Shown here: positions 1 through 64,000 of the stretch, one piece after another
Position numbering within the stretch: the stretch's first letter is position 1
Layout of the letters: each line of letters opens with the position of its first letter
Assembly (NCBI GenBank): GCA_025359425.1
Contig: JANYGC010000099.1
Span: 1 to 64,000 of the forward strand
Length of the DNA: 64,000 nt
Direction of reading: 5' to 3'
From: Sphingomonadaceae bacterium
GTDB lineage: Bacteria > Pseudomonadota > Alphaproteobacteria > Sphingomonadales > Sphingomonadaceae
Made by a program: the position numbers and the translations under genes
The notes under the pieces: generated by a model
Told to the model about the DNA's origin: nothing
Databases searched by the model: none
Seen by the model: only the letters and a program-made list of their open reading frames with translations

Positions 1-1383
1 CATGTGCATGGGATGCGGCATGCTTTGTTTGGCGTTGTGCAGTTCCCAGACTTCTGTGGTGTTTCGCTTTGCGTCGATCGGAAAGGCATCCATGCGGAAG
101 CTCTCGCCGTTGATGAGCCAGCGCATATGCCCCATCTCGACCCGAACCTTGCGCTGCGCAGCTCCCTTGATGTCGATCGGCAGGACCTGCGAGAACTGCG
201 CCGGCAGCGGGCGCGGTGCCTGTGCGGGCTTCGTCACCACCAGCTTCAGCAGATTGAACTCAAGCCCGTCGTCGAGCCGCGTGCTGCCGTGGCTGCGATC
301 CATCGAATTATCGCCGGACATGCCGTTTGACGATCCCATCATCGCCATCATACCATCATTTTCCATCGTATCGAATGCGAGGCTTTTCAGGAAAACTGTG
401 TCGCCTTGACGCAACTGACTCGCGTCGAACAGCACATCGAGCCGCTCGCCGGGCGCCAGAAAAGCCTCTTTGACCGGATACGGCCGATCGAGCAGCCCGC
501 CGTCGGTGCCAATCACCTGATACGCCAACTGTTCTTTGCCGCGCATGAAGGCGAGCTTGTAGATGCGCGCGTTGGAGCCATTCAAACAGCGGAACCGATA
601 GATGCGCGGGCCGATGTCGAGATAGGCATTGGGCGTCAGGTTGACCAGCACGATGTCGCCGAGATAGCCCATCATCTTTTCGCCCGGGTCCGGCTGATAG
701 ACAAGCTCGCCGGCGGCGTTGAAGCGCTTGTCCTGGATGACCAGCGGCAGATCGGTTTCGCCCAGCTTGAGGTCGAGTGCCTTGGCGAGCCGCAGATCGT
801 CCTCGTCCTCGACGATGAAGAAGCTGGCAAGGCCGCCATAGGCCTGTTTCGCCGTCAAATGATTGGCATGGGTGTGATACCAATAGGTGCCGCCGCGGTT
901 GCTGACCGTGAAATCATAGGAATAACTGGTGCCGGGAGCGATGCTGTCGACTGGGTGGCCGTCCATGCTGGCCGGGATGTGCAGGCCATGCCAATGAATG
1001 ATCGTCGGCTCGTTCAAGCCGTTCTGCAATGCGGCCGCGAACCGGCCGCCGCGCTTGATCTTGAAAATCGGGTTTTGATAGGTCTTGCCCGCGTAGCTGG
1101 TCTCGTACAGCAGAAATGGTGAGGCCCGTCCGCCGAGGATTGGGAACGTCGCTGCGCGGGCCTTGAGCGTCAGCGGTGTGTCGGTCACGTTAAGGACGCC
1201 AAATGGCCCCTCGGCACCCGGAATAAACAGCGGGTTTGTAAAATTCTCTGGCCGTACCGGGTCGTTTGGATAGGGAACAAACGCCGCGTCGGCAGTGCCG
1301 CTGTCACCGCAGCCAGCAAGCCCCAAACCGGCACCAACGGCGAGTAGCGAGGCACTGCATTGCAAAAACTTGCGACGTTCCAT
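1..1383 (-). CDS. Multicopper oxidase, 3' end cut by window edge; N-terminus MERRKFLQCSASLLAVGAGLGLAGCGDSG
   Basis: Manual reverse translation from the ATG at 1383; copper-site motifs IIHWHGLHIPASMDGHP and GTYWYHTHANHLTAKQAYGGL; signal peptide with lipobox-like LAGC. Confidence 0.88.
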   Translation of the reverse strand, partial: MERRKFLQCSASLLAVGAGLGLAGCGDSGTADAAFVPYPNDPVRPENFTNPLFIPGAEGPFGVLNVTDTPLTLKARAATFPILGGRASPFLLYETSYAGKTYQNPIFKIKRGGRFAAALQNGLNEPTIIHWHGLHIPASMDGHPVDSIAPGTSYSYDFTVSNRGGTYWYHTHANHLTAKQAYGGLASFFIVEDEDDLRLAKALDLKLGETDLPLVIQDKRFNAAGELVYQPDPGEKMMGYLGDIVLVNLTPNAYLDIGPRIYRFRCLNGSNARIYKLAFMRGKEQLAYQVIGTDGGLLDRPYPVKEAFLAPGERLDVLFDASQLRQGDTVFLKSLAFDTMENDGMMAMMGSSNGMSGDNSMDRSHGSTRLDDGLEFNLLKLVVTKPAQAPRPLPAQFSQVLPIDIKGAAQRKVRVEMGHMRWLINGESFRMDAFPIDAKRNTTEVWELHNAKQSMPHPMHM

Positions 1384-1463
1384 TGCCAGTTACTTTCTTG
1401 ATTTGGAGTGCGTTCATTACACGTCCGCGCTGGTTTCTTCCACGGTGGTGCTCCCGTGAAGGG

Positions 1464-2399
1464 TCACATCGACATCGGCGGTTCAAGAGTCCCAAGCCAT
1501 GCGACCAGGGCAAGGATAGCAAGGGCAGCAGTCGTCTCGTAGATGACGCTCAGGCGGAGCCGGCTTATGGCCGGTACGGTTCCGCCGCGCTCGATTTCCA
1601 GGCGAAATGCTGGCGTCAGCCGGAACCGGTTAGCCGCTGCCAGTCCCAGCATAAGTCCGAATAGCGCGAGCTTTGCGATCAGCAGTTGCCCATAGAGCGT
1701 CGTCGCCATCGACAACAGATGAGACGGGCCAACCAGCACCCAGCTGTTCACCAGCCCGGAAACCACGACCAGCGCGACAATCACCGTGCCAATGACCGAA
1801 AAGCCATCGAGTGCGCGATGGGTGAGCACGAGGTGGGCAGCGGACATCTTGCGGGCGGGCCGAAACAGCAGCGCGCCAAGCGCCACAAGCGCGCCGAACC
1901 ACGCTCCCGCCGCCCATAAATGCACAATGTCCGCGATCAGATGACGCGTCCCTGCAATCCCGTCGCTTGCTGCGCCGTGCCCGGTCCAGGCCAGCGATGC
2001 GAGCGCACCCGCCGCACTTATCGAGACCACGGCCAGCCACAGCGAAGTCCTGCGCCCACCCAGCACCATCGCAATCGTGAACGACATCAACAGGGCCGCG
2101 ATGCGCGCTGCCCAGGCATTCCCCATCGGCGTTTCGAAGATCATCAGCTCAACCGAGGCGCGATCAACCTCAACCAGCCCAACACCTGCCATCGAGGCGG
2201 TCATCGCCAGAATGCTCAGCACTGACAACAGTATGGCGGTTGCCGAAAGCCAGAGGATCAGCATGCGCAACGGCACCACATTTGCTTGCAGGCGTTCCGG
2301 GCCCTTCAGGCCGTAGAGCCCGAACAGTGGCAGTCCGAACAACAGCATCAGGTTCACATAGAGCGCGAACCTGATGCCGATTGTCAGGGGATCGATCAC
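1464..2399 (-). CDS. copD: CopD family copper resistance membrane protein
   Basis: 311 aa multi-TM ORF directly downstream of CopC; CopD-like sequence. Confidence 0.85.
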   Translation of the reverse strand: MIDPLTIGIRFALYVNLMLLFGLPLFGLYGLKGPERLQANVVPLRMLILWLSATAILLSVLSILAMTASMAGVGLVEVDRASVELMIFETPMGNAWAARIAALLMSFTIAMVLGGRRTSLWLAVVSISAAGALASLAWTGHGAASDGIAGTRHLIADIVHLWAAGAWFGALVALGALLFRPARKMSAAHLVLTHRALDGFSVIGTVIVALVVVSGLVNSWVLVGPSHLLSMATTLYGQLLIAKLALFGLMLGLAAANRFRLTPAFRLEIERGGTVPAISRLRLSVIYETTAALAILALVAWLGTLEPPMSM

Positions 2400-2786
2400 C
2401 TATCGCACGGTGAAGGAAAGAGTGCCGGTCATGCGGTGCGTGTCTGCGCCGGCCGCGAACCAGTTCAGCTGGTAGGTCCCGGGAGCAAGCGCGCGGCGCA
2501 TCGTCAGAGAGAGCGTCTTGCCGTCCGGGCTCATTGCCGAAGTAAAGCCGGTGATCGGCATCGGCTGGTGGTTGGCCATGCCCGGCATCGAGGTCATAGC
2601 CAGCTTTGCCCCGGTAAACTTGGCAAAGACCCGCTCATTGAAGGTCAGGACAATCCGGCCGGTTTTGCCAATTGTGGCATTGGCCGCAGGAGAAGAGGAC
2701 ACCAGCTTGGTGTGGGCCTGCGCGCTTCCTGCGAAGGCTAGCGCGACCAGCAGGGGGGCGGTCAAAGCAAGGCGGAATCTGGACAT
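2400..2786 (-). CDS. copC: CopC/PcoC/YobA-type periplasmic copper-binding protein
   Basis: Signal peptide then AHTKLVSSSPAANATIGKTGRIVLTFNERV, typical CopC N-terminus. Confidence 0.92.
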   Translation of the reverse strand: MSRFRLALTAPLLVALAFAGSAQAHTKLVSSSPAANATIGKTGRIVLTFNERVFAKFTGAKLAMTSMPGMANHQPMPITGFTSAMSPDGKTLSLTMRRALAPGTYQLNWFAAGADTHRMTGTLSFTVR

Positions 2787-2816
2787 GAAGGATCTCCAAC
2801 TAGGGGTTCATGACAA

Positions 2817-2844
2817 ATACGCAGCGCCGAAGCCCGCCCCTTGA
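2817..2844 (-). promoter_or_regulatory. Predicted ECF-sigma promoter for copC-copD (TCAAGGG-N13-CTGCGTAT)
   Basis: Reverse-strand match, same 13-nt spacing as the sites at 2875 and 4200; 31 nt upstream of copC. Confidence 0.6.
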
Positions 2845-2874
2845 AAAATCCGTACGGGGCAGATCAATCTGGTA

Positions 2875-2902
2875 TTGAGGGATCGCGCCATGCCATGCGT
2901 AT
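2875..2902 (+). promoter_or_regulatory. Predicted ECF-sigma promoter for the cnrYXH-like operon (TTGAGGG-N13-ATGCGTAT)
   Basis: Shared motif and spacing with the 4200 site; 26 nt upstream of the predicted start. Confidence 0.65.
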
Positions 2903-2927
2903 AACAACGACATTGGAGTTTCTGGCA

Positions 2928-3200
2928 ATGAGCAACCTTGACGAGATGCTGGCACGGCTGGCTAGCGCGCCTCTCCCCTCGCGTCTGGCGACGATGGACC
3001 AAGCGGTATTTGCCGGGCTCGCACACTATGACCGATCGAGCGTAACCGGATCGCTCGGCATCGCCGCAGCAGTGGCGCTTGCGGTCGGCGTCGCCAGTAC
3101 CGGGTTCCCCGGGACTGCAGCGGTAGCCGCGCCGTCGGTCTCGCCGTTTGGGGTGCCGCCTGCGCTGGTGCCGTCTTCGTTGCTGCTGGCCTCGAAGTGA
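2928..3200 (+). CDS. CnrY-like small single-TM anti-sigma protein
   Basis: 90 aa (MSNLDEMLARLASAPLPSRL...), one hydrophobic segment; first gene of a Y-X-H arrangement overlapping the next gene by GTGA. Confidence 0.6.
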   Translation: MSNLDEMLARLASAPLPSRLATMDQAVFAGLAHYDRSSVTGSLGIAAAVALAVGVASTGFPGTAAVAAPSVSPFGVPPALVPSSLLLASK

Positions 3201-3637
3201 CAAACCTCCGCCGCACACTGCTGGTGGCCTCGATTGCATTCGCTGCGGCGATTGCTGGTGTGTGGGTTGGCCGGGCCGTGCTGCCGCCCAAACCTGCCGC
3301 TGACAGCGAACTGCATGCCCTGCTCCACGATCAGCTCAATCTCGATACCGCTCAACGCGCCCGGATTGATGCGCTCGAGGGGCAATTCGCAATACGCCGC
3401 AAAGCGCTCGAACTCGAGATGCGCGCCGACAATGCCAGACTGGCGGCGGCAATCGAGGCCGAACATGGCTACGGCCCTCAGGTTTCAGCGGCCATCGACC
3501 AATCGCATATGGCAATGGGTGAACTGCAAAAAGAAACGCTGGAGCATGTTTTTGCGATGCGCCGGCTCTTACGGCCAGATCAGGCTGCAAAATTCGACGC
3601 GGCCGTGGTCAAGGCGCTGACCGCCGATCAGCAATGA
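3197..3637 (+). CDS. CnrX-like periplasmic heavy-metal sensor
   Basis: GTG start; N-terminal TM anchor; HxxxH, E and HxxxM at the spacing of the CnrX metal ligands. Confidence 0.8.
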   Translation: MTNLRRTLLVASIAFAAAIAGVWVGRAVLPPKPAADSELHALLHDQLNLDTAQRARIDALEGQFAIRRKALELEMRADNARLAAAIEAEHGYGPQVSAAIDQSHMAMGELQKETLEHVFAMRRLLRPDQAAKFDAAVVKALTADQQ

Positions 3638-4203
3638 CGCTGCCGCTGGGCGAGTGCTCGGACGGTGAGCTGGCGGCGCTCGCCTTGGCAGGACGGCAGG
3701 CGGCTTTTGGCGAACTCCTGGATCGGTACCGTTCGCCCGTCTTCCGCCTGGTGCGCGGCAATACCGGCGATGACGATGCGGCGCTCGATGTGACGCAGGA
3801 AGCATTCATAGCCGCATTCGCTGCACTCAAAAGTTATGATGGCACTCGCCCGTTCAAGACCTGGGTGGCGCGGATTGCGCTCAACAAATGCCGCGACTGG
3901 GCGCGGCGCCGAACGGTGCGGCGCTTCTTCTCGTTTGCGATGCCGATCGAGGCGGCGTCGAACATCTCCGACGACAGTATTCCGGCCGATCGACAGCTGG
4001 CCGACCGGCAAGAACTTGCCCGTGTGCGCGAACTGATTGCCAAACTCCCAGCGGCGATCCGCGAGCCCCTGATTTTGCGCACTGTCGAAGGACTTTCTCA
4101 GACTGAAACAGCAGGGATCCTGGGGATCAGTGAGAAGGCGGTTGAAACGCGAGTCTACCGCGCACGCAAAGCGCTCGAAGCGGGCCGCACATTAAATTTT
4201 TGA
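3634..4203 (+). CDS. ECF RNA polymerase sigma factor, CnrH-like
   Basis: Sigma70 region 2 and region 4 features (DVTQEAFIAAFAAL, GLSQTETAGILGISEKAVETRVYRARKAL); ATGA overlap with sensor. Confidence 0.9.
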   Translation: MTLPLGECSDGELAALALAGRQAAFGELLDRYRSPVFRLVRGNTGDDDAALDVTQEAFIAAFAALKSYDGTRPFKTWVARIALNKCRDWARRRTVRRFFSFAMPIEAASNISDDSIPADRQLADRQELARVRELIAKLPAAIREPLILRTVEGLSQTETAGILGISEKAVETRVYRARKALEAGRTLNF

Positions 4204-4227
4204 GGGCTAGCCTCACGCGATGCGTAT
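4200..4227 (+). promoter_or_regulatory. Predicted ECF-sigma promoter for DUF305-copA-copB (TTGAGGG-N13-ATGCGTAT)
   Basis: Exact repeat of the -35 and -10 blocks at 2875-2902; -35 overlaps the sigma-gene TGA. Confidence 0.65.
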
Positions 4228-4271
4228 GGCCCATCAGCGTTCACCGAGATTCACCGAAGAGGACTGTGGCC

Positions 4272-4838
4272 ATGGCAGGAGAGCATCAGCAGCCCGGTCC
4301 TGGGCATGACGGCACGCATGGTGCGCCGACCCATGCTCGTGAAGCAATGAAGAGTGACGCAAAGGGACGCATTGCCGACACCGGCCATGGCGTGCATCCG
4401 TATCGAAAGCTGTTTGCCGAACTCGTGATTGATTTCGTGATCATGTTTTTCGTGATGTACGCGATGATCGCAAGCGCAGAGCATCTCTATTTCAATATCG
4501 GCAACGTCTACATGACCCTGATGATGGTCGCTCCGATGCTGGCGCTGATGATTGTCTTCATGGGCAAGATGTACCCCTCGCCCAAGGCCAATATGATGCT
4601 GATCGGTCTGGCTGCGTTTATCTTCGCGGTCGGCTGGTTTGGCATGCGTGAACAGCTGGGCGTCGGCGATGCCCAGTTCCTGCGTTCGATGATTCCGCAC
4701 CACAGCGGCGCGATCCTGATGTGTGAGAAGGCAAAGCTGTCAGACCCGGAAACGGTGCGACTTTGTCAAAATATCATTGCAGCGCAGGAACGCGAAATCG
4801 CACAAATGCAGACAATTTTGGCACGAGTTGGAAGATAA
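4272..4838 (+). CDS. Membrane-anchored DUF305 protein with His-rich N-terminus
   Basis: N-terminal His residues, several TM segments, C-terminal FLRSMIPHHSGAILMCEKA...AAQEREIAQM DUF305 signature. Confidence 0.85.
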   Translation: MAGEHQQPGPGHDGTHGAPTHAREAMKSDAKGRIADTGHGVHPYRKLFAELVIDFVIMFFVMYAMIASAEHLYFNIGNVYMTLMMVAPMLALMIVFMGKMYPSPKANMMLIGLAAFIFAVGWFGMREQLGVGDAQFLRSMIPHHSGAILMCEKAKLSDPETVRLCQNIIAAQEREIAQMQTILARVGR

Positions 4839-4842
4839 TTTG

Positions 4843-6606
4843 ATGATGTCATATTTAAGCCGCCGCCAGCTTCTCCAGGGTGCGACCATCGCGGGTAGCT
4901 CGCTGGCGATGGGTTCGCTGTTCCCGGCATGGGCAGCAAGCGGGTCCGCCGGACTCAGTCCGGCGATGGGCTCCGTTTCTGGAACCGATATCGCACTTTC
5001 GATCGGCCATGCGCCATTTCGCGTGGGCGGGAGAACCGGCCACGCGGTAACGGTCAACGGAACACTGCCCGGGCCGATCATCCGGTTGAAGGAGGGCCAG
5101 AAGGTCCGTCTGGCGGTCACCAACACGCTGCATGAAGATTCCTCGATCCACTGGCACGGCATCCTGTTGCCATTCCAGATGGACGGCGTTCCCGGTGTCA
5201 GCTTCCCTGGGATCAAGCCGGGCGAGACTTACAATTACGAGTTCGAGGTCAAGCAGTCGGGCACCTACTGGTATCACAGCCACTCGGGGATGCAGGAAGC
5301 GATGGGCCAGTATGGGGCCATCGTGATCGACCCGGCAGGTAACGATCCGGTTGCCTATGACCGCGAGCATGTGATTGTGCTGTCCGACTGGAGCTTCATG
5401 CATCCGATGGAGCAACTTCGGAAGCTTAAGGCCATGGGCGGCTATTTCAACCACAACAGGCAGACGCTGGCTGGGTTGATCCAGGGCAAGGATCAATCGC
5501 AGTCAGACCGAGCGATGTGGGGCAAGATGCGAATGGATCCGACCGACATCACCGACGTCAACGTTTCGACCTACACCTATTTGATCAATGGGCATGGCCC
5601 ACAGGAAAACTGGACAGGACTGTTCACCCCCGGTGAGCGGGTACGGCTCAGGATCATCAATGCTTCGGCCATGACCAACTTTAACGTGCGGTTGCCCGGA
5701 CTGCCGATGATGGTGGTGGCGGCGGACGGCCAGCATGTCCAGCCGGTCGAGACCGACGAGTTCCAGATCGCGATCGCCGAAACCTATGATGTCATTGTCC
5801 AGCCCAAGGACGACCAGGCTTACGGCCTGATCGCCGAAGCCATCGATCGCTCGGGCCAATGCCGCGCCACGCTTGCCCCGCGCATGGGCATGGTGGCTGC
5901 CATTCCGGCTATCCGCGAACGGCCTCTGCTTACGATGAAAGATATGGGCATGGGCGACATGGATATGTCTGGCGGTGGAGATCATTCCGCACACGGTCCC
6001 GCTGCGCCCGCGCCGGATGCAATGGCTGGAATGGAAATGAGTGGCGGCTCGATGAAAATGCGCGATCCCTCAGTCGCGCCGCAGGTCAAAATGGGGCCGG
6101 GCGTGGCCACGCTTGCCCCCATGCCGATGGATCGCACCGGAGAGCGGCCAACCGGGCTTGAGAAGGTGGATCACCGCGTCCTGACCTACAAGGACCTCAA
6201 ATCGCTCGATCCCAATGCTGACACCCGCAAGCCAGCGCGCGAGCTGGACTTGCACCTGACCGCGAACATGGAACGATATATGTGGTCGTTCGACGGGGTG
6301 AAGTTCAGCGAGGGCGCGCAGCCGATCGCGTTCCGACACAACGAGCGGGTGCGGGTCAATCTGATCAATGACACGATGATGCCGCATCCGATCCACTTGC
6401 ACGGCCATTTCTTCGAGGTCGTGACCGGCAATCCCGGTCACCATCCGGTCAAGCATACCGTCAATGTGCTTCCCGGCGGTAAGGTCTCGTTCGACCTGAC
6501 CGCCGATGCGCTGGGTGATTGGGCGTTCCACTGCCACATGATGCTCCACATGATGACGGGGATGTTCCGCGTCGTCACGGTGCGCCAGGACGAGGACGCG
6601 GCATGA
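4843..6606 (+). CDS. copA: Copper resistance multicopper oxidase CopA
   Basis: Tat-like SRRQLLQG signal; SSIHWHGILLPFQMDGVPG, GTYWYHSHSGMQEAMGQYGA, HPIHLHGHFF, HCHMMLHMMTGMF; Met-rich segment. Confidence 0.96.
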   Translation: MMSYLSRRQLLQGATIAGSSLAMGSLFPAWAASGSAGLSPAMGSVSGTDIALSIGHAPFRVGGRTGHAVTVNGTLPGPIIRLKEGQKVRLAVTNTLHEDSSIHWHGILLPFQMDGVPGVSFPGIKPGETYNYEFEVKQSGTYWYHSHSGMQEAMGQYGAIVIDPAGNDPVAYDREHVIVLSDWSFMHPMEQLRKLKAMGGYFNHNRQTLAGLIQGKDQSQSDRAMWGKMRMDPTDITDVNVSTYTYLINGHGPQENWTGLFTPGERVRLRIINASAMTNFNVRLPGLPMMVVAADGQHVQPVETDEFQIAIAETYDVIVQPKDDQAYGLIAEAIDRSGQCRATLAPRMGMVAAIPAIRERPLLTMKDMGMGDMDMSGGGDHSAHGPAAPAPDAMAGMEMSGGSMKMRDPSVAPQVKMGPGVATLAPMPMDRTGERPTGLEKVDHRVLTYKDLKSLDPNADTRKPARELDLHLTANMERYMWSFDGVKFSEGAQPIAFRHNERVRVNLINDTMMPHPIHLHGHFFEVVTGNPGHHPVKHTVNVLPGGKVSFDLTADALGDWAFHCHMMLHMMTGMFRVVTVRQDEDAA

Positions 6607-7781
6607 AGCTTTTGCTCGCCAGCGCAATCGCCATCGCGAATGCCACGCCTGCCGCCGCGCAGATGGATATGAACATGCCGGGGATGAACATGCCGGCCAA
6701 ACCGGCGGCAAAGCCCAAGCCCGTTGCAAAACCCAAACCCGCAGTGAAGCCCAGACCCGCGCCGAAGGCACGAGCCGCCGTGCCGCAACGGGCCAGACCG
6801 ACTGCGCCACCGTCGGCACCAAGGCCTGCACCCAGGCCGGCTGCCAGCATGATTACTATGCCGGGGATGGACATGACCCCGCCAGCACCGGCTCCGGCAA
6901 CTGCATCGCCTGCGCCCGAACACGATATGTCAACCATGCAAGGCATGGAAATGGGACAGCCCGAAGCCCCTGCTACGGCTGACCCCCATGCGGGCCATGA
7001 CATGGCTGGAATGCCGGGCATGGAACCGCCAGATACCGAGATCGGCGATACGCCGGCTCCGGCTCCGCCCGCCGATCATGCCGCCGACGCGGTGTTTGGT
7101 GCAGACCAAATGGAGCAATCGCGCACCATGCTCCGCCATGAAAATGGCGGAACGCCTGCTTACAGCATCGTCTTCAATCTCGCCGAGTATCGCGTTCAAA
7201 AAGGTGCGGATGCTTACCGATGGGACGGCGAGGGCTGGTTCGGCGGTGACATCGACCGCTTTGTCGTCAAAACCGAAGGTGAAGGTGCTGTTCGCGGAGG
7301 CGTCGAAAGCGCCGAGGTCCAGGCGCTTTATTCCCGCGCAATCGGCCCTTGGTTCAATCTGCAAGCCGGTGTCCGGCACGATTTCAAGCCGGGGCCTCAA
7401 CGCACCTATGCGACCATCGGCTTTGAAGGCGTCACGCCTTACTGGTTTGAGGTCGAAGGTGCGCTGTTCCTTTCGGACAAGGGCGACGTCCTGGGCCGGC
7501 TAGAGGGATATTACGATCAGCGCATCACTCAGAAACTGGTCCTGCAACCGCGGGTCGAGCTGAATTTTGCGGCGCAGGATGTGCCAGCGAACGGCATTGG
7601 ATCGGGATTGTCCGACGCCGAACTGGGCCTGCGTCTGCGCTATGAGATCAAGCGCGAGTTTGCGCCGTATATTGGCGTGTCATGGGAGCGAAAGATTGGC
7701 GACAGCGCCCGCTTCGCCCGCGCTGCAGGAGAGCGGGTGCAAGCCACTAGTTTCGTTGTCGGCATCCGGACATGGTTCTGA
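6603..7781 (+). CDS. copB: Copper resistance outer-membrane protein CopB
   Basis: Met-rich N-terminus and PcoB/CopB-like C-terminal domain; ATGA overlap with copA. Confidence 0.93.
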   Translation: MKLLLASAIAIANATPAAAQMDMNMPGMNMPAKPAAKPKPVAKPKPAVKPRPAPKARAAVPQRARPTAPPSAPRPAPRPAASMITMPGMDMTPPAPAPATASPAPEHDMSTMQGMEMGQPEAPATADPHAGHDMAGMPGMEPPDTEIGDTPAPAPPADHAADAVFGADQMEQSRTMLRHENGGTPAYSIVFNLAEYRVQKGADAYRWDGEGWFGGDIDRFVVKTEGEGAVRGGVESAEVQALYSRAIGPWFNLQAGVRHDFKPGPQRTYATIGFEGVTPYWFEVEGALFLSDKGDVLGRLEGYYDQRITQKLVLQPRVELNFAAQDVPANGIGSGLSDAELGLRLRYEIKREFAPYIGVSWERKIGDSARFARAAGERVQATSFVVGIRTWF

Positions 7782-8158
7782 GTTGCATTGGAGCCTTCCC
7801 GGTTGAAGTGGTTGGGTCCGCCAGTTGGTGAGCAAGAGCCTGACGAACGGTATCATCGGCATCGACGAGGGGCGCGGTACGGACCGTCCGCACGTTAAAC
7901 TTCGTCGGCTCGCGGTCCGTCTTTACCTGTTGGGAGGGTAGCCTAACCCTGTCAAAGGGGACCGCCGCAAACTGTTCCGCCTTTCGGATGACATCGAGAT
8001 AATCGAAGGAGGCGGCAATGGCAGCTAACCTGATCTGCCGAGGGCTGCGATCATCCGGCGCACACCTCTACCGCCGTCTAGTCGTTTGGAACACTGGGGC
8101 GTTCCCCCGGATGCCCCCTATGGCGATCCTCCCCGACACTTTGGAGAGGGGAGGGGGT

Positions 8159-8458
8159 ATGACTGACCGCCTACTTACAACAACCGAGGCTGCCGAACGG
8201 CTGGGCACAACAAGGCGAACACTCGAAGCATGGAGGTTGACCGGAGAAGGCCCTACCTTTCGGAAGCTGGGCGCGCGTATGGTGCGCGATTCCCCAGAAG
8301 ACTTGACCGCCTTCGTTGAAGCTGGAGCACGGCTAAACACCGCTGGCGGGACCCCGCAACGGCTGTGGCAGGTGTGGGCGGAAAGTGCTCCAAACGGCGC
8401 TCAACGCTTACACCATGCTCACACGGCCGGCCGGGTAGCAGTTGCTACAGCCTCCTGA
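8159..8458 (+). CDS. Small helix-turn-helix (excisionase/MerR-like HTH_17) protein
   Basis: LLTTTEAAERLGTTRRTLEAWRLTGEGPTFRKLG motif; sits next to tRNA 3' end. Confidence 0.6.
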   Translation: MTDRLLTTTEAAERLGTTRRTLEAWRLTGEGPTFRKLGARMVRDSPEDLTAFVEAGARLNTAGGTPQRLWQVWAESAPNGAQRLHHAHTAGRVAVATAS

Positions 8459-8471
8459 CATATTGAAAGAA

Positions 8472-8547
<76 letters not shown>

Positions 8548-8652
8548 ATTCCTGGCCCCGAAGAAATGAGGCCGCTGGAACCCCGATTCGGCGGGGAGCG
8601 CCCCCTATAGCCATTGCTGCGAGCGATGGAAGGGGTTTTATCCCCGTTTCGA

Positions 8653-9765
8653 TCACCCCAGCGAGCGGCCGTGTTTGCTCCACCGGTCGACCGCCATGAT
8701 CGTGCCGATGCAGATCATGTTGGTCATCATCGAAGAGCCGCCGTGGCTGATCCATGGCAGCGGGATGCCGACCACCGGGGCCAGGCCCATGACCATCATC
8801 ATGTTGATCGCCATGTAAAAGAAAATCGTAAAGGTCATCCCCGCGGCGAGCAGGCTGGAGAACCGGTCGGGCGCGCGGCGCGAGACGCCCATGCCCCAGC
8901 GCAGCACCCACAGGAATACGGCAAGCACGAACAGGCCGCCCAGGATGCCCCATTCCTCAGCCATGGTGGCAAAAGCAAAGTCGGTGTGCGCTTCGGGCAG
9001 GTATTCAAGGTGGCTTTGGCTGCCGTTGCCGAAACCCTTGCCCCAGAATCCGCCCGAACCGATCGCGATCTTCGATTGGGTGATGTGATAGCCCTTGCCC
9101 AGCGGATCGCTCTCGGGGTCGAGGAAGATCGCGACGCGGGCCTGCTGGTACGGCTTGAGCAGCAGATTGAAGGCTACCGGCACGGCAACCGCAACCGCTG
9201 CGCCTATTCCGATGAACCAGGCAAGCGGAAGCCCGGCGAGGAAAATCACCACCGCTGCCCCGAAGGTAATCGCCAGCCCCGTACCAAGGTCTGGCTGAGC
9301 CATCACCAGCAAAGCCGGAACGCCGACCAGCGCGCCCGCTGGAAGGAAGGCGCGCCAGCTTTTGGTCAACGCCGGGGGCAGGCCGTCATAGAACTTGGCC
9401 AGCGCCAGCACGATGCCCGGCTTCATCAATTCGCTGGGCTGAAGCTGCATGAATCCCAGGTTGAGCCAGCGCTGACTGCCGCCGCTGACTTTGCCGAGCA
9501 CTTCGACCAGGATCAGCAGCACCACCAGCGTGCCGAAGACCGGGAAAGCAACCTGCTTGAAAAAATCGCGCGGGAAGCGGGAGATGACGAAGGCCATCAT
9601 CAGGAACACCGCGAAGTGGAGCTCGTGGAGCAGGGCCCACGGCTGCAAATGGCCGCCTGCTGCCGAATAGAGCACGACCGACCCGAAGGTGTTGAGCGCC
9701 AGCAGCGGGACGAGCACGTGCCACGGTTCACGCGAGATCGCTTCGGGGACGATTCGGCGGCTCAT
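8653..9765 (-). CDS. rodA: SEDS-family rod shape protein RodA
   Basis: 370 aa RodA-like; 4-nt overlap with PBP2 gene. Confidence 0.95.
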   Translation of the reverse strand: MSRRIVPEAISREPWHVLVPLLALNTFGSVVLYSAAGGHLQPWALLHELHFAVFLMMAFVISRFPRDFFKQVAFPVFGTLVVLLILVEVLGKVSGGSQRWLNLGFMQLQPSELMKPGIVLALAKFYDGLPPALTKSWRAFLPAGALVGVPALLVMAQPDLGTGLAITFGAAVVIFLAGLPLAWFIGIGAAVAVAVPVAFNLLLKPYQQARVAIFLDPESDPLGKGYHITQSKIAIGSGGFWGKGFGNGSQSHLEYLPEAHTDFAFATMAEEWGILGGLFVLAVFLWVLRWGMGVSRRAPDRFSSLLAAGMTFTIFFYMAINMMMVMGLAPVVGIPLPWISHGGSSMMTNMICIGTIMAVDRWSKHGRSLG

Positions 9766-11825
9766 TGCGGCATGGCCGAGGGCGCAGGCGATGCTGACGG
9801 TTCGGGCGAGGGCGCTGCTTCAGGCGCGGGCGATGGTTCCTCGGGCCACGAGGTCGCAGCCGACTTGTCGGTCGGGGCTTCGGTATTCGCGGCCCGGCCG
9901 ATTGCCTTGTCGACCGTATCATCGTCGCTGACCTTGGGCGCGGTGGTCCCGTACTGGTTGACGTAGGAGCTGTATTTCGCAGCCACGCGCTCGCTCGGGG
10001 TGCCGCCCCAACCTTGCTCGAGCGCGGCCAAGGTGGCCATCGCCTTCTCGGGTTCGAACAGGAAGGTCATCACGTCCCTGGCGATCGGGGCAGCGGCGCG
10101 GGCTCCAAAGGTGCCGTGCTCGACTACGACCGACATGGCATAGCGCGGTGCATCGGTTGGCGCATAGCAGACGAACAGCGCGTGATCGCGCGTTTTCCAG
10201 GCGCCAACAGTTCCGCGTGCAGTCAGCGCGCGGACTTGCGCGGTACCGGTCTTGCCGGCCATCTGGATGCCGGGCAGGTCGAGCTTGCTGCCGACCCCGG
10301 TGCCCGATCCATTGACCACCCGGAACATCCCGTCATGCGCCACGGCGAACTGTTCAGGGGTGAAGGGCAAGGCAGGACCAGCGAGCTTTTCCTGGCCGAA
10401 AATCAGCGAGGGGATGAGGTTGCGGCCCGACGCGATCCGCGCGGTCATCACTGCGAGCTGCAACGGCGATACCGAGACATAGCCTTGGCCGATCGAGGCG
10501 TTAAGCGAATCCGCCGCGCTCCATTCCTGCTTGTAACGCCGCATCTTCCACGCCGCGTCGGGCACGGTGCCATAGCGCTGGGATGAGCCCGGCAGTTCGA
10601 ACTGCTGGCCCAGGCCGAGCAGCTTGGCCACCGGCGCGATCGCATCGTAGCCCACCCGGTGCGCCATCGACCAGAAATAGGTGTTGCAGCTGTGTTCGAT
10701 CGCGCTGCGCATATCCATGGCTCCATGCACAGCGTCGCAGCGGAAGAACCGATTGCCCAGCTGGTAGCCGCCCGGGCAATTGATCCGCTCGTCCGGTTCG
10801 ACCCCGTGGCTCTGCAAGGCCAGACTGGCCATCGGCTTCATCGTCGAGCCCGGAGGATAAAGGCCGCGCAGTGCCTTGTTGAGCAGCGGAATATGGTCGT
10901 CCTCGTTGAGCATCTTCCACTGCAAGCGGCTGATTCCGCCGGCAAAGGTGTTGGGATCGAACGAAGGCATCGAAACCACCGCCAGAATGGCGCCGGTAAT
11001 GCAGTCGATCACCACCACGGCTGCGGATTCGAGTCCGATGCGCCGCGCCGCGAAATCCTGCAGTGCGGCGTCGATGGTCAACTTGATCGGCTTGCCCGGC
11101 ACATCGTCGCGCTTTTCGAGGTCGCGCACGAACCGCCCGCTGGCGGTGACCTCGACCCGTTGCGCCCCGGGCACGCCGCGCAGGTCCTGCTCGAACTGCT
11201 TTTCCAGCCCGTCCTTGCCGATCTTGAAGCCCGGCGTGACCAGCAGCGGATTGTGTTCGGCTTCGTAATCCTTGGCCGAGGCCGGACCGACATAGCCGAT
11301 CAAGTGGCCCACCGAAGGCCCGGTCGGGTACCACCGGGTAAAGCCCTGCTGCGCGATCACTCCGGGCATGTCGGGCAGCCGCACCAGCACCTTGTCGTAT
11401 TGCTCGGGATCGAGGCCCGAGGTCACTTCGATCGGCTGATAGCCGTGCGCCTTGTCGAGCTTGTCCTCAAGATCCTGCAACTGCACCGGGGTAAAGGCGA
11501 GCAATCGGGCCAGTTCGGCAACGGTGGCGTCGCTGTCGACCAGCCGCTCGGGGATGATGTCGATGCGGAATTCGATGCGGTTGCTGGCGAGCTGGGTGTT
11601 GTTGCGATCGAGGATCGCCCCGCGCCGCGGTGGAACCAGCGTCAGGTTGACCCGGTTGCTTTCGGCCAGCGTTTCATATTTGGCGTTCTGGACCAGCCCG
11701 ATCCAGCCGAGCCGCGCCGCGAGCAGCACCCCAAGCCCGGTCTGCAAGCCGCCGATCAGTACCGAGCGGCGGTCAAAACTGTTGCTCAGTGTGCCCGAGC
11801 TGGTGTGCTGCGGCTTGCCGAACAC
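9762..11825 (-). CDS. mrdA: Penicillin-binding protein 2
   Basis: Transpeptidase motifs GSTMKPM, SIGQGYVSVSPLQLA, AGKTGTAQV; gene order with rodA and mreBCD. Confidence 0.95.
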   Translation of the reverse strand: MFGKPQHTSSGTLSNSFDRRSVLIGGLQTGLGVLLAARLGWIGLVQNAKYETLAESNRVNLTLVPPRRGAILDRNNTQLASNRIEFRIDIIPERLVDSDATVAELARLLAFTPVQLQDLEDKLDKAHGYQPIEVTSGLDPEQYDKVLVRLPDMPGVIAQQGFTRWYPTGPSVGHLIGYVGPASAKDYEAEHNPLLVTPGFKIGKDGLEKQFEQDLRGVPGAQRVEVTASGRFVRDLEKRDDVPGKPIKLTIDAALQDFAARRIGLESAAVVVIDCITGAILAVVSMPSFDPNTFAGGISRLQWKMLNEDDHIPLLNKALRGLYPPGSTMKPMASLALQSHGVEPDERINCPGGYQLGNRFFRCDAVHGAMDMRSAIEHSCNTYFWSMAHRVGYDAIAPVAKLLGLGQQFELPGSSQRYGTVPDAAWKMRRYKQEWSAADSLNASIGQGYVSVSPLQLAVMTARIASGRNLIPSLIFGQEKLAGPALPFTPEQFAVAHDGMFRVVNGSGTGVGSKLDLPGIQMAGKTGTAQVRALTARGTVGAWKTRDHALFVCYAPTDAPRYAMSVVVEHGTFGARAAAPIARDVMTFLFEPEKAMATLAALEQGWGGTPSERVAAKYSSYVNQYGTTAPKVSDDDTVDKAIGRAANTEAPTDKSAATSWPEEPSPAPEAAPSPEPSASPAPSAMPQ

Positions 11826-11826
11826 G

Positions 11827-12381
11827 TTACACAGACCGGATCGGGATCAGCCGGAACTTGTCGGCCAGGCCCACCAGCCGTGCGGTGACCGGATAGGCGA
11901 GGACCGCGACGGCGATCTGCGGCAGCAGGACCACGGCGCTCGCCGCGCCGCCGGCCATGTTGGCGATCTGCAGCGCAAGGAACAGGTAGCCAGTGATGAA
12001 AGCACTGGCGACCAGCCAATTGAGCACGAACCCGCGCCAAGGGAAGCGGTGATCGAGGAAATCGAGCGCGAGCATCGCGACCGACCACAGCACCACCGCC
12101 GAACCAATTGGCTGACCGCTGAACAGATCGTCGAACATGCCGAGCGGCCAACCGGCCCAGACCGGGAACAGCCCGGGGCGCAATTGCTGCCAACCGACCA
12201 GCAGCAGGAACCCGAACGGCGGGAGCACCGGCGCCGAAGCGATGACCGGCCAGGTTGGCGAGAGACTGCCGAGCATCACCAGCAACCACGGCGTCGCCAG
12301 CGCCAGCACCGGGGATGCGATGCGGTTGATCCGCGGTTTGCCGAACTGGCGCAGGGCGGAAGGCAGCGGGTTCGGCATCAA
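11827..12381 (-). CDS. mreD: Rod shape-determining protein MreD
   Basis: Small membrane protein between mreC and mrdA. Confidence 0.85.
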   Translation of the reverse strand: MMPNPLPSALRQFGKPRINRIASPVLALATPWLLVMLGSLSPTWPVIASAPVLPPFGFLLLVGWQQLRPGLFPVWAGWPLGMFDDLFSGQPIGSAVVLWSVAMLALDFLDHRFPWRGFVLNWLVASAFITGYLFLALQIANMAGGAASAVVLLPQIAVAVLAYPVTARLVGLADKFRLIPIRSV

Positions 12382-13268
12382 GGTTTCCCGGACGGAACAG
12401 GCCGGGGCTGCGGCTCTGGTGCGGGAAGCTCCTCGAACAGCGGCTCGACCGCGACGAATTCGGTCTGGCCGGGATCGCTCAGCGGCCGGGCGATTGCGCC
12501 GTCGGGGGTCAGCGATACGATCACCGCGACAGCTTCGCCCGGACGGTAAATCCCGCCCGAGCCCGAGGTAACGATCGCATCGCCGGGGTGCAACGGATTG
12601 ATCCCGGTTGTGCTGAGACGGATTTGCACGGTGCCGTTGCCAAGCCCGTTGGCATAACCCTGGATCCCGTCGCTGGCGCGGCGCACCGGGATCGAACTGT
12701 CCGCATCGGTGACCAGCAGAAGCCGCGCGCTGCTGCTGCCGACCTCGATCACCCGGCCAATCAATCCGAGCGGCGAGCGCACCCCCATGCCGACCCGCAC
12801 GCCCTGATTGGCACCCGCGCCAATCGTCGCAAAACGGCGGCTTGAGGACGAGGTCGAGCCAATCATGCGGGTCACCACGACCGGGCGCTGATCGCCTTGC
12901 GTCAAAACGAGCATGGCTTTGAGGCGGCCGTTCTCTTCGATCAGAGCAGCCTGTTCAGCAAGCTTGACCCGGCCCTCGGCAACTTCGCGTTCAAGCCGCG
13001 CGACCCGCGCGCCCGACGTGAAATAGCCCGCCAGGACCTGCCACAAATTCTGGCTGCCAGTCCGGGCTCCGGCGGCGACCCTGGCAGCGGGCGCAGTACT
13101 ATCGGCGGCAACCGTGCGCAGGCCGGTGAAAGCGCCCGCGTTGCCGGTCGACACAACCAACAGGATCACCCCGACCACCAGCCCGGCGACTGCGGTTATG
13201 TAACCGAAGAAATTGCCATATTGCGCCCGGCGGGAATACCCCGGGCGGCGATTGTTCGGCGCCGCCAT
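12378..13268 (-). CDS. mreC: Rod shape-determining protein MreC
   Basis: 296 aa MreC-like; operon context. Confidence 0.93.
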   Translation of the reverse strand: MAAPNNRRPGYSRRAQYGNFFGYITAVAGLVVGVILLVVSTGNAGAFTGLRTVAADSTAPAARVAAGARTGSQNLWQVLAGYFTSGARVARLEREVAEGRVKLAEQAALIEENGRLKAMLVLTQGDQRPVVVTRMIGSTSSSSRRFATIGAGANQGVRVGMGVRSPLGLIGRVIEVGSSSARLLLVTDADSSIPVRRASDGIQGYANGLGNGTVQIRLSTTGINPLHPGDAIVTSGSGGIYRPGEAVAVIVSLTPDGAIARPLSDPGQTEFVAVEPLFEELPAPEPQPRPVPSGKP

Positions 13269-13315
13269 CGGGGGTTACTCCTGGGGGAAGGCCGCGCGCG
13301 TCATCCGTCCTGAAC

Positions 13316-14530
<1,215 letters not shown>

Positions 14531-14549
14531 TCACCGCTAGGGTAACGGC

Positions 14550-16331
14550 GTGCCGATAATCCGCCGCCTGCCTGACGCATTGGTCAACCGCATCGCTGCG
14601 GGTGAGGTGGTCGAACGTCCGGCCTCGGCGCTTAAGGAACTGATCGAAAACGCGCTTGACGCCGATGCCCGGAATGTCGCCGTTCGCCTGAGCGCGGGCG
14701 GGCTCGACGGGATCGAAGTCACCGATGATGGCTGCGGGATGGCCCCAGCGGAGATCGCGCTGGCGCTCGAACGCCATGCCACTTCGAAACTGCCTGACGA
14801 CGCGATCGAACTGGTCAGCACCTTGGGCTTTCGCGGTGAGGCGCTGCCCTCGATTGCCAGCGTGGCGCGGCTGACGATCGAGAGCCGGGTGCCCGGATCG
14901 GACGAAGGCTGGCGGATGGTGGTCGATCACGGCGCGCTGGTCGAGCAAGGCCCTGCCGCGCTGCCGCCGGGGACCCGGATCCGGGTCGAAGACCTGTTCG
15001 GCAAGGTCCCCGCTCGGCGCAAATTCCTGCGTTCGGCGCGTAGCGAATATGCCGCTTGCCTCGATGTCGTACGCCGTCTCGCGATGGCGCGCAGCGAGGT
15101 CGGGTTGGTGCTTGAGCATGATGGGCGGCAGATCCTGCGGCTGCAGGGCGGGGATACCCTGCCGAGCCGGGTCGCGCAGATCGTCGCGCGCGAACTGGCC
15201 AGCGACGGGGTGCTGATCGATCTGCAACGCGGTGCGGCACGGCTCACCGGAGTTGCCGGGCTACCGACTTTCAACCGCGGGGTGGCGGATCACCAGTACC
15301 TGTTCGTCAACGGCCGCCCGGTGAAGGACCGGCTGCTGATCGGCGCAGTGCGCGGCGCCTATGCCGACATGCTCGCGCGTGACCGGCACGCGGTGCTCGC
15401 ATTGTTTCTCGACATTCCGCCCGAGGAGGTCGACGTCAACGTCCACCCGGCCAAGACCGAAGTGCGGTTTCGCGATCCGGCCTTTGTGCGCGGGTTCATC
15501 GTTGCGGGACTGCGCCATTCGCTCGAAGCCGAAGGCCAGCGCAGCGCACAGGGCCCCGCCGCGCCCGCGATGGGGAATTGGCAAAGCGCGCCGCTCACGG
15601 CACCGACACCGGCGCTCGCCTCGCTGTTTGCGCGCGACTATGGCTCGTCCGGGGTGCGTGAGGCAGCACGGCCGTGGCGCTCGTATGAAGGGGACACGCT
15701 GGCTCCCGCCGCCCGCGCCGAAGTGGCCGAGGAAGCGCCGACCCCGCAGCACCCGCTCGGAGTGGCGCGCGGGCAGGTGGCGCTGACCTATATCGTGGCC
15801 GAGGCCGAGGACGGGCTGGTGATCGTCGATCAGCACGCTGCGCACGAACGGCTGGTGCTCGAACGGCTCAAAGCCGCCGGGGCGCAGGGCAAGCTGGCAA
15901 CGAGCCAGGCGCTGTTGATCCCCGAAGTGGTCGAACTGGATGAGCCCGATTGCGACCGGCTCGAGGAAGCGAGCGATGCGTTTGCTGCGCTGGGGCTGGT
16001 GATCGAACGGTTCGGTCCCGGCGCAATGCTGGTCCGCGCGGTTCCGGCGCTGCTCGCCGCGGGCAGCCCGCAAGCGCTGCTGCGCGACCTCGCCGACGAT
16101 CTTGCCGCCAATGGCGCAGCGCTGCTGCTCGGCGAACGGCTTGATCTCGTCCTCGCGACGATGGCCTGCCACGGGAGCGTTCGGGCCGGTCGTGCGTTAT
16201 CGGTAGCAGAGATGAACGCCCTGCTGCGCGAGATGGAAGTCACCCCGCGCTCAGGCCAGTGCAATCACGGCCGCCCGACCTGGGTCAAACTGGCGCACGG
16301 CGATATCGAGAAACTGTTCGGGAGACGATGA
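14550..16331 (+). CDS. mutL: DNA mismatch repair protein MutL
   Basis: IAAGEVVERPASALKELIENALDA, GFRGEALPSIASV. Confidence 0.97.
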   Translation: MPIIRRLPDALVNRIAAGEVVERPASALKELIENALDADARNVAVRLSAGGLDGIEVTDDGCGMAPAEIALALERHATSKLPDDAIELVSTLGFRGEALPSIASVARLTIESRVPGSDEGWRMVVDHGALVEQGPAALPPGTRIRVEDLFGKVPARRKFLRSARSEYAACLDVVRRLAMARSEVGLVLEHDGRQILRLQGGDTLPSRVAQIVARELASDGVLIDLQRGAARLTGVAGLPTFNRGVADHQYLFVNGRPVKDRLLIGAVRGAYADMLARDRHAVLALFLDIPPEEVDVNVHPAKTEVRFRDPAFVRGFIVAGLRHSLEAEGQRSAQGPAAPAMGNWQSAPLTAPTPALASLFARDYGSSGVREAARPWRSYEGDTLAPAARAEVAEEAPTPQHPLGVARGQVALTYIVAEAEDGLVIVDQHAAHERLVLERLKAAGAQGKLATSQALLIPEVVELDEPDCDRLEEASDAFAALGLVIERFGPGAMLVRAVPALLAAGSPQALLRDLADDLAANGAALLLGERLDLVLATMACHGSVRAGRALSVAEMNALLREMEVTPRSGQCNHGRPTWVKLAHGDIEKLFGRR

Positions 16332-16834
16332 TGTTACGCCTGTTTGGTCTGGCCGCTGTGGTGATGCTGAGCGGCTGCGGCCCATCAGCGCCATCGGAAG
16401 AACAGAAGCGCCGCGATGCTGCCGATGTCGCCGCAGTCGAGGCAATCCAGAAGGTCGCACCGCCGATCAAGCCGATCGCCTTGCAGCCGATCACGCTTGA
16501 GGAAATCCAGGCCAAGAACCTGAGCGGGGCGGGGTGCAGTTTCAGCACCACTTCCCCGGCTGAACCGCTGGTGCTGGCGTTGGTCGGGCGCGCGCTGATC
16601 AAGCTCGACGATCATATCGACATGCTGGTGTCGGACAACGGCGGGACCAAGCTCGAAGCCGGGGCGTGGGAGCACTACATGGGCAAGGAATACACGCTGA
16701 CGCTCAAGCGCGTGCCGGGGGCGGGCAAGCCGGCGGTGGCCAAAAGCACGCAATATGCCGGCGAGCTGGTGGTCCGCGATGCGTGGGACCGGGTGGTCTA
16801 TTCGGTGCAGGGCACGCTCAACTGCGGAGTTTAG
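16328..16834 (+). CDS. Putative lipoprotein of unknown function
   Basis: Lipobox-like MLSGCG; ATGA overlap with mutL. Confidence 0.7.
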   Translation: MMLRLFGLAAVVMLSGCGPSAPSEEQKRRDAADVAAVEAIQKVAPPIKPIALQPITLEEIQAKNLSGAGCSFSTTSPAEPLVLALVGRALIKLDDHIDMLVSDNGGTKLEAGAWEHYMGKEYTLTLKRVPGAGKPAVAKSTQYAGELVVRDAWDRVVYSVQGTLNCGV

Positions 16835-17286
16835 GGGCGGGTCCGGATCAGGCCGATCGACTTCATGGTCGCGACCAGCACATGGTCCTGGTTGAACACC
16901 TTAACTTCGGAGCGGAAGCTGCCCATTTCTGGGCGTGAGCGGCTTGGCGTCTTGTCGATCAGCCGGGTTTCGACCCGCAGCGTATCGCCGGGATAGACCG
17001 GTTTCAACCAGCGCAACTCGTCGAGCCCGGGCGAGCCGAGTCCAGCCTGCTTCCGCTCGCTGATGTTGTCGACCATCATCCGCATCACCATCGCGCAGGT
17101 GTGCCAGCCACTGGCAGAGATCCGGCCGAAGTGCGTTTGTGCGGCAGCCTCGTCGGACAAGTGGAACGGCTGCGGATCGTACTTTTCGGCAAATTCGACG
17201 ACCTCTTCGAGGGTCACTTGGTAGCGCCCGAACGCGGCTGTTGCGCCGGGCTCGAGATCCTCGAAGAAGGTCATCTCGTCACTCAT
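16831..17286 (-). CDS. MaoC family dehydratase
   Basis: FEDLEPGATAAFGRYQVTLEEVVEFAEKYDPQPFHLSDEAA hotdog fold pattern. Confidence 0.9.
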   Translation of the reverse strand: MSDEMTFFEDLEPGATAAFGRYQVTLEEVVEFAEKYDPQPFHLSDEAAAQTHFGRISASGWHTCAMVMRMMVDNISERKQAGLGSPGLDELRWLKPVYPGDTLRVETRLIDKTPSRSRPEMGSFRSEVKVFNQDHVLVATMKSIGLIRTRP

Positions 17287-17301
17287 CTCGTCTTCTCAGG
17301 C

Positions 17302-18402
17302 TTAAACATTGAACTTGAAGTGCAGCACATCGCCGTCGGCGATGACGTATTCCTTGCCTTCCTGCCGCAGCTTGCCCGCGTCCTTGGCCCCGCCTTCGCC
17401 GCCGAGCGACACGTAATCGTCGTAGGCAATCGTTTCGGCGCGGATGAAGCCGCGTTGCATGTCCGAATGGATTTCCCCGGCCGCATCGGGCGCCTTGGCC
17501 CCGGCATGAACGGTCCAGGCGCGGGCTTCCTTGGGGCCGACGGTGAAGAAGGTCAGCAGGTGAAGCAGGTCGTAGCCCGAGCGGATGATCCGCGCGAGCC
17601 CGGTTTCGTGCAGCCCCATCTCCTCCAGGAAGACCAACCGGTCGTCCATCTCCATCGAGACCAGCTCGCTTTCGATCGCCGCAGAGACGATCACCGCGTT
17701 GGCGCCTTCGGCCTTGGCCTTGGCGAAGACCTTTTCGCTGAACGCATTGCCGCTGGCCGCGCTGTCTTCCTCGACATTGCAGACGTAAAGCACCGGCTTG
17801 GCGGTGAGCAATTGCGCGGAGTTGAACACTTGCAACTCTTCCGGGTCGCTCGGCCGGGCGAGCCGGGCGGGCTTGCCTTCGCGCAGCAGTTCGAGCGCGG
17901 GCAGCAGCACCGAGGCCAGCAGCCTGGCATCCTTGTCGCCCTGCGCGGCCTTTTTCTGCGCGGCGGGGACGCGCTTTTCCAGGCTCTCCAGGTCGGACAG
18001 CATCAGTTCGGTTTCGACCGTGTCGGCGTCCGAGACCGGATCGATCTTGTTGTCGACGTGCTGAATATCGTCATTCTCGAAGCAGCGCAGCACGTGGACG
18101 ATCGCGTCGACTTCGCGGATGTTGCCGAGGAACTGGTTGCCCAGTCCTTCGCCCTTCGACGCCCCGCGCACGAGGCCAGCGATATCGACGAAGCCAAGCT
18201 GGGTCGGGATAATCTTCGCGCTACCAGCGATGGCCGCAAGTTTATCCAGCCGCAGGTCGGGCACGCCAACCTGGCCGACATTGGGCTCGATCGTGCAGAA
18301 CGGATAGTTCGCCGCCTGCGCCGCCTGCGTCTCGGTCAGCGCATTGAACAGGGTGGACTTGCCCACGTTGGGCAGCCCGACGATACCGCATTTGAAACCC
18401 AT
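17302..18402 (-). CDS. ychF: Redox-regulated ATPase/GTPase YchF
   Basis: [45 protein letters not shown]. Confidence 0.97.
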
Positions 18403-18473
18403 TATTGACTCCGCTGAGACGTGCGCGCCTCTTATGGACAAGCGGCGACAAATGCTAGGCGGGAGTCCGGATC

Positions 18474-18857
18474 ATGGGCGTGACTGGAATTGGCGGGGTG
18501 TTTTTCCGGGCGCAAGACCCCGATGCGCTCAACGAATGGTACCGGACGCACCTCCATGTCGGGGCAGGGTGCAACGCCGATGCAACCGGCCCGGTGGATG
18601 AGTGGAGCTGGACCGCGCTGGGCGGCCCCACCGTATTCGCGCCGTTCAAGGCCAACACCGATTATTTCCCGGCGGACAAGCAATACATGCTCAACTTCCG
18701 GGTCGAGGGGATCGATGCTTTGTTGGCATCCTTGAAGGACGCCGGTGTCGAGGTGATTACCAAGCCCGAGTGGAACGATCCGCAGACCGGCAGGTTTGCG
18801 CGGATTCATGACCCTGAGGGCAACCCGATCGAGCTGTGGGAACCGCCGACCGATTGA
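18474..18857 (+). CDS. VOC family protein
   Basis: IGGVFFRAQDPDALNEWYR ... ARIHDPEGNPIELWEPP. Confidence 0.9.
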   Translation: MGVTGIGGVFFRAQDPDALNEWYRTHLHVGAGCNADATGPVDEWSWTALGGPTVFAPFKANTDYFPADKQYMLNFRVEGIDALLASLKDAGVEVITKPEWNDPQTGRFARIHDPEGNPIELWEPPTD

Positions 18858-18875
18858 ATGGGCAAACCCAAGACA

Positions 18876-19002
18876 CGTTCGTCCTGAGCGAAGTCGAAGG
18901 ACCTGCCGAGCGCAGCCGAGGCGGCCAAGCTCTCGTTTGGCGGAACCGTTGAAGGTTCTCGGCTTCGCTCGAACCACCCTTCGACTTCGCTCAGGGCGAA
19001 CG
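18876..19002. repeat. Paired inverted REP-like element (CCTTCGACTTCGCTCAGG family)
   Basis: Arms 18876-18900 and 18977-19002 are reverse complements at about 24/25 positions. Confidence 0.85.
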
Positions 19003-19023
19003 GTGTCGAGTTAAGTGGTAGCG

Positions 19024-19593
19024 TTACTCCGCCAACCGCAACGCCACATCGTTCATAAACCGAACGTCATCGCCCTTGGCCAGCCACTCCGCCTCGCCTG
19101 AAATTGCGCCGAGCAGATCCGCCAGCGGGTCCATCTCGGCCTTGGCGTAATTGCCCAGCACATAGCCAGTGACCCGGTCCTTGTGCCCGGGGTGCCCGAT
19201 CCCGATCCGCACCCGCTTGAAATCAGGCCCGATATGCTGGTCGATCGAGCGCAGCCCATTGTGCCCCGCAGTGCCGCCGCCCTGCTTCACCTTGACCTTG
19301 AACGGCGCGAGATCGAGTTCGTCGTGGAACACGGTCAGCGCATCGGGCTCCAGCTTGTAGAACCGCAGCGCCTCACTCACCGCGCGGCCGCTTTCGTTCA
19401 TGAAGGTCGCGGGTTTGAGCAGCAGCACCCGCGCGCCGCCGATCCGGCCTTCCTGCAGCCAGCCGGAAAACTTCTTCTGCACCGCGCCGAAGCCATGCAC
19501 CTCGGCAATCGTGTCCACCGCCATGAAGCCGACGTTGTGCCGGTGCAGCGCATACTGCGCGCCCGGATTGCCAAGGCCGACCCACAGCTGCAA
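19024..19593 (-). CDS. pth: Peptidyl-tRNA hydrolase
   Basis: LWVGLGNPGAQYALHRHNVGFMAVD, KPATFMNESGRAV. Confidence 0.97.
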   Translation of the reverse strand: MQLWVGLGNPGAQYALHRHNVGFMAVDTIAEVHGFGAVQKKFSGWLQEGRIGGARVLLLKPATFMNESGRAVSEALRFYKLEPDALTVFHDELDLAPFKVKVKQGGGTAGHNGLRSIDQHIGPDFKRVRIGIGHPGHKDRVTGYVLGNYAKAEMDPLADLLGAISGEAEWLAKGDDVRFMNDVALRLAE

Positions 19594-19600
19594 CTGTGCG

Positions 19601-20020
19601 TCAGGCCTTCGACTTCATCGACTTAAGCACTTCGACCTGGTGATCGCGCGACCATTTTGAGCAGGTCAGCGTTTTGCTGGTCTGTTGGTCCGCGGGTTCA
19701 GCTTTGTAATCTTTGAACATCTTGCCGGTCATCGTGCGCCGCTGATCACCGGCAGGCTGCATGCTGAGTCGGCCAAGATAGTACGATTCTTCTTCGAGCG
19801 TGCTGGTCACCATGTCGCGCGCTTGCTCGCGCTCCTGCTCCGATTTGGAAGCGTCGTTGGCGATAGTCTTCGAAGCCGACAGCTGCAGGGCCAGACGCAC
19901 CACGCAACCCAAATCGCCGCCCGGAACCGGCGCCTCGCCCACTGCGGGCTGGTTTGCGGCAAGCGCCGGCGCGGCCATCAGCGAAAATGCGACTGCGGCG
20001 CTCGCCATACGATAGTGCAT
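19601..20020 (-). CDS. Hypothetical secreted protein
   Basis: 139 aa, clear signal peptide, no recognised family. Confidence 0.6.
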   Translation of the reverse strand: MHYRMASAAVAFSLMAAPALAANQPAVGEAPVPGGDLGCVVRLALQLSASKTIANDASKSEQEREQARDMVTSTLEEESYYLGRLSMQPAGDQRRTMTGKMFKDYKAEPADQQTSKTLTCSKWSRDHQVEVLKSMKSKA

Positions 20021-20124
20021 GAATCGGTCCCCCCAAATGCAAAGCCGGACCGCGTTGCCACGGCCGGGCTGAACATTGGCTTACATTTCGAACTGGTCAA
20101 CCACCGGGCCGACCAGCTCAGACC

Positions 20125-20745
20125 TTATTCCTCGGGGGCAGCTTCGGTCGTGGCGTTGTCGCCGGTTTCGCTGCGCAGGCCCGACGGTGCGATGATCGTG
20201 GCGATGGTGAAATCGCGGTCGGTGATCGCCGAGACCGAACCCGTGGGCAGGGTCACGTTGCTGATGTGGATCGAATCGCCGATATCGAGCCCGGTGACAT
20301 CGATCTGGATGTCTTCGGGCATCTTGTCGGCATCACAGATCAGTTCGAGCTCGTGGCGGACAATGTTGAGCACGCCGCCGCGCTTCAGGCCGGGCGAGTC
20401 CTCTTCGTTGATGAACAGCACCGGCACGTTGACGTGGACAGTCGAATCCTTCGAGAGGCGGAGGAAATCGGCGTGGAGCGGACGGTCGGTGACCGGGTGG
20501 AAGGCAACGTCCTTGGGGAGCGTACGCAGTTTCTTGCCGCCCACTTCGATCTCGACGATCGAGTTCAGGAAGTGGCCGGTGCCCAGCTGCTTGATCAGCA
20601 ACTTTTCCTCGACGTGGATCGCCAGGGGCTCTTCTTTGCCGCCGTATACAACGGCAGGAACGCGGCCTTCACGACGCAATGCACGGGAGGCTCCCTTGCC
20701 AGCCCGTTCACGCGTCTCGGCCGGCAGGTTCAGCGTATCGCTCAT
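20125..20745 (-). CDS. rplY: 50S ribosomal protein L25/general stress protein Ctc
   Basis: Ctc-type L25 N-terminus and long C-terminal domain; neighbour of pth. Confidence 0.95.
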
Positions 20746-20868
20746 GGTACTTGCCTTTCAAAACTCTGGATTGATAAAATTCACCGTCATGCCTCCAGGG
20801 ATGACCATATACGGGAAGCGCGCGCCGTTAGCGGCAATGGCGCTGGATTGCAACACTGTTGGGCCGGG

Positions 20869-21744
20869 CTACTGCAGCCGGGTGACCTTGTAACCGCGCG
20901 CGGTGAGCAGCGCAGGCAGACCGTCCTGCCCGACCAGATGCGCCAGGCCGACCGCAACGAACGGGTGCTTGCCGCGCGCCAGATCGGTGCCAAGCCGCGC
21001 CGACCAGGCGTGGTTGCGCCGCAACAGCAGGGCATTGCGCAGCTCCGGATTGTTCAGGAATTCCGCATTGGTTTCGGTGTCGACCACGGCGAGGTCGCCT
21101 TGCGCCCAGGCTTGCTCGAGCTTGCGCATTTCGCTCTGCTCATCGGGGGCTTCGCGCAATGCGGCCGCGAGCAATGCGCGCTGGGCCGGTTCGGGCAGCT
21201 GGTCGAAGATCGCGAGTTGCGCTGCCGCACCTTCGAATTCCTCGACCGGCTTGGAATAGCCGCGAACCAAGGCGCGGTCGATCCCATTGCCGCTATCCGA
21301 TTGCCCCGCTGCCATCGCCGCGTTCTGCAGCATCAAGGCGGCGGCCCAGCTTTCATAGCGGTCAAGCTCGCCCGGTTTGAACCCGTCCTGCTTGAAGGCA
21401 GTGTCCAGCTCGTCGTGCAGGTCATTTGGGATGCGCTCGGCGAGGGGCGGCAAGCCGGGACTGGTCGCGAGCGCGGCAAAGGCCTTCGCCGTGCCTGCAT
21501 CGTCCTCGATATTGGCAACTTCGAGCAGCAAGCGGTCCGATGCCGCCAAGGCCGCGTCGACCTTCGCCGAATGCCAGTTCACCGGCTGCGGCAGCGCGTG
21601 GATCGTGCCGAACAGCCAGGCCTTCTGCCCGTTCGGCCCCTCGACCAGCCACAGCGCCGGGCGGACCTCGGCGGGTTTGCTGCAAGCGGCCAGCGCCAGT
21701 GCAGCCAGCCCGGTCAGGACCAGTCCGCGCAGCTTACTGGACAC
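20869..21744 (-). CDS. TraB/GumN family protein (copy 1)
   Basis: ALWLVEGPNGQKAWLFGTIHALP; C-terminal VAVGLAHLVGQDGLPALLTARGYKV. Confidence 0.88.
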   Translation of the reverse strand: MSSKLRGLVLTGLAALALAACSKPAEVRPALWLVEGPNGQKAWLFGTIHALPQPVNWHSAKVDAALAASDRLLLEVANIEDDAGTAKAFAALATSPGLPPLAERIPNDLHDELDTAFKQDGFKPGELDRYESWAAALMLQNAAMAAGQSDSGNGIDRALVRGYSKPVEEFEGAAAQLAIFDQLPEPAQRALLAAALREAPDEQSEMRKLEQAWAQGDLAVVDTETNAEFLNNPELRNALLLRRNHAWSARLGTDLARGKHPFVAVGLAHLVGQDGLPALLTARGYKVTRLQ

Positions 21745-22675
21745 GAACCGCCTTGATGCCGTGCTGGGACAGCACGTCCTGCACGCTGCCCTTGCCGCCC
21801 AGATGCCCTGCGCCGACCGCGATGAACACCGTCCCGGGCTGCTTCATCCGGTGCTCGATCCAGCCCGCCCAGTTGCGGTTGCGGCTGAAGATCAGCGCCT
21901 CGGCCAGCACCGGGCTGTCGCTGTCGGCGTTAAGCTGCGCCGCCAATGCGGCGGCATCACCGCGCGACCAGCTGCCGACCATCGCCGCAATCTCGGCATT
22001 GATCTGCGGCAAAGCCTCGAGCACGCTGCCGAGATACTCAAGCTGCTGCGCGTCATTCAGCACATCGAACTGGCCGAACTGGAAGTCCGCCGTCTCCAGC
22101 CCGCCGCGCGCACGGCCAAGCTGGGTGGCGCGTTTGGTCAGCGAGTTTTCCGCGCCCGATTCGATATTGTAGCCCGCCCGCTGCAATTGCAGGATCGGCA
22201 AGGTTGCCGCCGTCACCCACGGCTTCTTGCGGTCGAACAGCGCGACCGGCAGCCCGAGCGAGGTCAGCGCTGCCTCCAGCTGGCCGCGCTCTTTCTCGCC
22301 CATCATCCGGCGCAGGTTCTTGTCCGCGGGCAGGGTGCCGTGGCGCAGCAAGGCCGCCGCGATGTCGCCCGGAGGCAGATCGGGCAGCTCGGTCATCAGG
22401 GTGTCAGAATGATCGAGCGCATCGGCCAGCGGGCCGTTGAGCCAGTCGATCCCGGGCGGGAGCAGGTGGATCGTGCCGAACAGGTAAATCGTGGTGTCGT
22501 GGTCCGACACCTTCCACAGCGCCGGATGGGCTTGGGCATCTGGCGCAGCAGCGACCGGCGCAGTGACGACCGGTGCAGCGACGACCGGTGCGGCTTGCTC
22601 GGCGGGGGCACTCACACTCCCGGTGAGCGCGATCAGGGCCGCCATGGGCGTCAGCAGGCGTTTGAGAAGGTTCAT
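21734..22675 (-). CDS. TraB/GumN family protein (copy 2)
   Basis: ALWKVSDHDTTIYLFGTIHLLPPG; C-terminal IAVGAGHLGGKGSVQDVLSQHGIKAVRVQ; overlaps copy 1. Confidence 0.88.
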   Translation of the reverse strand: MNLLKRLLTPMAALIALTGSVSAPAEQAAPVVAAPVVTAPVAAAPDAQAHPALWKVSDHDTTIYLFGTIHLLPPGIDWLNGPLADALDHSDTLMTELPDLPPGDIAAALLRHGTLPADKNLRRMMGEKERGQLEAALTSLGLPVALFDRKKPWVTAATLPILQLQRAGYNIESGAENSLTKRATQLGRARGGLETADFQFGQFDVLNDAQQLEYLGSVLEALPQINAEIAAMVGSWSRGDAAALAAQLNADSDSPVLAEALIFSRNRNWAGWIEHRMKQPGTVFIAVGAGHLGGKGSVQDVLSQHGIKAVRVQ

Positions 22676-22763
22676 GGGCGGGTCCTAACCGCCCAAATCC
22701 TCACAGTCGATGAACGAATGCGCATATTGACCGGGTGGGGCCCATCCGCCAAAGCCCCGCACG

Positions 22764-23666
22764 ATGAGTGAGACTGTCGGCCCGCTGAGTTTCCAGGACA
22801 TGATCCTGCGGCTCCACGCCTTCTGGAGCGAACAGGGCTGCCTGATCCTCCAGCCCTATGACATGCGCATGGGCGCGGGGACTTTCCACCCGGCGACCAC
22901 GCTGCGCGCGCTCGGCCCGGAACCGTGGAAGGCCGCTTACGTCCAGCCGAGCCGGCGGCCCACCGATGGCCGCTATGGCGAGAACCCCAACCGGCTGCAG
23001 CATTATTACCAGTACCAGGTGATCCTCAAGCCCAACCCCGCGAACCTGCAGGAGCTGTACCTCGCCAGCCTCGCCGCGATCGGGGTCGATCCGCTGGCGC
23101 ACGATATCCGCTTTGTCGAGGACGATTGGGAAAGCCCAACTTTAGGCGCCTGGGGGCTGGGCTGGGAAGTCTGGTGTGACGGGATGGAAGTCAGCCAGTT
23201 CACCTATTTCCAGCAGGTCGGCGGGTTCGATTGCAAGCCGGTTGCAGGCGAGCTCACCTATGGTCTCGAACGCCTCGCGATGTACATCCAGGGCGTCGAC
23301 AACGTCTATGACTTGCGCTTCAACGACGCGGGGGTCAGCTACGGCGACGTCTTCCTCAAGAACGAGCAGGAGATGTCGAAGTACAACTTCGAGGTCGCCG
23401 ACACCGCCAGCCTGTTCGACGGCTTTGCCAAGGCCGAGGCCGAATGCCAGCGCTGCCTCGATGCGCAAATCCCGCTCGCCGCCTACGAACAGGCGATCGA
23501 GGCGAGCCACCTGTTCAACCTGCTCCAGGCGCGCGGCGTGATCTCGGTCCAGGAACGCGCCAGCTACATCGGCCGCGTGCGCGATCTCGCCAAGGGCAGC
23601 TGCCAGGCGTGGATCGGCAAGAACGAAGCGCAGTGGCAGGCGGATTACCCGGAGTGGGTGTTGTGA
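22764..23666 (+). CDS. glyQ: Glycine--tRNA ligase alpha subunit
   Basis: [58 protein letters not shown]. Confidence 0.98.
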
Positions 23667-23679
23667 GCGGCTACCCTAA

Positions 23680-23794
23680 GATCCTCCCCCACTGGGGGAG
23701 GTGCCCCGCAGGGGCGGCGGGGGCAAGCCGCGCGACCTCACGGCCCCCCACCGTCAGCGCTGCGCGCTGCCACCTCCCCCAAAAGGGGAGGATC
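23680..23794. repeat. Family A palindromic element in glyQ-glyS spacer
   Basis: Ends GATCCTCCCC...GGGGAGGATC; shares CCACCGTCAGCGC..CGCGCTGCCACCTCCCCCAAAAGGGGAGGAT with 58176-58298. Confidence 0.9.
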
Positions 23795-23798
23795 TAGG

Positions 23799-26072
23799 AT
23801 GCCTGACTTCCTCCTTGAACTGCGCTCCGAAGAAATCCCCGCGCGGATGCAGGACGATGCTCGTCAAAATTTGAAGCGCTTGTTTGAAGCCGAACTCGCA
23901 AATGCAGGGATCAAACCGGATAACATCGCAACGTACGCCACGCCTAGACGTCTGACTTTGATCGCGTACGGCCTGCCGCTCGAAACGCTGGCAGCTAGTG
24001 AAGAACTGAAAGGGCCTAAGACTTCGGCTCCGCCTCAAGCGTTGGAGGGGTTTCTCCGTAAGAATGGCTTGACGCAAAGCCAGCTCGTTGATTGCGACGG
24101 GGTTTATTTCGCGACGATCGATGAACCTGGACGTCGAACCGCAGACATTCTCGCCGAAGCAATCCCGGCGATCATCCGTGCGTTTCCTTGGCCCAAATCA
24201 ATGCGTTGGGGCGGCGCATCCGCATCAACCGAAATGACACGTTGGGTTAGGCCGTTGCAAGGTATCGTTGCCCTTCTTGGTGACAATATCGTCCGTTTTG
24301 AAGTCGCTGGTGTGCTAAGCGATTGTCAGACAATTGGACATCGCTTCCTCCATTCCGGCCCAATCACAATCACGAGTGCCAATTCGGATGAGTATGAGGA
24401 CAAACTGCGTAACGCCTTTGTCATCGTCAATCAGGAAGAACGGCGCGCTATCATCTACGAAGGTGCGCAGAGAGCTGCCGCCGATGCTGGTCTAATATTG
24501 GTTCAAGACCCGAGCCTCGTGGATGAAAACGCCGGCCTCACCGAATGGCCAGTGCCTCTGCTCGGGCGCTTTGACGAAGCCTTCCTCGATGTGCCGCCCG
24601 AAGTGATCCAGCTGACCGCGCGGACCAACCAGAAGTACTTCATCTGCCGCGAACGCACGCCTGAGGGTGCAGAGCAGGGCAAGCTCGCCAACGCCTTCAT
24701 CTGCACCGCCAACATCGTCGCTACCGATGGCGGCGCGGCCATCGTCGATGGCAACCGCAAGGTGCTGGCGGCGCGGCTGGCGGATGCGCGGTTCTTCTGG
24801 GAACAGGACCGCAAGAAGACGCTGAGCGAACACGCCGAGGGCCTCGCGCGGATTACCTTCCATGAGAAGCTGGGAACGGTCGCCGACAAGGTCGAGCGGG
24901 TGGCCAAGCTGGCACGGTGGCTGGTTGAGGAAGGCATTGTCACTGAAACTCCCCTCCCCGGTGGGGAGGGGTTGGGGGTGGGGGTTCCCACCTCGCAGGC
25001 GTCGAACACCCATCCCCAACCCCTTCCCTCAAGGGAAGGGGCTTTGCTGGCCGACCAGGCCGAACTCGCCGCACGGCTGTGCAAGGCCGACCTCGTCACC
25101 GAAATGGTCGGCGAATTCCCCGAACTGCAAGGCGTGATCGGCGGTTACTACGCCGCGGACGAAGGCTTGCCCCAAGCCGTCGCGGAGGCGATCCGCGATC
25201 ACTACAAGCCGGTCGGGCAGGGCGACGATGTGCCCACCGCGCCGGTGACGGTGGCGGTGAGTCTGGCGGATAAACTGGATACGCTTTGCCAGTTTTTCCT
25301 AATTGATGAGGCTCCTACAGGTTCAAAAGATCCGTTTGCGCTGCGACGTGCTTCGCTGAGCATCATATCCCTCATCCTCAGTAACAACTTGCGCTTCCGT
25401 CTACAGGATGTGCTGATCAAGGCCGTCGAAGATGATTTGGCGAAGTTTGAAGTAGTTTGGTTCGGCAATCTCGAAACGAAGCTTGCCTCGTTCCTCGCCG
25501 ACCGCCTCAAAGTCCAGCAACGCGAAGCCGGCGTGCGGCACGACCTGATCGACGCGGTGTTCGCGCTCGGCGGGGAGGACGATCTGGTCCGCCTGCTCGC
25601 CCGGGTCCATGCGCTGCAGGCGTTCATCGGCACCGAGGATGGCACCAACCTGCTCGCGGGGTACAAGCGCGCGGCCAATATCCTCAAGAAGGAGGGCTTC
25701 ACTGCCCCCCTCCCCGGTGGGGAGGGGCTGGGGGTGGGGGTTCCACCGCTGGCGTCGAACCCCCATCCCAACCCTTCCCCAACGGGGAAGGGCTTTAAAG
25801 AAACGCTTTCCTACACCCCCGAACCTGCGGAAAAGGCGCTGATGGATGCGCTTTCAACTGCCGGGCCGCAGGCCGCCGCTGCCGTTGTGGCCGAGGACTT
25901 CGCCGGGGCGATGGCTGCGCTGGCCACCTTGCGCTCGGCCGTTGATGCGTTCTTCGATGCCGTGACGGTCAACGATCCCGAGCCTGCGAAGCGCGAAGCC
26001 CGGCTCGGCTTGCTGGCGCGGTTCCGTGACGCGGTTCACGGAGTCGCCGATTTCTCGAAGATCGAGGGGTAA
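23799..26072 (+). CDS. glyS: Glycine--tRNA ligase beta subunit with two repeat-derived insertions
   Basis: 757 aa GlyS-like ORF; inserts PLPGGEGLGVGVPTSQASNTHPQPLPSREG and PLPGGEGLGVGVPPLASNPHPNPSPTGKG. Confidence 0.96.
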   Translation: MPDFLLELRSEEIPARMQDDARQNLKRLFEAELANAGIKPDNIATYATPRRLTLIAYGLPLETLAASEELKGPKTSAPPQALEGFLRKNGLTQSQLVDCDGVYFATIDEPGRRTADILAEAIPAIIRAFPWPKSMRWGGASASTEMTRWVRPLQGIVALLGDNIVRFEVAGVLSDCQTIGHRFLHSGPITITSANSDEYEDKLRNAFVIVNQEERRAIIYEGAQRAAADAGLILVQDPSLVDENAGLTEWPVPLLGRFDEAFLDVPPEVIQLTARTNQKYFICRERTPEGAEQGKLANAFICTANIVATDGGAAIVDGNRKVLAARLADARFFWEQDRKKTLSEHAEGLARITFHEKLGTVADKVERVAKLARWLVEEGIVTETPLPGGEGLGVGVPTSQASNTHPQPLPSREGALLADQAELAARLCKADLVTEMVGEFPELQGVIGGYYAADEGLPQAVAEAIRDHYKPVGQGDDVPTAPVTVAVSLADKLDTLCQFFLIDEAPTGSKDPFALRRASLSIISLILSNNLRFRLQDVLIKAVEDDLAKFEVVWFGNLETKLASFLADRLKVQQREAGVRHDLIDAVFALGGEDDLVRLLARVHALQAFIGTEDGTNLLAGYKRAANILKKEGFTAPLPGGEGLGVGVPPLASNPHPNPSPTGKGFKETLSYTPEPAEKALMDALSTAGPQAAAAVVAEDFAGAMAALATLRSAVDAFFDAVTVNDPEPAKREARLGLLARFRDAVHGVADFSKIEG
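24951..25041. repeat. Family B palindromic element, copy 1, in frame in glyS
   Basis: CCCCTCCCCGGTGGGGAGGGG plus CCATCCCCAACCCCTTCCCTCAAGGGAAGGGG. Confidence 0.92.
25707..25792. repeat. Family B palindromic element, copy 2, in frame in glyS
   Basis: CCCCTCCCCGGTGGGGAGGGG..GGCGTCGAACCCCCATCCCAACCCTTCCCCAACGGGGAAGGG. Confidence 0.92.
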
Positions 26073-26142
26073 CAGGTCCCTGGTCCGGAGTGTCATCCGT
26101 TCAAGAATATGTTTGTTTTCAAATGATTGAATCGCATAAACA

Positions 26143-26170
26143 GGGTGACACCGTGTCACTTGTGTCACCC
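26143..26170. promoter_or_regulatory. Inverted GGGTGACAC/GTGTCACCC with central GTGTCAC half-site upstream of ppdK
   Basis: GGGTGACACCGTGTCACTTGTGTCACCC, 24 nt before the ppdK start. Confidence 0.5.
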
Positions 26171-26193
26171 TAGCCGACGGGAAACTGCGCAAA

Positions 26194-28878
26194 ATGAGTG
26201 CCAACGTCTACACCTTCGGCGGCGGTGTCACCCATGACGATCCGCGCACCCGCGACAAGACGATTGTCGGCGGCAAAGGCGCAAACCTTGCGGAAATGGC
26301 CGGGATTGGACTGCCGGTACCGCCGGGGTTCACGATTACTACCGAAGAATGCGTGCGCTACCTCGCCGAGGGGGCCCTTCGACAGGCTCAGGGTGATCGG
26401 GAGTTTTCATCAGAACTGCACGCCGAAGTCGCCAAGGCGCTGGGCCATATCGAGCAAACCGTCGGCAAGAAGTTCGGCAATGCAGCCGATCCACTGCTGG
26501 TCTCGGTCCGTTCGGGCGCGCGGGTTTCTATGCCGGGAATGATGGACACCGTGCTCAACCTCGGGCTCAACGATGCGACCGTTGCCGGGCTGGCACAGAC
26601 TTCGGGCGATGCGCGGTTTGCCTGGGATTCATACCGCCGGTTCATCCAGATGTATTCCGACGTGGTGCTCGGCATCGATCACCACCTATTCGAGGATGCG
26701 CTGGAAATCATCAAAGAAGACAACGGCTTTTATGCCGATGTTGAGATGGGCGCGCAGGAATGGCAATTGCTGGTCGGCGAATACAAGGCGATCGTTGCCG
26801 CCCGGCTCGGCCGCGACTTCCCGCAGGATGTGCACGAACAGCTGTGGGGCGCAATCCGCGCGGTGTTCGATAGCTGGGATTCGGACCGCGCCAAGGTTTA
26901 CCGCCGCCTCAACGACATTTCCGGCGCGTGGGGGACCGCAGTCAACGTCCAGGCGATGGTGTTCGGCAACATGGGCGATACCAGCGCCACCGGGGTGGCC
27001 TTCACCCGCGATCCGGCGACCGGCGAAAAGGCCTATTACGGCGAATGGCTGGTCAATGCGCAGGGCGAGGACGTGGTCGCCGGGATCCGCACCCCGCAGT
27101 ACCTGACCGAAGCCTCGCGCATCCGCGCCGGGGCCAAGCCGCTGAGCATGGAAGCAGCAATGCCAGTGGCTTACGGGCAACTGGCAGACGTTTTCGAACT
27201 GCTCGAAGCGCATTACCACGACATGCAGGACATCGAATTCACCGTCGAACGCGGGCACTTGTGGATGCTCCAGACCCGCAGCGGCAAGCGCACCGCCAAG
27301 GCCGCGCTCAAGATGGCGGTGGACATGGTTGGCGAGGGTCTGATCGACGAGAAGACCGCGATCCTGCGGATCGATCCGATGGCGCTCGACCAGTTGCTTC
27401 ACCCCACGCTCGATCCCACGGCGGCGCGCGATGTGCTCACCAAAGGCCTGCCCGCATCGCCCGGCGCAGCTTCGGGCGCGATCGTGCTCGATGCCGATAC
27501 CGCCGAGAAAGCCGCCGGGCGCGGTGAGGCGGTGGTCTTGGTGCGGGTCGAGACCAGCCCCGAGGATATTCACGGCATGCACGCCGCCAAGGGCATTCTG
27601 ACCGCGCGCGGCGGCATGACGTCACACGCCGCAGTGGTAGCGCGCGGGATGGGCCGGCCGTGCGTTTCAGGCGCGGCGGCCGTATCGATTGATCTGGGCA
27701 CTCGCACGCTGCGGATCGGGAAGCGCGAGATGAAGGAAGGCGATCTGATCACGCTCGACGGCACCACCGGTGAGGTCATGGCCGGGCACGTGCCCACCAT
27801 CGAGCCCGAACTGGTCGGCGATTTCGGGGTGTTGATGGCCTGGGCCGACCAGCACCGCCGGATGAAAGTCCGCACCAACGCAGAAACCCCGGCCGATTGC
27901 CGTACCGCGCGGCAGTTCGGGGCCGAGGGGGTGGGACTGTGCCGCACTGAACATATGTTCTTCGATGCCAGCCGCATCGCTGCGGTGCGCCAGATGATCC
28001 TGGCCGAGGACGAGGCCGGACGCCGCAATGCGCTCGCCAAGCTGCTGCCCGAACAGCGCGCCGATTTCCGCGGGATATTCGAGGAAATGGCCGGACTGCC
28101 GGTGACGGTGCGGCTGCTCGATCCGCCGCTGCACGAATTTCTGCCGCACGCCGATGCGGAATTTGCCGAACTGTCCGAAGTGATCGGAATCGGGGTCGAA
28201 ACGCTCAAGCGGCGGGCGGCGGAACTGCATGAATTCAACCCGATGCTGGGGCATCGCGGTTGCCGTCTGGGGATCACTTTCCCGGAAATCTACGAAATGC
28301 AGGCGCGGGCGCTGTTCGAAGCGGCCTGCGATGTGGCTGCGGCGGGCGAAGCGCCGGTGCCCGAAGTGATGGTGCCGCTGGTCGCCACGCGCAAGGAACT
28401 GGCGATCCTCAAGGACCTGATCGACCGCACTGCGCAGGCGGTGTTTGCCGAGCGGGGCCGCACGTTGGCCTATCATGTCGGCACGATGATCGAATTGCCC
28501 CGCGCCGCGCTGATGGCCGGTGAAATCGCCGAGGTGGGCGAGTTCTTCTCGTTTGGAACCAACGATTTGACCCAGACAACTTTGGGCGTTTCGAGGGACG
28601 ATGCGGCACGGTTTCTGGGGGTTTATGTCGAACAGGGCATCTTCCCGCGCGATCCGTTCGTCAGCCTCGATATCGAAGGTGTCGGCCAACTGGTCAGCCT
28701 GGCGGTGGCGCGGGGCAGGGAAACCCGGCCCGATATCAAACTGGGCATCTGCGGCGAGCACGGCGGCGACCCGGCGAGCATTGCATTCTGCGAACTGGTC
28801 GGGCTCGATTACGTCAGCGCCTCGCCCTACCGGGTGCCAATTGCCCGGCTGGCAGCGGCGCAGGCGGCCTTGGCCTAA
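26194..28878 (+). CDS. ppdK: Pyruvate, phosphate dikinase
   Basis: KTIVGGKGANLAEMAGIGLPVPPGFTITTEECV; GILTARGGMTSHAAVVARGMGRPCVSG. Confidence 0.97.
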   Translation: MSANVYTFGGGVTHDDPRTRDKTIVGGKGANLAEMAGIGLPVPPGFTITTEECVRYLAEGALRQAQGDREFSSELHAEVAKALGHIEQTVGKKFGNAADPLLVSVRSGARVSMPGMMDTVLNLGLNDATVAGLAQTSGDARFAWDSYRRFIQMYSDVVLGIDHHLFEDALEIIKEDNGFYADVEMGAQEWQLLVGEYKAIVAARLGRDFPQDVHEQLWGAIRAVFDSWDSDRAKVYRRLNDISGAWGTAVNVQAMVFGNMGDTSATGVAFTRDPATGEKAYYGEWLVNAQGEDVVAGIRTPQYLTEASRIRAGAKPLSMEAAMPVAYGQLADVFELLEAHYHDMQDIEFTVERGHLWMLQTRSGKRTAKAALKMAVDMVGEGLIDEKTAILRIDPMALDQLLHPTLDPTAARDVLTKGLPASPGAASGAIVLDADTAEKAAGRGEAVVLVRVETSPEDIHGMHAAKGILTARGGMTSHAAVVARGMGRPCVSGAAAVSIDLGTRTLRIGKREMKEGDLITLDGTTGEVMAGHVPTIEPELVGDFGVLMAWADQHRRMKVRTNAETPADCRTARQFGAEGVGLCRTEHMFFDASRIAAVRQMILAEDEAGRRNALAKLLPEQRADFRGIFEEMAGLPVTVRLLDPPLHEFLPHADAEFAELSEVIGIGVETLKRRAAELHEFNPMLGHRGCRLGITFPEIYEMQARALFEAACDVAAAGEAPVPEVMVPLVATRKELAILKDLIDRTAQAVFAERGRTLAYHVGTMIELPRAALMAGEIAEVGEFFSFGTNDLTQTTLGVSRDDAARFLGVYVEQGIFPRDPFVSLDIEGVGQLVSLAVARGRETRPDIKLGICGEHGGDPASIAFCELVGLDYVSASPYRVPIARLAAAQAALA
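26375..26393. repeat. REP-like single element inside ppdK
   Basis: CCCTTCGACAGGCTCAGGG read in frame as ALRQAQGD; same family as 60850 and 50200. Confidence 0.8.
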
Positions 28879-29615
28879 CGCTTCCAGCCGGTCAGCGTCA
28901 GGATTTCGAAACTCTCGGCGGTTCCGGTGCCGAATGACTGAGTTGCAATGGTAAATTGCGTCTTGTTGAATGGCGGTCCGGGGCGATCTAGGCAGTTGGA
29001 TAGCCCTTGGGCTCGCAGGTCACCGACCAAGCTGGCCAGGCTTGAAAAGCGCACCGCCAGGCTGCGGCTGTCAACCACCGGGTCGCTCCATCCGGCGCGC
29101 TGGAGCAGTTGCCCCCCGGCGCGAACATCGACCGCCGGATGCAGCCGCGGCGCGGGCCGCTCACCGTCCGCCGCCAGCATCGCAGCGCGGACGTTCAGGA
29201 GGCTGCCCGCGCCGATGAAGCACGCCAATGCGAGACCGCCGGGGGCGAGGGCATTGCGCAAGTGGATCAGCGCGCCGGGCAAGTCATTGGCGGTATCGAG
29301 CGTGCTGAGGCTGATCACGGTATCGAAGCCGGACACAGGGTAGGGGGCCTCCTGGTCGAAGTTCGCCGCGGGATCGAGCCCGGTGACCTCGCACTCCGCC
29401 GAAGCGAGCGCCGCGCCGATCGCGCCGAGGTCGCCGATGGCCAGCACCCGGCACGGGGTGTGGCGCAGGAAGGCGATGCGCTCGATCACGTCGGCGACCA
29501 TGTCGTCGAGCAGATAACGCGGCGCAAAGGGATCGCGCTGTGCCCGCAGCATCCGCCGCCGCAGCGCCAGCCGCCGGGTCGGCGAAAATATGACAGGCGG
29601 GGCGGGCTGGGCCAT
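28875..29615 (-). CDS. SAM-dependent methyltransferase (BioC-like)
   Basis: DMVADVIERIAFLRHTPCRVLAIGDLGAIGAALASAE...VISLSTLDTANDLPGALIHLRNALAPGGL. Confidence 0.85.
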   Translation of the reverse strand: MAQPAPPVIFSPTRRLALRRRMLRAQRDPFAPRYLLDDMVADVIERIAFLRHTPCRVLAIGDLGAIGAALASAECEVTGLDPAANFDQEAPYPVSGFDTVISLSTLDTANDLPGALIHLRNALAPGGLALACFIGAGSLLNVRAAMLAADGERPAPRLHPAVDVRAGGQLLQRAGWSDPVVDSRSLAVRFSSLASLVGDLRAQGLSNCLDRPGPPFNKTQFTIATQSFGTGTAESFEILTLTGWKR

Positions 29616-29667
29616 GGGTTCGCCCTGCCTTGCGCCGGCCGCCCACGCAAGCGATACGAAAGGTCCG

Positions 29668-30411
29668 ATGCAAGTCCATCCGCTCCTCGCCCCGGTCATC
29701 GACCTGGTGTTCCCGCCGCGCTGTCCGCTGTGCGGTGCGGGGCTGGCGGCGCAAACCGGGCTGTGCGCCGGGTGCTGGGCAGGGCTGGCCGTGCCAGGCG
29801 ATCCGGCCTGTGCAGCGTGCCAGCGTCCGCTCGAAGCCGGCACTTCCGCCGGGACGCTGTGCGCGCCGTGCCTCGCGCAGAAGCCGCGTCACGATGGGAT
29901 CGCTGCGGGGACGCTCTACAACGATACCTCGCGGCGGCTGGTGCTCGCGCTCAAGCACGGCCACCGCATCGCGCTGGCTCCGCTGCTGGCGCGGCTGATC
30001 GCGGCGCAATTGCCAGAGGAGATCGGACCGGGCTGGCTGGTCGTGCCGGTGCCGCTGCACCGTTGGCGGTTGTGGAGCCGGGGGTTCAACCAATCGGCGC
30101 TGCTGGCCCGCGAACTGGCGCTGGCGAGCGGGGCGGAGTTGCTGGTCGATGGTCTGATCCGGACCAAACGGACGCCGCCGCTGGGCGGACTGGGCCGGAC
30201 GGCCCGGGCCCGGGCCTTGTCGGGCGCTATCCAGCTCAATCCCCGCCAAGCCGGTCACCTAAACGGAGCCAAGGTCCTGCTGGTCGACGATGTCCTGACC
30301 AGCGGCGCCACCAGCGACGCTTGCGTCCGGGCGCTCAAGCGTGGCGGTGCGGAACAAGTCGTGCTGGCCTGCTTCGCCCGGGTGCTCGATGAAGCGCTGC
30401 ATCTTGCTTGA
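29668..30411 (+). CDS. ComF family protein
   Basis: Cys-rich N-terminus, PRTase motif VLLVDDVLTSGATSDACVRALKRGGA. Confidence 0.92.
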   Translation: MQVHPLLAPVIDLVFPPRCPLCGAGLAAQTGLCAGCWAGLAVPGDPACAACQRPLEAGTSAGTLCAPCLAQKPRHDGIAAGTLYNDTSRRLVLALKHGHRIALAPLLARLIAAQLPEEIGPGWLVVPVPLHRWRLWSRGFNQSALLARELALASGAELLVDGLIRTKRTPPLGGLGRTARARALSGAIQLNPRQAGHLNGAKVLLVDDVLTSGATSDACVRALKRGGAEQVVLACFARVLDEALHLA

Positions 30412-30426
30412 ATGCTCGGAAGCCCA

Positions 30427-30459
30427 AACAAAAACGCCCGGAACCGAAGCTCCGGGCGT
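30427..30459 (-). terminator. Rho-independent terminator on minus strand
   Basis: ACGCCCGGA-loop-TCCGGGCGT followed by TTTTTGTTT on the minus strand. Confidence 0.75.
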
Positions 30460-30640
30460 CCTCGTGACGAAACTCTCAAGGCGCCACTTGCGTGGTATGG
30501 CAGCTCCCCCTTCGGGCTGCCGCGCCCAATCCCTCATGCGGGTGGTTCCCTGAACCTGACCATCGGCCTTACCGCCGCAACTGAATCACCGAATCCTTGT
30601 CCGATTGAAAGAGCCAAGCGTGCAACCCGCATTTTTTGAT
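30459..30640 (-). ncRNA. Candidate structured intergenic RNA, family unassigned; 5' end not defined
   Basis: Serial hairpins (GGTTCAGGGAACC, GGCAGC..GCTGCC, CCACGCAAGTGG, CGTCACGAGGACG) ending in the 30427-30459 terminator; no convincing CDS. Confidence 0.35.
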
Positions 30641-30675
30641 CGACACATGTGGTTATCTTGCAACAAGGGAATGGT

Positions 30676-31053
30676 ATGACCGAAGCCAAGCAACACGATT
30701 TCGAGCAAGGGTTCGAGCTTGCGCCCAAGTTCGATGCCAACGGGTTGTTGAGCGCCGTAGTCGTCGATGCCGATAGCCGCGACGTGCTGATGGTCGCGTT
30801 CATGGACAGCGAAGCGCTCGCCAAAACGCGCGCGTCGGGGCTGGCGCACTTCCATTCCCGCTCGCGCGGGCGGTTGTGGCTCAAGGGTGAAAGTTCGGGC
30901 AACACAATGAAGGTCGAAGAGCTCCGGATCGATTGCGATCAGGATGCGGTGGTGCTGCTGGTGCGCCCGGCTGGGCCGGCTTGCCACACCGGGGAACGCA
31001 GCTGCTTCTACCGCCGCCTGGATGGCGACCGGCTCGAACGCCTGCCTGATTGA
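30676..31053 (+). CDS. hisI: Phosphoribosyl-AMP cyclohydrolase
   Basis: GLLSAVVVDADSRDVLMVAFMDSEALAKT, FHSRSRGRLWLKGESSGNTM, CHTGERSCFYRRL. Confidence 0.95.
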   Translation: MTEAKQHDFEQGFELAPKFDANGLLSAVVVDADSRDVLMVAFMDSEALAKTRASGLAHFHSRSRGRLWLKGESSGNTMKVEELRIDCDQDAVVLLVRPAGPACHTGERSCFYRRLDGDRLERLPD

Positions 31054-31054
31054 C

Positions 31055-31072
31055 GCTTACGTAAAGGTAAGC
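31055..31072. promoter_or_regulatory. Putative MerR-family operator
   Basis: GCTTACGTAAAGGTAAGC 13 bp before the MerR gene start. Confidence 0.55.
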
Positions 31073-31084
31073 TAATATCTCGTT

Positions 31085-31534
31085 ATGGATAATCTCGCTG
31101 CTTCCCCCTCGAGCCATGACGGCGCACACCTCGACACGCCCGATGCGTTGCAGCGCGAGCAGTTCGCCATTTCGGATCTGACTGCCGAATTCGACGTGAC
31201 CGCGCGCGCGCTGCGGTTCTACGAGGACGAAGGCCTGATCGCCCCGGCGCGGATCGGCTTGACCCGGGTCTATTCAAAGCGCGACCGGGCGCGGCTGGCA
31301 TGGATCCTGCGCGCCAAGAACGTCGGCTTCAGTCTGACCGAGATCAAGGAAATGATCGATCTCTACGATCTGGGCGATGGCCGGGTCGAGCAGCGCCGGG
31401 TAACGCTTGAACGGTGCCGCGCCAAGGCCGAACGGCTGCGCCAGCAGCGCGACGATCTCGATGCGGCGATCACCGAGTTGTCGCAGTTTATCACGCTCGT
31501 CGAAAATATTGACCCCGCCGCCGCCAAGGCTTGA
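31085..31534 (+). CDS. MerR family transcriptional regulator
   Basis: FAISDLTAEFDVTARALRFYEDEGLIAPARIGLTRVYSKRDRARLAWILRAKNVGFSLTEIKEMIDLYD. Confidence 0.93.
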   Translation: MDNLAASPSSHDGAHLDTPDALQREQFAISDLTAEFDVTARALRFYEDEGLIAPARIGLTRVYSKRDRARLAWILRAKNVGFSLTEIKEMIDLYDLGDGRVEQRRVTLERCRAKAERLRQQRDDLDAAITELSQFITLVENIDPAAAKA

Positions 31535-31557
31535 GCGGCGCGTCCAAGGAACCTGCC

Positions 31558-33360
31558 ATGCCGATCTACCAAGCGCCAACGCGCGATACCAGGTTCGTGA
31601 TCAACGAAGTTCTCAAGCTGGAGAGCTACGGCAACCTGCCGGGGTTCGAGGCGGCAACACCGGACTTGGTCGACACCGTGGTCGAGGAATTCGGCAAATT
31701 CGTCTCGGAAGTTCTCGCCCCGCTCAATGCGGTGGGTGACCGCGAGGGCTGCACCCGCCATCCCGATGGTTCGGTCACCACGCCGACCGGGTTCAAGGCC
31801 GCGTTTGACGAGTTCCGCGCGGCAGGCTGGGGCACCCTGGCTGCGCCGGAAGAATTCGGCGGACAGGGCCTCCCGCATGTGCTCGGTTTCGTAGCGCAGG
31901 AATTCATCGCCACCGCCAACCAGGGCTTCGGAATGTATCCGGGGCTGACCGACGGCGCGATCTCGGCGATCATCGCAAAGGGCTCATCCGAACAGCAAGC
32001 CAAATATTTGCCCAAGATGATCAGCCACGAATGGCTCGGCACGATGAACCTGACCGAGCCGCAATGCGGCACCGATTTGGGCTTGATCCGCACTCGCGCC
32101 GTACCCGCGCTCGACGGGTCCTATGCGATCACCGGGACCAAGATCTTCATTTCGGCGGGCGAACATGACCTGACCGAAAACATTATCCACTTGGTGCTGG
32201 CCAAGACCCCCGGTGCTCCAGATAGTTCCAAGGGCATCTCGCTGTTTATCGTCCCCAAGTTTCTGGTGAACGACGATGGCTCGCTCGGCGCACGCAACGC
32301 AGTGTCGTGCGGCAGCCTTGAACACAAGATGGGGATCCACGGCAACGCGACTTGCGTGATGAATTACGACGGCGCGGCTGGCTGGCTGGTCGGCGAGGAG
32401 AACAAAGGCCTCGCCGCCATGTTCATCATGATGAATGCGGCGCGGCTTGGCGTCGGCGTGCAGGGTCTGGGTCAAGCCGAGGTCGCTTATCAGAACGCCG
32501 TCAAATACGCCCATGAGCGCCGCCAGGGCCGCGCGCTGACTGGTCCTGCTGAGCCGGCCGAGGAGGCCGATACATTGTTCGTCCACCCCGACGTGCGGCG
32601 CATGCTGATGGATGCCAAGGCCTTCACCGAGGGCATGCGTGCGCTGTGCCTGTGGGGTGCCTTGCAGGTCGACTTGACGCACAAAGCCGCAAGCGAGGAC
32701 GAACGCGTCCGCGCCGACTTGCTGATCAGCCTGCTAACCCCGGTGATCAAGGGTTACGGCACCGACAAGGGCTTTGAGACTTGCGTCAATATGCAGCAGG
32801 TGTTCGGCGGTCACGGCTATATTGAGGAATGGGGGATGAGCCAATTCGTGCGCGATGCCCGCATTACCCAGATCTACGAAGGGGCCAACGGGGTCCAGGC
32901 GATGGACCTGGTCGGACGCAAATTGGGGCAGGGCGGCGGAGCAGCGGTTCAGGCGTTGTTCGCGCTGGTCGACAGCGAATGTACCGCTGCCAAGAGCAAG
33001 CCCGAGCTGGCCGACCTCGCCGACCGGGTCGAGAAGGCCAATGGCGAACTCAAGGCAGCAACCATGTGGCTGATGCAGAACGGCATGGCCAATCCGAACA
33101 ATGCCGGGGCCGGTGCACATCACTACATGCACATCATGGGGATCGTCGCGCTGGGTCTGATGTGGTTGCGCATGGGCGAAGTCGCGGTTGCGGCGTTGGC
33201 GGGGCCTGCAAGCGACAGGGCATTTTATGAAGCCAAGCTCGTCACCGCGCGGTACTTCGGCGAACGCTTCACGCCGGATGCCGGTTCGCTGCGCCGCAAG
33301 ATCGAAACCGGTGCGGCGACTATGATGGAACTGCCGATTGAGGCGTTTGCAACTGCTTGA
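31558..33360 (+). CDS. Acyl-CoA dehydrogenase (DmdC-like long form)
   Basis: MNLTEPQCGTDLGLIRTRA, QVFGGHGYIEEWGMSQFVRDARITQIYEGANGVQAMDLVGRKL. Confidence 0.95.
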   Translation: MPIYQAPTRDTRFVINEVLKLESYGNLPGFEAATPDLVDTVVEEFGKFVSEVLAPLNAVGDREGCTRHPDGSVTTPTGFKAAFDEFRAAGWGTLAAPEEFGGQGLPHVLGFVAQEFIATANQGFGMYPGLTDGAISAIIAKGSSEQQAKYLPKMISHEWLGTMNLTEPQCGTDLGLIRTRAVPALDGSYAITGTKIFISAGEHDLTENIIHLVLAKTPGAPDSSKGISLFIVPKFLVNDDGSLGARNAVSCGSLEHKMGIHGNATCVMNYDGAAGWLVGEENKGLAAMFIMMNAARLGVGVQGLGQAEVAYQNAVKYAHERRQGRALTGPAEPAEEADTLFVHPDVRRMLMDAKAFTEGMRALCLWGALQVDLTHKAASEDERVRADLLISLLTPVIKGYGTDKGFETCVNMQQVFGGHGYIEEWGMSQFVRDARITQIYEGANGVQAMDLVGRKLGQGGGAAVQALFALVDSECTAAKSKPELADLADRVEKANGELKAATMWLMQNGMANPNNAGAGAHHYMHIMGIVALGLMWLRMGEVAVAALAGPASDRAFYEAKLVTARYFGERFTPDAGSLRRKIETGAATMMELPIEAFATA

Positions 33361-33391
33361 CCTCTTCAAAGTGCTTACCTAAGCGCGGGAA

Positions 33392-34240
33392 ATGCAACCA
33401 AAAACTCTCGCGCCCGGTTTTCGTGAACGTCATCATGATGCGATCTGGGCTGCGCTGTGGCCGGTGCGCATGTGGTTCACCCGGTTCCCGATCCATCGCG
33501 GCAAGGGACTGCTGTTCAGGCACGTGATATTGCCCGCCTTGCCGCCTGAACCGGCAAGCTTTGCTTACGAGCTGCCGCATGGCGAGACCATCGATCTGCG
33601 CTACCGCGAAGATCTGGGGACACTCGTGCTGTTTCACGGCGGCTATGAAGACCGCGAGATTGCCGAATTGTGCAAATTCATTGCGCGCGGTGGGACAGCC
33701 TTCGACGTCGGCGCAAACATCGGCCTGTCGGCACTCGAATTTTCCAGGACCATCGGCGCCAAAGGCAAGGTCATTGCGTTCGAACCGCACCCTGACACGG
33801 CGGCACGCTTGCGCGCCAACCTTGACCGAAACAAGGCTGGGAATGTCGAAATCCTCCAGTCTGCGGTCGGTGCGGCGCCCGGCACGATCACCTTCAACGA
33901 AAGCAGCGATGCCACGCTTAGCTCGGCGACCGTCATTCCCCGCAATTTGGTACGTTCCTTCGACGTGCCCTTGACCACTGTCGACCTGGCGTGGGCCGAC
34001 AAGGGCAGGCCGGTCGTATCGGTGCTCAAGATCGATGTCGAAGGCGGGGAACTGGCAGTGCTGCAAGGCGCGGGCGAACTGCTGGCGCGCGATCATCCGG
34101 CGATTTTGCTTGAGGCGTGGGGGGCGGCGCAACTCGATCCGATCCACGCTCTGCTGACATCCGCTGGTTATGCCCGCCATCAGCCGCAAGGGTTCGAACC
34201 GCGCAATTACCTCTATCTGGCCGACAACGCTCAGGTTTGA
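33392..34240 (+). CDS. FkbM family methyltransferase
   Basis: GGTAFDVGANIGLSALEFSRTIGAKGKVIAFEPHPDTAARLRANL, LKIDVEGGELAVLQGA. Confidence 0.92.
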   Translation: MQPKTLAPGFRERHHDAIWAALWPVRMWFTRFPIHRGKGLLFRHVILPALPPEPASFAYELPHGETIDLRYREDLGTLVLFHGGYEDREIAELCKFIARGGTAFDVGANIGLSALEFSRTIGAKGKVIAFEPHPDTAARLRANLDRNKAGNVEILQSAVGAAPGTITFNESSDATLSSATVIPRNLVRSFDVPLTTVDLAWADKGRPVVSVLKIDVEGGELAVLQGAGELLARDHPAILLEAWGAAQLDPIHALLTSAGYARHQPQGFEPRNYLYLADNAQV

Positions 34241-34938
34241 GCAAACACCTCATCGAACAAGCTCAGCATCGCTGCCCAGCTTTGCCGGTCTGCGCTGGCA
34301 TCGTAGCTGGTCGGGCCGCCCGCCGGCGGCGGGTTGGGGTTGGTGAAGCCGTGGCCAACACCAGAGTAGCTGTGGAAATGCCAGTTGGCTCCGGCGGCAT
34401 CCATTTCTTCCCAAAACGCGACGACCTGCGCTCGCGAAACCAAAGCATCGGCATCGCCGTGACAGACCAGAATCCGTGGGCCGATCGGACCGCCGAGCGG
34501 AGCCTTGCGTCCGGTATCGAGGATCCCGTGGAAACTCGCTACTACTGCCAGATCGGAATTTTCGCGGGCAAGCTCGAGGATTGCCTGTCCGCCCATGCAG
34601 AACCCGATCGCAGCGCGCGGCAAACCGGGTGATGTGACCTCGAGCGCAGCCAGACCCGCGCGAAGGCGAGCCCGGTACAATTCGACATCGCCGCGCAGCG
34701 CTCCGGCGAGTTTTATTGCACCGGGGAAATCGGCAACCGGTGCGCCATAAAAGTCGGCAACCAACGCAAGATAACCTTGCTCGGCCAGTGCCTGCGCCTT
34801 GGCTTCAACAGCGGGCGTGATGTTCATAATCGTCGGGAAAACCAGCACGGCCGCGCGTACTGGCCCCGCCGGCCGCGCCAACCACCCGGTCAGCGCCGTC
34901 CCAGCATCGGCGTATTCAATCCGTTCGAGCGCGCTCAT
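34231..34938 (-). CDS. Dienelactone hydrolase family protein
   Basis: [27 protein letters not shown]. Confidence 0.92.
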
Positions 34939-35852
34939 TCGGGCAGGAAGTCCGGCACCGACAGATAGCGCTCGCCAGTGTCGTAGTTGAACCCGAGCAC
35001 ACGCGCATTGGCAGGTAGATCGGGAAGCTTCTGCGCGATCGCCGCCAGTGTTGCCCCCGAACTTATCCCAACCAGCATGCCTTCCTCGCGAGCGCAGCGG
35101 CGGGCCATTTCCTTGGCGTCGGCGGGATCGACCTGAATCGCTCCGTCAATCACCTGGGTGTGGAGATTGGCGGGAATGAACCCGGCACCAATCCCCTGGA
35201 TCGGGTGCGGCGCGGGCTGTCCGCCCGAAATAACCGGAGACAGCGTTGGCTCGACCGCCCAGGCCTGCATCCCCGGCCATTTGGCCTTCAGCATTTCGGC
35301 GCAGCCGGTCAGGTGCCCGCCAGTGCCAACCCCGGTGATCAGCGCATCAAGCGGGGTGTCGGCGAAATCGGCAAAGATTTCCTGCGCGGTGGTGCGGTGG
35401 TGAATGGCGATGTTGGCGGGGTTTTCGAACTGCTGCGGCATCCATGCGCCCGGCGTGCCGGCAACCAGCTCGTGCGCGCGTTCGATTGCACCCTTCATGC
35501 CTTTTTCGCGCGGGGTCAGGTCGAAGGTCGCGCCATAGGCGAGCATCAGCCGCCGCCGCTCGATCGACATCGATTCGGGCATGACCAGCACCAGGGTGTA
35601 GCCTTTGACCGCTGCTGCCATGGCGAGCCCGATCCCGGTGTTGCCGCTGGTCGGCTCGACAATCGTTCCGCCCGGTTGGAGGCTGCCGTCGGCTTCGGCA
35701 GCTTCGATCATCGCCAGGCCAATCCGGTCCTTGATCGACCCGCCGGGGTTCGATCGCTCGCTCTTCACCCATACTTCGTGATCCGGGAACATTCGCGCCA
35801 GACGGATGTGCGGGGTGTTGCCGATGGTGGCGAGGACGCTGTCAGCCTTCAT
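34935..35852 (-). CDS. cysK: Cysteine synthase A
   Basis: [51 protein letters not shown]. Confidence 0.95.
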
Positions 35853-37114
35853 TTCACGGTTTCCTTCTTGCGATAGTGCGGGGCGAATGTCTTGGCCCGC
35901 TTGAGTTCGGGGAACAGCCCGGTCCAGATTGCGGTGATAACAATAGCCCCCGCGCCGCCCAGTGCAACCGCAGCGACCGGCCCCAGAAACGCGGCGGCCA
36001 GCCCCGATTGCATCTCGCCCAACTCGTTCGAGGCGGAAATGGCGAGGCCGGAAATCGAAGACACCCGGCCGCGCATCTCGTCGGGCGTGTTGAGCTGCAC
36101 CAGCGTGCTGCGGATGAACACCGAAATCGCATCGGCACCGCCGAGCAGGGCCAGAGTGCCGAGCGACAGTACGAAATTGGTCGACAAGCCGAACACCAGC
36201 GTGGCGAGCCCGTAGCCCGCAACCGCCCAGAGCATTTTGGCCCCGACATTGCGAGCGATCGGACGGAACCCAAGGTAGATCGCCACCAGCGAAGCACCCA
36301 GCGCTGGTGCCGCCCGCATCAGTCCCAGCCCTTCATCCCCGACATGCAGCACGTCATAGGCAAAGGCTGGCATCATTGCGGTCGCACCGCCGAGCAGCAC
36401 GGCGAACAGATCGAGCGAGACGCAGCCGAGCAGGAACCGGTCGCGCCAGACGAATTTGGCACCATCGCCCATCAGCTTGAGTGGCGGTTCCTTGGCCGCA
36501 GCCGGCGGAGCGCGGTGGCGGATCGCGAGCAATGCGCCGATGGCCAGCAGCAGGGTAGCGGCCGAGAACCAATACGGCAGTGCATGGTTGCGCGCGAGCA
36601 GGAACCCGCCCAGCGCAGGTCCCAGCACTGCGGCCGATTGCCAAGCGAGCGAGCTGATTGCGATGGCTTTGGGCAACAATTCCGCAGGAACCACATTGGG
36701 CACGATCGCGCTGAGCGACGGCCCGATAAAGACTCGCGCCGCCCCGTACAGCGCGGCCAAGGCAAACAGCAGCAGCAAGGTCAGGACACCACGCGCATTG
36801 GCGAGGGCCAAGGCAATAGCGATGAGCAGATCGACTGCCGTGGCGACGGCCGCGACATAGCGCCGGTCCATCCGGTCTGCGACAAGGCCTGCAAGCGGGG
36901 TCAGGATCAGGAACGGAATGAACTGGGTCAGGCCAAGCACCCCGAGCATGAACGAGGCCTGCTGCTCGTTCATGCCATAGGTCGTACGCGCGATCTGGTA
37001 GGTTTGCGCCCCGATCACCACCACCATCGCAGTGGTCGCCGCGACCGAAATGAACCGGGCCAGCCAGATCAGGCGGAAGTCGCGGACTTGCAGGGGATGG
37101 GTAGCGGCGCTCAC
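35849..37114 (-). CDS. MFS transporter (DHA3/EntS-like)
   Basis: 12-TM type sequence with MFS motif [13 protein letters not shown]. Confidence 0.9.
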
Positions 37115-37227
37115 CCCTCAGCCATGGCAGCGCGGGATGGGCTTGCCAAGACAGGTGTTGCTTGGGCGGGTTAAACGGCGGCTTTAGAGCAACCGTCGAA
37201 GCTGCTTAACGCAAACGACGCAAGCGC

Positions 37228-37566
37228 TTAGCGTGAGCGGCGGAGCCGCGGGTTAGGCTGGAGCGCATCGATCATCCGCATGAAATCCTCGAGACGGACA
37301 ATCCGCTCGAACTGGAACCCGGCGCGGCCCTCGGCCACCCAGATCAGGTGAGCTTCGATCCGGCCCAGTTCGGGCAAGCGGATTATAACGCGTTCGCCGC
37401 GGGTCAGATCAAGATCGCCCTCAACCATGAAGCCATGCGCCGAGACGTTGACCACATGCAGATGCACGTCACCAAGCCGGCGGTGCTCGCCGATAACCTT
37501 GTAGTCGACCGGATGCCGCGCCGCACGGCGCAGATCGGTAACCGATAGTTGAGCTCCTGCGCCCAT
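37228..37566 (-). CDS. PilZ domain protein
   Basis: RRAARHPVDYKVIGEHRR...VNVSAHGFMVEGD. Confidence 0.85.
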   Translation of the reverse strand: MGAGAQLSVTDLRRAARHPVDYKVIGEHRRLGDVHLHVVNVSAHGFMVEGDLDLTRGERVIIRLPELGRIEAHLIWVAEGRAGFQFERIVRLEDFMRMIDALQPNPRLRRSR

Positions 37567-37641
37567 GTTCCCGAATGCCTCCCGCTTTTCGAACGTATCG
37601 AGCAGGCAATTTGCACGGGAAAGACAAAGATTGCGTAAACT

Positions 37642-37659
37642 ACGGCAAAATTTTGCCGT
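37642..37659. repeat. Perfect 18-bp palindrome ACGGCAAAATTTTGCCGT
   Basis: Seen directly; abuts the tyrS stop codon. Confidence 0.9.
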
Positions 37660-38933
37660 CAGGTCGGCCGAATTATGCCGTGTTTTTTCTTTCCGGCGGA
37701 CAAGCGCCGTTCGGTTCCGCCCCTGATATGCGCGGATTCGTCGGTTATCGAAGCGCCATCAAGCCGCGCACCGCCGCCGGCAATGAGGCGCTTGGCTTCA
37801 CCGCGGCTGGCGGCAAAACCCAATCCGACCAGCGCGTCGACTACGCTGATTCCGTCGGCTGGCATGGCAAGCACAGGGAGATTGCTTGGTGCAGCAGTTC
37901 CAATTGACGCCGCGAGCTCAAGCCCAGTAAGTGAAACAGTCACATCATTTTTGCGGAATGTGCTGTTGGCCGTCGCGTTTGCTTCCGCAGCCGCTTCACG
38001 GCTTCGGCAAATCGTAGTCACTTCATTGGCAAGCACGATCTTGGCGGCATTTATTTCGCTTCCGCCAAGGGCCTCAAGCCGGGCAATTTCGTCGAGCGGC
38101 AGATCGGTGAACAGCCGCAGGAACCGGCCCACGTCGCGGTCATCCGCGTTGCGCCAGTATTGCCAGAAATCGTAGGCGGGCAGGGCGTCGTCATTGAGCC
38201 ACACTGCCCCCGCCGCAGTCTTGCCCATCTTCGCGCCGTCGGCGGTGGTCAGCAGCGGCGTGGTCAGCCCGAAGACTTCCGTGCTTTCCATCCGCCGGGT
38301 GAGTTCGATCCCGTTGACGATATTGCCCCACTGGTCGGACCCGCCCATCTGCAGGCGGCAGCCATGATGCAGCGCCAGTTCGCGGAAATCGTAGGCTTGC
38401 AGGATCATGTAGTTGAATTCGAGGAAGGTCAGCGGCTGCTCGCGCTCGAGCCGCAGCTTGACCGAATCGAAGGTCAGCATGCGGTTGATCGTGAAATGCG
38501 GCCCGACATCGCGCAGCAATTCGACATAACCAAGCTGGCTGAGCCAGGCATCGTTATCGACCATCACCGCGTCGGTCGGGCCGTCGCCAAAGGTCAGATA
38601 GCGTTCGAACACCTGCCGGATCGAGGCAATGTTGGCCTGGATGCCATCGGAAGTGAGGAGTTTGCGACTCTCATCCTTGCCCGATGGATCGCCGACTTTG
38701 GTGGTCCCGCCGCCCATCAGCACGATCGGCTTGTGCCCGGCCTGCTGCAAGCGGCGCAGCAACATGATCTGAACCAGTGATCCCACATGCAGCGACGGCG
38801 CGGTGGCATCAAAGCCGATATAGCCGGGCACGACCTGCTTGCTCGCAAGCGCATCGAGCGCCGCCGCGTCGGTGGCTTGATGAATGTAGCCGCGTTCGTC
38901 GAGCAGGCGGAGCAGGGGTGAAGTGTATGTCAT
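37659..38933 (-). CDS. tyrS: Tyrosine--tRNA ligase
   Basis: [54 protein letters not shown]. Confidence 0.97.
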
Positions 38934-39014
38934 TGCGGGCGGGCCAATAGCAGGACAACGTCCCAAGCCCAAGTCCCGCTTGCCCGGCTCGCGCGCGGCG
39001 GGCATGAGGCGGCG

Positions 39015-39527
39015 ATGCATTCACTCGTTCTGCACCCCGATTGCCCGCCCGGCTCGATCACCGCGATCGAAGCTTTGATCGAACCGACTCCGACAGGCTG
39101 CCGCGCGGTGTTTGTCGTGCGCGGTGACATGGGCCAAGTTGCTTTGCCAGCGATCGATTCACCCGGCCGGTTCGACAATCTGTGGAAGTCGACCTGCTTC
39201 GAGATATTCTGGAGCCACGACGGCACCGCGTACCGCGAGTTCAACCTGTCACCATCGACACGCTGGGCTTGCTATGATTTCGATGCATTCCGCGTCGGCA
39301 TGCGCAATGCTCCGGCTGAAATCGAAATCACTGTGAGCGCCAGCCCCACCGAGCTGCGACTTGAGGCGCAGATCAGGTCCGACTTGCCGGTCCCAGCGAC
39401 AGTTGCGCTCAACGGTATCATCGAGGATCACGACGGTGTAAACCGATTTTGGGCGCTGGCTTTCCGCCGCGGAACACCTGAATTTCACGCTACCGAATGC
39501 CGCGCGCTGGCGCTCGAGGCGGGATGA
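39015..39527 (+). CDS. DOMON-like domain protein
   Basis: [38 protein letters not shown]. Confidence 0.75.
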
Positions 39528-40726
39528 GCGTCCAATTCGGCATCGATCGGCTGCTGGCCGACCCGGCCTTGCGCGCGCCTCTCGAAGGCAAGCGCGTGGC
39601 ATTGGTGGCGCACCCAGCCTCGGTCACCGCTGACCTGACCCATTCGCTTGACGCGTTGATTTCCGCCGGGGTCAACGTCTGCTCGGCATTCGGACCGCAG
39701 CACGGCCTCAAGGGCGACAAGCAGGACAATATGGTCGAGAGCCCTGACGAGCTCGATCCGCATTACAATATCCCGATTTTCAGTCTCTACGGCGAGGTGC
39801 GTCGGCCCAGTGGCCAGATGATGAGCACCGCCGACGTGTTCCTGTTCGACCTGCAGGACCTTGGCTGCCGGATCTACACCTTCGTCACCACGCTGCTCTA
39901 CTTGCTAGAGGCGGCGTCGGGATCCGGCAAAACGGTGTGGGTGCTTGATCGGCCCAATCCCGCAGGACGCCCGATCGAGGGCCTGAGCCTGCTACCGGGC
40001 CACGAAAGCTTTGTCGGCGCTGGGCCGATGCCGATGCGCCATGGGCTGACTCTGGGCGAAATGGGCCAGTGGTTCATCGAACACTTCAAGCTCGACGTGG
40101 ATTACCGGGTGATCGCGATGGAGGGCTGGGAGCCGGATGGCGCTGGCTTCGGCTGGCCGGAAAGCCGGATCTGGATCAACCCCAGTCCCAATGCAGCAAA
40201 CGTCAATATGGCGCGCGCCTATGCCGGGACGGTGATGCTTGAGGGCGCGAACCTGAGCGAAGGGCGCGGCACCACCCGTCCGCTCGAAGTACTGTTCGGG
40301 GCGCCCGATCTCGATGCCCGCGCGGTGCTGGGTGAGATGCGCAGGCTGGTGCCTGACTGGCTGGCGGGCGCGGCCTTGCGCGAATGCTGGTTCACCCCGA
40401 CGTTCCACAAGCACGCGGGCGCGCTGTGCAGCGGATTGATGATCCATGCCGAAGGCGCGTTATATGATCACCACGCGTTCCGCCCGTGGCGGATGCAGGC
40501 GTTGGCCTTCAAGGCAATCCGCAACCTGCATCCCGAATACGCGCTGTGGCGAGACTTTGCCTATGAGTACGAGTTTGATCGGCTGGCGATCGACGTGATC
40601 AATGGCGGCCCAGGCCTGCGCGAGTGGGTCGACAATGCAGCTGCGTTGCCGGGTGACCTTGAGGCCTTGACCGTGCCCGATGAAGAGGCCTGGCGCGAAA
40701 CAGTGCGGCCGCTGCTGCTGTACTGA
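39524..40726 (+). CDS. DUF1343 protein, NamZ-type exo-beta-N-acetylmuramidase
   Basis: GKRVALVAHPASVTADLTHSLDALISAGVNVCSAFGPQHGLKGDKQDNMVES, WVLDRPNPAGR; ATGA overlap with upstream gene. Confidence 0.88.
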   Translation: MSVQFGIDRLLADPALRAPLEGKRVALVAHPASVTADLTHSLDALISAGVNVCSAFGPQHGLKGDKQDNMVESPDELDPHYNIPIFSLYGEVRRPSGQMMSTADVFLFDLQDLGCRIYTFVTTLLYLLEAASGSGKTVWVLDRPNPAGRPIEGLSLLPGHESFVGAGPMPMRHGLTLGEMGQWFIEHFKLDVDYRVIAMEGWEPDGAGFGWPESRIWINPSPNAANVNMARAYAGTVMLEGANLSEGRGTTRPLEVLFGAPDLDARAVLGEMRRLVPDWLAGAALRECWFTPTFHKHAGALCSGLMIHAEGALYDHHAFRPWRMQALAFKAIRNLHPEYALWRDFAYEYEFDRLAIDVINGGPGLREWVDNAAALPGDLEALTVPDEEAWRETVRPLLLY

Positions 40727-40728
40727 CC

Positions 40729-41745
40729 ATGGCAATCGATCGCCCCGATCCGTTGTTCAGCGAGACTGAAGCCGACCGCCGGATTACTGGCGACCGGGGC
40801 GATATCCTCGCCACCCTGGCCAAGGCCGACCACCGGATGCTGGCGTGCGACTACCGTGCTGCCTCGGCGTTTTATGGCGCTGTCGGACGGCTTGCAGGGT
40901 CGGGCAGACCAATCGAGCGGAGCGAACTGCTTCGCGCCCGCGATGCCGCGCTGTGGCTCGATCAGCGCTTTGGCAACGTATTGCGCGAAGGGCTGGCGGC
41001 AGCAGGATTGGACCCGGCGCAGCGTCATCCTCGCTTTCAGAAGTCGCTCGAAATCATGATGGGGCAGCGCCAGCGCGACCCGGTGTTCACCCGCTTTCCA
41101 CAAATGCCGCAAAGCTATTTCTATCCCGATTTGCCGCAGGTCGAATTTGCTGACCACGCCGCCGACCAGTGGCGCGAGGCGGTCGAGCGTCAGACCGCGA
41201 CGATCCTGGCCGAAGCGCAGGTCCTGCTGACCGATCCGGCAAGCTTCCTGCCCTATGTCCAGCAGACCAGCGAACGCCCGCAAGGCGATGTGCATGGGCT
41301 GCTCGGCAATGCCGATTGGAGTACGTGCTATCTGACCGATCGCGGGCAACCGATCAGCGAACGAGTGGCGCTGGCCCCGGTCAGCTTCGAAACGCTCGAC
41401 CAAGACGCGCCGCTGTGCCGGATCGGAACGCGCGCGCCATCGATCATGTTCTCGCTGTTGCGCGCTCAGTCGAAAATCCCGCCACACACCGGGATGATCA
41501 ACACCCGGTTGGTGTGCCACCTTCCGCTGATCGTCCCGCCCAGGTGTGGTTTCCGGGTCGGCGGAACCACGCGCGAATGGCAAGTTGGCGAACTGATGGT
41601 GTTCGATGACAGCGTCGAACACGAAGCGTGGAATGACGGCGATGAGGACCGGCTGGTGCTGATCTTCGACGTCTGGCGCCCGGAACTGTCCGCAGACGAA
41701 CGCGCGCAAGTCACCGCGCTGTTTGCCGTGGTCGACGCCTACTGA
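40729..41745 (+). CDS. Aspartyl/asparaginyl beta-hydroxylase domain protein
   Basis: HTGMINTRLVCHLPLIVPPRCGFRVGGTTREWQVGELMVFDDSVEHEAWND...RLVLIFDVWRPELS. Confidence 0.92.
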   Translation: MAIDRPDPLFSETEADRRITGDRGDILATLAKADHRMLACDYRAASAFYGAVGRLAGSGRPIERSELLRARDAALWLDQRFGNVLREGLAAAGLDPAQRHPRFQKSLEIMMGQRQRDPVFTRFPQMPQSYFYPDLPQVEFADHAADQWREAVERQTATILAEAQVLLTDPASFLPYVQQTSERPQGDVHGLLGNADWSTCYLTDRGQPISERVALAPVSFETLDQDAPLCRIGTRAPSIMFSLLRAQSKIPPHTGMINTRLVCHLPLIVPPRCGFRVGGTTREWQVGELMVFDDSVEHEAWNDGDEDRLVLIFDVWRPELSADERAQVTALFAVVDAY

Positions 41746-41754
41746 TCAGCTGTG

Positions 41755-41774
41755 GTTGGCGATCAGCGCGACCA
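41755..41774 (+). repeat. 20-bp direct repeat, left copy
   Basis: GTTGGCGATCAGCGCGACCA identical to 43152-43171. Confidence 0.85.
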
Positions 41775-41868
41775 AGGCCAGCGAGCTTGACGAACTTGCC
41801 CGCACAGACGAAGCTGCCTGGCTGGAACAAAGGCGAGTGTTTCTCGACTATTAGGACGAGGTAGAACG

Positions 41869-43152
41869 ATGGGTGCAGCGAGTGATGCGATTGGACGAAA
41901 TGGCTCGACCCGGGTCATGCTCTGGGTGCTGCTGGTCGTCTACATCTTCAACTTCATCGACCGCCAGATCGTCAATATCCTGGCCGAGCCGATCAGCCGC
42001 GAACTCGGTCTCAGCGATACCCAGATCGGGCTGATGACCGGGATCGCCTTCGCGCTGTTCTACACCGTGCTGGGTTTGCCGATCGCTCGCTACGCTGACA
42101 AGGTCACGACCCATCGCGGCAAGCTGATCGCTGCCGCGCTGGTGATCTGGTCTGCGATGACGGCGGTCTGCGGACTGGCGCAGAACTTCGTGCAATTGCT
42201 GCTCGCGCGGATGGGGGTAGGCATTGGCGAAGCAGGGTGCACCCCTGCTGCCCATTCGCTGATTGCCGACCGCGTCCCGGCCGAGCGGCGCGCGTCTGCG
42301 CTCGCCTTTTATGCATTGGGCATTCCGGTTGGATCATTGCTCGGGTTGATGGTCGGGGGCCTGCTGGCCGACACGCTGGGGTGGCGCATGGCCTTCATGG
42401 TGGTCGGACTGCCGGGGATTGCGCTCGCCGTCGTGGTGTTACTGGTTCTGAAGGATGGCAATCGCCAGCTGCAAACCGCCGCAAAGCCGGGCGCTGCGCC
42501 CGATACGCTGTGGCAATCGCTGACCGCCGTGATGCGCTCGCGCGCCTATGTGCTGCTGCTGGTTGCAGGATCGTCGGCTTCGTTCCTGAGCTATGGCAAA
42601 GGCACCTGGACGACGATTTTCTTTCAGCGCAGCCACGGCCTCAGCCCCGGCGAAGTAGGCTTCTATTTTGGCCTGTGGGGCGGCCTTGCCGGGGTCGCGG
42701 GCACCCTGCTTGGCGGATGGCTCGCGGACCGCTTTGGCAAGACCAACCGCCAGCACGTGATGACCGCGCCGGCCATCGGCATGGTGATTGCTGCCCCGCT
42801 GGCGTTCAGCGCCTATTTCGCGACCGATTGGCGGCTGTCACTGTTGATGCTGATGATCCCGACGGCACTCAATTCGCTCTACTACGGCCCGACCTACTCG
42901 AGCGTTCAAGGCCTGGTGCCACTTCGCACCCGGGCGATCGCGAGCGCTGTGCTGCTGTTTTGCCAGAATCTGATCGGTCTTGGCCTTGGGCCGCTGTTTT
43001 TCGGCATGGTTTCGGATTTCCTCAAGCCCGAATATGGCGATAACTCGGTGCGCTATGTGCTTTTCGGGGCGGCCTGGCTGGGGTTGATCCCGGCATTTTT
43101 CTTCTGGCGGACGAGCCTGCGGCTCAACGCCGAGCTCGACCGTCACACGTAG
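41869..43152 (+). CDS. MFS transporter (spinster-type)
   Basis: MLWVLLVVYIFNFIDRQIVNILAEPISRELGLSDTQIGLMTG. Confidence 0.92.
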   Translation: MGAASDAIGRNGSTRVMLWVLLVVYIFNFIDRQIVNILAEPISRELGLSDTQIGLMTGIAFALFYTVLGLPIARYADKVTTHRGKLIAAALVIWSAMTAVCGLAQNFVQLLLARMGVGIGEAGCTPAAHSLIADRVPAERRASALAFYALGIPVGSLLGLMVGGLLADTLGWRMAFMVVGLPGIALAVVVLLVLKDGNRQLQTAAKPGAAPDTLWQSLTAVMRSRAYVLLLVAGSSASFLSYGKGTWTTIFFQRSHGLSPGEVGFYFGLWGGLAGVAGTLLGGWLADRFGKTNRQHVMTAPAIGMVIAAPLAFSAYFATDWRLSLLMLMIPTALNSLYYGPTYSSVQGLVPLRTRAIASAVLLFCQNLIGLGLGPLFFGMVSDFLKPEYGDNSVRYVLFGAAWLGLIPAFFFWRTSLRLNAELDRHT

Positions 43153-43946
43153 TTGGCGATCAGCGCGACCAGCCTTGCGGCAGGCAGGAACAGCGCCTGC
43201 GCGAGGATCGTACCGACCAGGCGGCTCAGGCTGATCCAGATGATCGTGCGGCGGAACACTGCTTCGCTCACCCGTCCGTCGATCACGTCGTCGGTCATCA
43301 CCGACAGCTGCGGGTCGATCAGCGCGAACAGCAGAATCGTCGCGAACCCATTGATCACCGCTGAGAGCTGCGATGCCGTGACGCGGAATTCGGGATTGAG
43401 GTAGCCCGCATAAAGCGAGGCCAGCACCCCAACCACGATCAGCGCCTGCGCCAGGCAATTGGCCAGCAGCACGCCCCAACCGACCCCGCGATCGAGCATC
43501 AAGCCCTTCAGATGCGTCATGCTGGGCGGCTGGATCGCTTCGTGCACGGTGCGCAAGCCGGTCGGGGTGGCGGTGCGCAGGATCATTTTTGCGGTCGAGC
43601 GGTGCCGCTGGAAGTACCCGATCGCCCGGGTGAACAGCCGCTGCCCCGTTGGTATCAGCACAATCCCGACCGCCACCGCAAGGCTGGCTGACAGCAGCAC
43701 CAACTGGAAATCGGCGTACAGCGCGTCACCTCCGCCGCTGGCGATGCGGGTTTCGATCCGCTTGGCAAGGAACGGCCCGAGGAACGAATTGGAGGTGCGG
43801 CTGACCAGCACGAGGATGTTGAACAGCGCGAAACTCATCGCGATCCGCCGGGTCCGCACCCCGGCAATGCGCGCGGCATAGGCGAGCGTGCCAATCAGGC
43901 TGATCCCGGCGGTCAGCAGGCAGATGATCAGTAATTGTCCGTCCAT
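43143..43946 (-). CDS. Amj-family lipid II flippase-like protein
   Basis: 267 aa polytopic; GTLAYAARIAGVRTRRIAMSFALFNILVLVSRTSNSFLGPFLAKRIE. Confidence 0.82.
   Translation of the reverse strand: MDGQLLIICLLTAGISLIGTLAYAARIAGVRTRRIAMSFALFNILVLVSRTSNSFLGPFLAKRIETRIASGGGDALYADFQLVLLSASLAVAVGIVLIPTGQRLFTRAIGYFQRHRSTAKMILRTATPTGLRTVHEAIQPPSMTHLKGLMLDRGVGWGVLLANCLAQALIVVGVLASLYAGYLNPEFRVTASQLSAVINGFATILLFALIDPQLSVMTDDVIDGRVSEAVFRRTIIWISLSRLVGTILAQALFLPAARLVALIANYV
43152..43171 (+). repeat. 20-bp direct repeat, right copy (in amj 3' end)
   Basis: Identical to 41755-41774. Confidence 0.85.
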
Positions 43947-44018
43947 GCTGCGGCCCTAGCGCTGCCAGCGCGGCCGAGCCAGAGCCAGGGGACCGACTTC
44001 AACAATCCTGTTTCGCCA

Positions 44019-45200
44019 TCAGTGCTTCTTGCGGGTCAGCTCGCGCATCGCATCGTCAAGCCCGCCAAGCGTGAGCGGGAACATCGATCCGCCAACCAGC
44101 TCCTTGATCATCTTGGTCGATTGCGAATAGTTCCACTGCTTTTCGGGCACCGGGTTGATCCACACCGTTGCTGGGTAAACGTGGGCGACGCGGCGCAGCC
44201 ACTCGGTCCCGGGTTCCTCGTTGAAATGCTCGACCGAGCCGCCGGGATGCGTGATCTCGTACGGGCTCATCGCCGCATCGCCGACGAACACTGCCTTGTA
44301 ATCGTGGCCGTATTTGTGGAGGATGTCCCACGTCTGGGTCCGGTCCGACCAGCGCCGCTTGTTGTCCTTCCACACGCCTTCGTACAGGCAGTTGTGGAAA
44401 TAGAAGAATTGCAGGTTCTTGAATTCGGTGGTGGCGGCGCTGAACAGCTCTTCGACCAGCTTGATGAACGGGTCCATCGATCCGCCAACGTCAAGAAACA
44501 GCAGCAGTTTGACCGCATTGTGCCGCTCGGGCCGCATGTGAATATCGAGCCAGCCCTGCCGCGCGGTGCCTTCGATCGTCGCGTCGAGATCCAGCTCGTC
44601 GGCGCTGCCTTCGCGCGCAAAGCGGCGCAGGCGGCGCAGCGCGATTTTAATGTTGCGGGTGCCGAGCTCGCGGGTGTTGTCGAGGTTCTGGAACTCGCGC
44701 TTTTCCCAGACCTTGAGCGCGCGCTTGTGCTGGCTTTCGCCGCCGATCCGTACGCCTTCGGGATTGTAACCATCGTTGCCGTAGGGTGAGGTGCCGCCGG
44801 TGCCCACCCATTTGCTCCCGCCCTCGTGGCGCTTTTGCTGTTCCTCGAGCCGCTTTTTGAGCGTCTCCATGATCTCGTCCCACGACCCGAGCGACTTGAT
44901 CGCCTCCATTTCCTCGGGGGTGAGGAACTTCTCGGCGACCGCTTTGAGCCATTCCTCGGGGATATCGACCGGGTTCTGACCGTAATTGGTCAACAGCCCT
45001 TTGAAGACCTTGTTGAACACCTGATCGAACCGGTCGAGCAGGCCCTCGTCCTTCACGAAGATGGCCCGGCTGAGGTAATAGAACGCCTCGGGGGTCTGCT
45101 CGATCACGTCCTTGTCGAGCGCTTCCAGCAGCACCAGGTGCTCCTTGAAGCTGGCCCCGATCCCGGCGCTGCGCAATTCATCGACGAAGTTGAAGAACAT
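44019..45200 (-). CDS. VWA domain protein (CoxE-like)
   Basis: VKLLLFLDVGGSMDPFIKLVEELFSAATTEFKNLQFFYFHNCLYEGVW; start MFFNFVDELRSAGI. Confidence 0.92.
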   Translation of the reverse strand: MFFNFVDELRSAGIGASFKEHLVLLEALDKDVIEQTPEAFYYLSRAIFVKDEGLLDRFDQVFNKVFKGLLTNYGQNPVDIPEEWLKAVAEKFLTPEEMEAIKSLGSWDEIMETLKKRLEEQQKRHEGGSKWVGTGGTSPYGNDGYNPEGVRIGGESQHKRALKVWEKREFQNLDNTRELGTRNIKIALRRLRRFAREGSADELDLDATIEGTARQGWLDIHMRPERHNAVKLLLFLDVGGSMDPFIKLVEELFSAATTEFKNLQFFYFHNCLYEGVWKDNKRRWSDRTQTWDILHKYGHDYKAVFVGDAAMSPYEITHPGGSVEHFNEEPGTEWLRRVAHVYPATVWINPVPEKQWNYSQSTKMIKELVGGSMFPLTLGGLDDAMRELTRKKH

Positions 45201-45220
45201 CGGCTGCTTCCGGGTCCGGC

Positions 45221-46066
45221 CTAGTTCTGCCGCCGCGCCATGAAGGCGAGCTTTTCGAACAGCATCACGTCCTGCTCGTTTTTGAGCAAGGCACCGTGGA
45301 GCGGCGGGATCGCCTTGGTCGGGTCTTTGGCCTGCAGCACGTCGAGCGGCATGTCTTCGTTGAGCAGCAGTTTGAGCCAGTCGAGCAGTTCGCTGGTGCT
45401 GGGCTTTTTCTTGAGCCCGGGCACGTCGCGCACTTCGTAGAAGATATCCATCGCCTTGCTCACCAGTGTTTTCTGGATGCCGGGGTAGTGGACGTCGATG
45501 ATCGCCTGCATCGTCTCGCGGTCGGGGAACTTGATGTAGTGGAAGAAGCACCGGCGCAGGAACGCGTCGGGCAGTTCCTTCTCGTTGTTCGAGGTGATGA
45601 TGATGATCGGCCGCTCTTTGGCGGTGATCGTTTCATGCGTTTCGTAAACGTCGAAGCTCATCCGGTCGAGCTCCTGAAGAAGATCGTTCGGGAATTCGAT
45701 GTCGGCCTTGTCGATCTCGTCGATCAGCAGGACGGGTAGCTTGGGCGAAGTGAACGCCTCCCACAATTTGCCCTTCTTGATGTAGTTCGAGATGTCATGA
45801 ACCCGCTCGTCGCCGAGCTGGCCGTCGCGCAGCCGGGCAACCGCATCGTATTCGTAAAGCCCTTGGTGCGCCTTGGTCGTGCTCTTGACGTGCCATTCGA
45901 TCAGCGGCGCACCCAGCGCCTTGGCGATCTCGTGCGCCAGCACGGTCTTGCCGGTGCCGGGCTCGCCCTTGACCAGCAAAGGCCGGCGCAGCAACACCGC
46001 AGCGTTGACCGCAACTTTCAGATCTTCGGTGGCGACGTAGTCTTCAGTGCCTTCAAACCGGGCCAT
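45221..46066 (-). CDS. MoxR family AAA+ ATPase
   Basis: LLVKGEPGTGKTVLAHEIAKALG, VLLIDEIDKADIEFPNDLLQELD. Confidence 0.96.
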   Translation of the reverse strand: MARFEGTEDYVATEDLKVAVNAAVLLRRPLLVKGEPGTGKTVLAHEIAKALGAPLIEWHVKSTTKAHQGLYEYDAVARLRDGQLGDERVHDISNYIKKGKLWEAFTSPKLPVLLIDEIDKADIEFPNDLLQELDRMSFDVYETHETITAKERPIIIITSNNEKELPDAFLRRCFFHYIKFPDRETMQAIIDVHYPGIQKTLVSKAMDIFYEVRDVPGLKKKPSTSELLDWLKLLLNEDMPLDVLQAKDPTKAIPPLHGALLKNEQDVMLFEKLAFMARRQN

Positions 46067-46154
46067 GCGAGCTCCCTCATGCGCTTTAATCGTTCGGTTA
46101 AGCGATAAGTGTAGCAGCGGCGACTGGCAAGCGGCTTGTGAATGGGTATCCGGA

Positions 46155-47744
46155 TTATTGCTCGGCAGTCGTGAAATGCAGAGTCACTTTGTCTCCAGCG
46201 GGCACCTTGAGGATGAACAGCGGTTGGCCATTCCGCTGCTCGTGTGGGCGGTCCGCGCTGGTCAGCTTCTGACCACCGTACAGCGGCACCTTTAGCTCGA
46301 GCACCAGGTCTGCCGGACCGGCGTTGCTGATCGCGACTTCGGCATCCTGTGACTTTGCATCGCGGCGCAGAGTGCGGCGCGCGATCGTCAGATCGCTGGC
46401 TATGCCGAGCGACAGCTCGATCTTCTCGTCCTCGGCGGTGTCGGCAAGGGTGGGCTCACCGACCAGCATCGAGCGGCCGAACTGGTCCTGCTGAAACAGC
46501 ATCGATCCCGCCGGCAGCGGCAAGCCGAGCTGGTGCGCCTTGTCGTTGTGCGTGCGGACCATGCGCATGCCCGATGTCGGTTCTGCCGATCGGTACGACA
46601 GGCCATTGACCGTGGCCGCGTAGTAAAACTCGACCGGCACCCCGGGCTGCTCGATCAGCCGGGTCTGCTTCATCTGCATCGCCGCCACCGTGGTGCGCTG
46701 CGGGACGGTGTAGAGCTTGAGGTCGCCGAGCTGCTCGGGCGGGGGGGGAGGGGCTGCCACGCTTTCCGCCGAAATTGCCATCACCGGCGAGGGAGCAGGA
46801 ACGGCATAGCTGCGGCGCTGCGCAGTGACCATGATTTCGCTCGCCTTGTCGTAACTTTCAAAGTTCTGGCCCATGTAAGGCGTTGCCAGACTATAGGGCC
46901 GATCCGGGCGCAATGGCACATCGCTGGTGCGCTGCAGCGGCCAGCAGCGTGCGATCACTTGCGGCTGATTGTTGACGAAGCGCTGGACATATTCGCGGTG
47001 CAGCCCGCCTGCGACGATCTGGGTGCGGGCGTTGTTGAGCGAAACCGAATTGCCGTTGGCGAGCGTGATCCACCCGCCCAGGTTGACCGTTTTGCCATCG
47101 GGGTTGAGGTGCGCGGTGTAGTTGGCGCTCCAGTCGAACTGTTCGGCGATATAGGTCAGCGTTATCGTCGCGGTGATCGGCTTGGATGAGCGGGTCTGAA
47201 CCGACAGGGTCGGGCGGGCGGAAAGACCTTCGGCGTCGAGGCCATAGCTGAAAGTCTCGGGCATGCCCGAGCAGTGCAGCGCTTCATTTCCCGCCGCAGT
47301 GCGGAACACCACGCCCTGATCGCTTGCCAAGACGATCTCGCCCTCGACCAGTTCAGCCTTGCCGGTGACCCGGTTGGTGCGCTTGAGCGTGATCTTCTTG
47401 CCTCGAGCGGCGCGCATCAGCGCACTGGGGGAAAGCAGGGCAGCATCGCGGTTCTTCTCGATAACCCCGCCCGGGAGCCCGCTGACTATCGCGCTTTCGG
47501 GGATGATCGCATCGACCACCCCGACGAACCGCACCCGGCTGCGACCGGCGGGAATAACCACCTGCCGCGTCTCGGTAATCACCGCAAACCCGCCGAGCGC
47601 AACGAGCCGCAACGAGCCGCCGTTGCGCCCCGGATCGCGGTAGATCGTCACTGCTATGTCGCTCGGTTCAGCAGCAGCCACATCACCAGCATAAACGGGC
47701 AATGCGGGACCTAGAGCCAGCAGTAAGGCGAAAAGCCAGCGCAA
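46155..47744 (-). CDS. DUF4139 domain protein, probable TTG start
   Basis: GAGGAG then TTG at 47744 opens a signal peptide LRWLFALLLALGPALPVYAG; paralogous to next gene. Confidence 0.8.
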   Translation of the reverse strand: MRWLFALLLALGPALPVYAGDVAAAEPSDIAVTIYRDPGRNGGSLRLVALGGFAVITETRQVVIPAGRSRVRFVGVVDAIIPESAIVSGLPGGVIEKNRDAALLSPSALMRAARGKKITLKRTNRVTGKAELVEGEIVLASDQGVVFRTAAGNEALHCSGMPETFSYGLDAEGLSARPTLSVQTRSSKPITATITLTYIAEQFDWSANYTAHLNPDGKTVNLGGWITLANGNSVSLNNARTQIVAGGLHREYVQRFVNNQPQVIARCWPLQRTSDVPLRPDRPYSLATPYMGQNFESYDKASEIMVTAQRRSYAVPAPSPVMAISAESVAAPPPPPEQLGDLKLYTVPQRTTVAAMQMKQTRLIEQPGVPVEFYYAATVNGLSYRSAEPTSGMRMVRTHNDKAHQLGLPLPAGSMLFQQDQFGRSMLVGEPTLADTAEDEKIELSLGIASDLTIARRTLRRDAKSQDAEVAISNAGPADLVLELKVPLYGGQKLTSADRPHEQRNGQPLFILKVPAGDKVTLHFTTAEQ

Positions 47745-47755
47745 GGCGGTGCTCC

Positions 47756-49141
47756 TCAGTACCGCGAATCGAAAGTGGCGGTGACCACGGTCTTGCCGTT
47801 GGCCGGCACGGCCACGTTCCACGCCACGCTGTCGGCATCGCGGCGATCGCTCTTGATGCTTTCTTCGGCGACTTTGGTATCGCCCCACAGGCCGCCCTGG
47901 ATCACCTGCACTGTGACCGGCTTTGGCAGCGCGTTGGTCACGGTGTAGCGCATCGTCGTTTTCCAGCGCCGGTCGTTGATCTTGGTGCGGGCTTCGACCA
48001 CCGGCTGGACCTTGACGTCGAAGGCATCGCCGGTGCTGATCGCCAGCTTCGAACCCATCGGCGTGTGCCCGATCGCGTGCTCGCCGATGAACTGCGCCTG
48101 CCCGCGCGCATCCTTGAGGTAGAACCGCACGACCCCGGCGGGGAGCTGGTCACCGAGACCGCCCTGCGCCGAATTGCTGAAGCTGTACATCGTCGCCGCG
48201 CTGATCGGGGTTTCCGAAGTTTGTAGCCAGCCAAGCCGCAACTGGTAACCGTGCTGGGCAGGGGCGCCGTGCACGTCGAGAAAACTGACCTGCTTGGTCT
48301 GCAGGTTGGCGATCGTCGTGCGCTCGGCGAGCGGATAGAGGTAATAGTCGCCGAGCCGTGCGCGGCTGCCGCTCTCGGTCCCGGCTTCAACCATCGTATC
48401 GTCGCCGCCCTGATAGCCGCCGCGCTGGTAGCCCGGGTTGTAGCCCTGATTGAGCATTCGCGGGCTGCCTGCGACGAGCACCGTGCGCGCATTGTTATAC
48501 GTCGTGCCCGAATTGTTGGTCAGCGTAACCCAGCCCTGGACATCGATCGTGCCTTTGGCTTCATCGTAGAGCGCCACGTAGTCCGCGCGCCAGCCAAGAC
48601 CGGGGGTGAGGTAACGCAGCGCCGCTTCGCGGCTGCCGGCTTTGCCTTGGACAGTGATCGAAAGCGTCGGATCGGCGCGCATGTTGGGCGGGATATGATC
48701 GAAGATCACCCGCACCGGCAGCCCGTCGTCGCGTAGCACCTCGATGCGGTTGCCGATCTGCAGGACCACCCCGCCGTTGGCGGCGAGCACCACCGCTTGT
48801 TCGCGCGTTTCGGCGCCGGTGGCGGGATTGGTGCGGACCAGCGTGATCGTCTGCCCGACCGCATTTTCCATGATCTTCGATGGGCTGAGCAGGTCATAGT
48901 CGAAGTTCTGCTCGATGATCCCCATGTCGGTGGCGACGAGGCTGGCGGTTTCAGGCCGGATCTGCGCGGAGACGTTCTTGAATTCGATCCGCTGCCGATC
49001 GCCGGTGAAGGTGACGTTGCGGACATCCTGCACCAAGGCCTGGTTGTCGGCATAGATCGTGATGTCGATCCCGGTTTCGGCGGAGGCGGCGGCCGAAAGC
49101 GCGATCAGCGAAGCGGCAACGAACAGCGGCAAGCGCGGCAT
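47756..49141 (-). CDS. DUF4139 domain protein (paralogue)
   Basis: Signal peptide MPRLPLFVAASLIALSAAASA; WRADYVALYDEAKGTIDVQGWVTLTNNSGTTYNNARTVLVAG. Confidence 0.85.
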   Translation of the reverse strand: MPRLPLFVAASLIALSAAASAETGIDITIYADNQALVQDVRNVTFTGDRQRIEFKNVSAQIRPETASLVATDMGIIEQNFDYDLLSPSKIMENAVGQTITLVRTNPATGAETREQAVVLAANGGVVLQIGNRIEVLRDDGLPVRVIFDHIPPNMRADPTLSITVQGKAGSREAALRYLTPGLGWRADYVALYDEAKGTIDVQGWVTLTNNSGTTYNNARTVLVAGSPRMLNQGYNPGYQRGGYQGGDDTMVEAGTESGSRARLGDYYLYPLAERTTIANLQTKQVSFLDVHGAPAQHGYQLRLGWLQTSETPISAATMYSFSNSAQGGLGDQLPAGVVRFYLKDARGQAQFIGEHAIGHTPMGSKLAISTGDAFDVKVQPVVEARTKINDRRWKTTMRYTVTNALPKPVTVQVIQGGLWGDTKVAEESIKSDRRDADSVAWNVAVPANGKTVVTATFDSRY

Positions 49142-49388
49142 GGTGAAGTCCCCTCTCGATTTCGTGATACACTGTAACATCAGTTTCTGTCAGTGCAATG
49201 AACGAAATTCGCCTGCCGCAAAAAGGGGCGTGCTACGGTCGGGGGCATGATCATCATCGTCGGCAACGCCAGGATCCGCCCGAGCATCTGGCCGAAGCGC
49301 TGGCGCTGGGTCGGCAACACACTCAATGCGATCGCGTGCCGCATTGGCTGCGGAACTACCCGCGCCGAGGACGTGAAGGGCTAGACGG

Positions 49389-50087
49389 TCAGGCTTCGTT
49401 CCACGACAGGGTATCGGTCCGCGCAATCTGGACCGGATGGCCGATCGTGGCAGGGATGCTCGACGGCCACCGGGCCGCGACCAGCCGGTCCTTGGCGACC
49501 CAGGCGAGCGAAACGTTATCCGACTGGTTGCCGCCGAGGATGCGGTAGGCGCCGCTGTCCTCGCCCGCGTAGAACCCGACATGGCCCAGTCCGCTCTGTC
49601 GCGACTTACGCCAGAACACCATCACCGCACCGGGGGTGGGATCGGTCCTCACCCCAAACCGCTCCCACGAGCGTGCGCCGAGCACATTGGTGGGCAGGGG
49701 TTCGCTGCTCAGGGTCGAACCGACGCAGTGGGCAACGAACAGGCCGCACCACGGGATATCGTCACCGCCATAAGGGATGCCTCGATCCTGCGCCCAGTCG
49801 AGGATGCTGGGATTGCTGCCCGCGGTCGGGTCTTCACGCGTCCCGATCAACCGCCGCGCTTCCTGAAACCACACCAAAATCGGATTGTCGAACCCGGCGT
49901 CGGTGACGGGAGCGGTGGCAAACAGGCTGGCCACTGTCTGCGGGCCGACCACGCCATCGACCGGGAGGCCGTGATCTGCCTGATACTGTTTGACCGCCGC
50001 CGCGGTCTGCCGGCCCCAGACACCGTCGAGCGGCCCGGTCCGGTATCCGAGGCTGGCCAGCTTGGCCTGAATGTCCTTGAGCCGCAT
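49389..50087 (-). CDS. Peptidoglycan-binding domain plus TIGR02594/CHAP-like hydrolase
   Basis: LGYRTGPLDGVWGRQTAAAVKQYQADHGLPVDGVVGPQT; WCGLFVAHCVGS; GHVGFYAGED. Confidence 0.88.
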   Translation of the reverse strand: MRLKDIQAKLASLGYRTGPLDGVWGRQTAAAVKQYQADHGLPVDGVVGPQTVASLFATAPVTDAGFDNPILVWFQEARRLIGTREDPTAGSNPSILDWAQDRGIPYGGDDIPWCGLFVAHCVGSTLSSEPLPTNVLGARSWERFGVRTDPTPGAVMVFWRKSRQSGLGHVGFYAGEDSGAYRILGGNQSDNVSLAWVAKDRLVAARWPSSIPATIGHPVQIARTDTLSWNEA

Positions 50088-50199
50088 CGTCTTGCCCCCG
50101 CGTAACTGCAAAGGGCAAGGCTATGGATGGCTTCGAACGCGGGCAAGTTCGGCGGCGGTCCGGGCCGTATGGCTGGGTAGGAGACTGGACCTATGTGGG

Positions 50200-50272
50200 C
50201 CTGAGCTTGTCGAAGGGTTCCACTTTTTTCGTGCGAAACCTCGAACAAGACTACCCTTCGGCAAGCTCAGGA
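50200..50272. repeat. Paired inverted REP-like element
   Basis: CCTGAGCTTGTCGAAGGG and CCCTTCGGCAAGCTCAGG, 17/18 complementary. Confidence 0.85.
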
Positions 50273-50293
50273 TAGGCGGGAAGGGGAGCTGTG

Positions 50294-51181
50294 CTAGTCG
50301 CTTTCGGTGGGTACGGCCTTAGGCTTGCCGCGAAGGAAGCGCCGCAGCGCAAGCCCCGAACGCGAGCGCCATAGTGCGATCAGCAGGGCGCTGAGCAGTG
50401 CCCAGGGCAGTACGACGCCAATTGCCAACAAAACGAACCAGATCATTGCCGAGAAGCTGCCCCAAGCGGAATGCACCGCGTCGGCGACGGGATTTCCGCC
50501 AAGCGAGAAGCCGATGTCGCCGGTATAGTCGAAGCTCATCGGGGTTGAGGCGAGTTGGGCTTCGGCGCCGACTTTGCTTATTTTGGCCGAGGCAATCTGG
50601 TCGCGCAGGTGGGCGGCCTGGGCTTCCAGTTCGCTGCGTGCCCGATCGCCCAACCCGCCAGCCCTAAGTTTGGCCTCGATTTCATTGAGCTGCGCCGTGG
50701 CCTCTGCTGCAGCGCGTTTGGCGCTGTCTATCGTAGCGCCAACATCATCGCCGGTGATTTCAGCGTTGACCAGCCTGCCCGCGGCCTTTTCGACCGCTGC
50801 AATGCCTTCTTTGCCGAAGTTTCGGGCTAGCTCCGGCGCGAGTTTGAAGTCGAGCTCGGCAGTAATTTGCTCGTCGTCGAGCAAAGTGTAACGCATGCCG
50901 GCAATGCGGCACTGGCTGGGGCCGAGTTTTTCGCAAGCGGCGGCGTGGCCTTCTTGAGCAGCTGCGATAGACTTGTCGGGGAGCACGAAGCTGTAGCGGT
51001 AGGTGAAGGCGACACCTGGCGCGGCCGCGATGCTAATGTCGGGCGCGCTACGGGAGTCGTCGTTTTGAGCTACGGCGACGCTTCGCTCGTGCTGTGTGGC
51101 CGACTCCTCGGACTTCTTTCCGCATCCGGCAACTGTCACGAGCGCTATAAGCGAAGCGGTGAGAAGCAGCTGGCGCATCAT
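50294..51181 (-). CDS. DUF4349-like lipoprotein
   Basis: Lipobox VTVAGCGKK, central coiled-coil, C-terminal TM segment. Confidence 0.75.
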   Translation of the reverse strand: MMRQLLLTASLIALVTVAGCGKKSEESATQHERSVAVAQNDDSRSAPDISIAAAPGVAFTYRYSFVLPDKSIAAAQEGHAAACEKLGPSQCRIAGMRYTLLDDEQITAELDFKLAPELARNFGKEGIAAVEKAAGRLVNAEITGDDVGATIDSAKRAAAEATAQLNEIEAKLRAGGLGDRARSELEAQAAHLRDQIASAKISKVGAEAQLASTPMSFDYTGDIGFSLGGNPVADAVHSAWGSFSAMIWFVLLAIGVVLPWALLSALLIALWRSRSGLALRRFLRGKPKAVPTESD

Positions 51182-51265
51182 GATAACCCCGTATTGTGGC
51201 TCTGGAAGCGAGTCGAGGCATATATCTACTAGATCGGTAGAGTAATGCAACTCTTCCAGATGAGG

Positions 51266-53251
51266 TCAGGCGTCGATCATCCCCGGATCCACATCCCCCG
51301 CACGGTTCTGAATGAACATGAACCGCTGCGCCGGATCGCGGCCCATCAGGCGATCAACCAGATCCTTCACTGCCGCACGGCCCTCATACTCAGGGGGCAG
51401 GGTGATCCGCAGGAGTCCCCGCGTCGCCGGGGCCATCGTCGTTTCGCGCAATTGCTGCGGGTTCATTTCGCCGAGGCCCTTGAACCGGCCCACTTCGACC
51501 TTTTTGCCCTTGAACTGAGTCGCTTCCAGCTCGGCGCGGTGGGCGTCGTCGCGGGCGTAGGCGCTCTCTTTGCCGCAGGTCAGCCGGTACAGCGGCGGCT
51601 GGGCCAGATACAAATGTCCGCGCCGGACGATGTCGGGCATTTCCTGGAAGAAGAACGTCATCAACAGCGTGGCAATATGCGCGCCGTCAACATCGGCGTC
51701 GGTCATGATGATGACGCGGTCATAGCGTAGGTTGTCGGCGTTGCAGTCCTTGCGGGTGCCGCAGCCCAGTGCAAGGCCGAGATCGGCGATTTCGTTGTTG
51801 GCGCGGATCTTGTCCATCGTCGCGCTGGCGACATTGAGGATCTTGCCGCGGATCGGGAGGATCGCCTGGCTCTTGCGGTCGCGCGCCTGCTTGGCGCTGC
51901 CCCCGGCGCTGTCGCCCTCGACGATGAACAGCTCGGTCTCGCGGTCGCCTTCGCCTGAGCAATCGGTCAGTTTGCCCGGCAGGCGGAGCTTGCGCGCATT
52001 GGTCGCGGTCTTGCGTTTGACCTCGCGCTCGGCCTTGCGCCGCAGCCGCTCGTCCATCCGCTCGAGCACCGCGCCGAGCAATGCTTTGCCGCGGTCGAGG
52101 TTGTCCGAGAGAAAATGATCGAAGTGATCGCGGACCGCGTTCTCGACCATGCGCGCGGCTTCGGGGCTGGTCAGGCGGTCCTTGGTCTGGCTCTGGAACT
52201 GCGGCTCGCGCACGAACACCGAGAGCATTACTTCGCTGCCGGTGATCACGTCTTCGGGCGCAATATCCTTGGCCTTCTTCTGCCCGATCAGGTCGGCGAA
52301 GGCGCGGATGCCCTTGGTCAGCGCGGCGCGCAGGCCTTGTTCGTGCGTGCCGCCATCGGGGGTGGGGATGGTGTTGCAATAGTAGGAGTACGACCCGTCC
52401 GACCACAGCGGCCAGGCGATTGCCCATTCAACCCGGCCTTGCTGCTCGCCGGGGAAATCCTGCGTGCCCGCAAAGAACTGGGTGGTGACGCATTCGCGCG
52501 TGCCGATCTGTTCGCGCAGGTGATCGGCGAGGCCGCCCGGGAACTGGAAGGTAGCCTCGGCCGGAACATCGTCGCTGACCAGGCTGGGCGCGCATTTCCA
52601 GCGGATTTCGACCCCGGCGAACAGGTAAGCTTTGGACCGCACCAGACGGAACAGCCGAGCGGGCTTGAACCCCGCTTCAGTGCCGAAAATCTCGGTATCC
52701 GGCACGAAGGTTACGCTGGTGCCGCGCCGGTTGGGGGTGCTGCCGATGTGCTGGAGCGGCCCGAGCGGAACCCCGCGCGAAAACTCCTGCGCGTAGAGCT
52801 CCTTGGCCCGCGCCACCTCGATCCGGGTCAGGCTTGACAGCGCGTTGACCACCGAGACGCCAACCCCATGCAAACCGCCGCTGGTGGCATAGGCTTTGCC
52901 TGAGAACTTGCCGCCCGAATGGAGCGTGGTCAGGATCACTTCGAGCGCCGACTTGCCCGGATACTTGGGGTGCTCGTCGACCGGGATCCCGCGGCCGTTG
53001 TCGGTGATGGTCAGGCGGTTGCCTTCTTCGAGTGTCACCTCGATCCGGTTGGCGTGGCCCGCCACCGCTTCGTCCATCGCATTATCGAGCACTTCGGCGG
53101 CGAGGTGGTGGAATGCGCGCTCGTCGATCCCGCCGATATACATGCCCGGGCGGCGGCGCACCGGCTCCAGCCCCTCGAGCACTTCGATCGCGCTACCGTC
53201 ATAGGTTTCGCCGGGGTTGGCCGGCATCTTGTCAAACAGGTCTTCGGACAT
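51266..53251 (-). CDS. parE: DNA topoisomerase IV subunit B
   Basis: LDNAMDEAVAGHA, ATSGGLHGVGVSVVNALS, ELFIVEGDSAGGSAKQARDRKSQAILPIRGKILNVA. Confidence 0.97.
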   Translation of the reverse strand: MSEDLFDKMPANPGETYDGSAIEVLEGLEPVRRRPGMYIGGIDERAFHHLAAEVLDNAMDEAVAGHANRIEVTLEEGNRLTITDNGRGIPVDEHPKYPGKSALEVILTTLHSGGKFSGKAYATSGGLHGVGVSVVNALSSLTRIEVARAKELYAQEFSRGVPLGPLQHIGSTPNRRGTSVTFVPDTEIFGTEAGFKPARLFRLVRSKAYLFAGVEIRWKCAPSLVSDDVPAEATFQFPGGLADHLREQIGTRECVTTQFFAGTQDFPGEQQGRVEWAIAWPLWSDGSYSYYCNTIPTPDGGTHEQGLRAALTKGIRAFADLIGQKKAKDIAPEDVITGSEVMLSVFVREPQFQSQTKDRLTSPEAARMVENAVRDHFDHFLSDNLDRGKALLGAVLERMDERLRRKAEREVKRKTATNARKLRLPGKLTDCSGEGDRETELFIVEGDSAGGSAKQARDRKSQAILPIRGKILNVASATMDKIRANNEIADLGLALGCGTRKDCNADNLRYDRVIIMTDADVDGAHIATLLMTFFFQEMPDIVRRGHLYLAQPPLYRLTCGKESAYARDDAHRAELEATQFKGKKVEVGRFKGLGEMNPQQLRETTMAPATRGLLRITLPPEYEGRAAVKDLVDRLMGRDPAQRFMFIQNRAGDVDPGMIDA

Positions 53252-53323
53252 GACCGCGGCTATAGGCGGAGCGGATTCGCCTAAGCAAGCCGGGCCTGCC
53301 GGTTTTCGCCAGCCTCTGCTCTA

Positions 53324-54466
53324 TCAGTCGGTGAATTTCTCAGGCGCGGCGCTGACGATGGTGATCCCGCCGGCCCGCGCCTCGCGCACTTCGAGCGCAC
53401 GCTCGCCAATCCCGCCCGGGGCAAAGCGGAACGGGCCATCGAGGCCGAGGAACCCGTCGCGATCGGTCATCCGCGCTGTGGGGAAGGGCGCGCCATAACG
53501 CCAGTCGCGCGCGATCCGCACTGTCAGCAGCACCGAGTCATAACCGAAAGTCGCCAGCCGGTAAGGCGCAGTGCCGAAGCGGACCTTGTAGCTCTCGGCA
53601 AAACGGCCGAACCGCGCGTCGGAGATCGCGGCGAACCAGGCGCCGCGCAGCGCGGGCGTCTTGCTCACCACCAGTTCGCCGCTCCACAGTTCGGTGCCGA
53701 GGATGCGCGTGCTGGCGGTTTTGAGTTGCGGCGCGGCCATCGCGGCATATTTGCCCGAATCCGCAATCAGCACCGCGTCATAGCCGCCGCGCGTGCGCAG
53801 GCGGGTTGCGGCGCTGATGATCGAGCTGTTGGAACGGTCGTAGGTCTGGGTACTCACCAAGGTACCGCCCGCCGCTTTAACTGCGGCGGCATAGGCCGCA
53901 CTGGCGCGGGTGCCGTAACTGCCGTTAGGAGCGAGCAAGGCAAAGCGATTGATCCCGCGAGAATGGGCATAATCGACCACCCGCTCGATTGCGTTGCTGC
54001 TGCTGGTGCCAAGCATGAACACATCGCGCGATGCCATGTCGGCTTCGCTCGAATAGGTGATCAGCGGCACCTTGGCGGCGCGTGCAATCGCTGCCACGGC
54101 CGGAATATCATCACCAGAGAGCGGGCCAAGGATCAGCCTGTTGCCTTCTTTCATCGCCCTGGTCGCGGCTGCGGCAGGGCCTTCGGCGGTGTCATAAGTG
54201 GTGATGCGGATCGTCTTGGCGTTGGTATCAAGCAGCGCCATCGTGGTCGCATTGGCGATCGACTGCCCCCACGCAGCTTGCGGTCCGGTCAGCGGGACCA
54301 GCAGCGCAATGCGCTGACGTTGCTTGTCGCTGGGCAAGGCGTCGCTCGGCCCGGGGGCTGGCGGCGGAGTCGCTCCGGGGCCTTTGGGAATGACTTTGCA
54401 CCCGGCCAGCACGGTTACCGCCGCCAGCATCAGCAGCTTGCGCCGGTTCAGACCCGTCTCGAACAT
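53324..54466 (-). CDS. LpoA-like penicillin-binding protein activator
   Basis: Lipobox VLAGCK; periplasmic-binding fold IALLVPLTGPQAAWGQSIANATTMALLD; neighbour of rsmI-yraN. Confidence 0.85.
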   Translation of the reverse strand: MFETGLNRRKLLMLAAVTVLAGCKVIPKGPGATPPPAPGPSDALPSDKQRQRIALLVPLTGPQAAWGQSIANATTMALLDTNAKTIRITTYDTAEGPAAAATRAMKEGNRLILGPLSGDDIPAVAAIARAAKVPLITYSSEADMASRDVFMLGTSSSNAIERVVDYAHSRGINRFALLAPNGSYGTRASAAYAAAVKAAGGTLVSTQTYDRSNSSIISAATRLRTRGGYDAVLIADSGKYAAMAAPQLKTASTRILGTELWSGELVVSKTPALRGAWFAAISDARFGRFAESYKVRFGTAPYRLATFGYDSVLLTVRIARDWRYGAPFPTARMTDRDGFLGLDGPFRFAPGGIGERALEVREARAGGITIVSAAPEKFTD

Positions 54467-54505
54467 GCCTTGTCGCTCCCCTCGGGTCAGTCCATGGTCA
54501 GGGCC

Positions 54506-55333
54506 ATGGTGCAACCACTTGTTCCCGGCCTCTATATTGTCGCCACGCCGATTGGCAATCTGGGTGATGTTTCAGCGCGTGCCATGGCGGTACTCGGTGG
54601 CGTAGCTGCGGTGGCCTGTGAAGACACCCGCGTCACCGGCAAGCTGCTGCACCATCTGGGGATCAAGCAAAAGCTGATCCGCTATGACGATCACGCCAGT
54701 GACGCGACGCGGGATCACTTGCTGGGGATTGCCGCAACTTCGCCGTTGGCCCTGGTCAGCGATGCCGGGACGCCGTTGGTCTCCGATCCGGGATACCAGC
54801 TGGTAGTGGCAGCGCGCGAACGCGGAATAGTGGTAACCAGCATTCCCGGGCCGAGTGCGGCGATTGTCGCGCTGACCCTGGCCGGCTTGCCCAGCGATCG
54901 CTTTCTATTCGCCGGATTCCTGCCGAGCAAAGACAAGGCCCGGCGCGAAGTGCTGACCGAGCTGGCGGCGATCAAGGCTACGCTGGTGTTCTATGAGACA
55001 GCACCCCGGCTCGCGGCTGCGCTTGGCGCGATTGGCGAGGAGTTGCCGGGGCGGATGGTGGCAGTGGCGCGCGAGTTGACCAAGAAGTTCGAGGAGTGCC
55101 GCAGCGGCAGTCCCGCAGAGCTGATCGCGCACTACGCCGCGCATCCGCCCAAGGGCGAGATCGTGCTGCTGATCGGCCCGCCGGGCGAGGTTGTGACCAG
55201 CGAGGCCGATGTCGAGGCGCTGCTTAAGTCCGCGCTGGCCGACCGCAAGCCGTCGCAAGCCGCGGCGGAAGTGGCGCGGCTGACCGGGGCAGACCGCAAG
55301 GCGCTTTACGCCCGCGCGCTCGAACTCAAATGA
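54506..55333 (+). CDS. rsmI: 16S rRNA 2'-O-ribose methyltransferase RsmI
   Basis: GLYIVATPIGNLGDVSARAMAVL, VSDAGTPLVSDPGYQLV. Confidence 0.96.
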   Translation: MVQPLVPGLYIVATPIGNLGDVSARAMAVLGGVAAVACEDTRVTGKLLHHLGIKQKLIRYDDHASDATRDHLLGIAATSPLALVSDAGTPLVSDPGYQLVVAARERGIVVTSIPGPSAAIVALTLAGLPSDRFLFAGFLPSKDKARREVLTELAAIKATLVFYETAPRLAAALGAIGEELPGRMVAVARELTKKFEECRSGSPAELIAHYAAHPPKGEIVLLIGPPGEVVTSEADVEALLKSALADRKPSQAAAEVARLTGADRKALYARALELK

Positions 55334-55683
55334 GCAGCCGTGCACAGCGTGAAGCCAAAGGGCGGCGCGGCGAGACTCTTGCTGCGTGGTACCTGCGCTT
55401 CAAAGGCTGGCGCATCCTCGCACGCCGGGTGAAGACTCCACGTGGCGAAATTGACCTGATCGTCAGGCGCGGCAGCGTGGTTGCCTTTGTCGAGGTCAAA
55501 TGGCGTGCTTCGGCAGCGGAACTTGACCTTTCGATCGATGCTTACCGGTTGCGCCGGGTACTCGCGGCAGCCGAAGCCGTCGGGCATCGGTACGCCAAGT
55601 CGGACGATCAGCAGCGGATAGATGTCGTGCTCCTTGCGCCCGGGCGGTTCCCTCGCCACATGGCGAATGCATTGATGCCCTGA
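55330..55683 (+). CDS. YraN family (UPF0102) protein
   Basis: RGETLAAWYLRFKGWRILARRVKTPRGEIDLIVRRGSVVAFVEVK. Confidence 0.95.
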   Translation: MSSRAQREAKGRRGETLAAWYLRFKGWRILARRVKTPRGEIDLIVRRGSVVAFVEVKWRASAAELDLSIDAYRLRRVLAAAEAVGHRYAKSDDQQRIDVVLLAPGRFPRHMANALMP

Positions 55684-55701
55684 GCGGAGTTTCCGATAGC
55701 C

Positions 55702-56658
55702 ATGAGCCTGCGCGTCGCCGTCCAGATGGACCCGCTTGAAACGATCAACATCGCCGGGGATTCCAGCTTTGCGCTGATGCTCGCTGCGCAGGCGCGCGGG
55801 CACAGCCTGTACCATTACAATGTGACGTCGCTCGCTTACGAGCAGGGCCGCCTGACTGCCTGGGCTGCGCCGGTGACTGTTCAGCGCGAGGCGGGCAGCC
55901 ATTTTGCTGCGGACGAACGCCGCCAGATCGACCTTGTCGCCGATGTCGATGTCGTGCTGATGCGGCAAGACCCGCCGTTCGACCTGAGCTACATCACCGC
56001 AACCCACCTCCTCGAGCGGCTTGAGGGGCACACGTTGGTGGTCAACGATCCGGCCAGCGTGCGCAATGCGCCCGAGAAGGTCTTCGTGCTCGACTTCGCG
56101 CAGTACATGCCGCCGACGCTGATCGCGCGGCGGATCGAAGATGTGCGCGCGTTCCATGCCCGGCACCCCGGCGATCTGGTGATGAAACCGCTCCACGGCA
56201 ACGGCGGTAAGGCGGTCATCCGCATCCCGGCCGATGGCAGCAACCTGGGCGCGTTGATCGAGCTGTTCGATAACGCCTGGGTCGAGCCGCACATGTTCCA
56301 GCCGTTCCTCCCCGAGATCAGCGAAGGCGACAAGCGCATCGTGCTGGTTGACGGCGAGATTGCGGGCGCGATCAACCGGCGGCCCGGCGCGGGCGAATTC
56401 CGCTCAAACCTCGCGGCAGGGGGCTATGCCGAGCCCACCACCCTCAACGCCCGCGAAGAGGAAATCTGCGCCGCGATGGGTCCCGAGCTCAAGAAGCGCG
56501 GACTGGTGTTCGTCGGGATCGATGTGATCGGCGGCAAGTGGCTGACTGAGATCAACGTCACCTCGCCGACCGGTATCATGGCGATCGACAAGTTCAACGG
56601 TACCGACACTCCGGCTTTGATCTGGGAAGCGATCGAGACCCGGCTCGGCCGCGGCTGA
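55702..56658 (+). CDS. gshB: Glutathione synthase
   Basis: LRVAVQMDPLETINIAGDSSFALMLAAQARGH, VMKPLHGNGGKAVIRI. Confidence 0.97.
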   Translation: MSLRVAVQMDPLETINIAGDSSFALMLAAQARGHSLYHYNVTSLAYEQGRLTAWAAPVTVQREAGSHFAADERRQIDLVADVDVVLMRQDPPFDLSYITATHLLERLEGHTLVVNDPASVRNAPEKVFVLDFAQYMPPTLIARRIEDVRAFHARHPGDLVMKPLHGNGGKAVIRIPADGSNLGALIELFDNAWVEPHMFQPFLPEISEGDKRIVLVDGEIAGAINRRPGAGEFRSNLAAGGYAEPTTLNAREEEICAAMGPELKKRGLVFVGIDVIGGKWLTEINVTSPTGIMAIDKFNGTDTPALIWEAIETRLGRG

Positions 56659-56664
56659 CATCCC

Positions 56665-57264
56665 ATGGCTAACTGGATTGTCGATCTGATCGAGCGCGGC
56701 GGCTATTGGGGCATCGGGCTGCTGATGTTCATCGAGAACGTCTTCCCGCCAATTCCAAGCGAGCTGATCATGGGTGCCGGCGGGATTGCGGTGGCACGCG
56801 GTACCATGGAGGTCTGGCCGCTGCTGATCGCCGGGACACTGGGTTCGACGCTGGGCAACTACCTGTGGTTCGTGCTCGGCGATCGCTGGGGCTACCAGCG
56901 GCTTGAACCGTTCGTGCGCCGCCGGGGGCGGTGGCTGACCATGCGCTGGAGTCATGTCGAACACGCCACGGCGTTCTTCCTGCGACACGGCCAGTGGGTT
57001 GTGTTCGTTATGCGCTTTTCGCCGCTCCTGCGCACGATGATTTCGCTCCCCGCCGGGTTGAGCCACATGAAGCACTGGAAGTTCCTCGTCTTCACCTTCG
57101 CCGGTGCGGCGGTGTGGAACACGCTGCTGATCTATGGCGGCAAATGGCTCGCGGGGTATTTTGACCAGATGCACGAGGTTGCCGGGGCGCTAATCGGCGG
57201 CTTGGTCGCGCTGGCGGTGCTCGGCTGGCTGTGGCGGGTTTGGCGCTGGAAGGACGAAGTCTGA
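56665..57264 (+). CDS. DedA family membrane protein
   Basis: MFIENVFPPIPSELIMGAGGIAVARG. Confidence 0.94.
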   Translation: MANWIVDLIERGGYWGIGLLMFIENVFPPIPSELIMGAGGIAVARGTMEVWPLLIAGTLGSTLGNYLWFVLGDRWGYQRLEPFVRRRGRWLTMRWSHVEHATAFFLRHGQWVVFVMRFSPLLRTMISLPAGLSHMKHWKFLVFTFAGAAVWNTLLIYGGKWLAGYFDQMHEVAGALIGGLVALAVLGWLWRVWRWKDEV

Positions 57265-57268
57265 CGGG

Positions 57269-58162
57269 TCAGAGCTCGCGTGGATGCGCGTTGCGGTAGA
57301 CATCGAGCAGCGTCGCGGCATCGACCTTCGTATAGATCTGGGTCGAGCCTAAGCTCGCGTGGCCGAGCAGCTCCTGCAAGGACCGCAAATCCGCTCCAGC
57401 ACCGAGCAAATGTGTGGCGAAGCTATGCCGCAGGGCGTGCGGGGTGGCGCTGGGGGGTAAGCCGAGCGTGATCCGCGCGCGGGCCATCGCCTTCTGCACC
57501 ATGCCTTGCGAAAGCTGGCCGCCCTTGGCACCGCGAAACAGCGGATCCGCTTTGCCGGTCGGCCACGGCGCCTTGGCGAGATAATCCGCCACCGCATCGC
57601 GCACCAGCGGGAGCAGTGGGACCACGCGCTGCTTGTTCCCCTTGCCGGTGACCACCAGCGTTTCGCCGAGCGGCAATGCTGCGCCGGTCAAAGCCAGCGC
57701 CTCGGCAATCCGCATGCCCGCGCCGTATAGCAGCAGCAGCACCGCTCGGTCGCGCGCCCCGATCCATTCCACGGCGGCGTCCTCGTGCACTGTCGCTGCG
57801 AGGTTTACTGCATCATCCGGCGTTACCGGGCGCGGAATGCCCTTCTTGACCCGCGGCCCGCGCATCCGGGGCGGAGCAGGGTCGGCCATCCCGGCGCGTT
57901 CGCGGGCAAAGGCGATGAATTGCTTGAGCGCGGACAATTCACGCGCGGCGCTGGCATTGGTCAGGCCCTCGGCGCGGCGGTGCGCGAGTTGCTGGCGCAG
58001 CGCCGCAGCGTCGGTGCGGGCAAGCTGGCCCCAGTCGGTGGCGCCAAGGGCATCGAGCAAACGCGCGGCGGTCGCACCATAAGCGCGAACCGTATGCGGC
58101 GAGCGTCGCCGGCCGTGTGCCAAATACGCGGTCCAGGCTTCAAGCAGGTCGGCGCGGGTCAT
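57269..58162 (-). CDS. xerC: Tyrosine recombinase XerC (in-frame ATG also at 58315)
   Basis: TPHALRHSFATHLLGAGADLRSLQELLGHASLGSTQIYTKV; upstream ORF extension is repeat-encoded. Confidence 0.92.
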   Translation of the reverse strand: MTRADLLEAWTAYLAHGRRRSPHTVRAYGATAARLLDALGATDWGQLARTDAAALRQQLAHRRAEGLTNASAARELSALKQFIAFARERAGMADPAPPRMRGPRVKKGIPRPVTPDDAVNLAATVHEDAAVEWIGARDRAVLLLLYGAGMRIAEALALTGAALPLGETLVVTGKGNKQRVVPLLPLVRDAVADYLAKAPWPTGKADPLFRGAKGGQLSQGMVQKAMARARITLGLPPSATPHALRHSFATHLLGAGADLRSLQELLGHASLGSTQIYTKVDAATLLDVYRNAHPREL

Positions 58163-58175
58163 GCCTGCAAACCCC

Positions 58176-58298
58176 AAATCCTCCCCCCCCTGGGGGAGGT
58201 GGGCCGCCGCAGGCGGGTCGGTGGGGGAATGGCGTGCGACATTCATGCCCCCACCGTCAGCGCTTCGCGCTGCCACCTCCCCCAAAAGGGGAGGATTT
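58176..58298. repeat. Family A palindromic element at the xerC 5' end
   Basis: AAATCCTCC...GGGGAGGATTT; near-identical 3' half to 23680-23794. Confidence 0.9.
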
Positions 58299-58311
58299 GA
58301 AGACCTCCTTG

Positions 58312-59463
58312 TCATGCCGACACCAGAGCTTCAGGCACCAGCTCGCCCAGCAGACCGTCGAGCAGCGGCATTCCGGCAGGGGCTACACCAATGCGGCTGC
58401 CAGTTTGCCAAGCCAGCCCTTGGCCGCTGTAGAACTCCAGCTTGGCCGCAACGATCAGATCCGCGGCAGGCATCCCGAAGCGCCGCGCCAGTGCCGCCAG
58501 ATCGATCCCCTCGCGCAGCCGCAGCCCCATCAACAGCGCCTCGGCGGCCTGCTCCCGTGCTATCAAATCGCGCTCCTCGGCGATCCCGTGACCATTTCGG
58601 GCGACCGCGTTCAGCCAGTTTCCCGGCTTCTTGTGGCGCACTGTCGCCACTCCGCCGCGCCGCCCGTGCGCGCCCGGTCCGATCCCGGCGTAGTCCTGAT
58701 AGCGCCAATAGGCGAGGTTGTGGCGGCTCTCCTCGCCGGGACGCGCATGGTTGCTGACCTCGTAAGCGGGCAACCCGGCCTGACTGGTCAGATCGGCGGT
58801 CAGTGCGAACAGGTCAGCGGCGTGTTCTTCATCGAGCGGCGCAAACTGGCCAAGCCGAACCATGGTCTCGAACCGCGTGCCCGGTTCGATGGTTAGCTGG
58901 TAGAGCGAGAGGTGTCCGGTGCCGAAACTCAATGCGCGGGTTAGCTCGTCTTCCCATTGTCCGGCGGTCTGGCCGGGCCGGGCATAGATCAGGTCGAACG
59001 AAACGCGCGCAAAGTGTCGCTGTGCCACTTCCAGCGCAGCCAGCCCTTCTTCCGCATCGTGCAATCGTCCAAGGAAGCGCAAAGTCGCATCGTCGAGCGC
59101 CTGGAGCCCGAGCGAAGCGCGATTGATCCCGGCACTTGCCAGCGCGGCATAGTTGGCGGCCTCGACCGACGAGGGATTGCCCTCCAGCGTGATTTCGATC
59201 CCGGGCGCGAAACCCCACAGGGCTTCCGCTTCGGTCAGCAAACGCCCGACCAGCGCCGGCGGCATCAAGGAAGGTGTGCCGCCGCCAAAAAACACGCTGT
59301 CAAGCGGTTCGCCGCCGGCGCACTCGGCCTCAAGCCGCATGTCGGCGAGCAGCGCGTCCTGCCACAGCGCATGATCCACAGAGTCGCGGACATGGCTGTT
59401 GAAGTCACAATAGGGGCACTTCGCGAGGCAGAAGGGCCAATGGATATAAAGCGCGCGGGCCAT
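58312..59463 (-). CDS. hemW: Radical SAM heme chaperone HemW
   Basis: LYIHWPFCLAKCPYCDFNSH, FFGGGTPSLM. Confidence 0.96.
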   Translation of the reverse strand: MARALYIHWPFCLAKCPYCDFNSHVRDSVDHALWQDALLADMRLEAECAGGEPLDSVFFGGGTPSLMPPALVGRLLTEAEALWGFAPGIEITLEGNPSSVEAANYAALASAGINRASLGLQALDDATLRFLGRLHDAEEGLAALEVAQRHFARVSFDLIYARPGQTAGQWEDELTRALSFGTGHLSLYQLTIEPGTRFETMVRLGQFAPLDEEHAADLFALTADLTSQAGLPAYEVSNHARPGEESRHNLAYWRYQDYAGIGPGAHGRRGGVATVRHKKPGNWLNAVARNGHGIAEERDLIAREQAAEALLMGLRLREGIDLAALARRFGMPAADLIVAAKLEFYSGQGLAWQTGSRIGVAPAGMPLLDGLLGELVPEALVSA

Positions 59464-59473
59464 GGTGCCTGCT

Positions 59474-60103
59474 TTAGCTGGCGAACTGGTCCGCTACCAG
59501 CTTGGCGAAGGCATCCGCGCGGTGGCTGATGCCGTGCTTCTCTTCTGGATCGAGTTCGGCGAAAGTTTGCGCGCCACCGGCTGGCACGAAGACCGGATCG
59601 TAGCCGAAGCCCATCGTGCCGCGCGGGGGCCAGGTCAGCGTGCCATCAGCCCGGCCTTCATAGGCGACCATCTCACCATCAGGCCAGGCGATCGCCAGCA
59701 CACAGGCGAAATGGCACGAGCGGTCGGCATCAGGGCCAAGCTCAGCAAGCAATCCCTCGACCTTGCCCATCGCGAGGTACCAGTCGCGTCCCGGCTTGCC
59801 TTCGAACCATTGCCGTTCGGCCCAGTCGGCGGTGTAAACCCCGGGCCGGCCATCGAGCACAGCAACACAAAGCCCCGAATCGTCGGCCAGAGCGGGCAAG
59901 CCCGAACCCTCAGCCGCTGCCCGCGCCTTGATCAGCGCGTTGTCGGCAAAGGTCTTGCCGGTCTCGGCCGGTTCGGGCAGCCCGAGCGACCCGGCCGAGA
60001 TGCAATTCAGCCCATAAGGCGCGAGAAGGGCTCCGATTTCCTTGAGCTTGCCCGCATTGTGCGTGGCAATCACCAAGGTCTCGGAGCCGAGCCGGCGGGT
60101 CAT
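59474..60103 (-). CDS. rdgB: RdgB/HAM1 non-canonical purine NTP pyrophosphatase
   Basis: [28 protein letters not shown]. Confidence 0.95.
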
Positions 60104-60816
60104 TTGCCCGCTGCTTCGCCTTGCGCCGTGAAGATCCGGTCGCAACCGATCCGCGCGAGCCGGAGCAAGCGGAGCAGCGCTTCCTCGTCGTAGGTCGCGC
60201 CTTCTGCAGTGGCCTGGACCTCGGCGATCTGGCCGCCTTCGATCAGCACGAAGTTGGCGTCGGCATCGGCCGCGCTGTCTTCGTCGTAATCGAGATCGAG
60301 CACCGGGTTGCCCCTGAAGATCCCGCAGCTGACTGCGGCGACCTTGCGGGTCAGCGGGTCTTCCTTGATCGCGCCGGATGCCATCAGGGTATCAATTGCG
60401 ATCCGCAGCGCCACCCAGGCGCCCGAAATGGCCGCCGTGCGGGTCCCGCCATCCGCCTGGATCACATCGCAATCGAGCGTGATCTGGCGCTCACCCAGTT
60501 TCTTCATGTCGGTCACCGCGCGTAACGATCGCCCGATCAATCGCTGGATTTCCTGCGTCCGCCCGCTCTGCTTGCCCTTGGCAGCTTCGCGCGAACCACG
60601 CGTATGCGTGGCACGCGGCAGCATTGAGTATTCCGCGGTCACCCAGCCTTCGCCCTTGCCGCGCAGCCACGGCGGGAGGCGTTCCTCGACGCTGGCGGTG
60701 CAGATAACCTTGGTGTGGCCAAAGCTGACCAGCACCGAACCTTCGGCATGCTTGGTATAGTGCGGCTCGAAACTGATTTCGCGCATCTCGTCGGGCGCGC
60801 GGCCGGAAGGTCGCAT
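60100..60816 (-). CDS. rph: Ribonuclease PH
   Basis: [47 protein letters not shown]. Confidence 0.97.
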
Positions 60817-60849
60817 TGTATTCTCCAAATGGACACCCAGTTCCGTCTG

Positions 60850-60868
60850 TCCTGAGCCTGTCGAAGGA
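60850..60868. repeat. Single REP-like arm between rph and hrcA
   Basis: TCCTGAGCCTGTCGAAGGA. Confidence 0.8.
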
Positions 60869-60966
60869 TCGTCCTTACCGGCAACCCCGCAAAAAGGAAG
60901 GACAGTGGTTGGCTTTCAACCCCCTTTGGGACGACAAGCACGGCATGCGCGGTTATGGCGGTTGAA

Positions 60967-62067
60967 ATGACCAGTCTCCCGATCACCGAACTTGACAGCC
61001 GCACGCGCGAGATTTTTCGTGCGGTGGTCGAGGGCTATCTTGGCACCGGGCAGGCGGTTGGCTCGAAAACGCTGGCCGGGGCCAAGGCTGCGGGCGGGGC
61101 GGGGCTGAATTTGTCGCCCGCCTCGATCCGCTCGGTGCTGCATCAGCTTGAAAGCCTCGGCTTGCTCGCCGCGCCGCACACCAGCGCGGGGCGCTTGCCG
61201 ACCGAGCAGGGGTTGCGGTTGTTTGTCGACGGGATGATGCAGGTCGCCGAGCCGACCGCCGAAGAGCGCGCCGCGATCGAGCGCCAGGTCTCCACGCCCG
61301 GCCCGATCGAGGCTGCGCTGGCGGCGGCGAGCACAGTGCTGTCGGACCTGTCGGCCTGCGCGGGGGTTGTGCTGGTGCCGCGCCGCGACCCGCGGCTCAC
61401 CCATTTGCAGCTCGTTCCCTTGTCCGCGGGGCAGGCGCTCGCGGTGATGGTCGGGGCCGATGGCGGGATCGAAAACCGCGTGGTGCAATTGCCGATCGAC
61501 CTGCCGCCGGGCGCGCTCGAGCAAGCCTCGAACTACATTTCATCGCATCTCGGCGGGCGGACATTGGCGCAGGCGGTACAGGCGATCCGAACCGAGATTG
61601 CCTCGGGCCAAACCGCGCTCGACGGGGCGAGCCGCGATCTGGTCGAGCGTGGGCTGGCGGTGTGGAGCGCCGATGCCGCGCAGCGCCCGGTGCTGATCGT
61701 CCGCGGGCAGGCCAACCTGCTCGATGAAGGTGCGCTGTCCGACCTCGAGCGGGTGCGATTGCTGCTCGATGATCTGGAAAACAAACAATCGGTCGCCGAC
61801 TTGCTCAATTCGGCGCGCGAGGCGGAAGCGACGCGAATTTTCATCGGTGCAGAGAACCGGTTGTTCGCGCTCTCAGGCTCATCGGTGATTGCTTCACCTT
61901 ACCGTGACCGCGAGGGCCGGGTGGTCGGCGTGGTCGGTGTTATCGGCCCCACGCGGTTGAATTATGCACGGCTAGTCCCCATGGTTGATTTCACCGCGCA
62001 GGCCCTCGGCAAAATTGGGGGCACTGGGCAGACTGATCGGTTAAGCGGAATATTTGACAATGCATGA
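60967..62067 (+). CDS. hrcA: Heat-inducible transcription repressor HrcA
   Basis: YLGTGQAVGSKTLAGA...LSPASIRSVLHQLESLGLLAAPHTSAGRLPTEQGLRLFVD. Confidence 0.95.
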   Translation: MTSLPITELDSRTREIFRAVVEGYLGTGQAVGSKTLAGAKAAGGAGLNLSPASIRSVLHQLESLGLLAAPHTSAGRLPTEQGLRLFVDGMMQVAEPTAEERAAIERQVSTPGPIEAALAAASTVLSDLSACAGVVLVPRRDPRLTHLQLVPLSAGQALAVMVGADGGIENRVVQLPIDLPPGALEQASNYISSHLGGRTLAQAVQAIRTEIASGQTALDGASRDLVERGLAVWSADAAQRPVLIVRGQANLLDEGALSDLERVRLLLDDLENKQSVADLLNSAREAEATRIFIGAENRLFALSGSSVIASPYRDREGRVVGVVGVIGPTRLNYARLVPMVDFTAQALGKIGGTGQTDRLSGIFDNA

Positions 62068-62626
62068 TGAGACCAAGCCGCAGGGCGATCCGGCGGCTCA
62101 AGCTGAACTCGCGGGCGTGCCTGACGAACTGCTCGAGAAATCGGAAAACAGGCTGGACGATGCGCTGGACCGGCTGCGCGGGGATATCGAAGCCGCCAAG
62201 CAGGAAGTGCTTTACGCCAAGGCTGAGACGCAGAACGTGCGCCGCCGCCTGGAAAAGGACATTGCCGACGCGCGGACCTATGCCGCGACCGGTTTTGCGC
62301 GCGATATGCTGAGCGTTGCCGACAATCTTTCCCGTGCTCTGGATGCGATTCCTCAGGAGTTGCATGAGGATGACCGGATTAAGAGCCTGGTCGCCGGGAT
62401 CGAGGCGACATCGCGTGAACTTGACAAGGTGTTCGGCCTCCACGGCATCAGCCGCATCGCCGCGACCGGGCTCCCGCTCGATCCCAACCAGCACCAGGCC
62501 ATGCTCGAAGTGCCTTCAGCGGATGCCGAGGCTGGAACCGTGCTGCAAGAACTGCAGGCCGGCTACATGATCAAGGAACGCCTGCTGCGTCCGGCAATGG
62601 TCGCAGTGGCGAAGAAGCCGGATTGA
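62060..62626 (+). CDS. grpE: Nucleotide exchange factor GrpE
   Basis: RDMLSVADNLSRALDA...GAEAGTVLQELQAGYMIKERLLRPAMVAVAKKPD-type C-terminus; follows hrcA. Confidence 0.95.
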   Translation: MHDETKPQGDPAAQAELAGVPDELLEKSENRLDDALDRLRGDIEAAKQEVLYAKAETQNVRRRLEKDIADARTYAATGFARDMLSVADNLSRALDAIPQELHEDDRIKSLVAGIEATSRELDKVFGLHGISRIAATGLPLDPNQHQAMLEVPSADAEAGTVLQELQAGYMIKERLLRPAMVAVAKKPD

Positions 62627-62630
62627 GCCC

Positions 62631-63863
62631 GTGCGCCGCGATGATGCCAACCTGATTGCGGATCGTCCGACCTTCGTCACCCATCTCGAATGCTCGCTCA
62701 CCGGCGAGCGGTATGAGGCCGGCCGGCTACATGGCCTGTCGAGTGCGGGACGGCCGTTGCTGGTACGTTACGATCTGACCGCAGCGGGTCAGGCCTTGTC
62801 GCGCGATACGCTCGAAGCGCGCCCCACTGACTTGTGGCGCTGGCGCGAGTTGCTGCCGGTGCGCGAGACAGCAAACATCGTCAGTCTCGGTGAAATTGAG
62901 ACCCCGCTGGTCCCGGTGCCGCGCTCGGGCGGGGCCAATGTACTGGTCAAGGACGAGGGCCGCCTGCCGACCGGCTCGTTCAAGGCGCGCGGGCTGGTCA
63001 TGGCAGTGGCGATGGCCAAGGAACTTGGCGTCACCAAAATCGCGATGCCGACCAATGGCAACGCCGGAGCCGCGCTTGCCGCTTATGCCAGCCGTTGCGG
63101 GATCGAGACGATCGTGTTCTGTCCCGACGACACGCCCGAGATCAACGTCCGCGAAATCGCCATGCAGGGTGCGCGGGTTTATCGCGTCAACGGGCTGATC
63201 GACGAATGCGGGGCGATCGTCGGCAAGGGCGCTGCCGAGGGCCGCTGGTTCGATCTTTCGACGCTCAAGGAACCCTACCGGATCGAGGGCAAGAAGACGA
63301 TGGGGCTGGAACTGGCCGCGCAGTTCGGCTGGCAATTGCCCGACGCGATATTCTACCCGACCGGGGGCGGCACCGGGCTGATCGGGATGTGGAAGGCCTT
63401 TGATGAGCTCGAACAGCTCGGCTGGATCGGCTCCAAACGCCCGCGCATGTACGCGGTTCAGGCGAGCGGCTGCGCGCCGATCGTGAAGGCGTTCGAGGAC
63501 GGCGTCGAACACGCGGAGCGCTGGGAGAATGCCCACACCGTCGCCGCCGGAATTCGGGTGCCCAAGGCGGTCGGCGATTTCCTGATCCTGCGCGCGGTGC
63601 GCGAGAGCGAGGGCAAGGCGCTCGCAGTGGAAGATGTGGACACACTGCGGGCTGTCGATGACTGCGCGCGAGAGGATGGTCTGCTGCTCTGCCCTGAGGG
63701 GGGGGCCACACTGGCGGCTTACCGCAATGCGCTGGCAGCGGGACTGGTCGATGCGGGCGAGCGCGTCGTACTGTTCAATTGCGCGACCGGGCTCAAGTAC
63801 CCGATGCCGACGGCGGATCAGACGCTCGACAAGAACGCGCTCCCGGATTTGGGGACGGTTTAA
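62631..63863 (+). CDS. thrC: Threonine synthase
   Basis: NVLVKDEGRLPTGSFKARGLVMAVAMAKELG PLP-lysine context. Confidence 0.93.
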   Translation: MRRDDANLIADRPTFVTHLECSLTGERYEAGRLHGLSSAGRPLLVRYDLTAAGQALSRDTLEARPTDLWRWRELLPVRETANIVSLGEIETPLVPVPRSGGANVLVKDEGRLPTGSFKARGLVMAVAMAKELGVTKIAMPTNGNAGAALAAYASRCGIETIVFCPDDTPEINVREIAMQGARVYRVNGLIDECGAIVGKGAAEGRWFDLSTLKEPYRIEGKKTMGLELAAQFGWQLPDAIFYPTGGGTGLIGMWKAFDELEQLGWIGSKRPRMYAVQASGCAPIVKAFEDGVEHAERWENAHTVAAGIRVPKAVGDFLILRAVRESEGKALAVEDVDTLRAVDDCAREDGLLLCPEGGATLAAYRNALAAGLVDAGERVVLFNCATGLKYPMPTADQTLDKNALPDLGTV

Positions 63864-63876
63864 GTTAGGGTTCCAA

Positions 63877-63999
63877 TTAACCCAGCATTTGCGGATCACT
63901 AAGATTTTGCGATTTCAGTTCAACCTCGCAAATTAGCTTGCGCATATCCTCAATTGTGAAGCGAAAGCCATGGTATGTGCCGTCGGCATGACATTTCGG
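63877..63999 (-). CDS. Hypothetical protein, C-terminal fragment at window edge
   Basis: Open frame ending PKCHADGTYHGFRFTIEDMRKLICEVELKSQNLSDPQMLG*. Confidence 0.45.
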   Translation of the reverse strand, partial: PKCHADGTYHGFRFTIEDMRKLICEVELKSQNLSDPQMLG

Positions 64000-64000
64000 A

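Follow-up and report, generated by a model that had tools for sequence, protein, structure and literature searches.

The window analysed here, a 64,000-nucleotide stretch at the start of a contig, comes from a Sphingomonadaceae genome assembled to 2.94 Mb in 136 contigs (94% complete) and carries a compact copper cluster. At the centre of this cluster, on the forward strand, lie genes for a 90-aa CnrY-like anti-sigma candidate (2928-3200), named for its position, its length and a PS..SPFG tail common to CnrY, a 146-aa CnrX-like periplasmic metal sensor (3197-3637; Pfam Metal_resist, 1.6e-17) and a 189-aa CnrH-like ECF sigma factor (3634-4203; Pfam Sigma70_r2 and r4_2). They are followed on the same strand by the copA unit, which begins with a DUF305/CopM-like protein (4272-4838; PF03713, 8.2e-13) and continues with the multicopper oxidase CopA (4843-6606; TIGR01480, 1.3e-246) and the outer-membrane copper protein CopB (6603-7781; PF05275, 9.3e-90). 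The reverse strand encodes the periplasmic copper protein CopC (2400-2786; NF033814, 9.2e-30) and the membrane protein CopD (1464-2399; NF033808, 3.2e-86). A second, CueO-like multicopper oxidase gene on that strand, cut by the contig start (1-1383; Cu-oxidase_3, 4.6e-22; CueO model 6.9e-62, below its cut-off), possibly lies further downstream in the copC-copD unit. Just beyond the copper cluster, at 8018-8547, a small open reading frame resembling an excisionase-type helix-turn-helix protein adjoins a tRNA-Lys gene (8472-8547), an arrangement resembling the border of an integrated island; the copper cluster itself extends to the contig start.

Each of the three units is preceded by a site matching TYRAGGG-N13-MTGCGTAT exactly. 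On the reverse strand, the copC-copD promoter (2817-2844) consists of a -35-like TCAAGGG box (2838-2844), 13 nt and a -10-like CTGCGTAT box (2817-2824). On the forward strand, the autoregulatory promoter of the cnrY-cnrX-sigma operon (2875-2902) combines a -35-like TTGAGGG (2875-2881) with ATGCGTAT (2895-2902) over the same 13 nt, and the DUF305-copA-copB promoter (4200-4227) repeats this arrangement of TTGAGGG, 13 nt and ATGCGTAT. The original prediction had named these three sites, their strands and their spacing, and all of its coordinates proved exact. It had also assigned each site to the first gene of a unit, and the sites do precede the cnrY-like gene at 2928-3200, DUF305-copA-copB from 4272 (+) and copC-copD from 2786 (-). 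In the last of the three promoters, the -35 box TGAGGG contains the TGA (4201-4203) with which the sigma gene ends, an overlap that recurs in 9 of the 60 loci counted. No sigma-70-like promoter was found between 2700 and 4400. The geometry of the CnrH promoters, discussed below, leads us to predict a transcription start near 2809-2810 on the reverse strand, and the predicted forward-strand starts lie near 2909-2910 and 4234-4235.

A pattern scan of the window returned these three exact matches and no fourth. Exact matches in 100 dinucleotide shuffles of the window averaged 0.00, and at up to two mismatches the window holds 4 matches against 0.46 expected, although this estimate is biased, the pattern having been derived from the same three sites; the unbiased comparisons are those with the whole genome and with related loci, and each of them gives the motif strong support. 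The informative core of the motif is TGAGGG-N15-(C/T)GCGTA; constraint is weak at the initial T and at the A/C position of the second block.

Of the three proteins encoded between the sites, two are clearly homologous to their CnrYXH counterparts. The best PDB match of the sigma is CnrH (4cxf; 1.6e-32, 116 bits), the next best reaching only 1.5e-18 and 71 bits, and in pairwise alignment it is 41% identical to CnrH of pMOL28 over 180 aa. CnrX and NccX are the only PDB matches of the sensor, which is 37% identical to pMOL28 CnrX. The CnrYXH-like assignment made from the sequence therefore holds for both proteins. Residues H40, H44, E61, H117 and M121 of the sensor align with the metal ligands H42, H46, E63, H119 and M123 (for M123, PMC7689651) of CnrX, so that all five ligands are kept. 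The anti-sigma candidate shares with CnrY its place in the operon, its size, its topology and the PS..SPFG tail segment, with a single span formed by a hydrophobic segment near residues 43-65 and a periplasmic tail containing SPFG; none of the Pfam, PDB, BLAST and profile comparisons matched it significantly to CnrY, the profile comparison giving a probability of 7%.

The likeness extends to the promoters. On pMOL28, TCAAGGG-N17-CGTAT stands before cnrY and CCGAGGG-N17-CGTAT before cnrC; these share the AGGG and CGTAT boxes of the window sites, with a gap one nucleotide longer. The mapped transcription starts of the CnrH promoters (PMC9045368) precede their genes by 24 and 25 nt, which places them 7-8 nt past CGTAT. 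The gap of 17 is also found in three further beta-proteobacterial RND-linked loci, compared with 16 in the window.

To place the sites in a wider context we used 80 related loci (925 kb) taken from a scan of species genomes with the sigma as query, mostly Sphingomonadales with some Caulobacterales and Hyphomonadaceae. With the 13-nt spacer, these loci hold 37, 77 and 96 matches at 0, 1 and 2 mismatches, compared with no exact and at most two one-mismatch matches for each other spacer from 9 to 18 nt, and none for scrambled controls. Across the 80 loci and the window, the core pattern with a gap of 16 from AGGG to CGTA occurs at 257 sites, against at most 2 for any other gap from 12 to 20. An equivalent site stands before the cnrY-like gene in 71 of 79 loci, before copC in 61 of 63, before copA in 70 of 75 and before a P-type ATPase gene in 18 of 49, counts that measure conservation rather than independent events, since the loci share ancestry. 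Two positions outside the search pattern are also constrained: the A preceding GGG is invariant in all four classes of site, and the G preceding CGTA nearly so. A few close matches elsewhere in the relatives precede genes that we judged, by reading their sequences, to encode TonB-dependent receptors, DUF411-like, PepSY-like membrane and CusF-like proteins.

Within the source genome, a scan allowing up to two mismatches gave 30 matches, but only five had none or one, namely the three window sites and a pair on another contig, C90. The remaining matches all carry two mismatches, and the reversed pattern by itself produced seven matches. The refined pattern recovers the same five sites, with none for its reversed control. 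All five lie at copper or cnrY-like genes, and the motif thus passes the genome-wide check of specificity that had been proposed for it. The first C90 site leads into a second copC, behind which lie a DUF2231 gene and the gene for a P-type ATPase with YHS and heavy-metal-binding domains; the second leads into another cnrY-like gene, truncated by the contig end. Together they belong to a second copper cluster (C90, locus L021, 4312-8958) comprising a CsoR-type repressor gene, copC, the DUF2231 and P-type ATPase genes, transposase genes, a cation-diffusion-type transporter gene and the truncated cnrY-like gene. The count of three sites consequently stands for the window and rises to five for the genome. 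The notion of a self-contained regulon was slightly too narrow, given this second cluster and the sites that in relatives also precede P-type ATPase, CusF-like, DUF411-like, PepSY-like and TonB-receptor genes. A second CnrX or close sigma was not found in the assembly, and the partner of the truncated C90 gene is therefore missing from it. An ECF gene on contig C126 (L023) was considered for this role and set aside, as it has no adjoining CnrX-like gene and sits on a very long tree branch. The C90 cluster may belong to a divergent sigma-sensor subfamily that shares the same promoter.

Our best reading of these comparisons is that the locus represents a copper-linked, autoregulated ECF switch of the CnrYXH type, widespread in Alphaproteobacteria. 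The three sites are very probably promoters of the CnrH-like ECF sigma encoded between them, operating in a circuit released by metal, most likely copper. In CnrYXH, the sensor relays its binding of metal to the anti-sigma, which releases the sigma (PMC7689651), and it is by analogy with this system that we propose a mechanism for the window. At rest, the small CnrY-like membrane protein would hold the sigma at the inner membrane, with the CnrX-like sensor bound to its periplasmic tail. Periplasmic metal, most likely copper, would bind the sensor and cause the anti-sigma to let go, and the freed sigma would direct RNA polymerase to TGAGGG-N15-(C/T)GCGTA promoters. These would comprise the promoter of its own operon, generating positive feedback, together with those of copC-copD, DUF305-copA-copB and the copC-DUF2231-P-type ATPase cluster on C90. 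Both recognition of the sites by this sigma and its sensor-driven release are presumed in the model.

The identity of the signal deserves particular attention. We infer copper from the genes that are regulated, while the sensor keeps all five of the nickel/cobalt ligands of CnrX. It is conceivable that, like CnrX, the sensor of this same sigma circuit answers to nickel, to cobalt or to more than one metal, with the copper genes forming part of a broader response; in favor of this proposal, the five ligands are all conserved here and nearly all of them across the related sensors. However, the conserved targets are copper genes and not nickel/cobalt efflux pumps, and the sensors differ at two further positions. 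H104 and M107 are invariant in the sensors of 79 copper-linked loci and in 8 of the divergent subfamily, at a mean pairwise identity of 51%, whereas Glu and Ala occupy the corresponding positions (106 and 109 in CnrX numbering) in CnrX, in NccX and in every other RND-linked sensor examined, a correlation that may reflect a single ancestral difference, the RND-linked sensors being related to one another. One alphaproteobacterial RND-linked sensor (L172) also has Glu/Ala, in a genome whose copper-linked sensors have His/Met. Furthermore, in a distant copper-linked sensor at locus L187 (G435:C1:3694000-3708000), substitutions have removed three of the five CnrX ligands (H42D, E63A and M123I), yet H106 and M109 are kept, as well as H46 and H119; the AGGG-CGTA promoter motif was not found at that locus. 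On balance we consider the broader-metal response unlikely.

Histidine and methionine are typical copper ligands, and for this reason we propose that the pair sets copper sensing, making H104/M107 a candidate determinant of copper specificity. A larger picture follows the same lines: a large alphaproteobacterial branch of CnrYXH-type systems would act as a dedicated periplasmic copper switch, with specificity lodged in two residues (His-x2-Met as opposed to Glu/Ala) and with sigma lineages and promoter gap (16 or 17) changing together. We offer this tentatively, giving it a little under an even chance.

A separate question is which sigma reads the promoters. Among 301 genomes of the family, the exact motif is present in 41 of 90 with a close sigma and in 22 of 211 without one (Fisher p 6e-11). 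Of the 92 exact sites outside the source genome, 57 have the sigma gene within 10 kb, where 0.2 would be expected; these statistics use exact matches only, a one-mismatch scan being dominated by chance and coding-sequence matches. Where a genome has no close sigma, several of the exact sites adjoin an operon for a divergent sigma and sensor (35-40% identity), often with DUF2231. This divergent subfamily with the same motif is seen at L112, L113, L116, L117, L127, L131, L132 and L134. Some other exact sites, with neither a close sigma nor a nearby metal gene, are probably due to chance. In three related genomes (L128, L130 and L135) exact motifs recur away from clear copper operons, and the one at L128 precedes a gene resembling an ECF sigma.

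The motif could in principle be read by another ECF sigma, the local one being merely one of several users. Such a reading draws on the four other ECF-like genes of the genome, all of low similarity, on the second cnrY-like gene with the same motif on C90, and on the divergent sigmas that use this motif in relatives. We nevertheless regard it as very unlikely, as exact sites follow the distribution of the close sigma gene and are found less than 10 kb away from it, and as a sphingomonad-family locus, L186, departs from the gap of 16. Its promoter-like sites all have a gap of 17 and none a gap of 16, a joint shift that is expected if sigma and promoters evolve as a set, although this is a single case; L179 and L182 contain both gaps. 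The original prediction had offered the assignment to the local sigma with caution. That assignment has since been strengthened by co-occurrence, by the autoregulatory site in 71 of 79 loci and by the likeness to CnrH's own promoters, so that the pairing of this sigma with these promoters is, at the level of sequence comparison, strongly supported.

A more distant suggestion is that the sites bind a DNA-binding activator or repressor and are not sigma promoters at all. Proteins of this kind frequently control copper operons, and a CsoR-type repressor gene does adjoin the second copC on C90, but the motif lacks symmetry, keeps a constant gap, lies at promoter distance and points at the first gene of each unit. 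It also matches CnrH promoters with mapped starts, and the window locus contains no recognisable CsoR-like gene, all of which makes the suggestion highly improbable. Finally, a chance resemblance of three GC-rich upstream sequences, which might be suspected of a pattern defined from those same sequences, is refuted by the comparative tests, in which independent loci reproduce the boxes, their spacing and their placement.

Clusters of the copABCD type are usually attributed to two-component or MerR/CsoR regulators, with the CopRS, CusRS and PcoRS two-component systems, which sense periplasmic copper, the usual case. The window departs from this arrangement: its copper genes include no recognisable histidine kinase or response regulator, and a sigma operon stands in that place. 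We found no description of a CnrYXH-type copper regulon in the literature, a search of open-access papers only and so not proof of absence. Sphingomonad plasmids commonly carry close relatives of the sigma, one annotated example having copC, copD, sensor, sigma, copA and copB, and the system is therefore also mobile. Across sphingomonads, many of their plasmids included, copper resistance appears to be under the control of an anti-sigma/sensor/sigma system of nickel type, whose sharp promoter rule allows the regulon to be predicted in other genomes.

Several ECF sigma factors have previously been connected with copper. SigF-NrsF of Caulobacter crescentus is an alphaproteobacterial example induced by copper (PMC8224329); however, its regulon consists largely of uncharacterised genes, without copAB or copCD, and its anti-sigma is different. 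The copper-responsive SigAb-AabA-AabB system of Acinetobacter baumannii resembles the window system in having a small anti-sigma, whose modelled binding resembles that of CnrY, and a second partner protein (PMC12153292). In that system, though, the sigma gene comes first, and direct control covers the sigma's own operon together with relA and a small RNA, with copper genes affected indirectly. CorE, named as the copper ECF in a 2023 study, and CorE2 of Myxococcus xanthus switch on multicopper oxidase and copper ATPase genes in response to copper (PMC10141476), and they share with the window the link between an ECF sigma and genes of these two kinds. CorE senses copper through its own Cys-rich C-terminal extension and without an anti-sigma, whereas the 189-aa window sigma is not of the CorE kind: it lacks a Cys-rich tail, ends 7-8 residues after region 4, has two Cys residues and is encoded in an operon with an anti-sigma candidate and a sensor.

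The closest parallels are the nickel/cobalt resistance system CnrYXH of Cupriavidus metallidurans and NccYXH, in the Y-X-H order, the overlapping genes and the five sensor ligands (PMC9045368, PMC7689651). CnrYXH also shares the AGGG and CGTAT boxes, autoregulation and the position of one promoter just downstream of the sigma gene. Its target is an RND efflux pump, as opposed to copA/copB, copC/copD and related copper genes in the window system, which, having copper genes downstream, is therefore CnrYXH-like and not a nickel/cobalt Cnr determinant. The anti-sigma candidate is not recognisably similar in sequence to CnrY, and the promoter gap is 16 rather than the 17 of the Cnr and beta-proteobacterial sites examined. 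The sensor, too, has H104/M107 where CnrX and NccX have Glu/Ala, and this difference of two residues suggests how one sensor family might separate copper from nickel and cobalt.

Follow-up and report, generated by a model that had tools for sequence, protein, structure and literature searches.

Two palindromic DNA repeats are read through in frame within glyS, the gene for the beta subunit of glycyl-tRNA synthetase (GlyRS), in a Novosphingobium-like bacterium (draft genome of 2.94 Mb, 136 contigs, 94% complete), and both are very likely copies of a mobile palindromic repeat residing in tolerant loops of the enzyme that serve as recurrent landing pads. The repeat is dispersed through the genome, the corresponding loops are empty in many relatives and hold unrelated repeat families in others, and the reading frame of the inserts is filtered.

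The inserts and their host gene

We analyzed a stretch of 64,000 nucleotides of this genome (contig JANYGC010000099.1, positions 1 to 64,000), referred to here as the window, in which the following features are relevant:

22764-23666, + strand: glyQ, GlyRS alpha subunit (PF02091, E 9e-146), sharing an operon with glyS
23679-23795, no strand assigned: palindromic element (AGATCCTCCCCCACTGGGGGAGGTG...CACCTCCCCCAAAAGGGGAGGATCT) of a different type, which occupies the glyQ-glyS gap; 25-nt arms, 88% complementary
23799-26072, + strand: glyS, GlyRS beta subunit, an intact ORF of 757 aa holding both inserts (PF02092, E 9e-179; TIGR00211)
24951-25041, + strand: insert 1, a head-to-head pair of REP-like units, in frame (GlyS aa 385-414)
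24951-24987, + strand: left unit of insert 1, hairpin CCCCTCCCC-GGT-GGGGAGGGG followed by TTGGGGGTGGGGGTTC; matches a G-quadruplex motif
25004-25041, - strand: right unit of insert 1, inverted, hairpin CCCCTTCCC-TTGA-GGGAAGGGG with tail TTGGGGATGGGTGTTC
25707-25792, + strand: insert 2, another head-to-head pair from this family, also in frame (PLPGGEGLGVGVPPLASNPHPNPSPTGKG), situated in the linker preceding the DALR anticodon-binding domain

The initial annotation had described insert 1 as the first copy of a palindromic element lying in frame in an essential aminoacyl-tRNA synthetase. Its DNA (CCCCTCCCCGGTGGGGAGGGGTTGGGGGTGGGGGTTCCC...CCCCTTCCCTCAAGGGAAGGGG), its translation (PLPGGEGLGVGVPTSQASNTHPQPLPSREG) and its inverted-repeat arms (24946-24987 and 25004-25045; 42 nt, 79% complementary) were all confirmed, insert 2 is a further in-frame copy in the same gene, and PF02092 identifies the host as the GlyRS beta subunit. 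No dimeric GlyRS was found in the source genome (94% complete), and glyS, the only and single-copy gene for GlyRS beta, is therefore very probably essential; a second GlyRS that would make it dispensable was rejected for the same reason. The ORF stays in frame on either side of both inserts.

Both inserts follow one plan, in which two units of the form CCCCTCCCC-GGT-GGGGAGGGG-YTGGGGGTGGGGGTTC face each other head-to-head. Stem variants retain pairing (e.g. CCCCTCCCC/GGGGAGGGG and CCCTTCCCC/GGGGAAGGG), and chance matches to the hairpin motifs in shuffled sequence amount to about 0.01. The G-quadruplex motif, a pattern match alone, is retained in nearly all genome copies. Folded as RNA, insert 1 reaches -68 kcal/mol (z -4.6) and insert 2 -71 kcal/mol (z -5.2); a search against Rfam gave no match, and a known RNA element was rejected as its identity on this basis.

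The surroundings contain other repeats. The gap between glyQ and glyS (window 23667-23798) is occupied by the palindromic element listed above; among relatives (loci L102-L181) the two genes mostly overlap by 1-4 nt or are separated by about 100-240 nt. Directly 3' of glyS, a different repeat (CCCTTCGACAGGCTCAGGGTGA; window 26377-26393) is part of the pyruvate phosphate dikinase reading frame, where it encodes the peptide ALRQAQGDR, and its core has three further matches elsewhere in the window. At 18876-19002 there is a long inverted repeat of yet another family (CGTTCGTCCTGAGCGAAGTCGAAGGAC...) with 45-nt arms (82% complementary). Within GlyS itself, residues 521-565 (window 25359-25493) are hypervariable, differing strongly in length and sequence among relatives; no repeat peptide was recognized in this stretch, and the inserts do not account for its variability.

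Empty and filled alleles

Repeat-free alleles, which the initial annotation had proposed to look for, were found in a GlyS alignment of genus relatives, order relatives and about 77 named genomes: both sites are empty in outgroups and in many close relatives, and the segment is neither common to all GlyS orthologues nor devoid of repeat character. At site 1, outgroups (Caulobacter, Brevundimonas, Rhizobiales, Rhodospirillales) and many sphingomonads have a turn of about 9-10 aa, and almost every filled allele has 34-59 aa. In-frame repeats are found there in roughly half of the sphingomonad GlyS proteins and belong to several unrelated families; labelled by eye from the insert peptides, these comprise the A-type of the window (PLP..GEG..HPNPLP) as well as SPxRGGGPAQLVEG..PLHHPADGPPPR, TPAKAG..MPASAGMT, TPDLIRGP..RVKPG and VERSRDT..STALGTN. 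The TPAKAG-type repeat is dispersed through the genomes of several of its carriers. When each of the 38 long site-1 segments was compared with 60 shuffles, 29 were palindromic in DNA at a level matched by at most one shuffle, and 27 at a level reached by none. Palindromic inserts occupy site 2 in fewer species, and elsewhere a non-palindromic segment (..TGEEDPLALVDDPD..) is found. A third loop (GlyS aa 283-294), which holds no repeat in the window, contains in-frame repeats in seven relatives (G011, G018, L106, L172, G016, L126, L170). In glyQ, taken as a control, a repeat-sized net insertion was seen at none of the 71 loci examined. Since the same loops hold unrelated families in relatives, the recurrent feature is the loop of the host, and an essential protein has been struck repeatedly by mobile DNA. 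The earlier picture of one insertion per copy is thereby modified: the inserts are real, but the same loops have received unrelated families in other species.

On a tree of 105 GlyS cores, from which variable regions were taken out and which was built by a quick method with some branches weak, site 1 requires no fewer than 24 changes between presence and absence and 36 of family, parsimony counts which do not separate gain from loss, and the family labels cluster no more than shuffled labels. Differences are also visible within close pairs. In the sister pair G004/L110 (94.3% nucleotide identity), a repeat of the D family is present at site 2 in one member and at site 1 in the other; site 1 is empty in G004 and filled in L110. 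No match to the D family, a resident CGTC-type repeat, was seen in the source genome, against 25 and 15 in the pair, and the L110 site-1 copy bears the CGTC tag. No target-site duplication, as a MITE would leave, was seen in this single close pair, the flanks of which differ between the two genomes. In the pair L150/L152 the family at site 1 has been swapped and a similar repeat is kept at site 2 in both.

Dispersal and candidate mobilizers

A half-unit pattern with at most three mismatches found 29 matches in the source genome, corresponding to about 24 elements, most of which consist of two units inverted head-to-head. Only four copies lie in recognizable genes, and all four are read through in frame: two in glyS, one in a gene for an FtsX-type permease (contig C100) and one in the linker after the lipoyl domain of pyruvate dehydrogenase (PDH) E1-beta (C93). 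The remaining copies are intergenic or in ORFs without a Pfam match, and one (C118) is located at the beginning of a carboxyl transferase gene or ahead of it. At L031:1245-2648, the linker that follows the lipoyl domain of PDH E1-beta shows the repeat-like sequence HPHPHPQPHP..SPLPPVGEAGGGP. At one locus of the source genome (L099; C49:6430-7128) several units of the same family are clustered over about 700 bp, with the spacer sequence repeated between them. Matches to the window's family were found in 86 of the 120 genomes of the genus (0 to 66 per genome); where GlyS carries this family, the genome tends to hold more copies overall (median 26.5 vs 2, p 0.012), also when the source genome is left out (p 0.033).

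The sole Y1 transposase of the source genome is REP-transposase-like, with a score of 69.8 bits against NF047646 that lies below the cut-off of 80. Like TIRYT genes, it is bounded by terminal repeats; these contain CGGGGACACAATACTAAT / GGGGACAC and are unrelated to the window's repeat. The window's family is more numerous in genomes with RAYT-like genes (median 10 vs 1 copies, p 2e-4, no phylogenetic correction), yet a RAYT as dedicated mobilizer was rejected, because none of the 18 RAYT-like loci examined is flanked by the window's repeat and no Y1 transposase was detectable in 8 of 16 high-copy genomes. Phages or plasmids were rejected as vehicles as well, since the repeat had no phage match and only two weak plasmid matches, both from Sphingomonas.

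Reading frame and protein structure

Tryptophan and cysteine together occur once in the used frame of 52 inserts, compared with a mean of 56 and a minimum of 32 in 10,000 draws; native flanks were trimmed, the expectation came from picking at random one of the stop-free frames in each insert's DNA, and related inserts are treated as independent. Judging from residue composition, this argues that the inserts are translated and that the frame in use is filtered by selection. Acidic residues are more common in the used frame (11% vs 3-8% elsewhere), and arginine is rarer in it than in any of the five other frames, with a clear difference in four of them. Three to five of the six frames are open in most inserts. 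The glycine content is the same in the used frame (14.0%) as in the others (13.7%), and there is thus no sign of glycine-sensing; an autoregulation of GlyRS through glycine codons was rejected.

The predicted GlyS structure (pLDDT 89.7, pTM 0.83) matches solved GlyRS structures, e.g. 7yse and 7eiv of E. coli. Mapped on this model, as had been suggested earlier, insert 1 is placed between helices 361-377 and 412-427, and helices 613-631 and 676-697 enclose insert 2. Both are predicted to sit in disordered loops between helices, and their low pLDDT is as expected for disorder.

Origin and maintenance of the inserts

We propose that the repeat is a short (about 90-120 bp), non-autonomous element of two REP-like hairpin units facing each other, which would have moved into two loops of the sole GlyRS beta subunit, presumably mobilized in trans by a transposase. 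The repeat DNA is poor in stop codons (usually 3-5 of 6 frames open) and can therefore land without truncating the protein. Selection would then retain an insertion only where the loop is tolerant and the frame yields a flexible Pro/Gly/Ala/Ser/Glu-rich linker free of Trp and Cys. The loops act, on this reading, as permissive landing pads, at which other sphingomonads have been struck by their own resident families. The effect on the enzyme is probably near-neutral, such that the inserts would survive by tolerance rather than by benefit.

Each loop might instead have been entered only once, by an ancient insert that later families overwrote via recombination or gene conversion between palindromes, so that the sites recur because a repeat was already present there. 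Filled alleles of different families share downstream junction residues (..ELADQAEL / ..LADLAEQ), and the swap at site 1 with retention of a similar repeat at site 2 in L150/L152 is consistent with overwriting. However, the tree intermingles empty with filled alleles (24 changes), G004 is empty at site 1 beside the filled L110, and many clean losses would still be required; we thus regard this as unlikely to be the general explanation, while part of the family turnover may have arisen in this way. It is even less probable that the inserts are kept for a benefit, with the flexible linker or the mRNA hairpin tuning GlyRS activity or expression. The filling of site 1 in about half of the sphingomonad GlyS proteins, the similar insert lengths across families and the very stable mRNA hairpins (-68 and -71 kcal/mol) could be read in this sense, but many close relatives do without an insert, the inserts have no sequence in common, glycine is not enriched in the used frame, and disordered peptides free of Trp and Cys are explained by tolerance alone.

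Finally, contigs might have been joined wrongly at the element, given that it is a repeat and that the source genome is a 136-contig draft. This reading is largely refuted, and we give it next to no weight, as the ORF is intact and in frame around two inserts and long contigs of named isolate genomes show the same phenomenon (e.g. L119, with a contig of 3.0 Mb). The in-frame repeats in GlyS are a genuine phenomenon resembling that of the Rickettsia palindromic elements (RPEs). A wider interpretation, which we put forward tentatively and consider somewhat doubtful, is that the three GlyS loops and the glyQ-glyS junction form a long-lived pad on which unrelated families of mobile palindromes replace one another across the bacterial order. 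If so, small mobile DNA would have a lasting niche in essential enzyme genes, perhaps with some target preference, and copies in essential genes would be more than rare survivors of random hits. The probably essential, single-copy glyS in any case allows empty alleles, inserts and family swaps to be compared as a series, which makes the mover, the choice of frame and loop, and the neutrality of such repeats directly testable in culturable bacteria.

Comparison with known palindromic repeats

Two inverted REP units can constitute a single mobile unit, the REPIN, that is able to fold into a long hairpin. Most copies in the source genome share this inverted head-to-head layout of two units; unlike in the REPIN/RAYT system, the GTAG tag at the unit head is absent from the window's family, and the repeat flanks no RAYT gene (0/18 loci).

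GTAG and CGTC REPs are both described in Di Nocera et al. (2013; PMC3733652), the latter from alphaproteobacteria, sphingomonads included, and often arranged as head-to-head dimers. CGTC REPs are defined there by a CGTC tag beside a stem of 8-9 bp and a CCA-like tail; the window units, which have TTGGGGGTGGGG at the unpaired side, lack this tag and do not fit the definition, whereas the D-family repeat at glyS site 1 of L110 does carry the CGTC tag. The same paper reports intragenic REPs, including some in tRNA synthetases of Erythrobacter litoralis and Sphingopyxis alaskensis, and mentions no dedicated transposase for CGTC REPs. About the same insertion site is given only for Xanthomonas recB, the other genes of this category differing, and the text available contains no description of a GlyS hotspot, although GlyS may be among the tRNA synthetases listed. 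Nor was a report of a hotspot in GlyS loops found in our literature search, which covered few subscription papers.

RPEs (Ogata et al. 2000), as summarized in PMC2229807 and PMC10969869, are dispersed palindromic repeats of about 100-150 bp, found both in intergenic regions and in frame in conserved enzymes. In Rickettsia, a guanylate kinase with such an in-frame palindromic repeat is expressed and active, and RPEs have been described as unusually frequent among such fusions. The initial annotation had likened insert 1 to the logic of these elements, a translation-tolerant repeat landing in a protein, and with regard to mechanism this likeness is borne out by the empty alleles, the dispersed family, the in-frame position and the filtered frame. 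The window's family is likewise palindromic, dispersed and in frame in conserved proteins, but it belongs to a different bacterial order and lacks the CGTC tag of RPE-4 and RPE-6 (a comparison by tag), and the analogy is drawn here for mechanism, not for RPE membership. In contrast to the situation in Rickettsia, the loops of a single enzyme are shared by several unrelated families among sphingomonad species.

Within the reach of these tests, the element represents a new family of an already known kind, in-frame REPs having been reported in 2013, including some in sphingomonad tRNA synthetases. Protein-coding palindromes occur well beyond Rickettsia and Wolbachia, in free-living relatives, and the apparently new aspect is the repeated use, by multiple families, of loops in a single essential enzyme as a landing pad.

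Follow-up and report, generated by a model that had tools for sequence, protein, structure and literature searches.

How does the gene of an essential enzyme come to carry two related palindromes inside its reading frame, and why do both appear to be read in the same frame? The window, the whole stretch of 64,000 nucleotides analysed here, contains an intact ORF of 757 aa (23799-26072, + strand) that encodes the beta subunit of glycyl-tRNA synthetase, GlyRS beta, the product of glyS (PF02092, E=8.7e-179). The ORF also matches the DALR_1 domain, and the Pfam domains that flank the inserts are intact. The ORF directly upstream (22764-23666), named by eye, is presumably glyQ. No second full-length glyS was found in the genome assembly (2.94 Mb in 136 contigs, 94.3% complete), and the gene with the inserts thus presumably serves the cell.

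The glyS ORF encodes TETPLPGGEGLGVGVPTSQASNTHPQPLPSREGALLA at the first palindrome, copy A (24951-25041), and TAPLPGGEGLGVGVPPLASNPHPNPSPTGKGFKE at the second, copy B (25707-25792). Copy B is an in-frame two-hairpin palindrome encoding the peptide PLPGGEGLGVGVPPLASNPHPNPSPTGKG, and the ORF reading agrees with the initial annotation in its position, its peptide and its frame. Copy A lies in the same orientation at a start-to-start distance of 756 bp, close to the separation of about 750 bp first proposed. Copy A is composed of a left hairpin, CCCCTCCCCGGTGGGGAGGGG (24951-24971, +), the inverted arms TTGGGGGTGGGGGTTC and GAACACCCATCCCCAA with their linker (24972-25019, +) and a right hairpin, CCCCTTCCCTCAAGGGAAGGGG (25020-25041, +). 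Copy B shares the left hairpin CCCCTCCCCGGTGGGGAGGGG (25707-25727, +), which is followed by the arms CTGGGGGTGGGGGTTC and GAACCCCCATCCCAA with linker (25728-25771, +) and the right hairpin CCCTTCCCCAACGGGGAAGGG (25772-25792, +). The hairpins were delimited from the sequence and a hairpin pattern, and the arms from inverted repeats (I1 in copy A, I2 in copy B) and RNA folding. Each copy is an inverted repeat as a whole, with predicted RNA folds of -68.3 kcal/mol (A) and -70.9 kcal/mol (B) and z values of -5.0 and -4.9, and none of 200 dinucleotide shuffles folded as well. A and B share 97% identity over their first 38 nt and 86% over a 28-nt stretch of their second halves. Both copies are read in the PLPGGEGLGVGV frame. 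The earlier claim that they use one and the same frame of the element holds for the left half, but the right hairpins are read in different frames (PLPSREG in A and PSPTGKG in B).

The element that makes up A and B is a dispersed, REP-dimer-like family. The pattern CCCTYCCC-N2-8-GGGRAGGG has 49 matches in the 2.94-Mb genome against none for the reversed control pattern; the copies were located by this pattern search and then read as stretches. In the element, which is about 85-105 bp long, inverted GGGGTGGGG/CCCCACCCC arms connect two G+C-rich hairpins, and these usually occur as a pair facing each other across the arms. The hairpin pairs are mostly intergenic and the majority of copies lie outside conserved reading frames. 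Rfam returned no match. None of the coding copies, nor the 40 non-coding copies that were read, has a GTAG tag at its termini, which sets the family apart from the GTAG class of REPs. The CGTC class is defined by a CGTC (or TGTC/CCTC) terminus, a stem of 8-9 bp with AT as the first two pairs and a loop of 4-5 nt, and the family falls outside it too, having untagged NCCCC/GGGGN termini and stems that are all G-C except for one A-T pair.

Further repeats are found nearby. The gene that follows glyS, ORF 26194-28878, is a pyruvate phosphate dikinase by Pfam and carries in frame, at 26375-26393, a different repeat, CCCTTCGACAGGCTCAGGG, which encodes ALRQAQGD; the pattern of this repeat has 15 matches in the genome against 0 for the control. 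A palindromic dimer, CCTCCCC...GGGGGAGGTGGC, occupies the glyQ-glyS spacer (23683-23791) and recurs at 58180-58294. Four repeats, namely copies A and B, the dikinase repeat and the spacer dimer, are thus found within 3 kb.

Both inserts are predicted to form disordered loops between helices. An AlphaFold2 model of GlyRS beta, built from 40 sequences, has a mean pLDDT of 84.8 and a predicted fold that matches solved GlyRS chains. In this model pLDDT falls under 50 only at aa 144-149, 389-406 and 638-666. The second of these stretches belongs to insert A and sits between helices 361-377 and 412-427, and the third belongs to insert B and sits between helices 613-631 and 676-697. Copy A fills the loop termed S1 (aa 382-418; 24942-25052, +) and copy B the loop S2 (aa 638-669; 25710-25805, +), as delimited from the model and an alignment of 81 glyS genes. 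The S1 loop comprises only 4-6 residues in relatives that have no insert, and by sequence the aligned blocks are 6 residues apart in E. coli GlyRS and 41 apart in the window protein. The alignment also contains another highly variable stretch, at aa 536 to 561, which reaches up to 87 aa and does not look palindromic.

The reading that we favour, with a probability of roughly 85%, is that a dispersed REP-dimer-like repeat inserted in frame into two surface loops of GlyRS beta, an essential protein, giving copies A and B, and that both inserts are tolerated. A palindromic repeat, spread by some mobiliser, would have inserted into a loop between helices; the insert has no stop and keeps the downstream frame. 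The loop is presumably translated, and the Pro/Gly-rich peptide would stay disordered and so persist in the protein. It is the combination of a loop between helices, an open and preserved frame and a disordered Pro/Gly-rich peptide that would let the inserts persist, and no benefit is implied. It looks as though tolerated mobile 'junk' has become protein sequence.

Copies in other genes show the same behaviour. At least 24 (15%) of a pool of 157 distinct two-hairpin copies, 155 from the window genome and related genomes plus A and B, were found in frame within genes. Since coding sequence makes up most of a bacterial genome, a share of only 15% is in line with the removal of most coding insertions. 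In-frame copies are found in glyS (five, including A and B), valS (four) and truB (two), as well as in ileS, trmD, uvrA, addB, metH, hrpB, lnt and others, amounting to about 18 sites beyond glyS. The host genes were checked against Pfam for 20 of the 24 copies, and the gene names beyond the Pfam families are those we take them to be. A codon-usage classifier alone missed valS, and ORF length together with Pfam was therefore used instead. Antisense ORFs that run through the element at four loci (L274, L294, L312 and L318) resemble genes in length and in codon score; as Pfam matched none of them, they were left out. In valS the element is found at one site, after LGWP, in three genomes and in two frames (L050 2617-2698, L243 1139-1238 and L280), and this site is, judging by these copies, a second hot spot. 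In truB it lies at a similar place, after ...TLS/ALS, in two genomes (L247 1095-1190 and L272 1186-1279).

Two insertions from this shared pool suffice to account for A and B, and the question of their common frame becomes one of how the coding copies as a group are read. It had been supposed that either the frame is selected as translatable, with random frame usage as the outcome that would speak against this, or one copy seeded the other. Random usage was not what the tabulation by location and frame gave. The left-arm frames among the 24 coding copies are PLP in 17, PSP in six and PPL in one, which differs from a uniform distribution (p=0.0002), from the openness of the frames in all non-coding copies (p=0.0003) and from that in the TTCA-loop subtype (p=0.004). 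Counting one copy per gene, site and frame (13:5:1) yields p values of 0.003, 0.005 and 0.025, respectively. Orientation relative to the gene is also biased, at 20:2 (15:2 with one per site), against a split of 14:12 among the non-coding copies that lie between co-directional genes. The tally of frame and orientation in the coding copies was made by eye, and copies within one gene may share ancestry.

These figures would fit a reading in which the element carries a translation-favoured frame and orientation (PLP...PSPEGEG) and coding copies are selected for their peptide beyond mere openness. Much of the skew, however, is avoidance of the PPL frame, which is the one least often open in the TTCA-loop type (30/73), where a TGA in one frame of the right hairpin closes it at standard length. 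That PLP is preferred to PSP is no more than a hint (p=0.02-0.06, or 0.06-0.16 with one per site), weaker still once repeated sites are removed, and one valS site carries PSP and PLP copies in different species. A phase-biased target would moreover look identical to peptide selection, and the two are inseparable in these data. The idea of frame selection is thus borne out as far as non-random usage goes but not as a strong choice between PLP and PSP, and selection for the peptide seems unlikely on balance, though it is the best of the alternatives. That A and B share a frame can be put down to the limited number of open frames, with at most a mild further preference and without any special cause. 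Tolerance gives no account of the orientation bias of 20:2.

The loops of GlyRS beta are occupied far beyond the window. In the window gene and 80 further glyS genes, nearly all labelled Sphingomonadales, palindromic repeats were found at three loops: S1 in 45 of 81, S2 in 23 and S3 in six. S3 (aa 286-291; 24654-24671, +), placed from the alignment and the insert DNA, is empty in the window gene. At least one palindrome is present in 51 of the 81 genes, and two or more in 21. By eye, the inserts can be sorted into about seven families: a CGTC-like family, the window's GGGGAGGGG, CGGGAGGGG, CCTCTCCCCTTCAGGGGAGAGG, TCCTCCCC...GGGGAGGGGGACC and two GTCGAG/TTCGAC types. S3, which follows NQKYF, carries TCCTCCCC...GGGGAGGGGGACC as its sole family in all six cases (L093, L105, L120, L122, L126 and L138), unlike S1 and S2. 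Four of the other families were pattern-searched in the genomes that carry them in glyS and are repeated elsewhere there with no control matches, except that the fourth type gave only one pair in one genome and the GTCGAG pattern was absent from two of four genomes. In other species, palindromes of unrelated families thus occupy the same glyS loops. On a quick tree built without the insert loops at least 34 changes of state are required at S1 and at least 19 at S2, numbers that include losses and replacements and hence are no count of gains.

Inserts at one short loop in 45 of 81 species are more than one would expect of a passive site, and a target preference or a benefit is possible. It might be proposed that the glyS loops, along with the similar valS and truB sites, are true landing pads at which insertion or a disordered loop is favoured beyond tolerance, a proposal to which we give somewhat less credence than to peptide selection. 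If it holds, unrelated palindrome families would have been repeatedly recruited to the same loops in Sphingomonadales.

Gene conversion or duplication, by which one of the two glyS copies would have seeded the other, might be suspected from the 97% identity of their first 38 nt and from A being the best match of B in the pool. Copy A, however, matches the insert in the glyS of a different species (L079) with a score of 73 and B with a score of only 64, and the right hairpins of A and B belong to different subtypes that are found elsewhere in the genome. This half of the original suggestion is unsupported and seeding is improbable. A role of the palindromes in the mRNA, with hairpins that set the translation or decay of the glyQ-glyS transcript, is slightly less probable again. 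It would be in keeping with the very stable folds and with the palindromes in the glyQ-glyS spacer, but it would not require placement in protein loops; the inserts stay open in frame, their families and positions vary, and many species have no insert at all. It is very unlikely that RNA splicing or translational bypass keeps the inserts out of the product: hairpins might in theory serve to mark the site, with nothing direct in favour, yet all inserts seen keep an open frame and avoid the TGA-closed one, for which skipped inserts would have no need, and Rfam had no match. Chance G+C-rich sequence, a pseudogene or an assembly error, for which only the fragmented assembly (136 contigs, 94.3% complete) speaks, can be set aside given the 49 matches against 0, the intact 757-aa ORF with no second full-length glyS found, and the analogous inserts in many separately sequenced genomes.

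The family may be compared with known mobile palindromes. REPINs and BIMEs, which are associated with RAYT transposases, likewise have two opposed hairpin units, a short spacer and many dispersed copies (PMC3116915, PMC2817692). The only Y1_Tnp gene matched in the window's genome (L161), however, has no flanking element in the stretch read, and Y1_Tnp gave no match in several genomes rich in the element. A search of 59 genomes for Y1_Tnp genes, with the sequence on either side read at 14 of the loci, gave no sign of a link between RAYT and the element. The 13 loci other than L161 have no element copy beside the gene, with some sides reaching only about 0.8-2 kb and one unrelated near-match at L157.

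The GTAG/CGTC REPs described in 2013 are short palindromic elements that often form head-to-head dimers and are mostly intergenic, with some lying wholly within ORFs, where they encode 20-30 aa (PMC3733652). The window family resembles them in all these features of form and location and in its synthetase and truB hosts, but has neither terminal tag at its hairpins. Among the hosts of such REPs in E. litoralis and S. alaskensis are tRNA synthetases and truB (PMC3733652), and glyS may be one of these synthetases. Two Xanthomonas species carry different REPs at about the same site of recB (PMC3733652), the nearest case there to what is seen in glyS; the convergence of several unrelated families on the same loops across an order goes beyond it, and no report of multi-family hot spots in glyS loops was found in the open-access literature. 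Rickettsia palindromic elements (RPE) are cited in the same source as lying in frame in ORFs that probably encode functional proteins, and RPE-4 and RPE-6 are there assigned to the CGTC class (PMC3733652), which the CGTC-like glyS inserts of other species, though not those of the window, resemble. The window family shares with RPEs the mode of insertion, the one aspect compared: it is palindromic and multi-copy (49 matches against 0; z about -5) and lies in frame in unrelated conserved genes (24 copies with Pfam domains around them). It differs in clade and G+C content, and the hosts here are free-living. In-frame REPs and RPEs are thus already known, including from tRNA synthetases of two Sphingomonadales, and the window family joins that kind.

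Overall, it would seem that part of the protein sequence of essential enzymes can derive from short selfish palindromes, in more lineages than the reports found had covered. The GlyRS beta of Sphingomonadales amounts to a natural replicated experiment, in which about seven families have been gained or replaced many times at three loops along a single tree. The distinction between neutral passengers and favoured loops thereby becomes testable, as does the filtering of frame and orientation.
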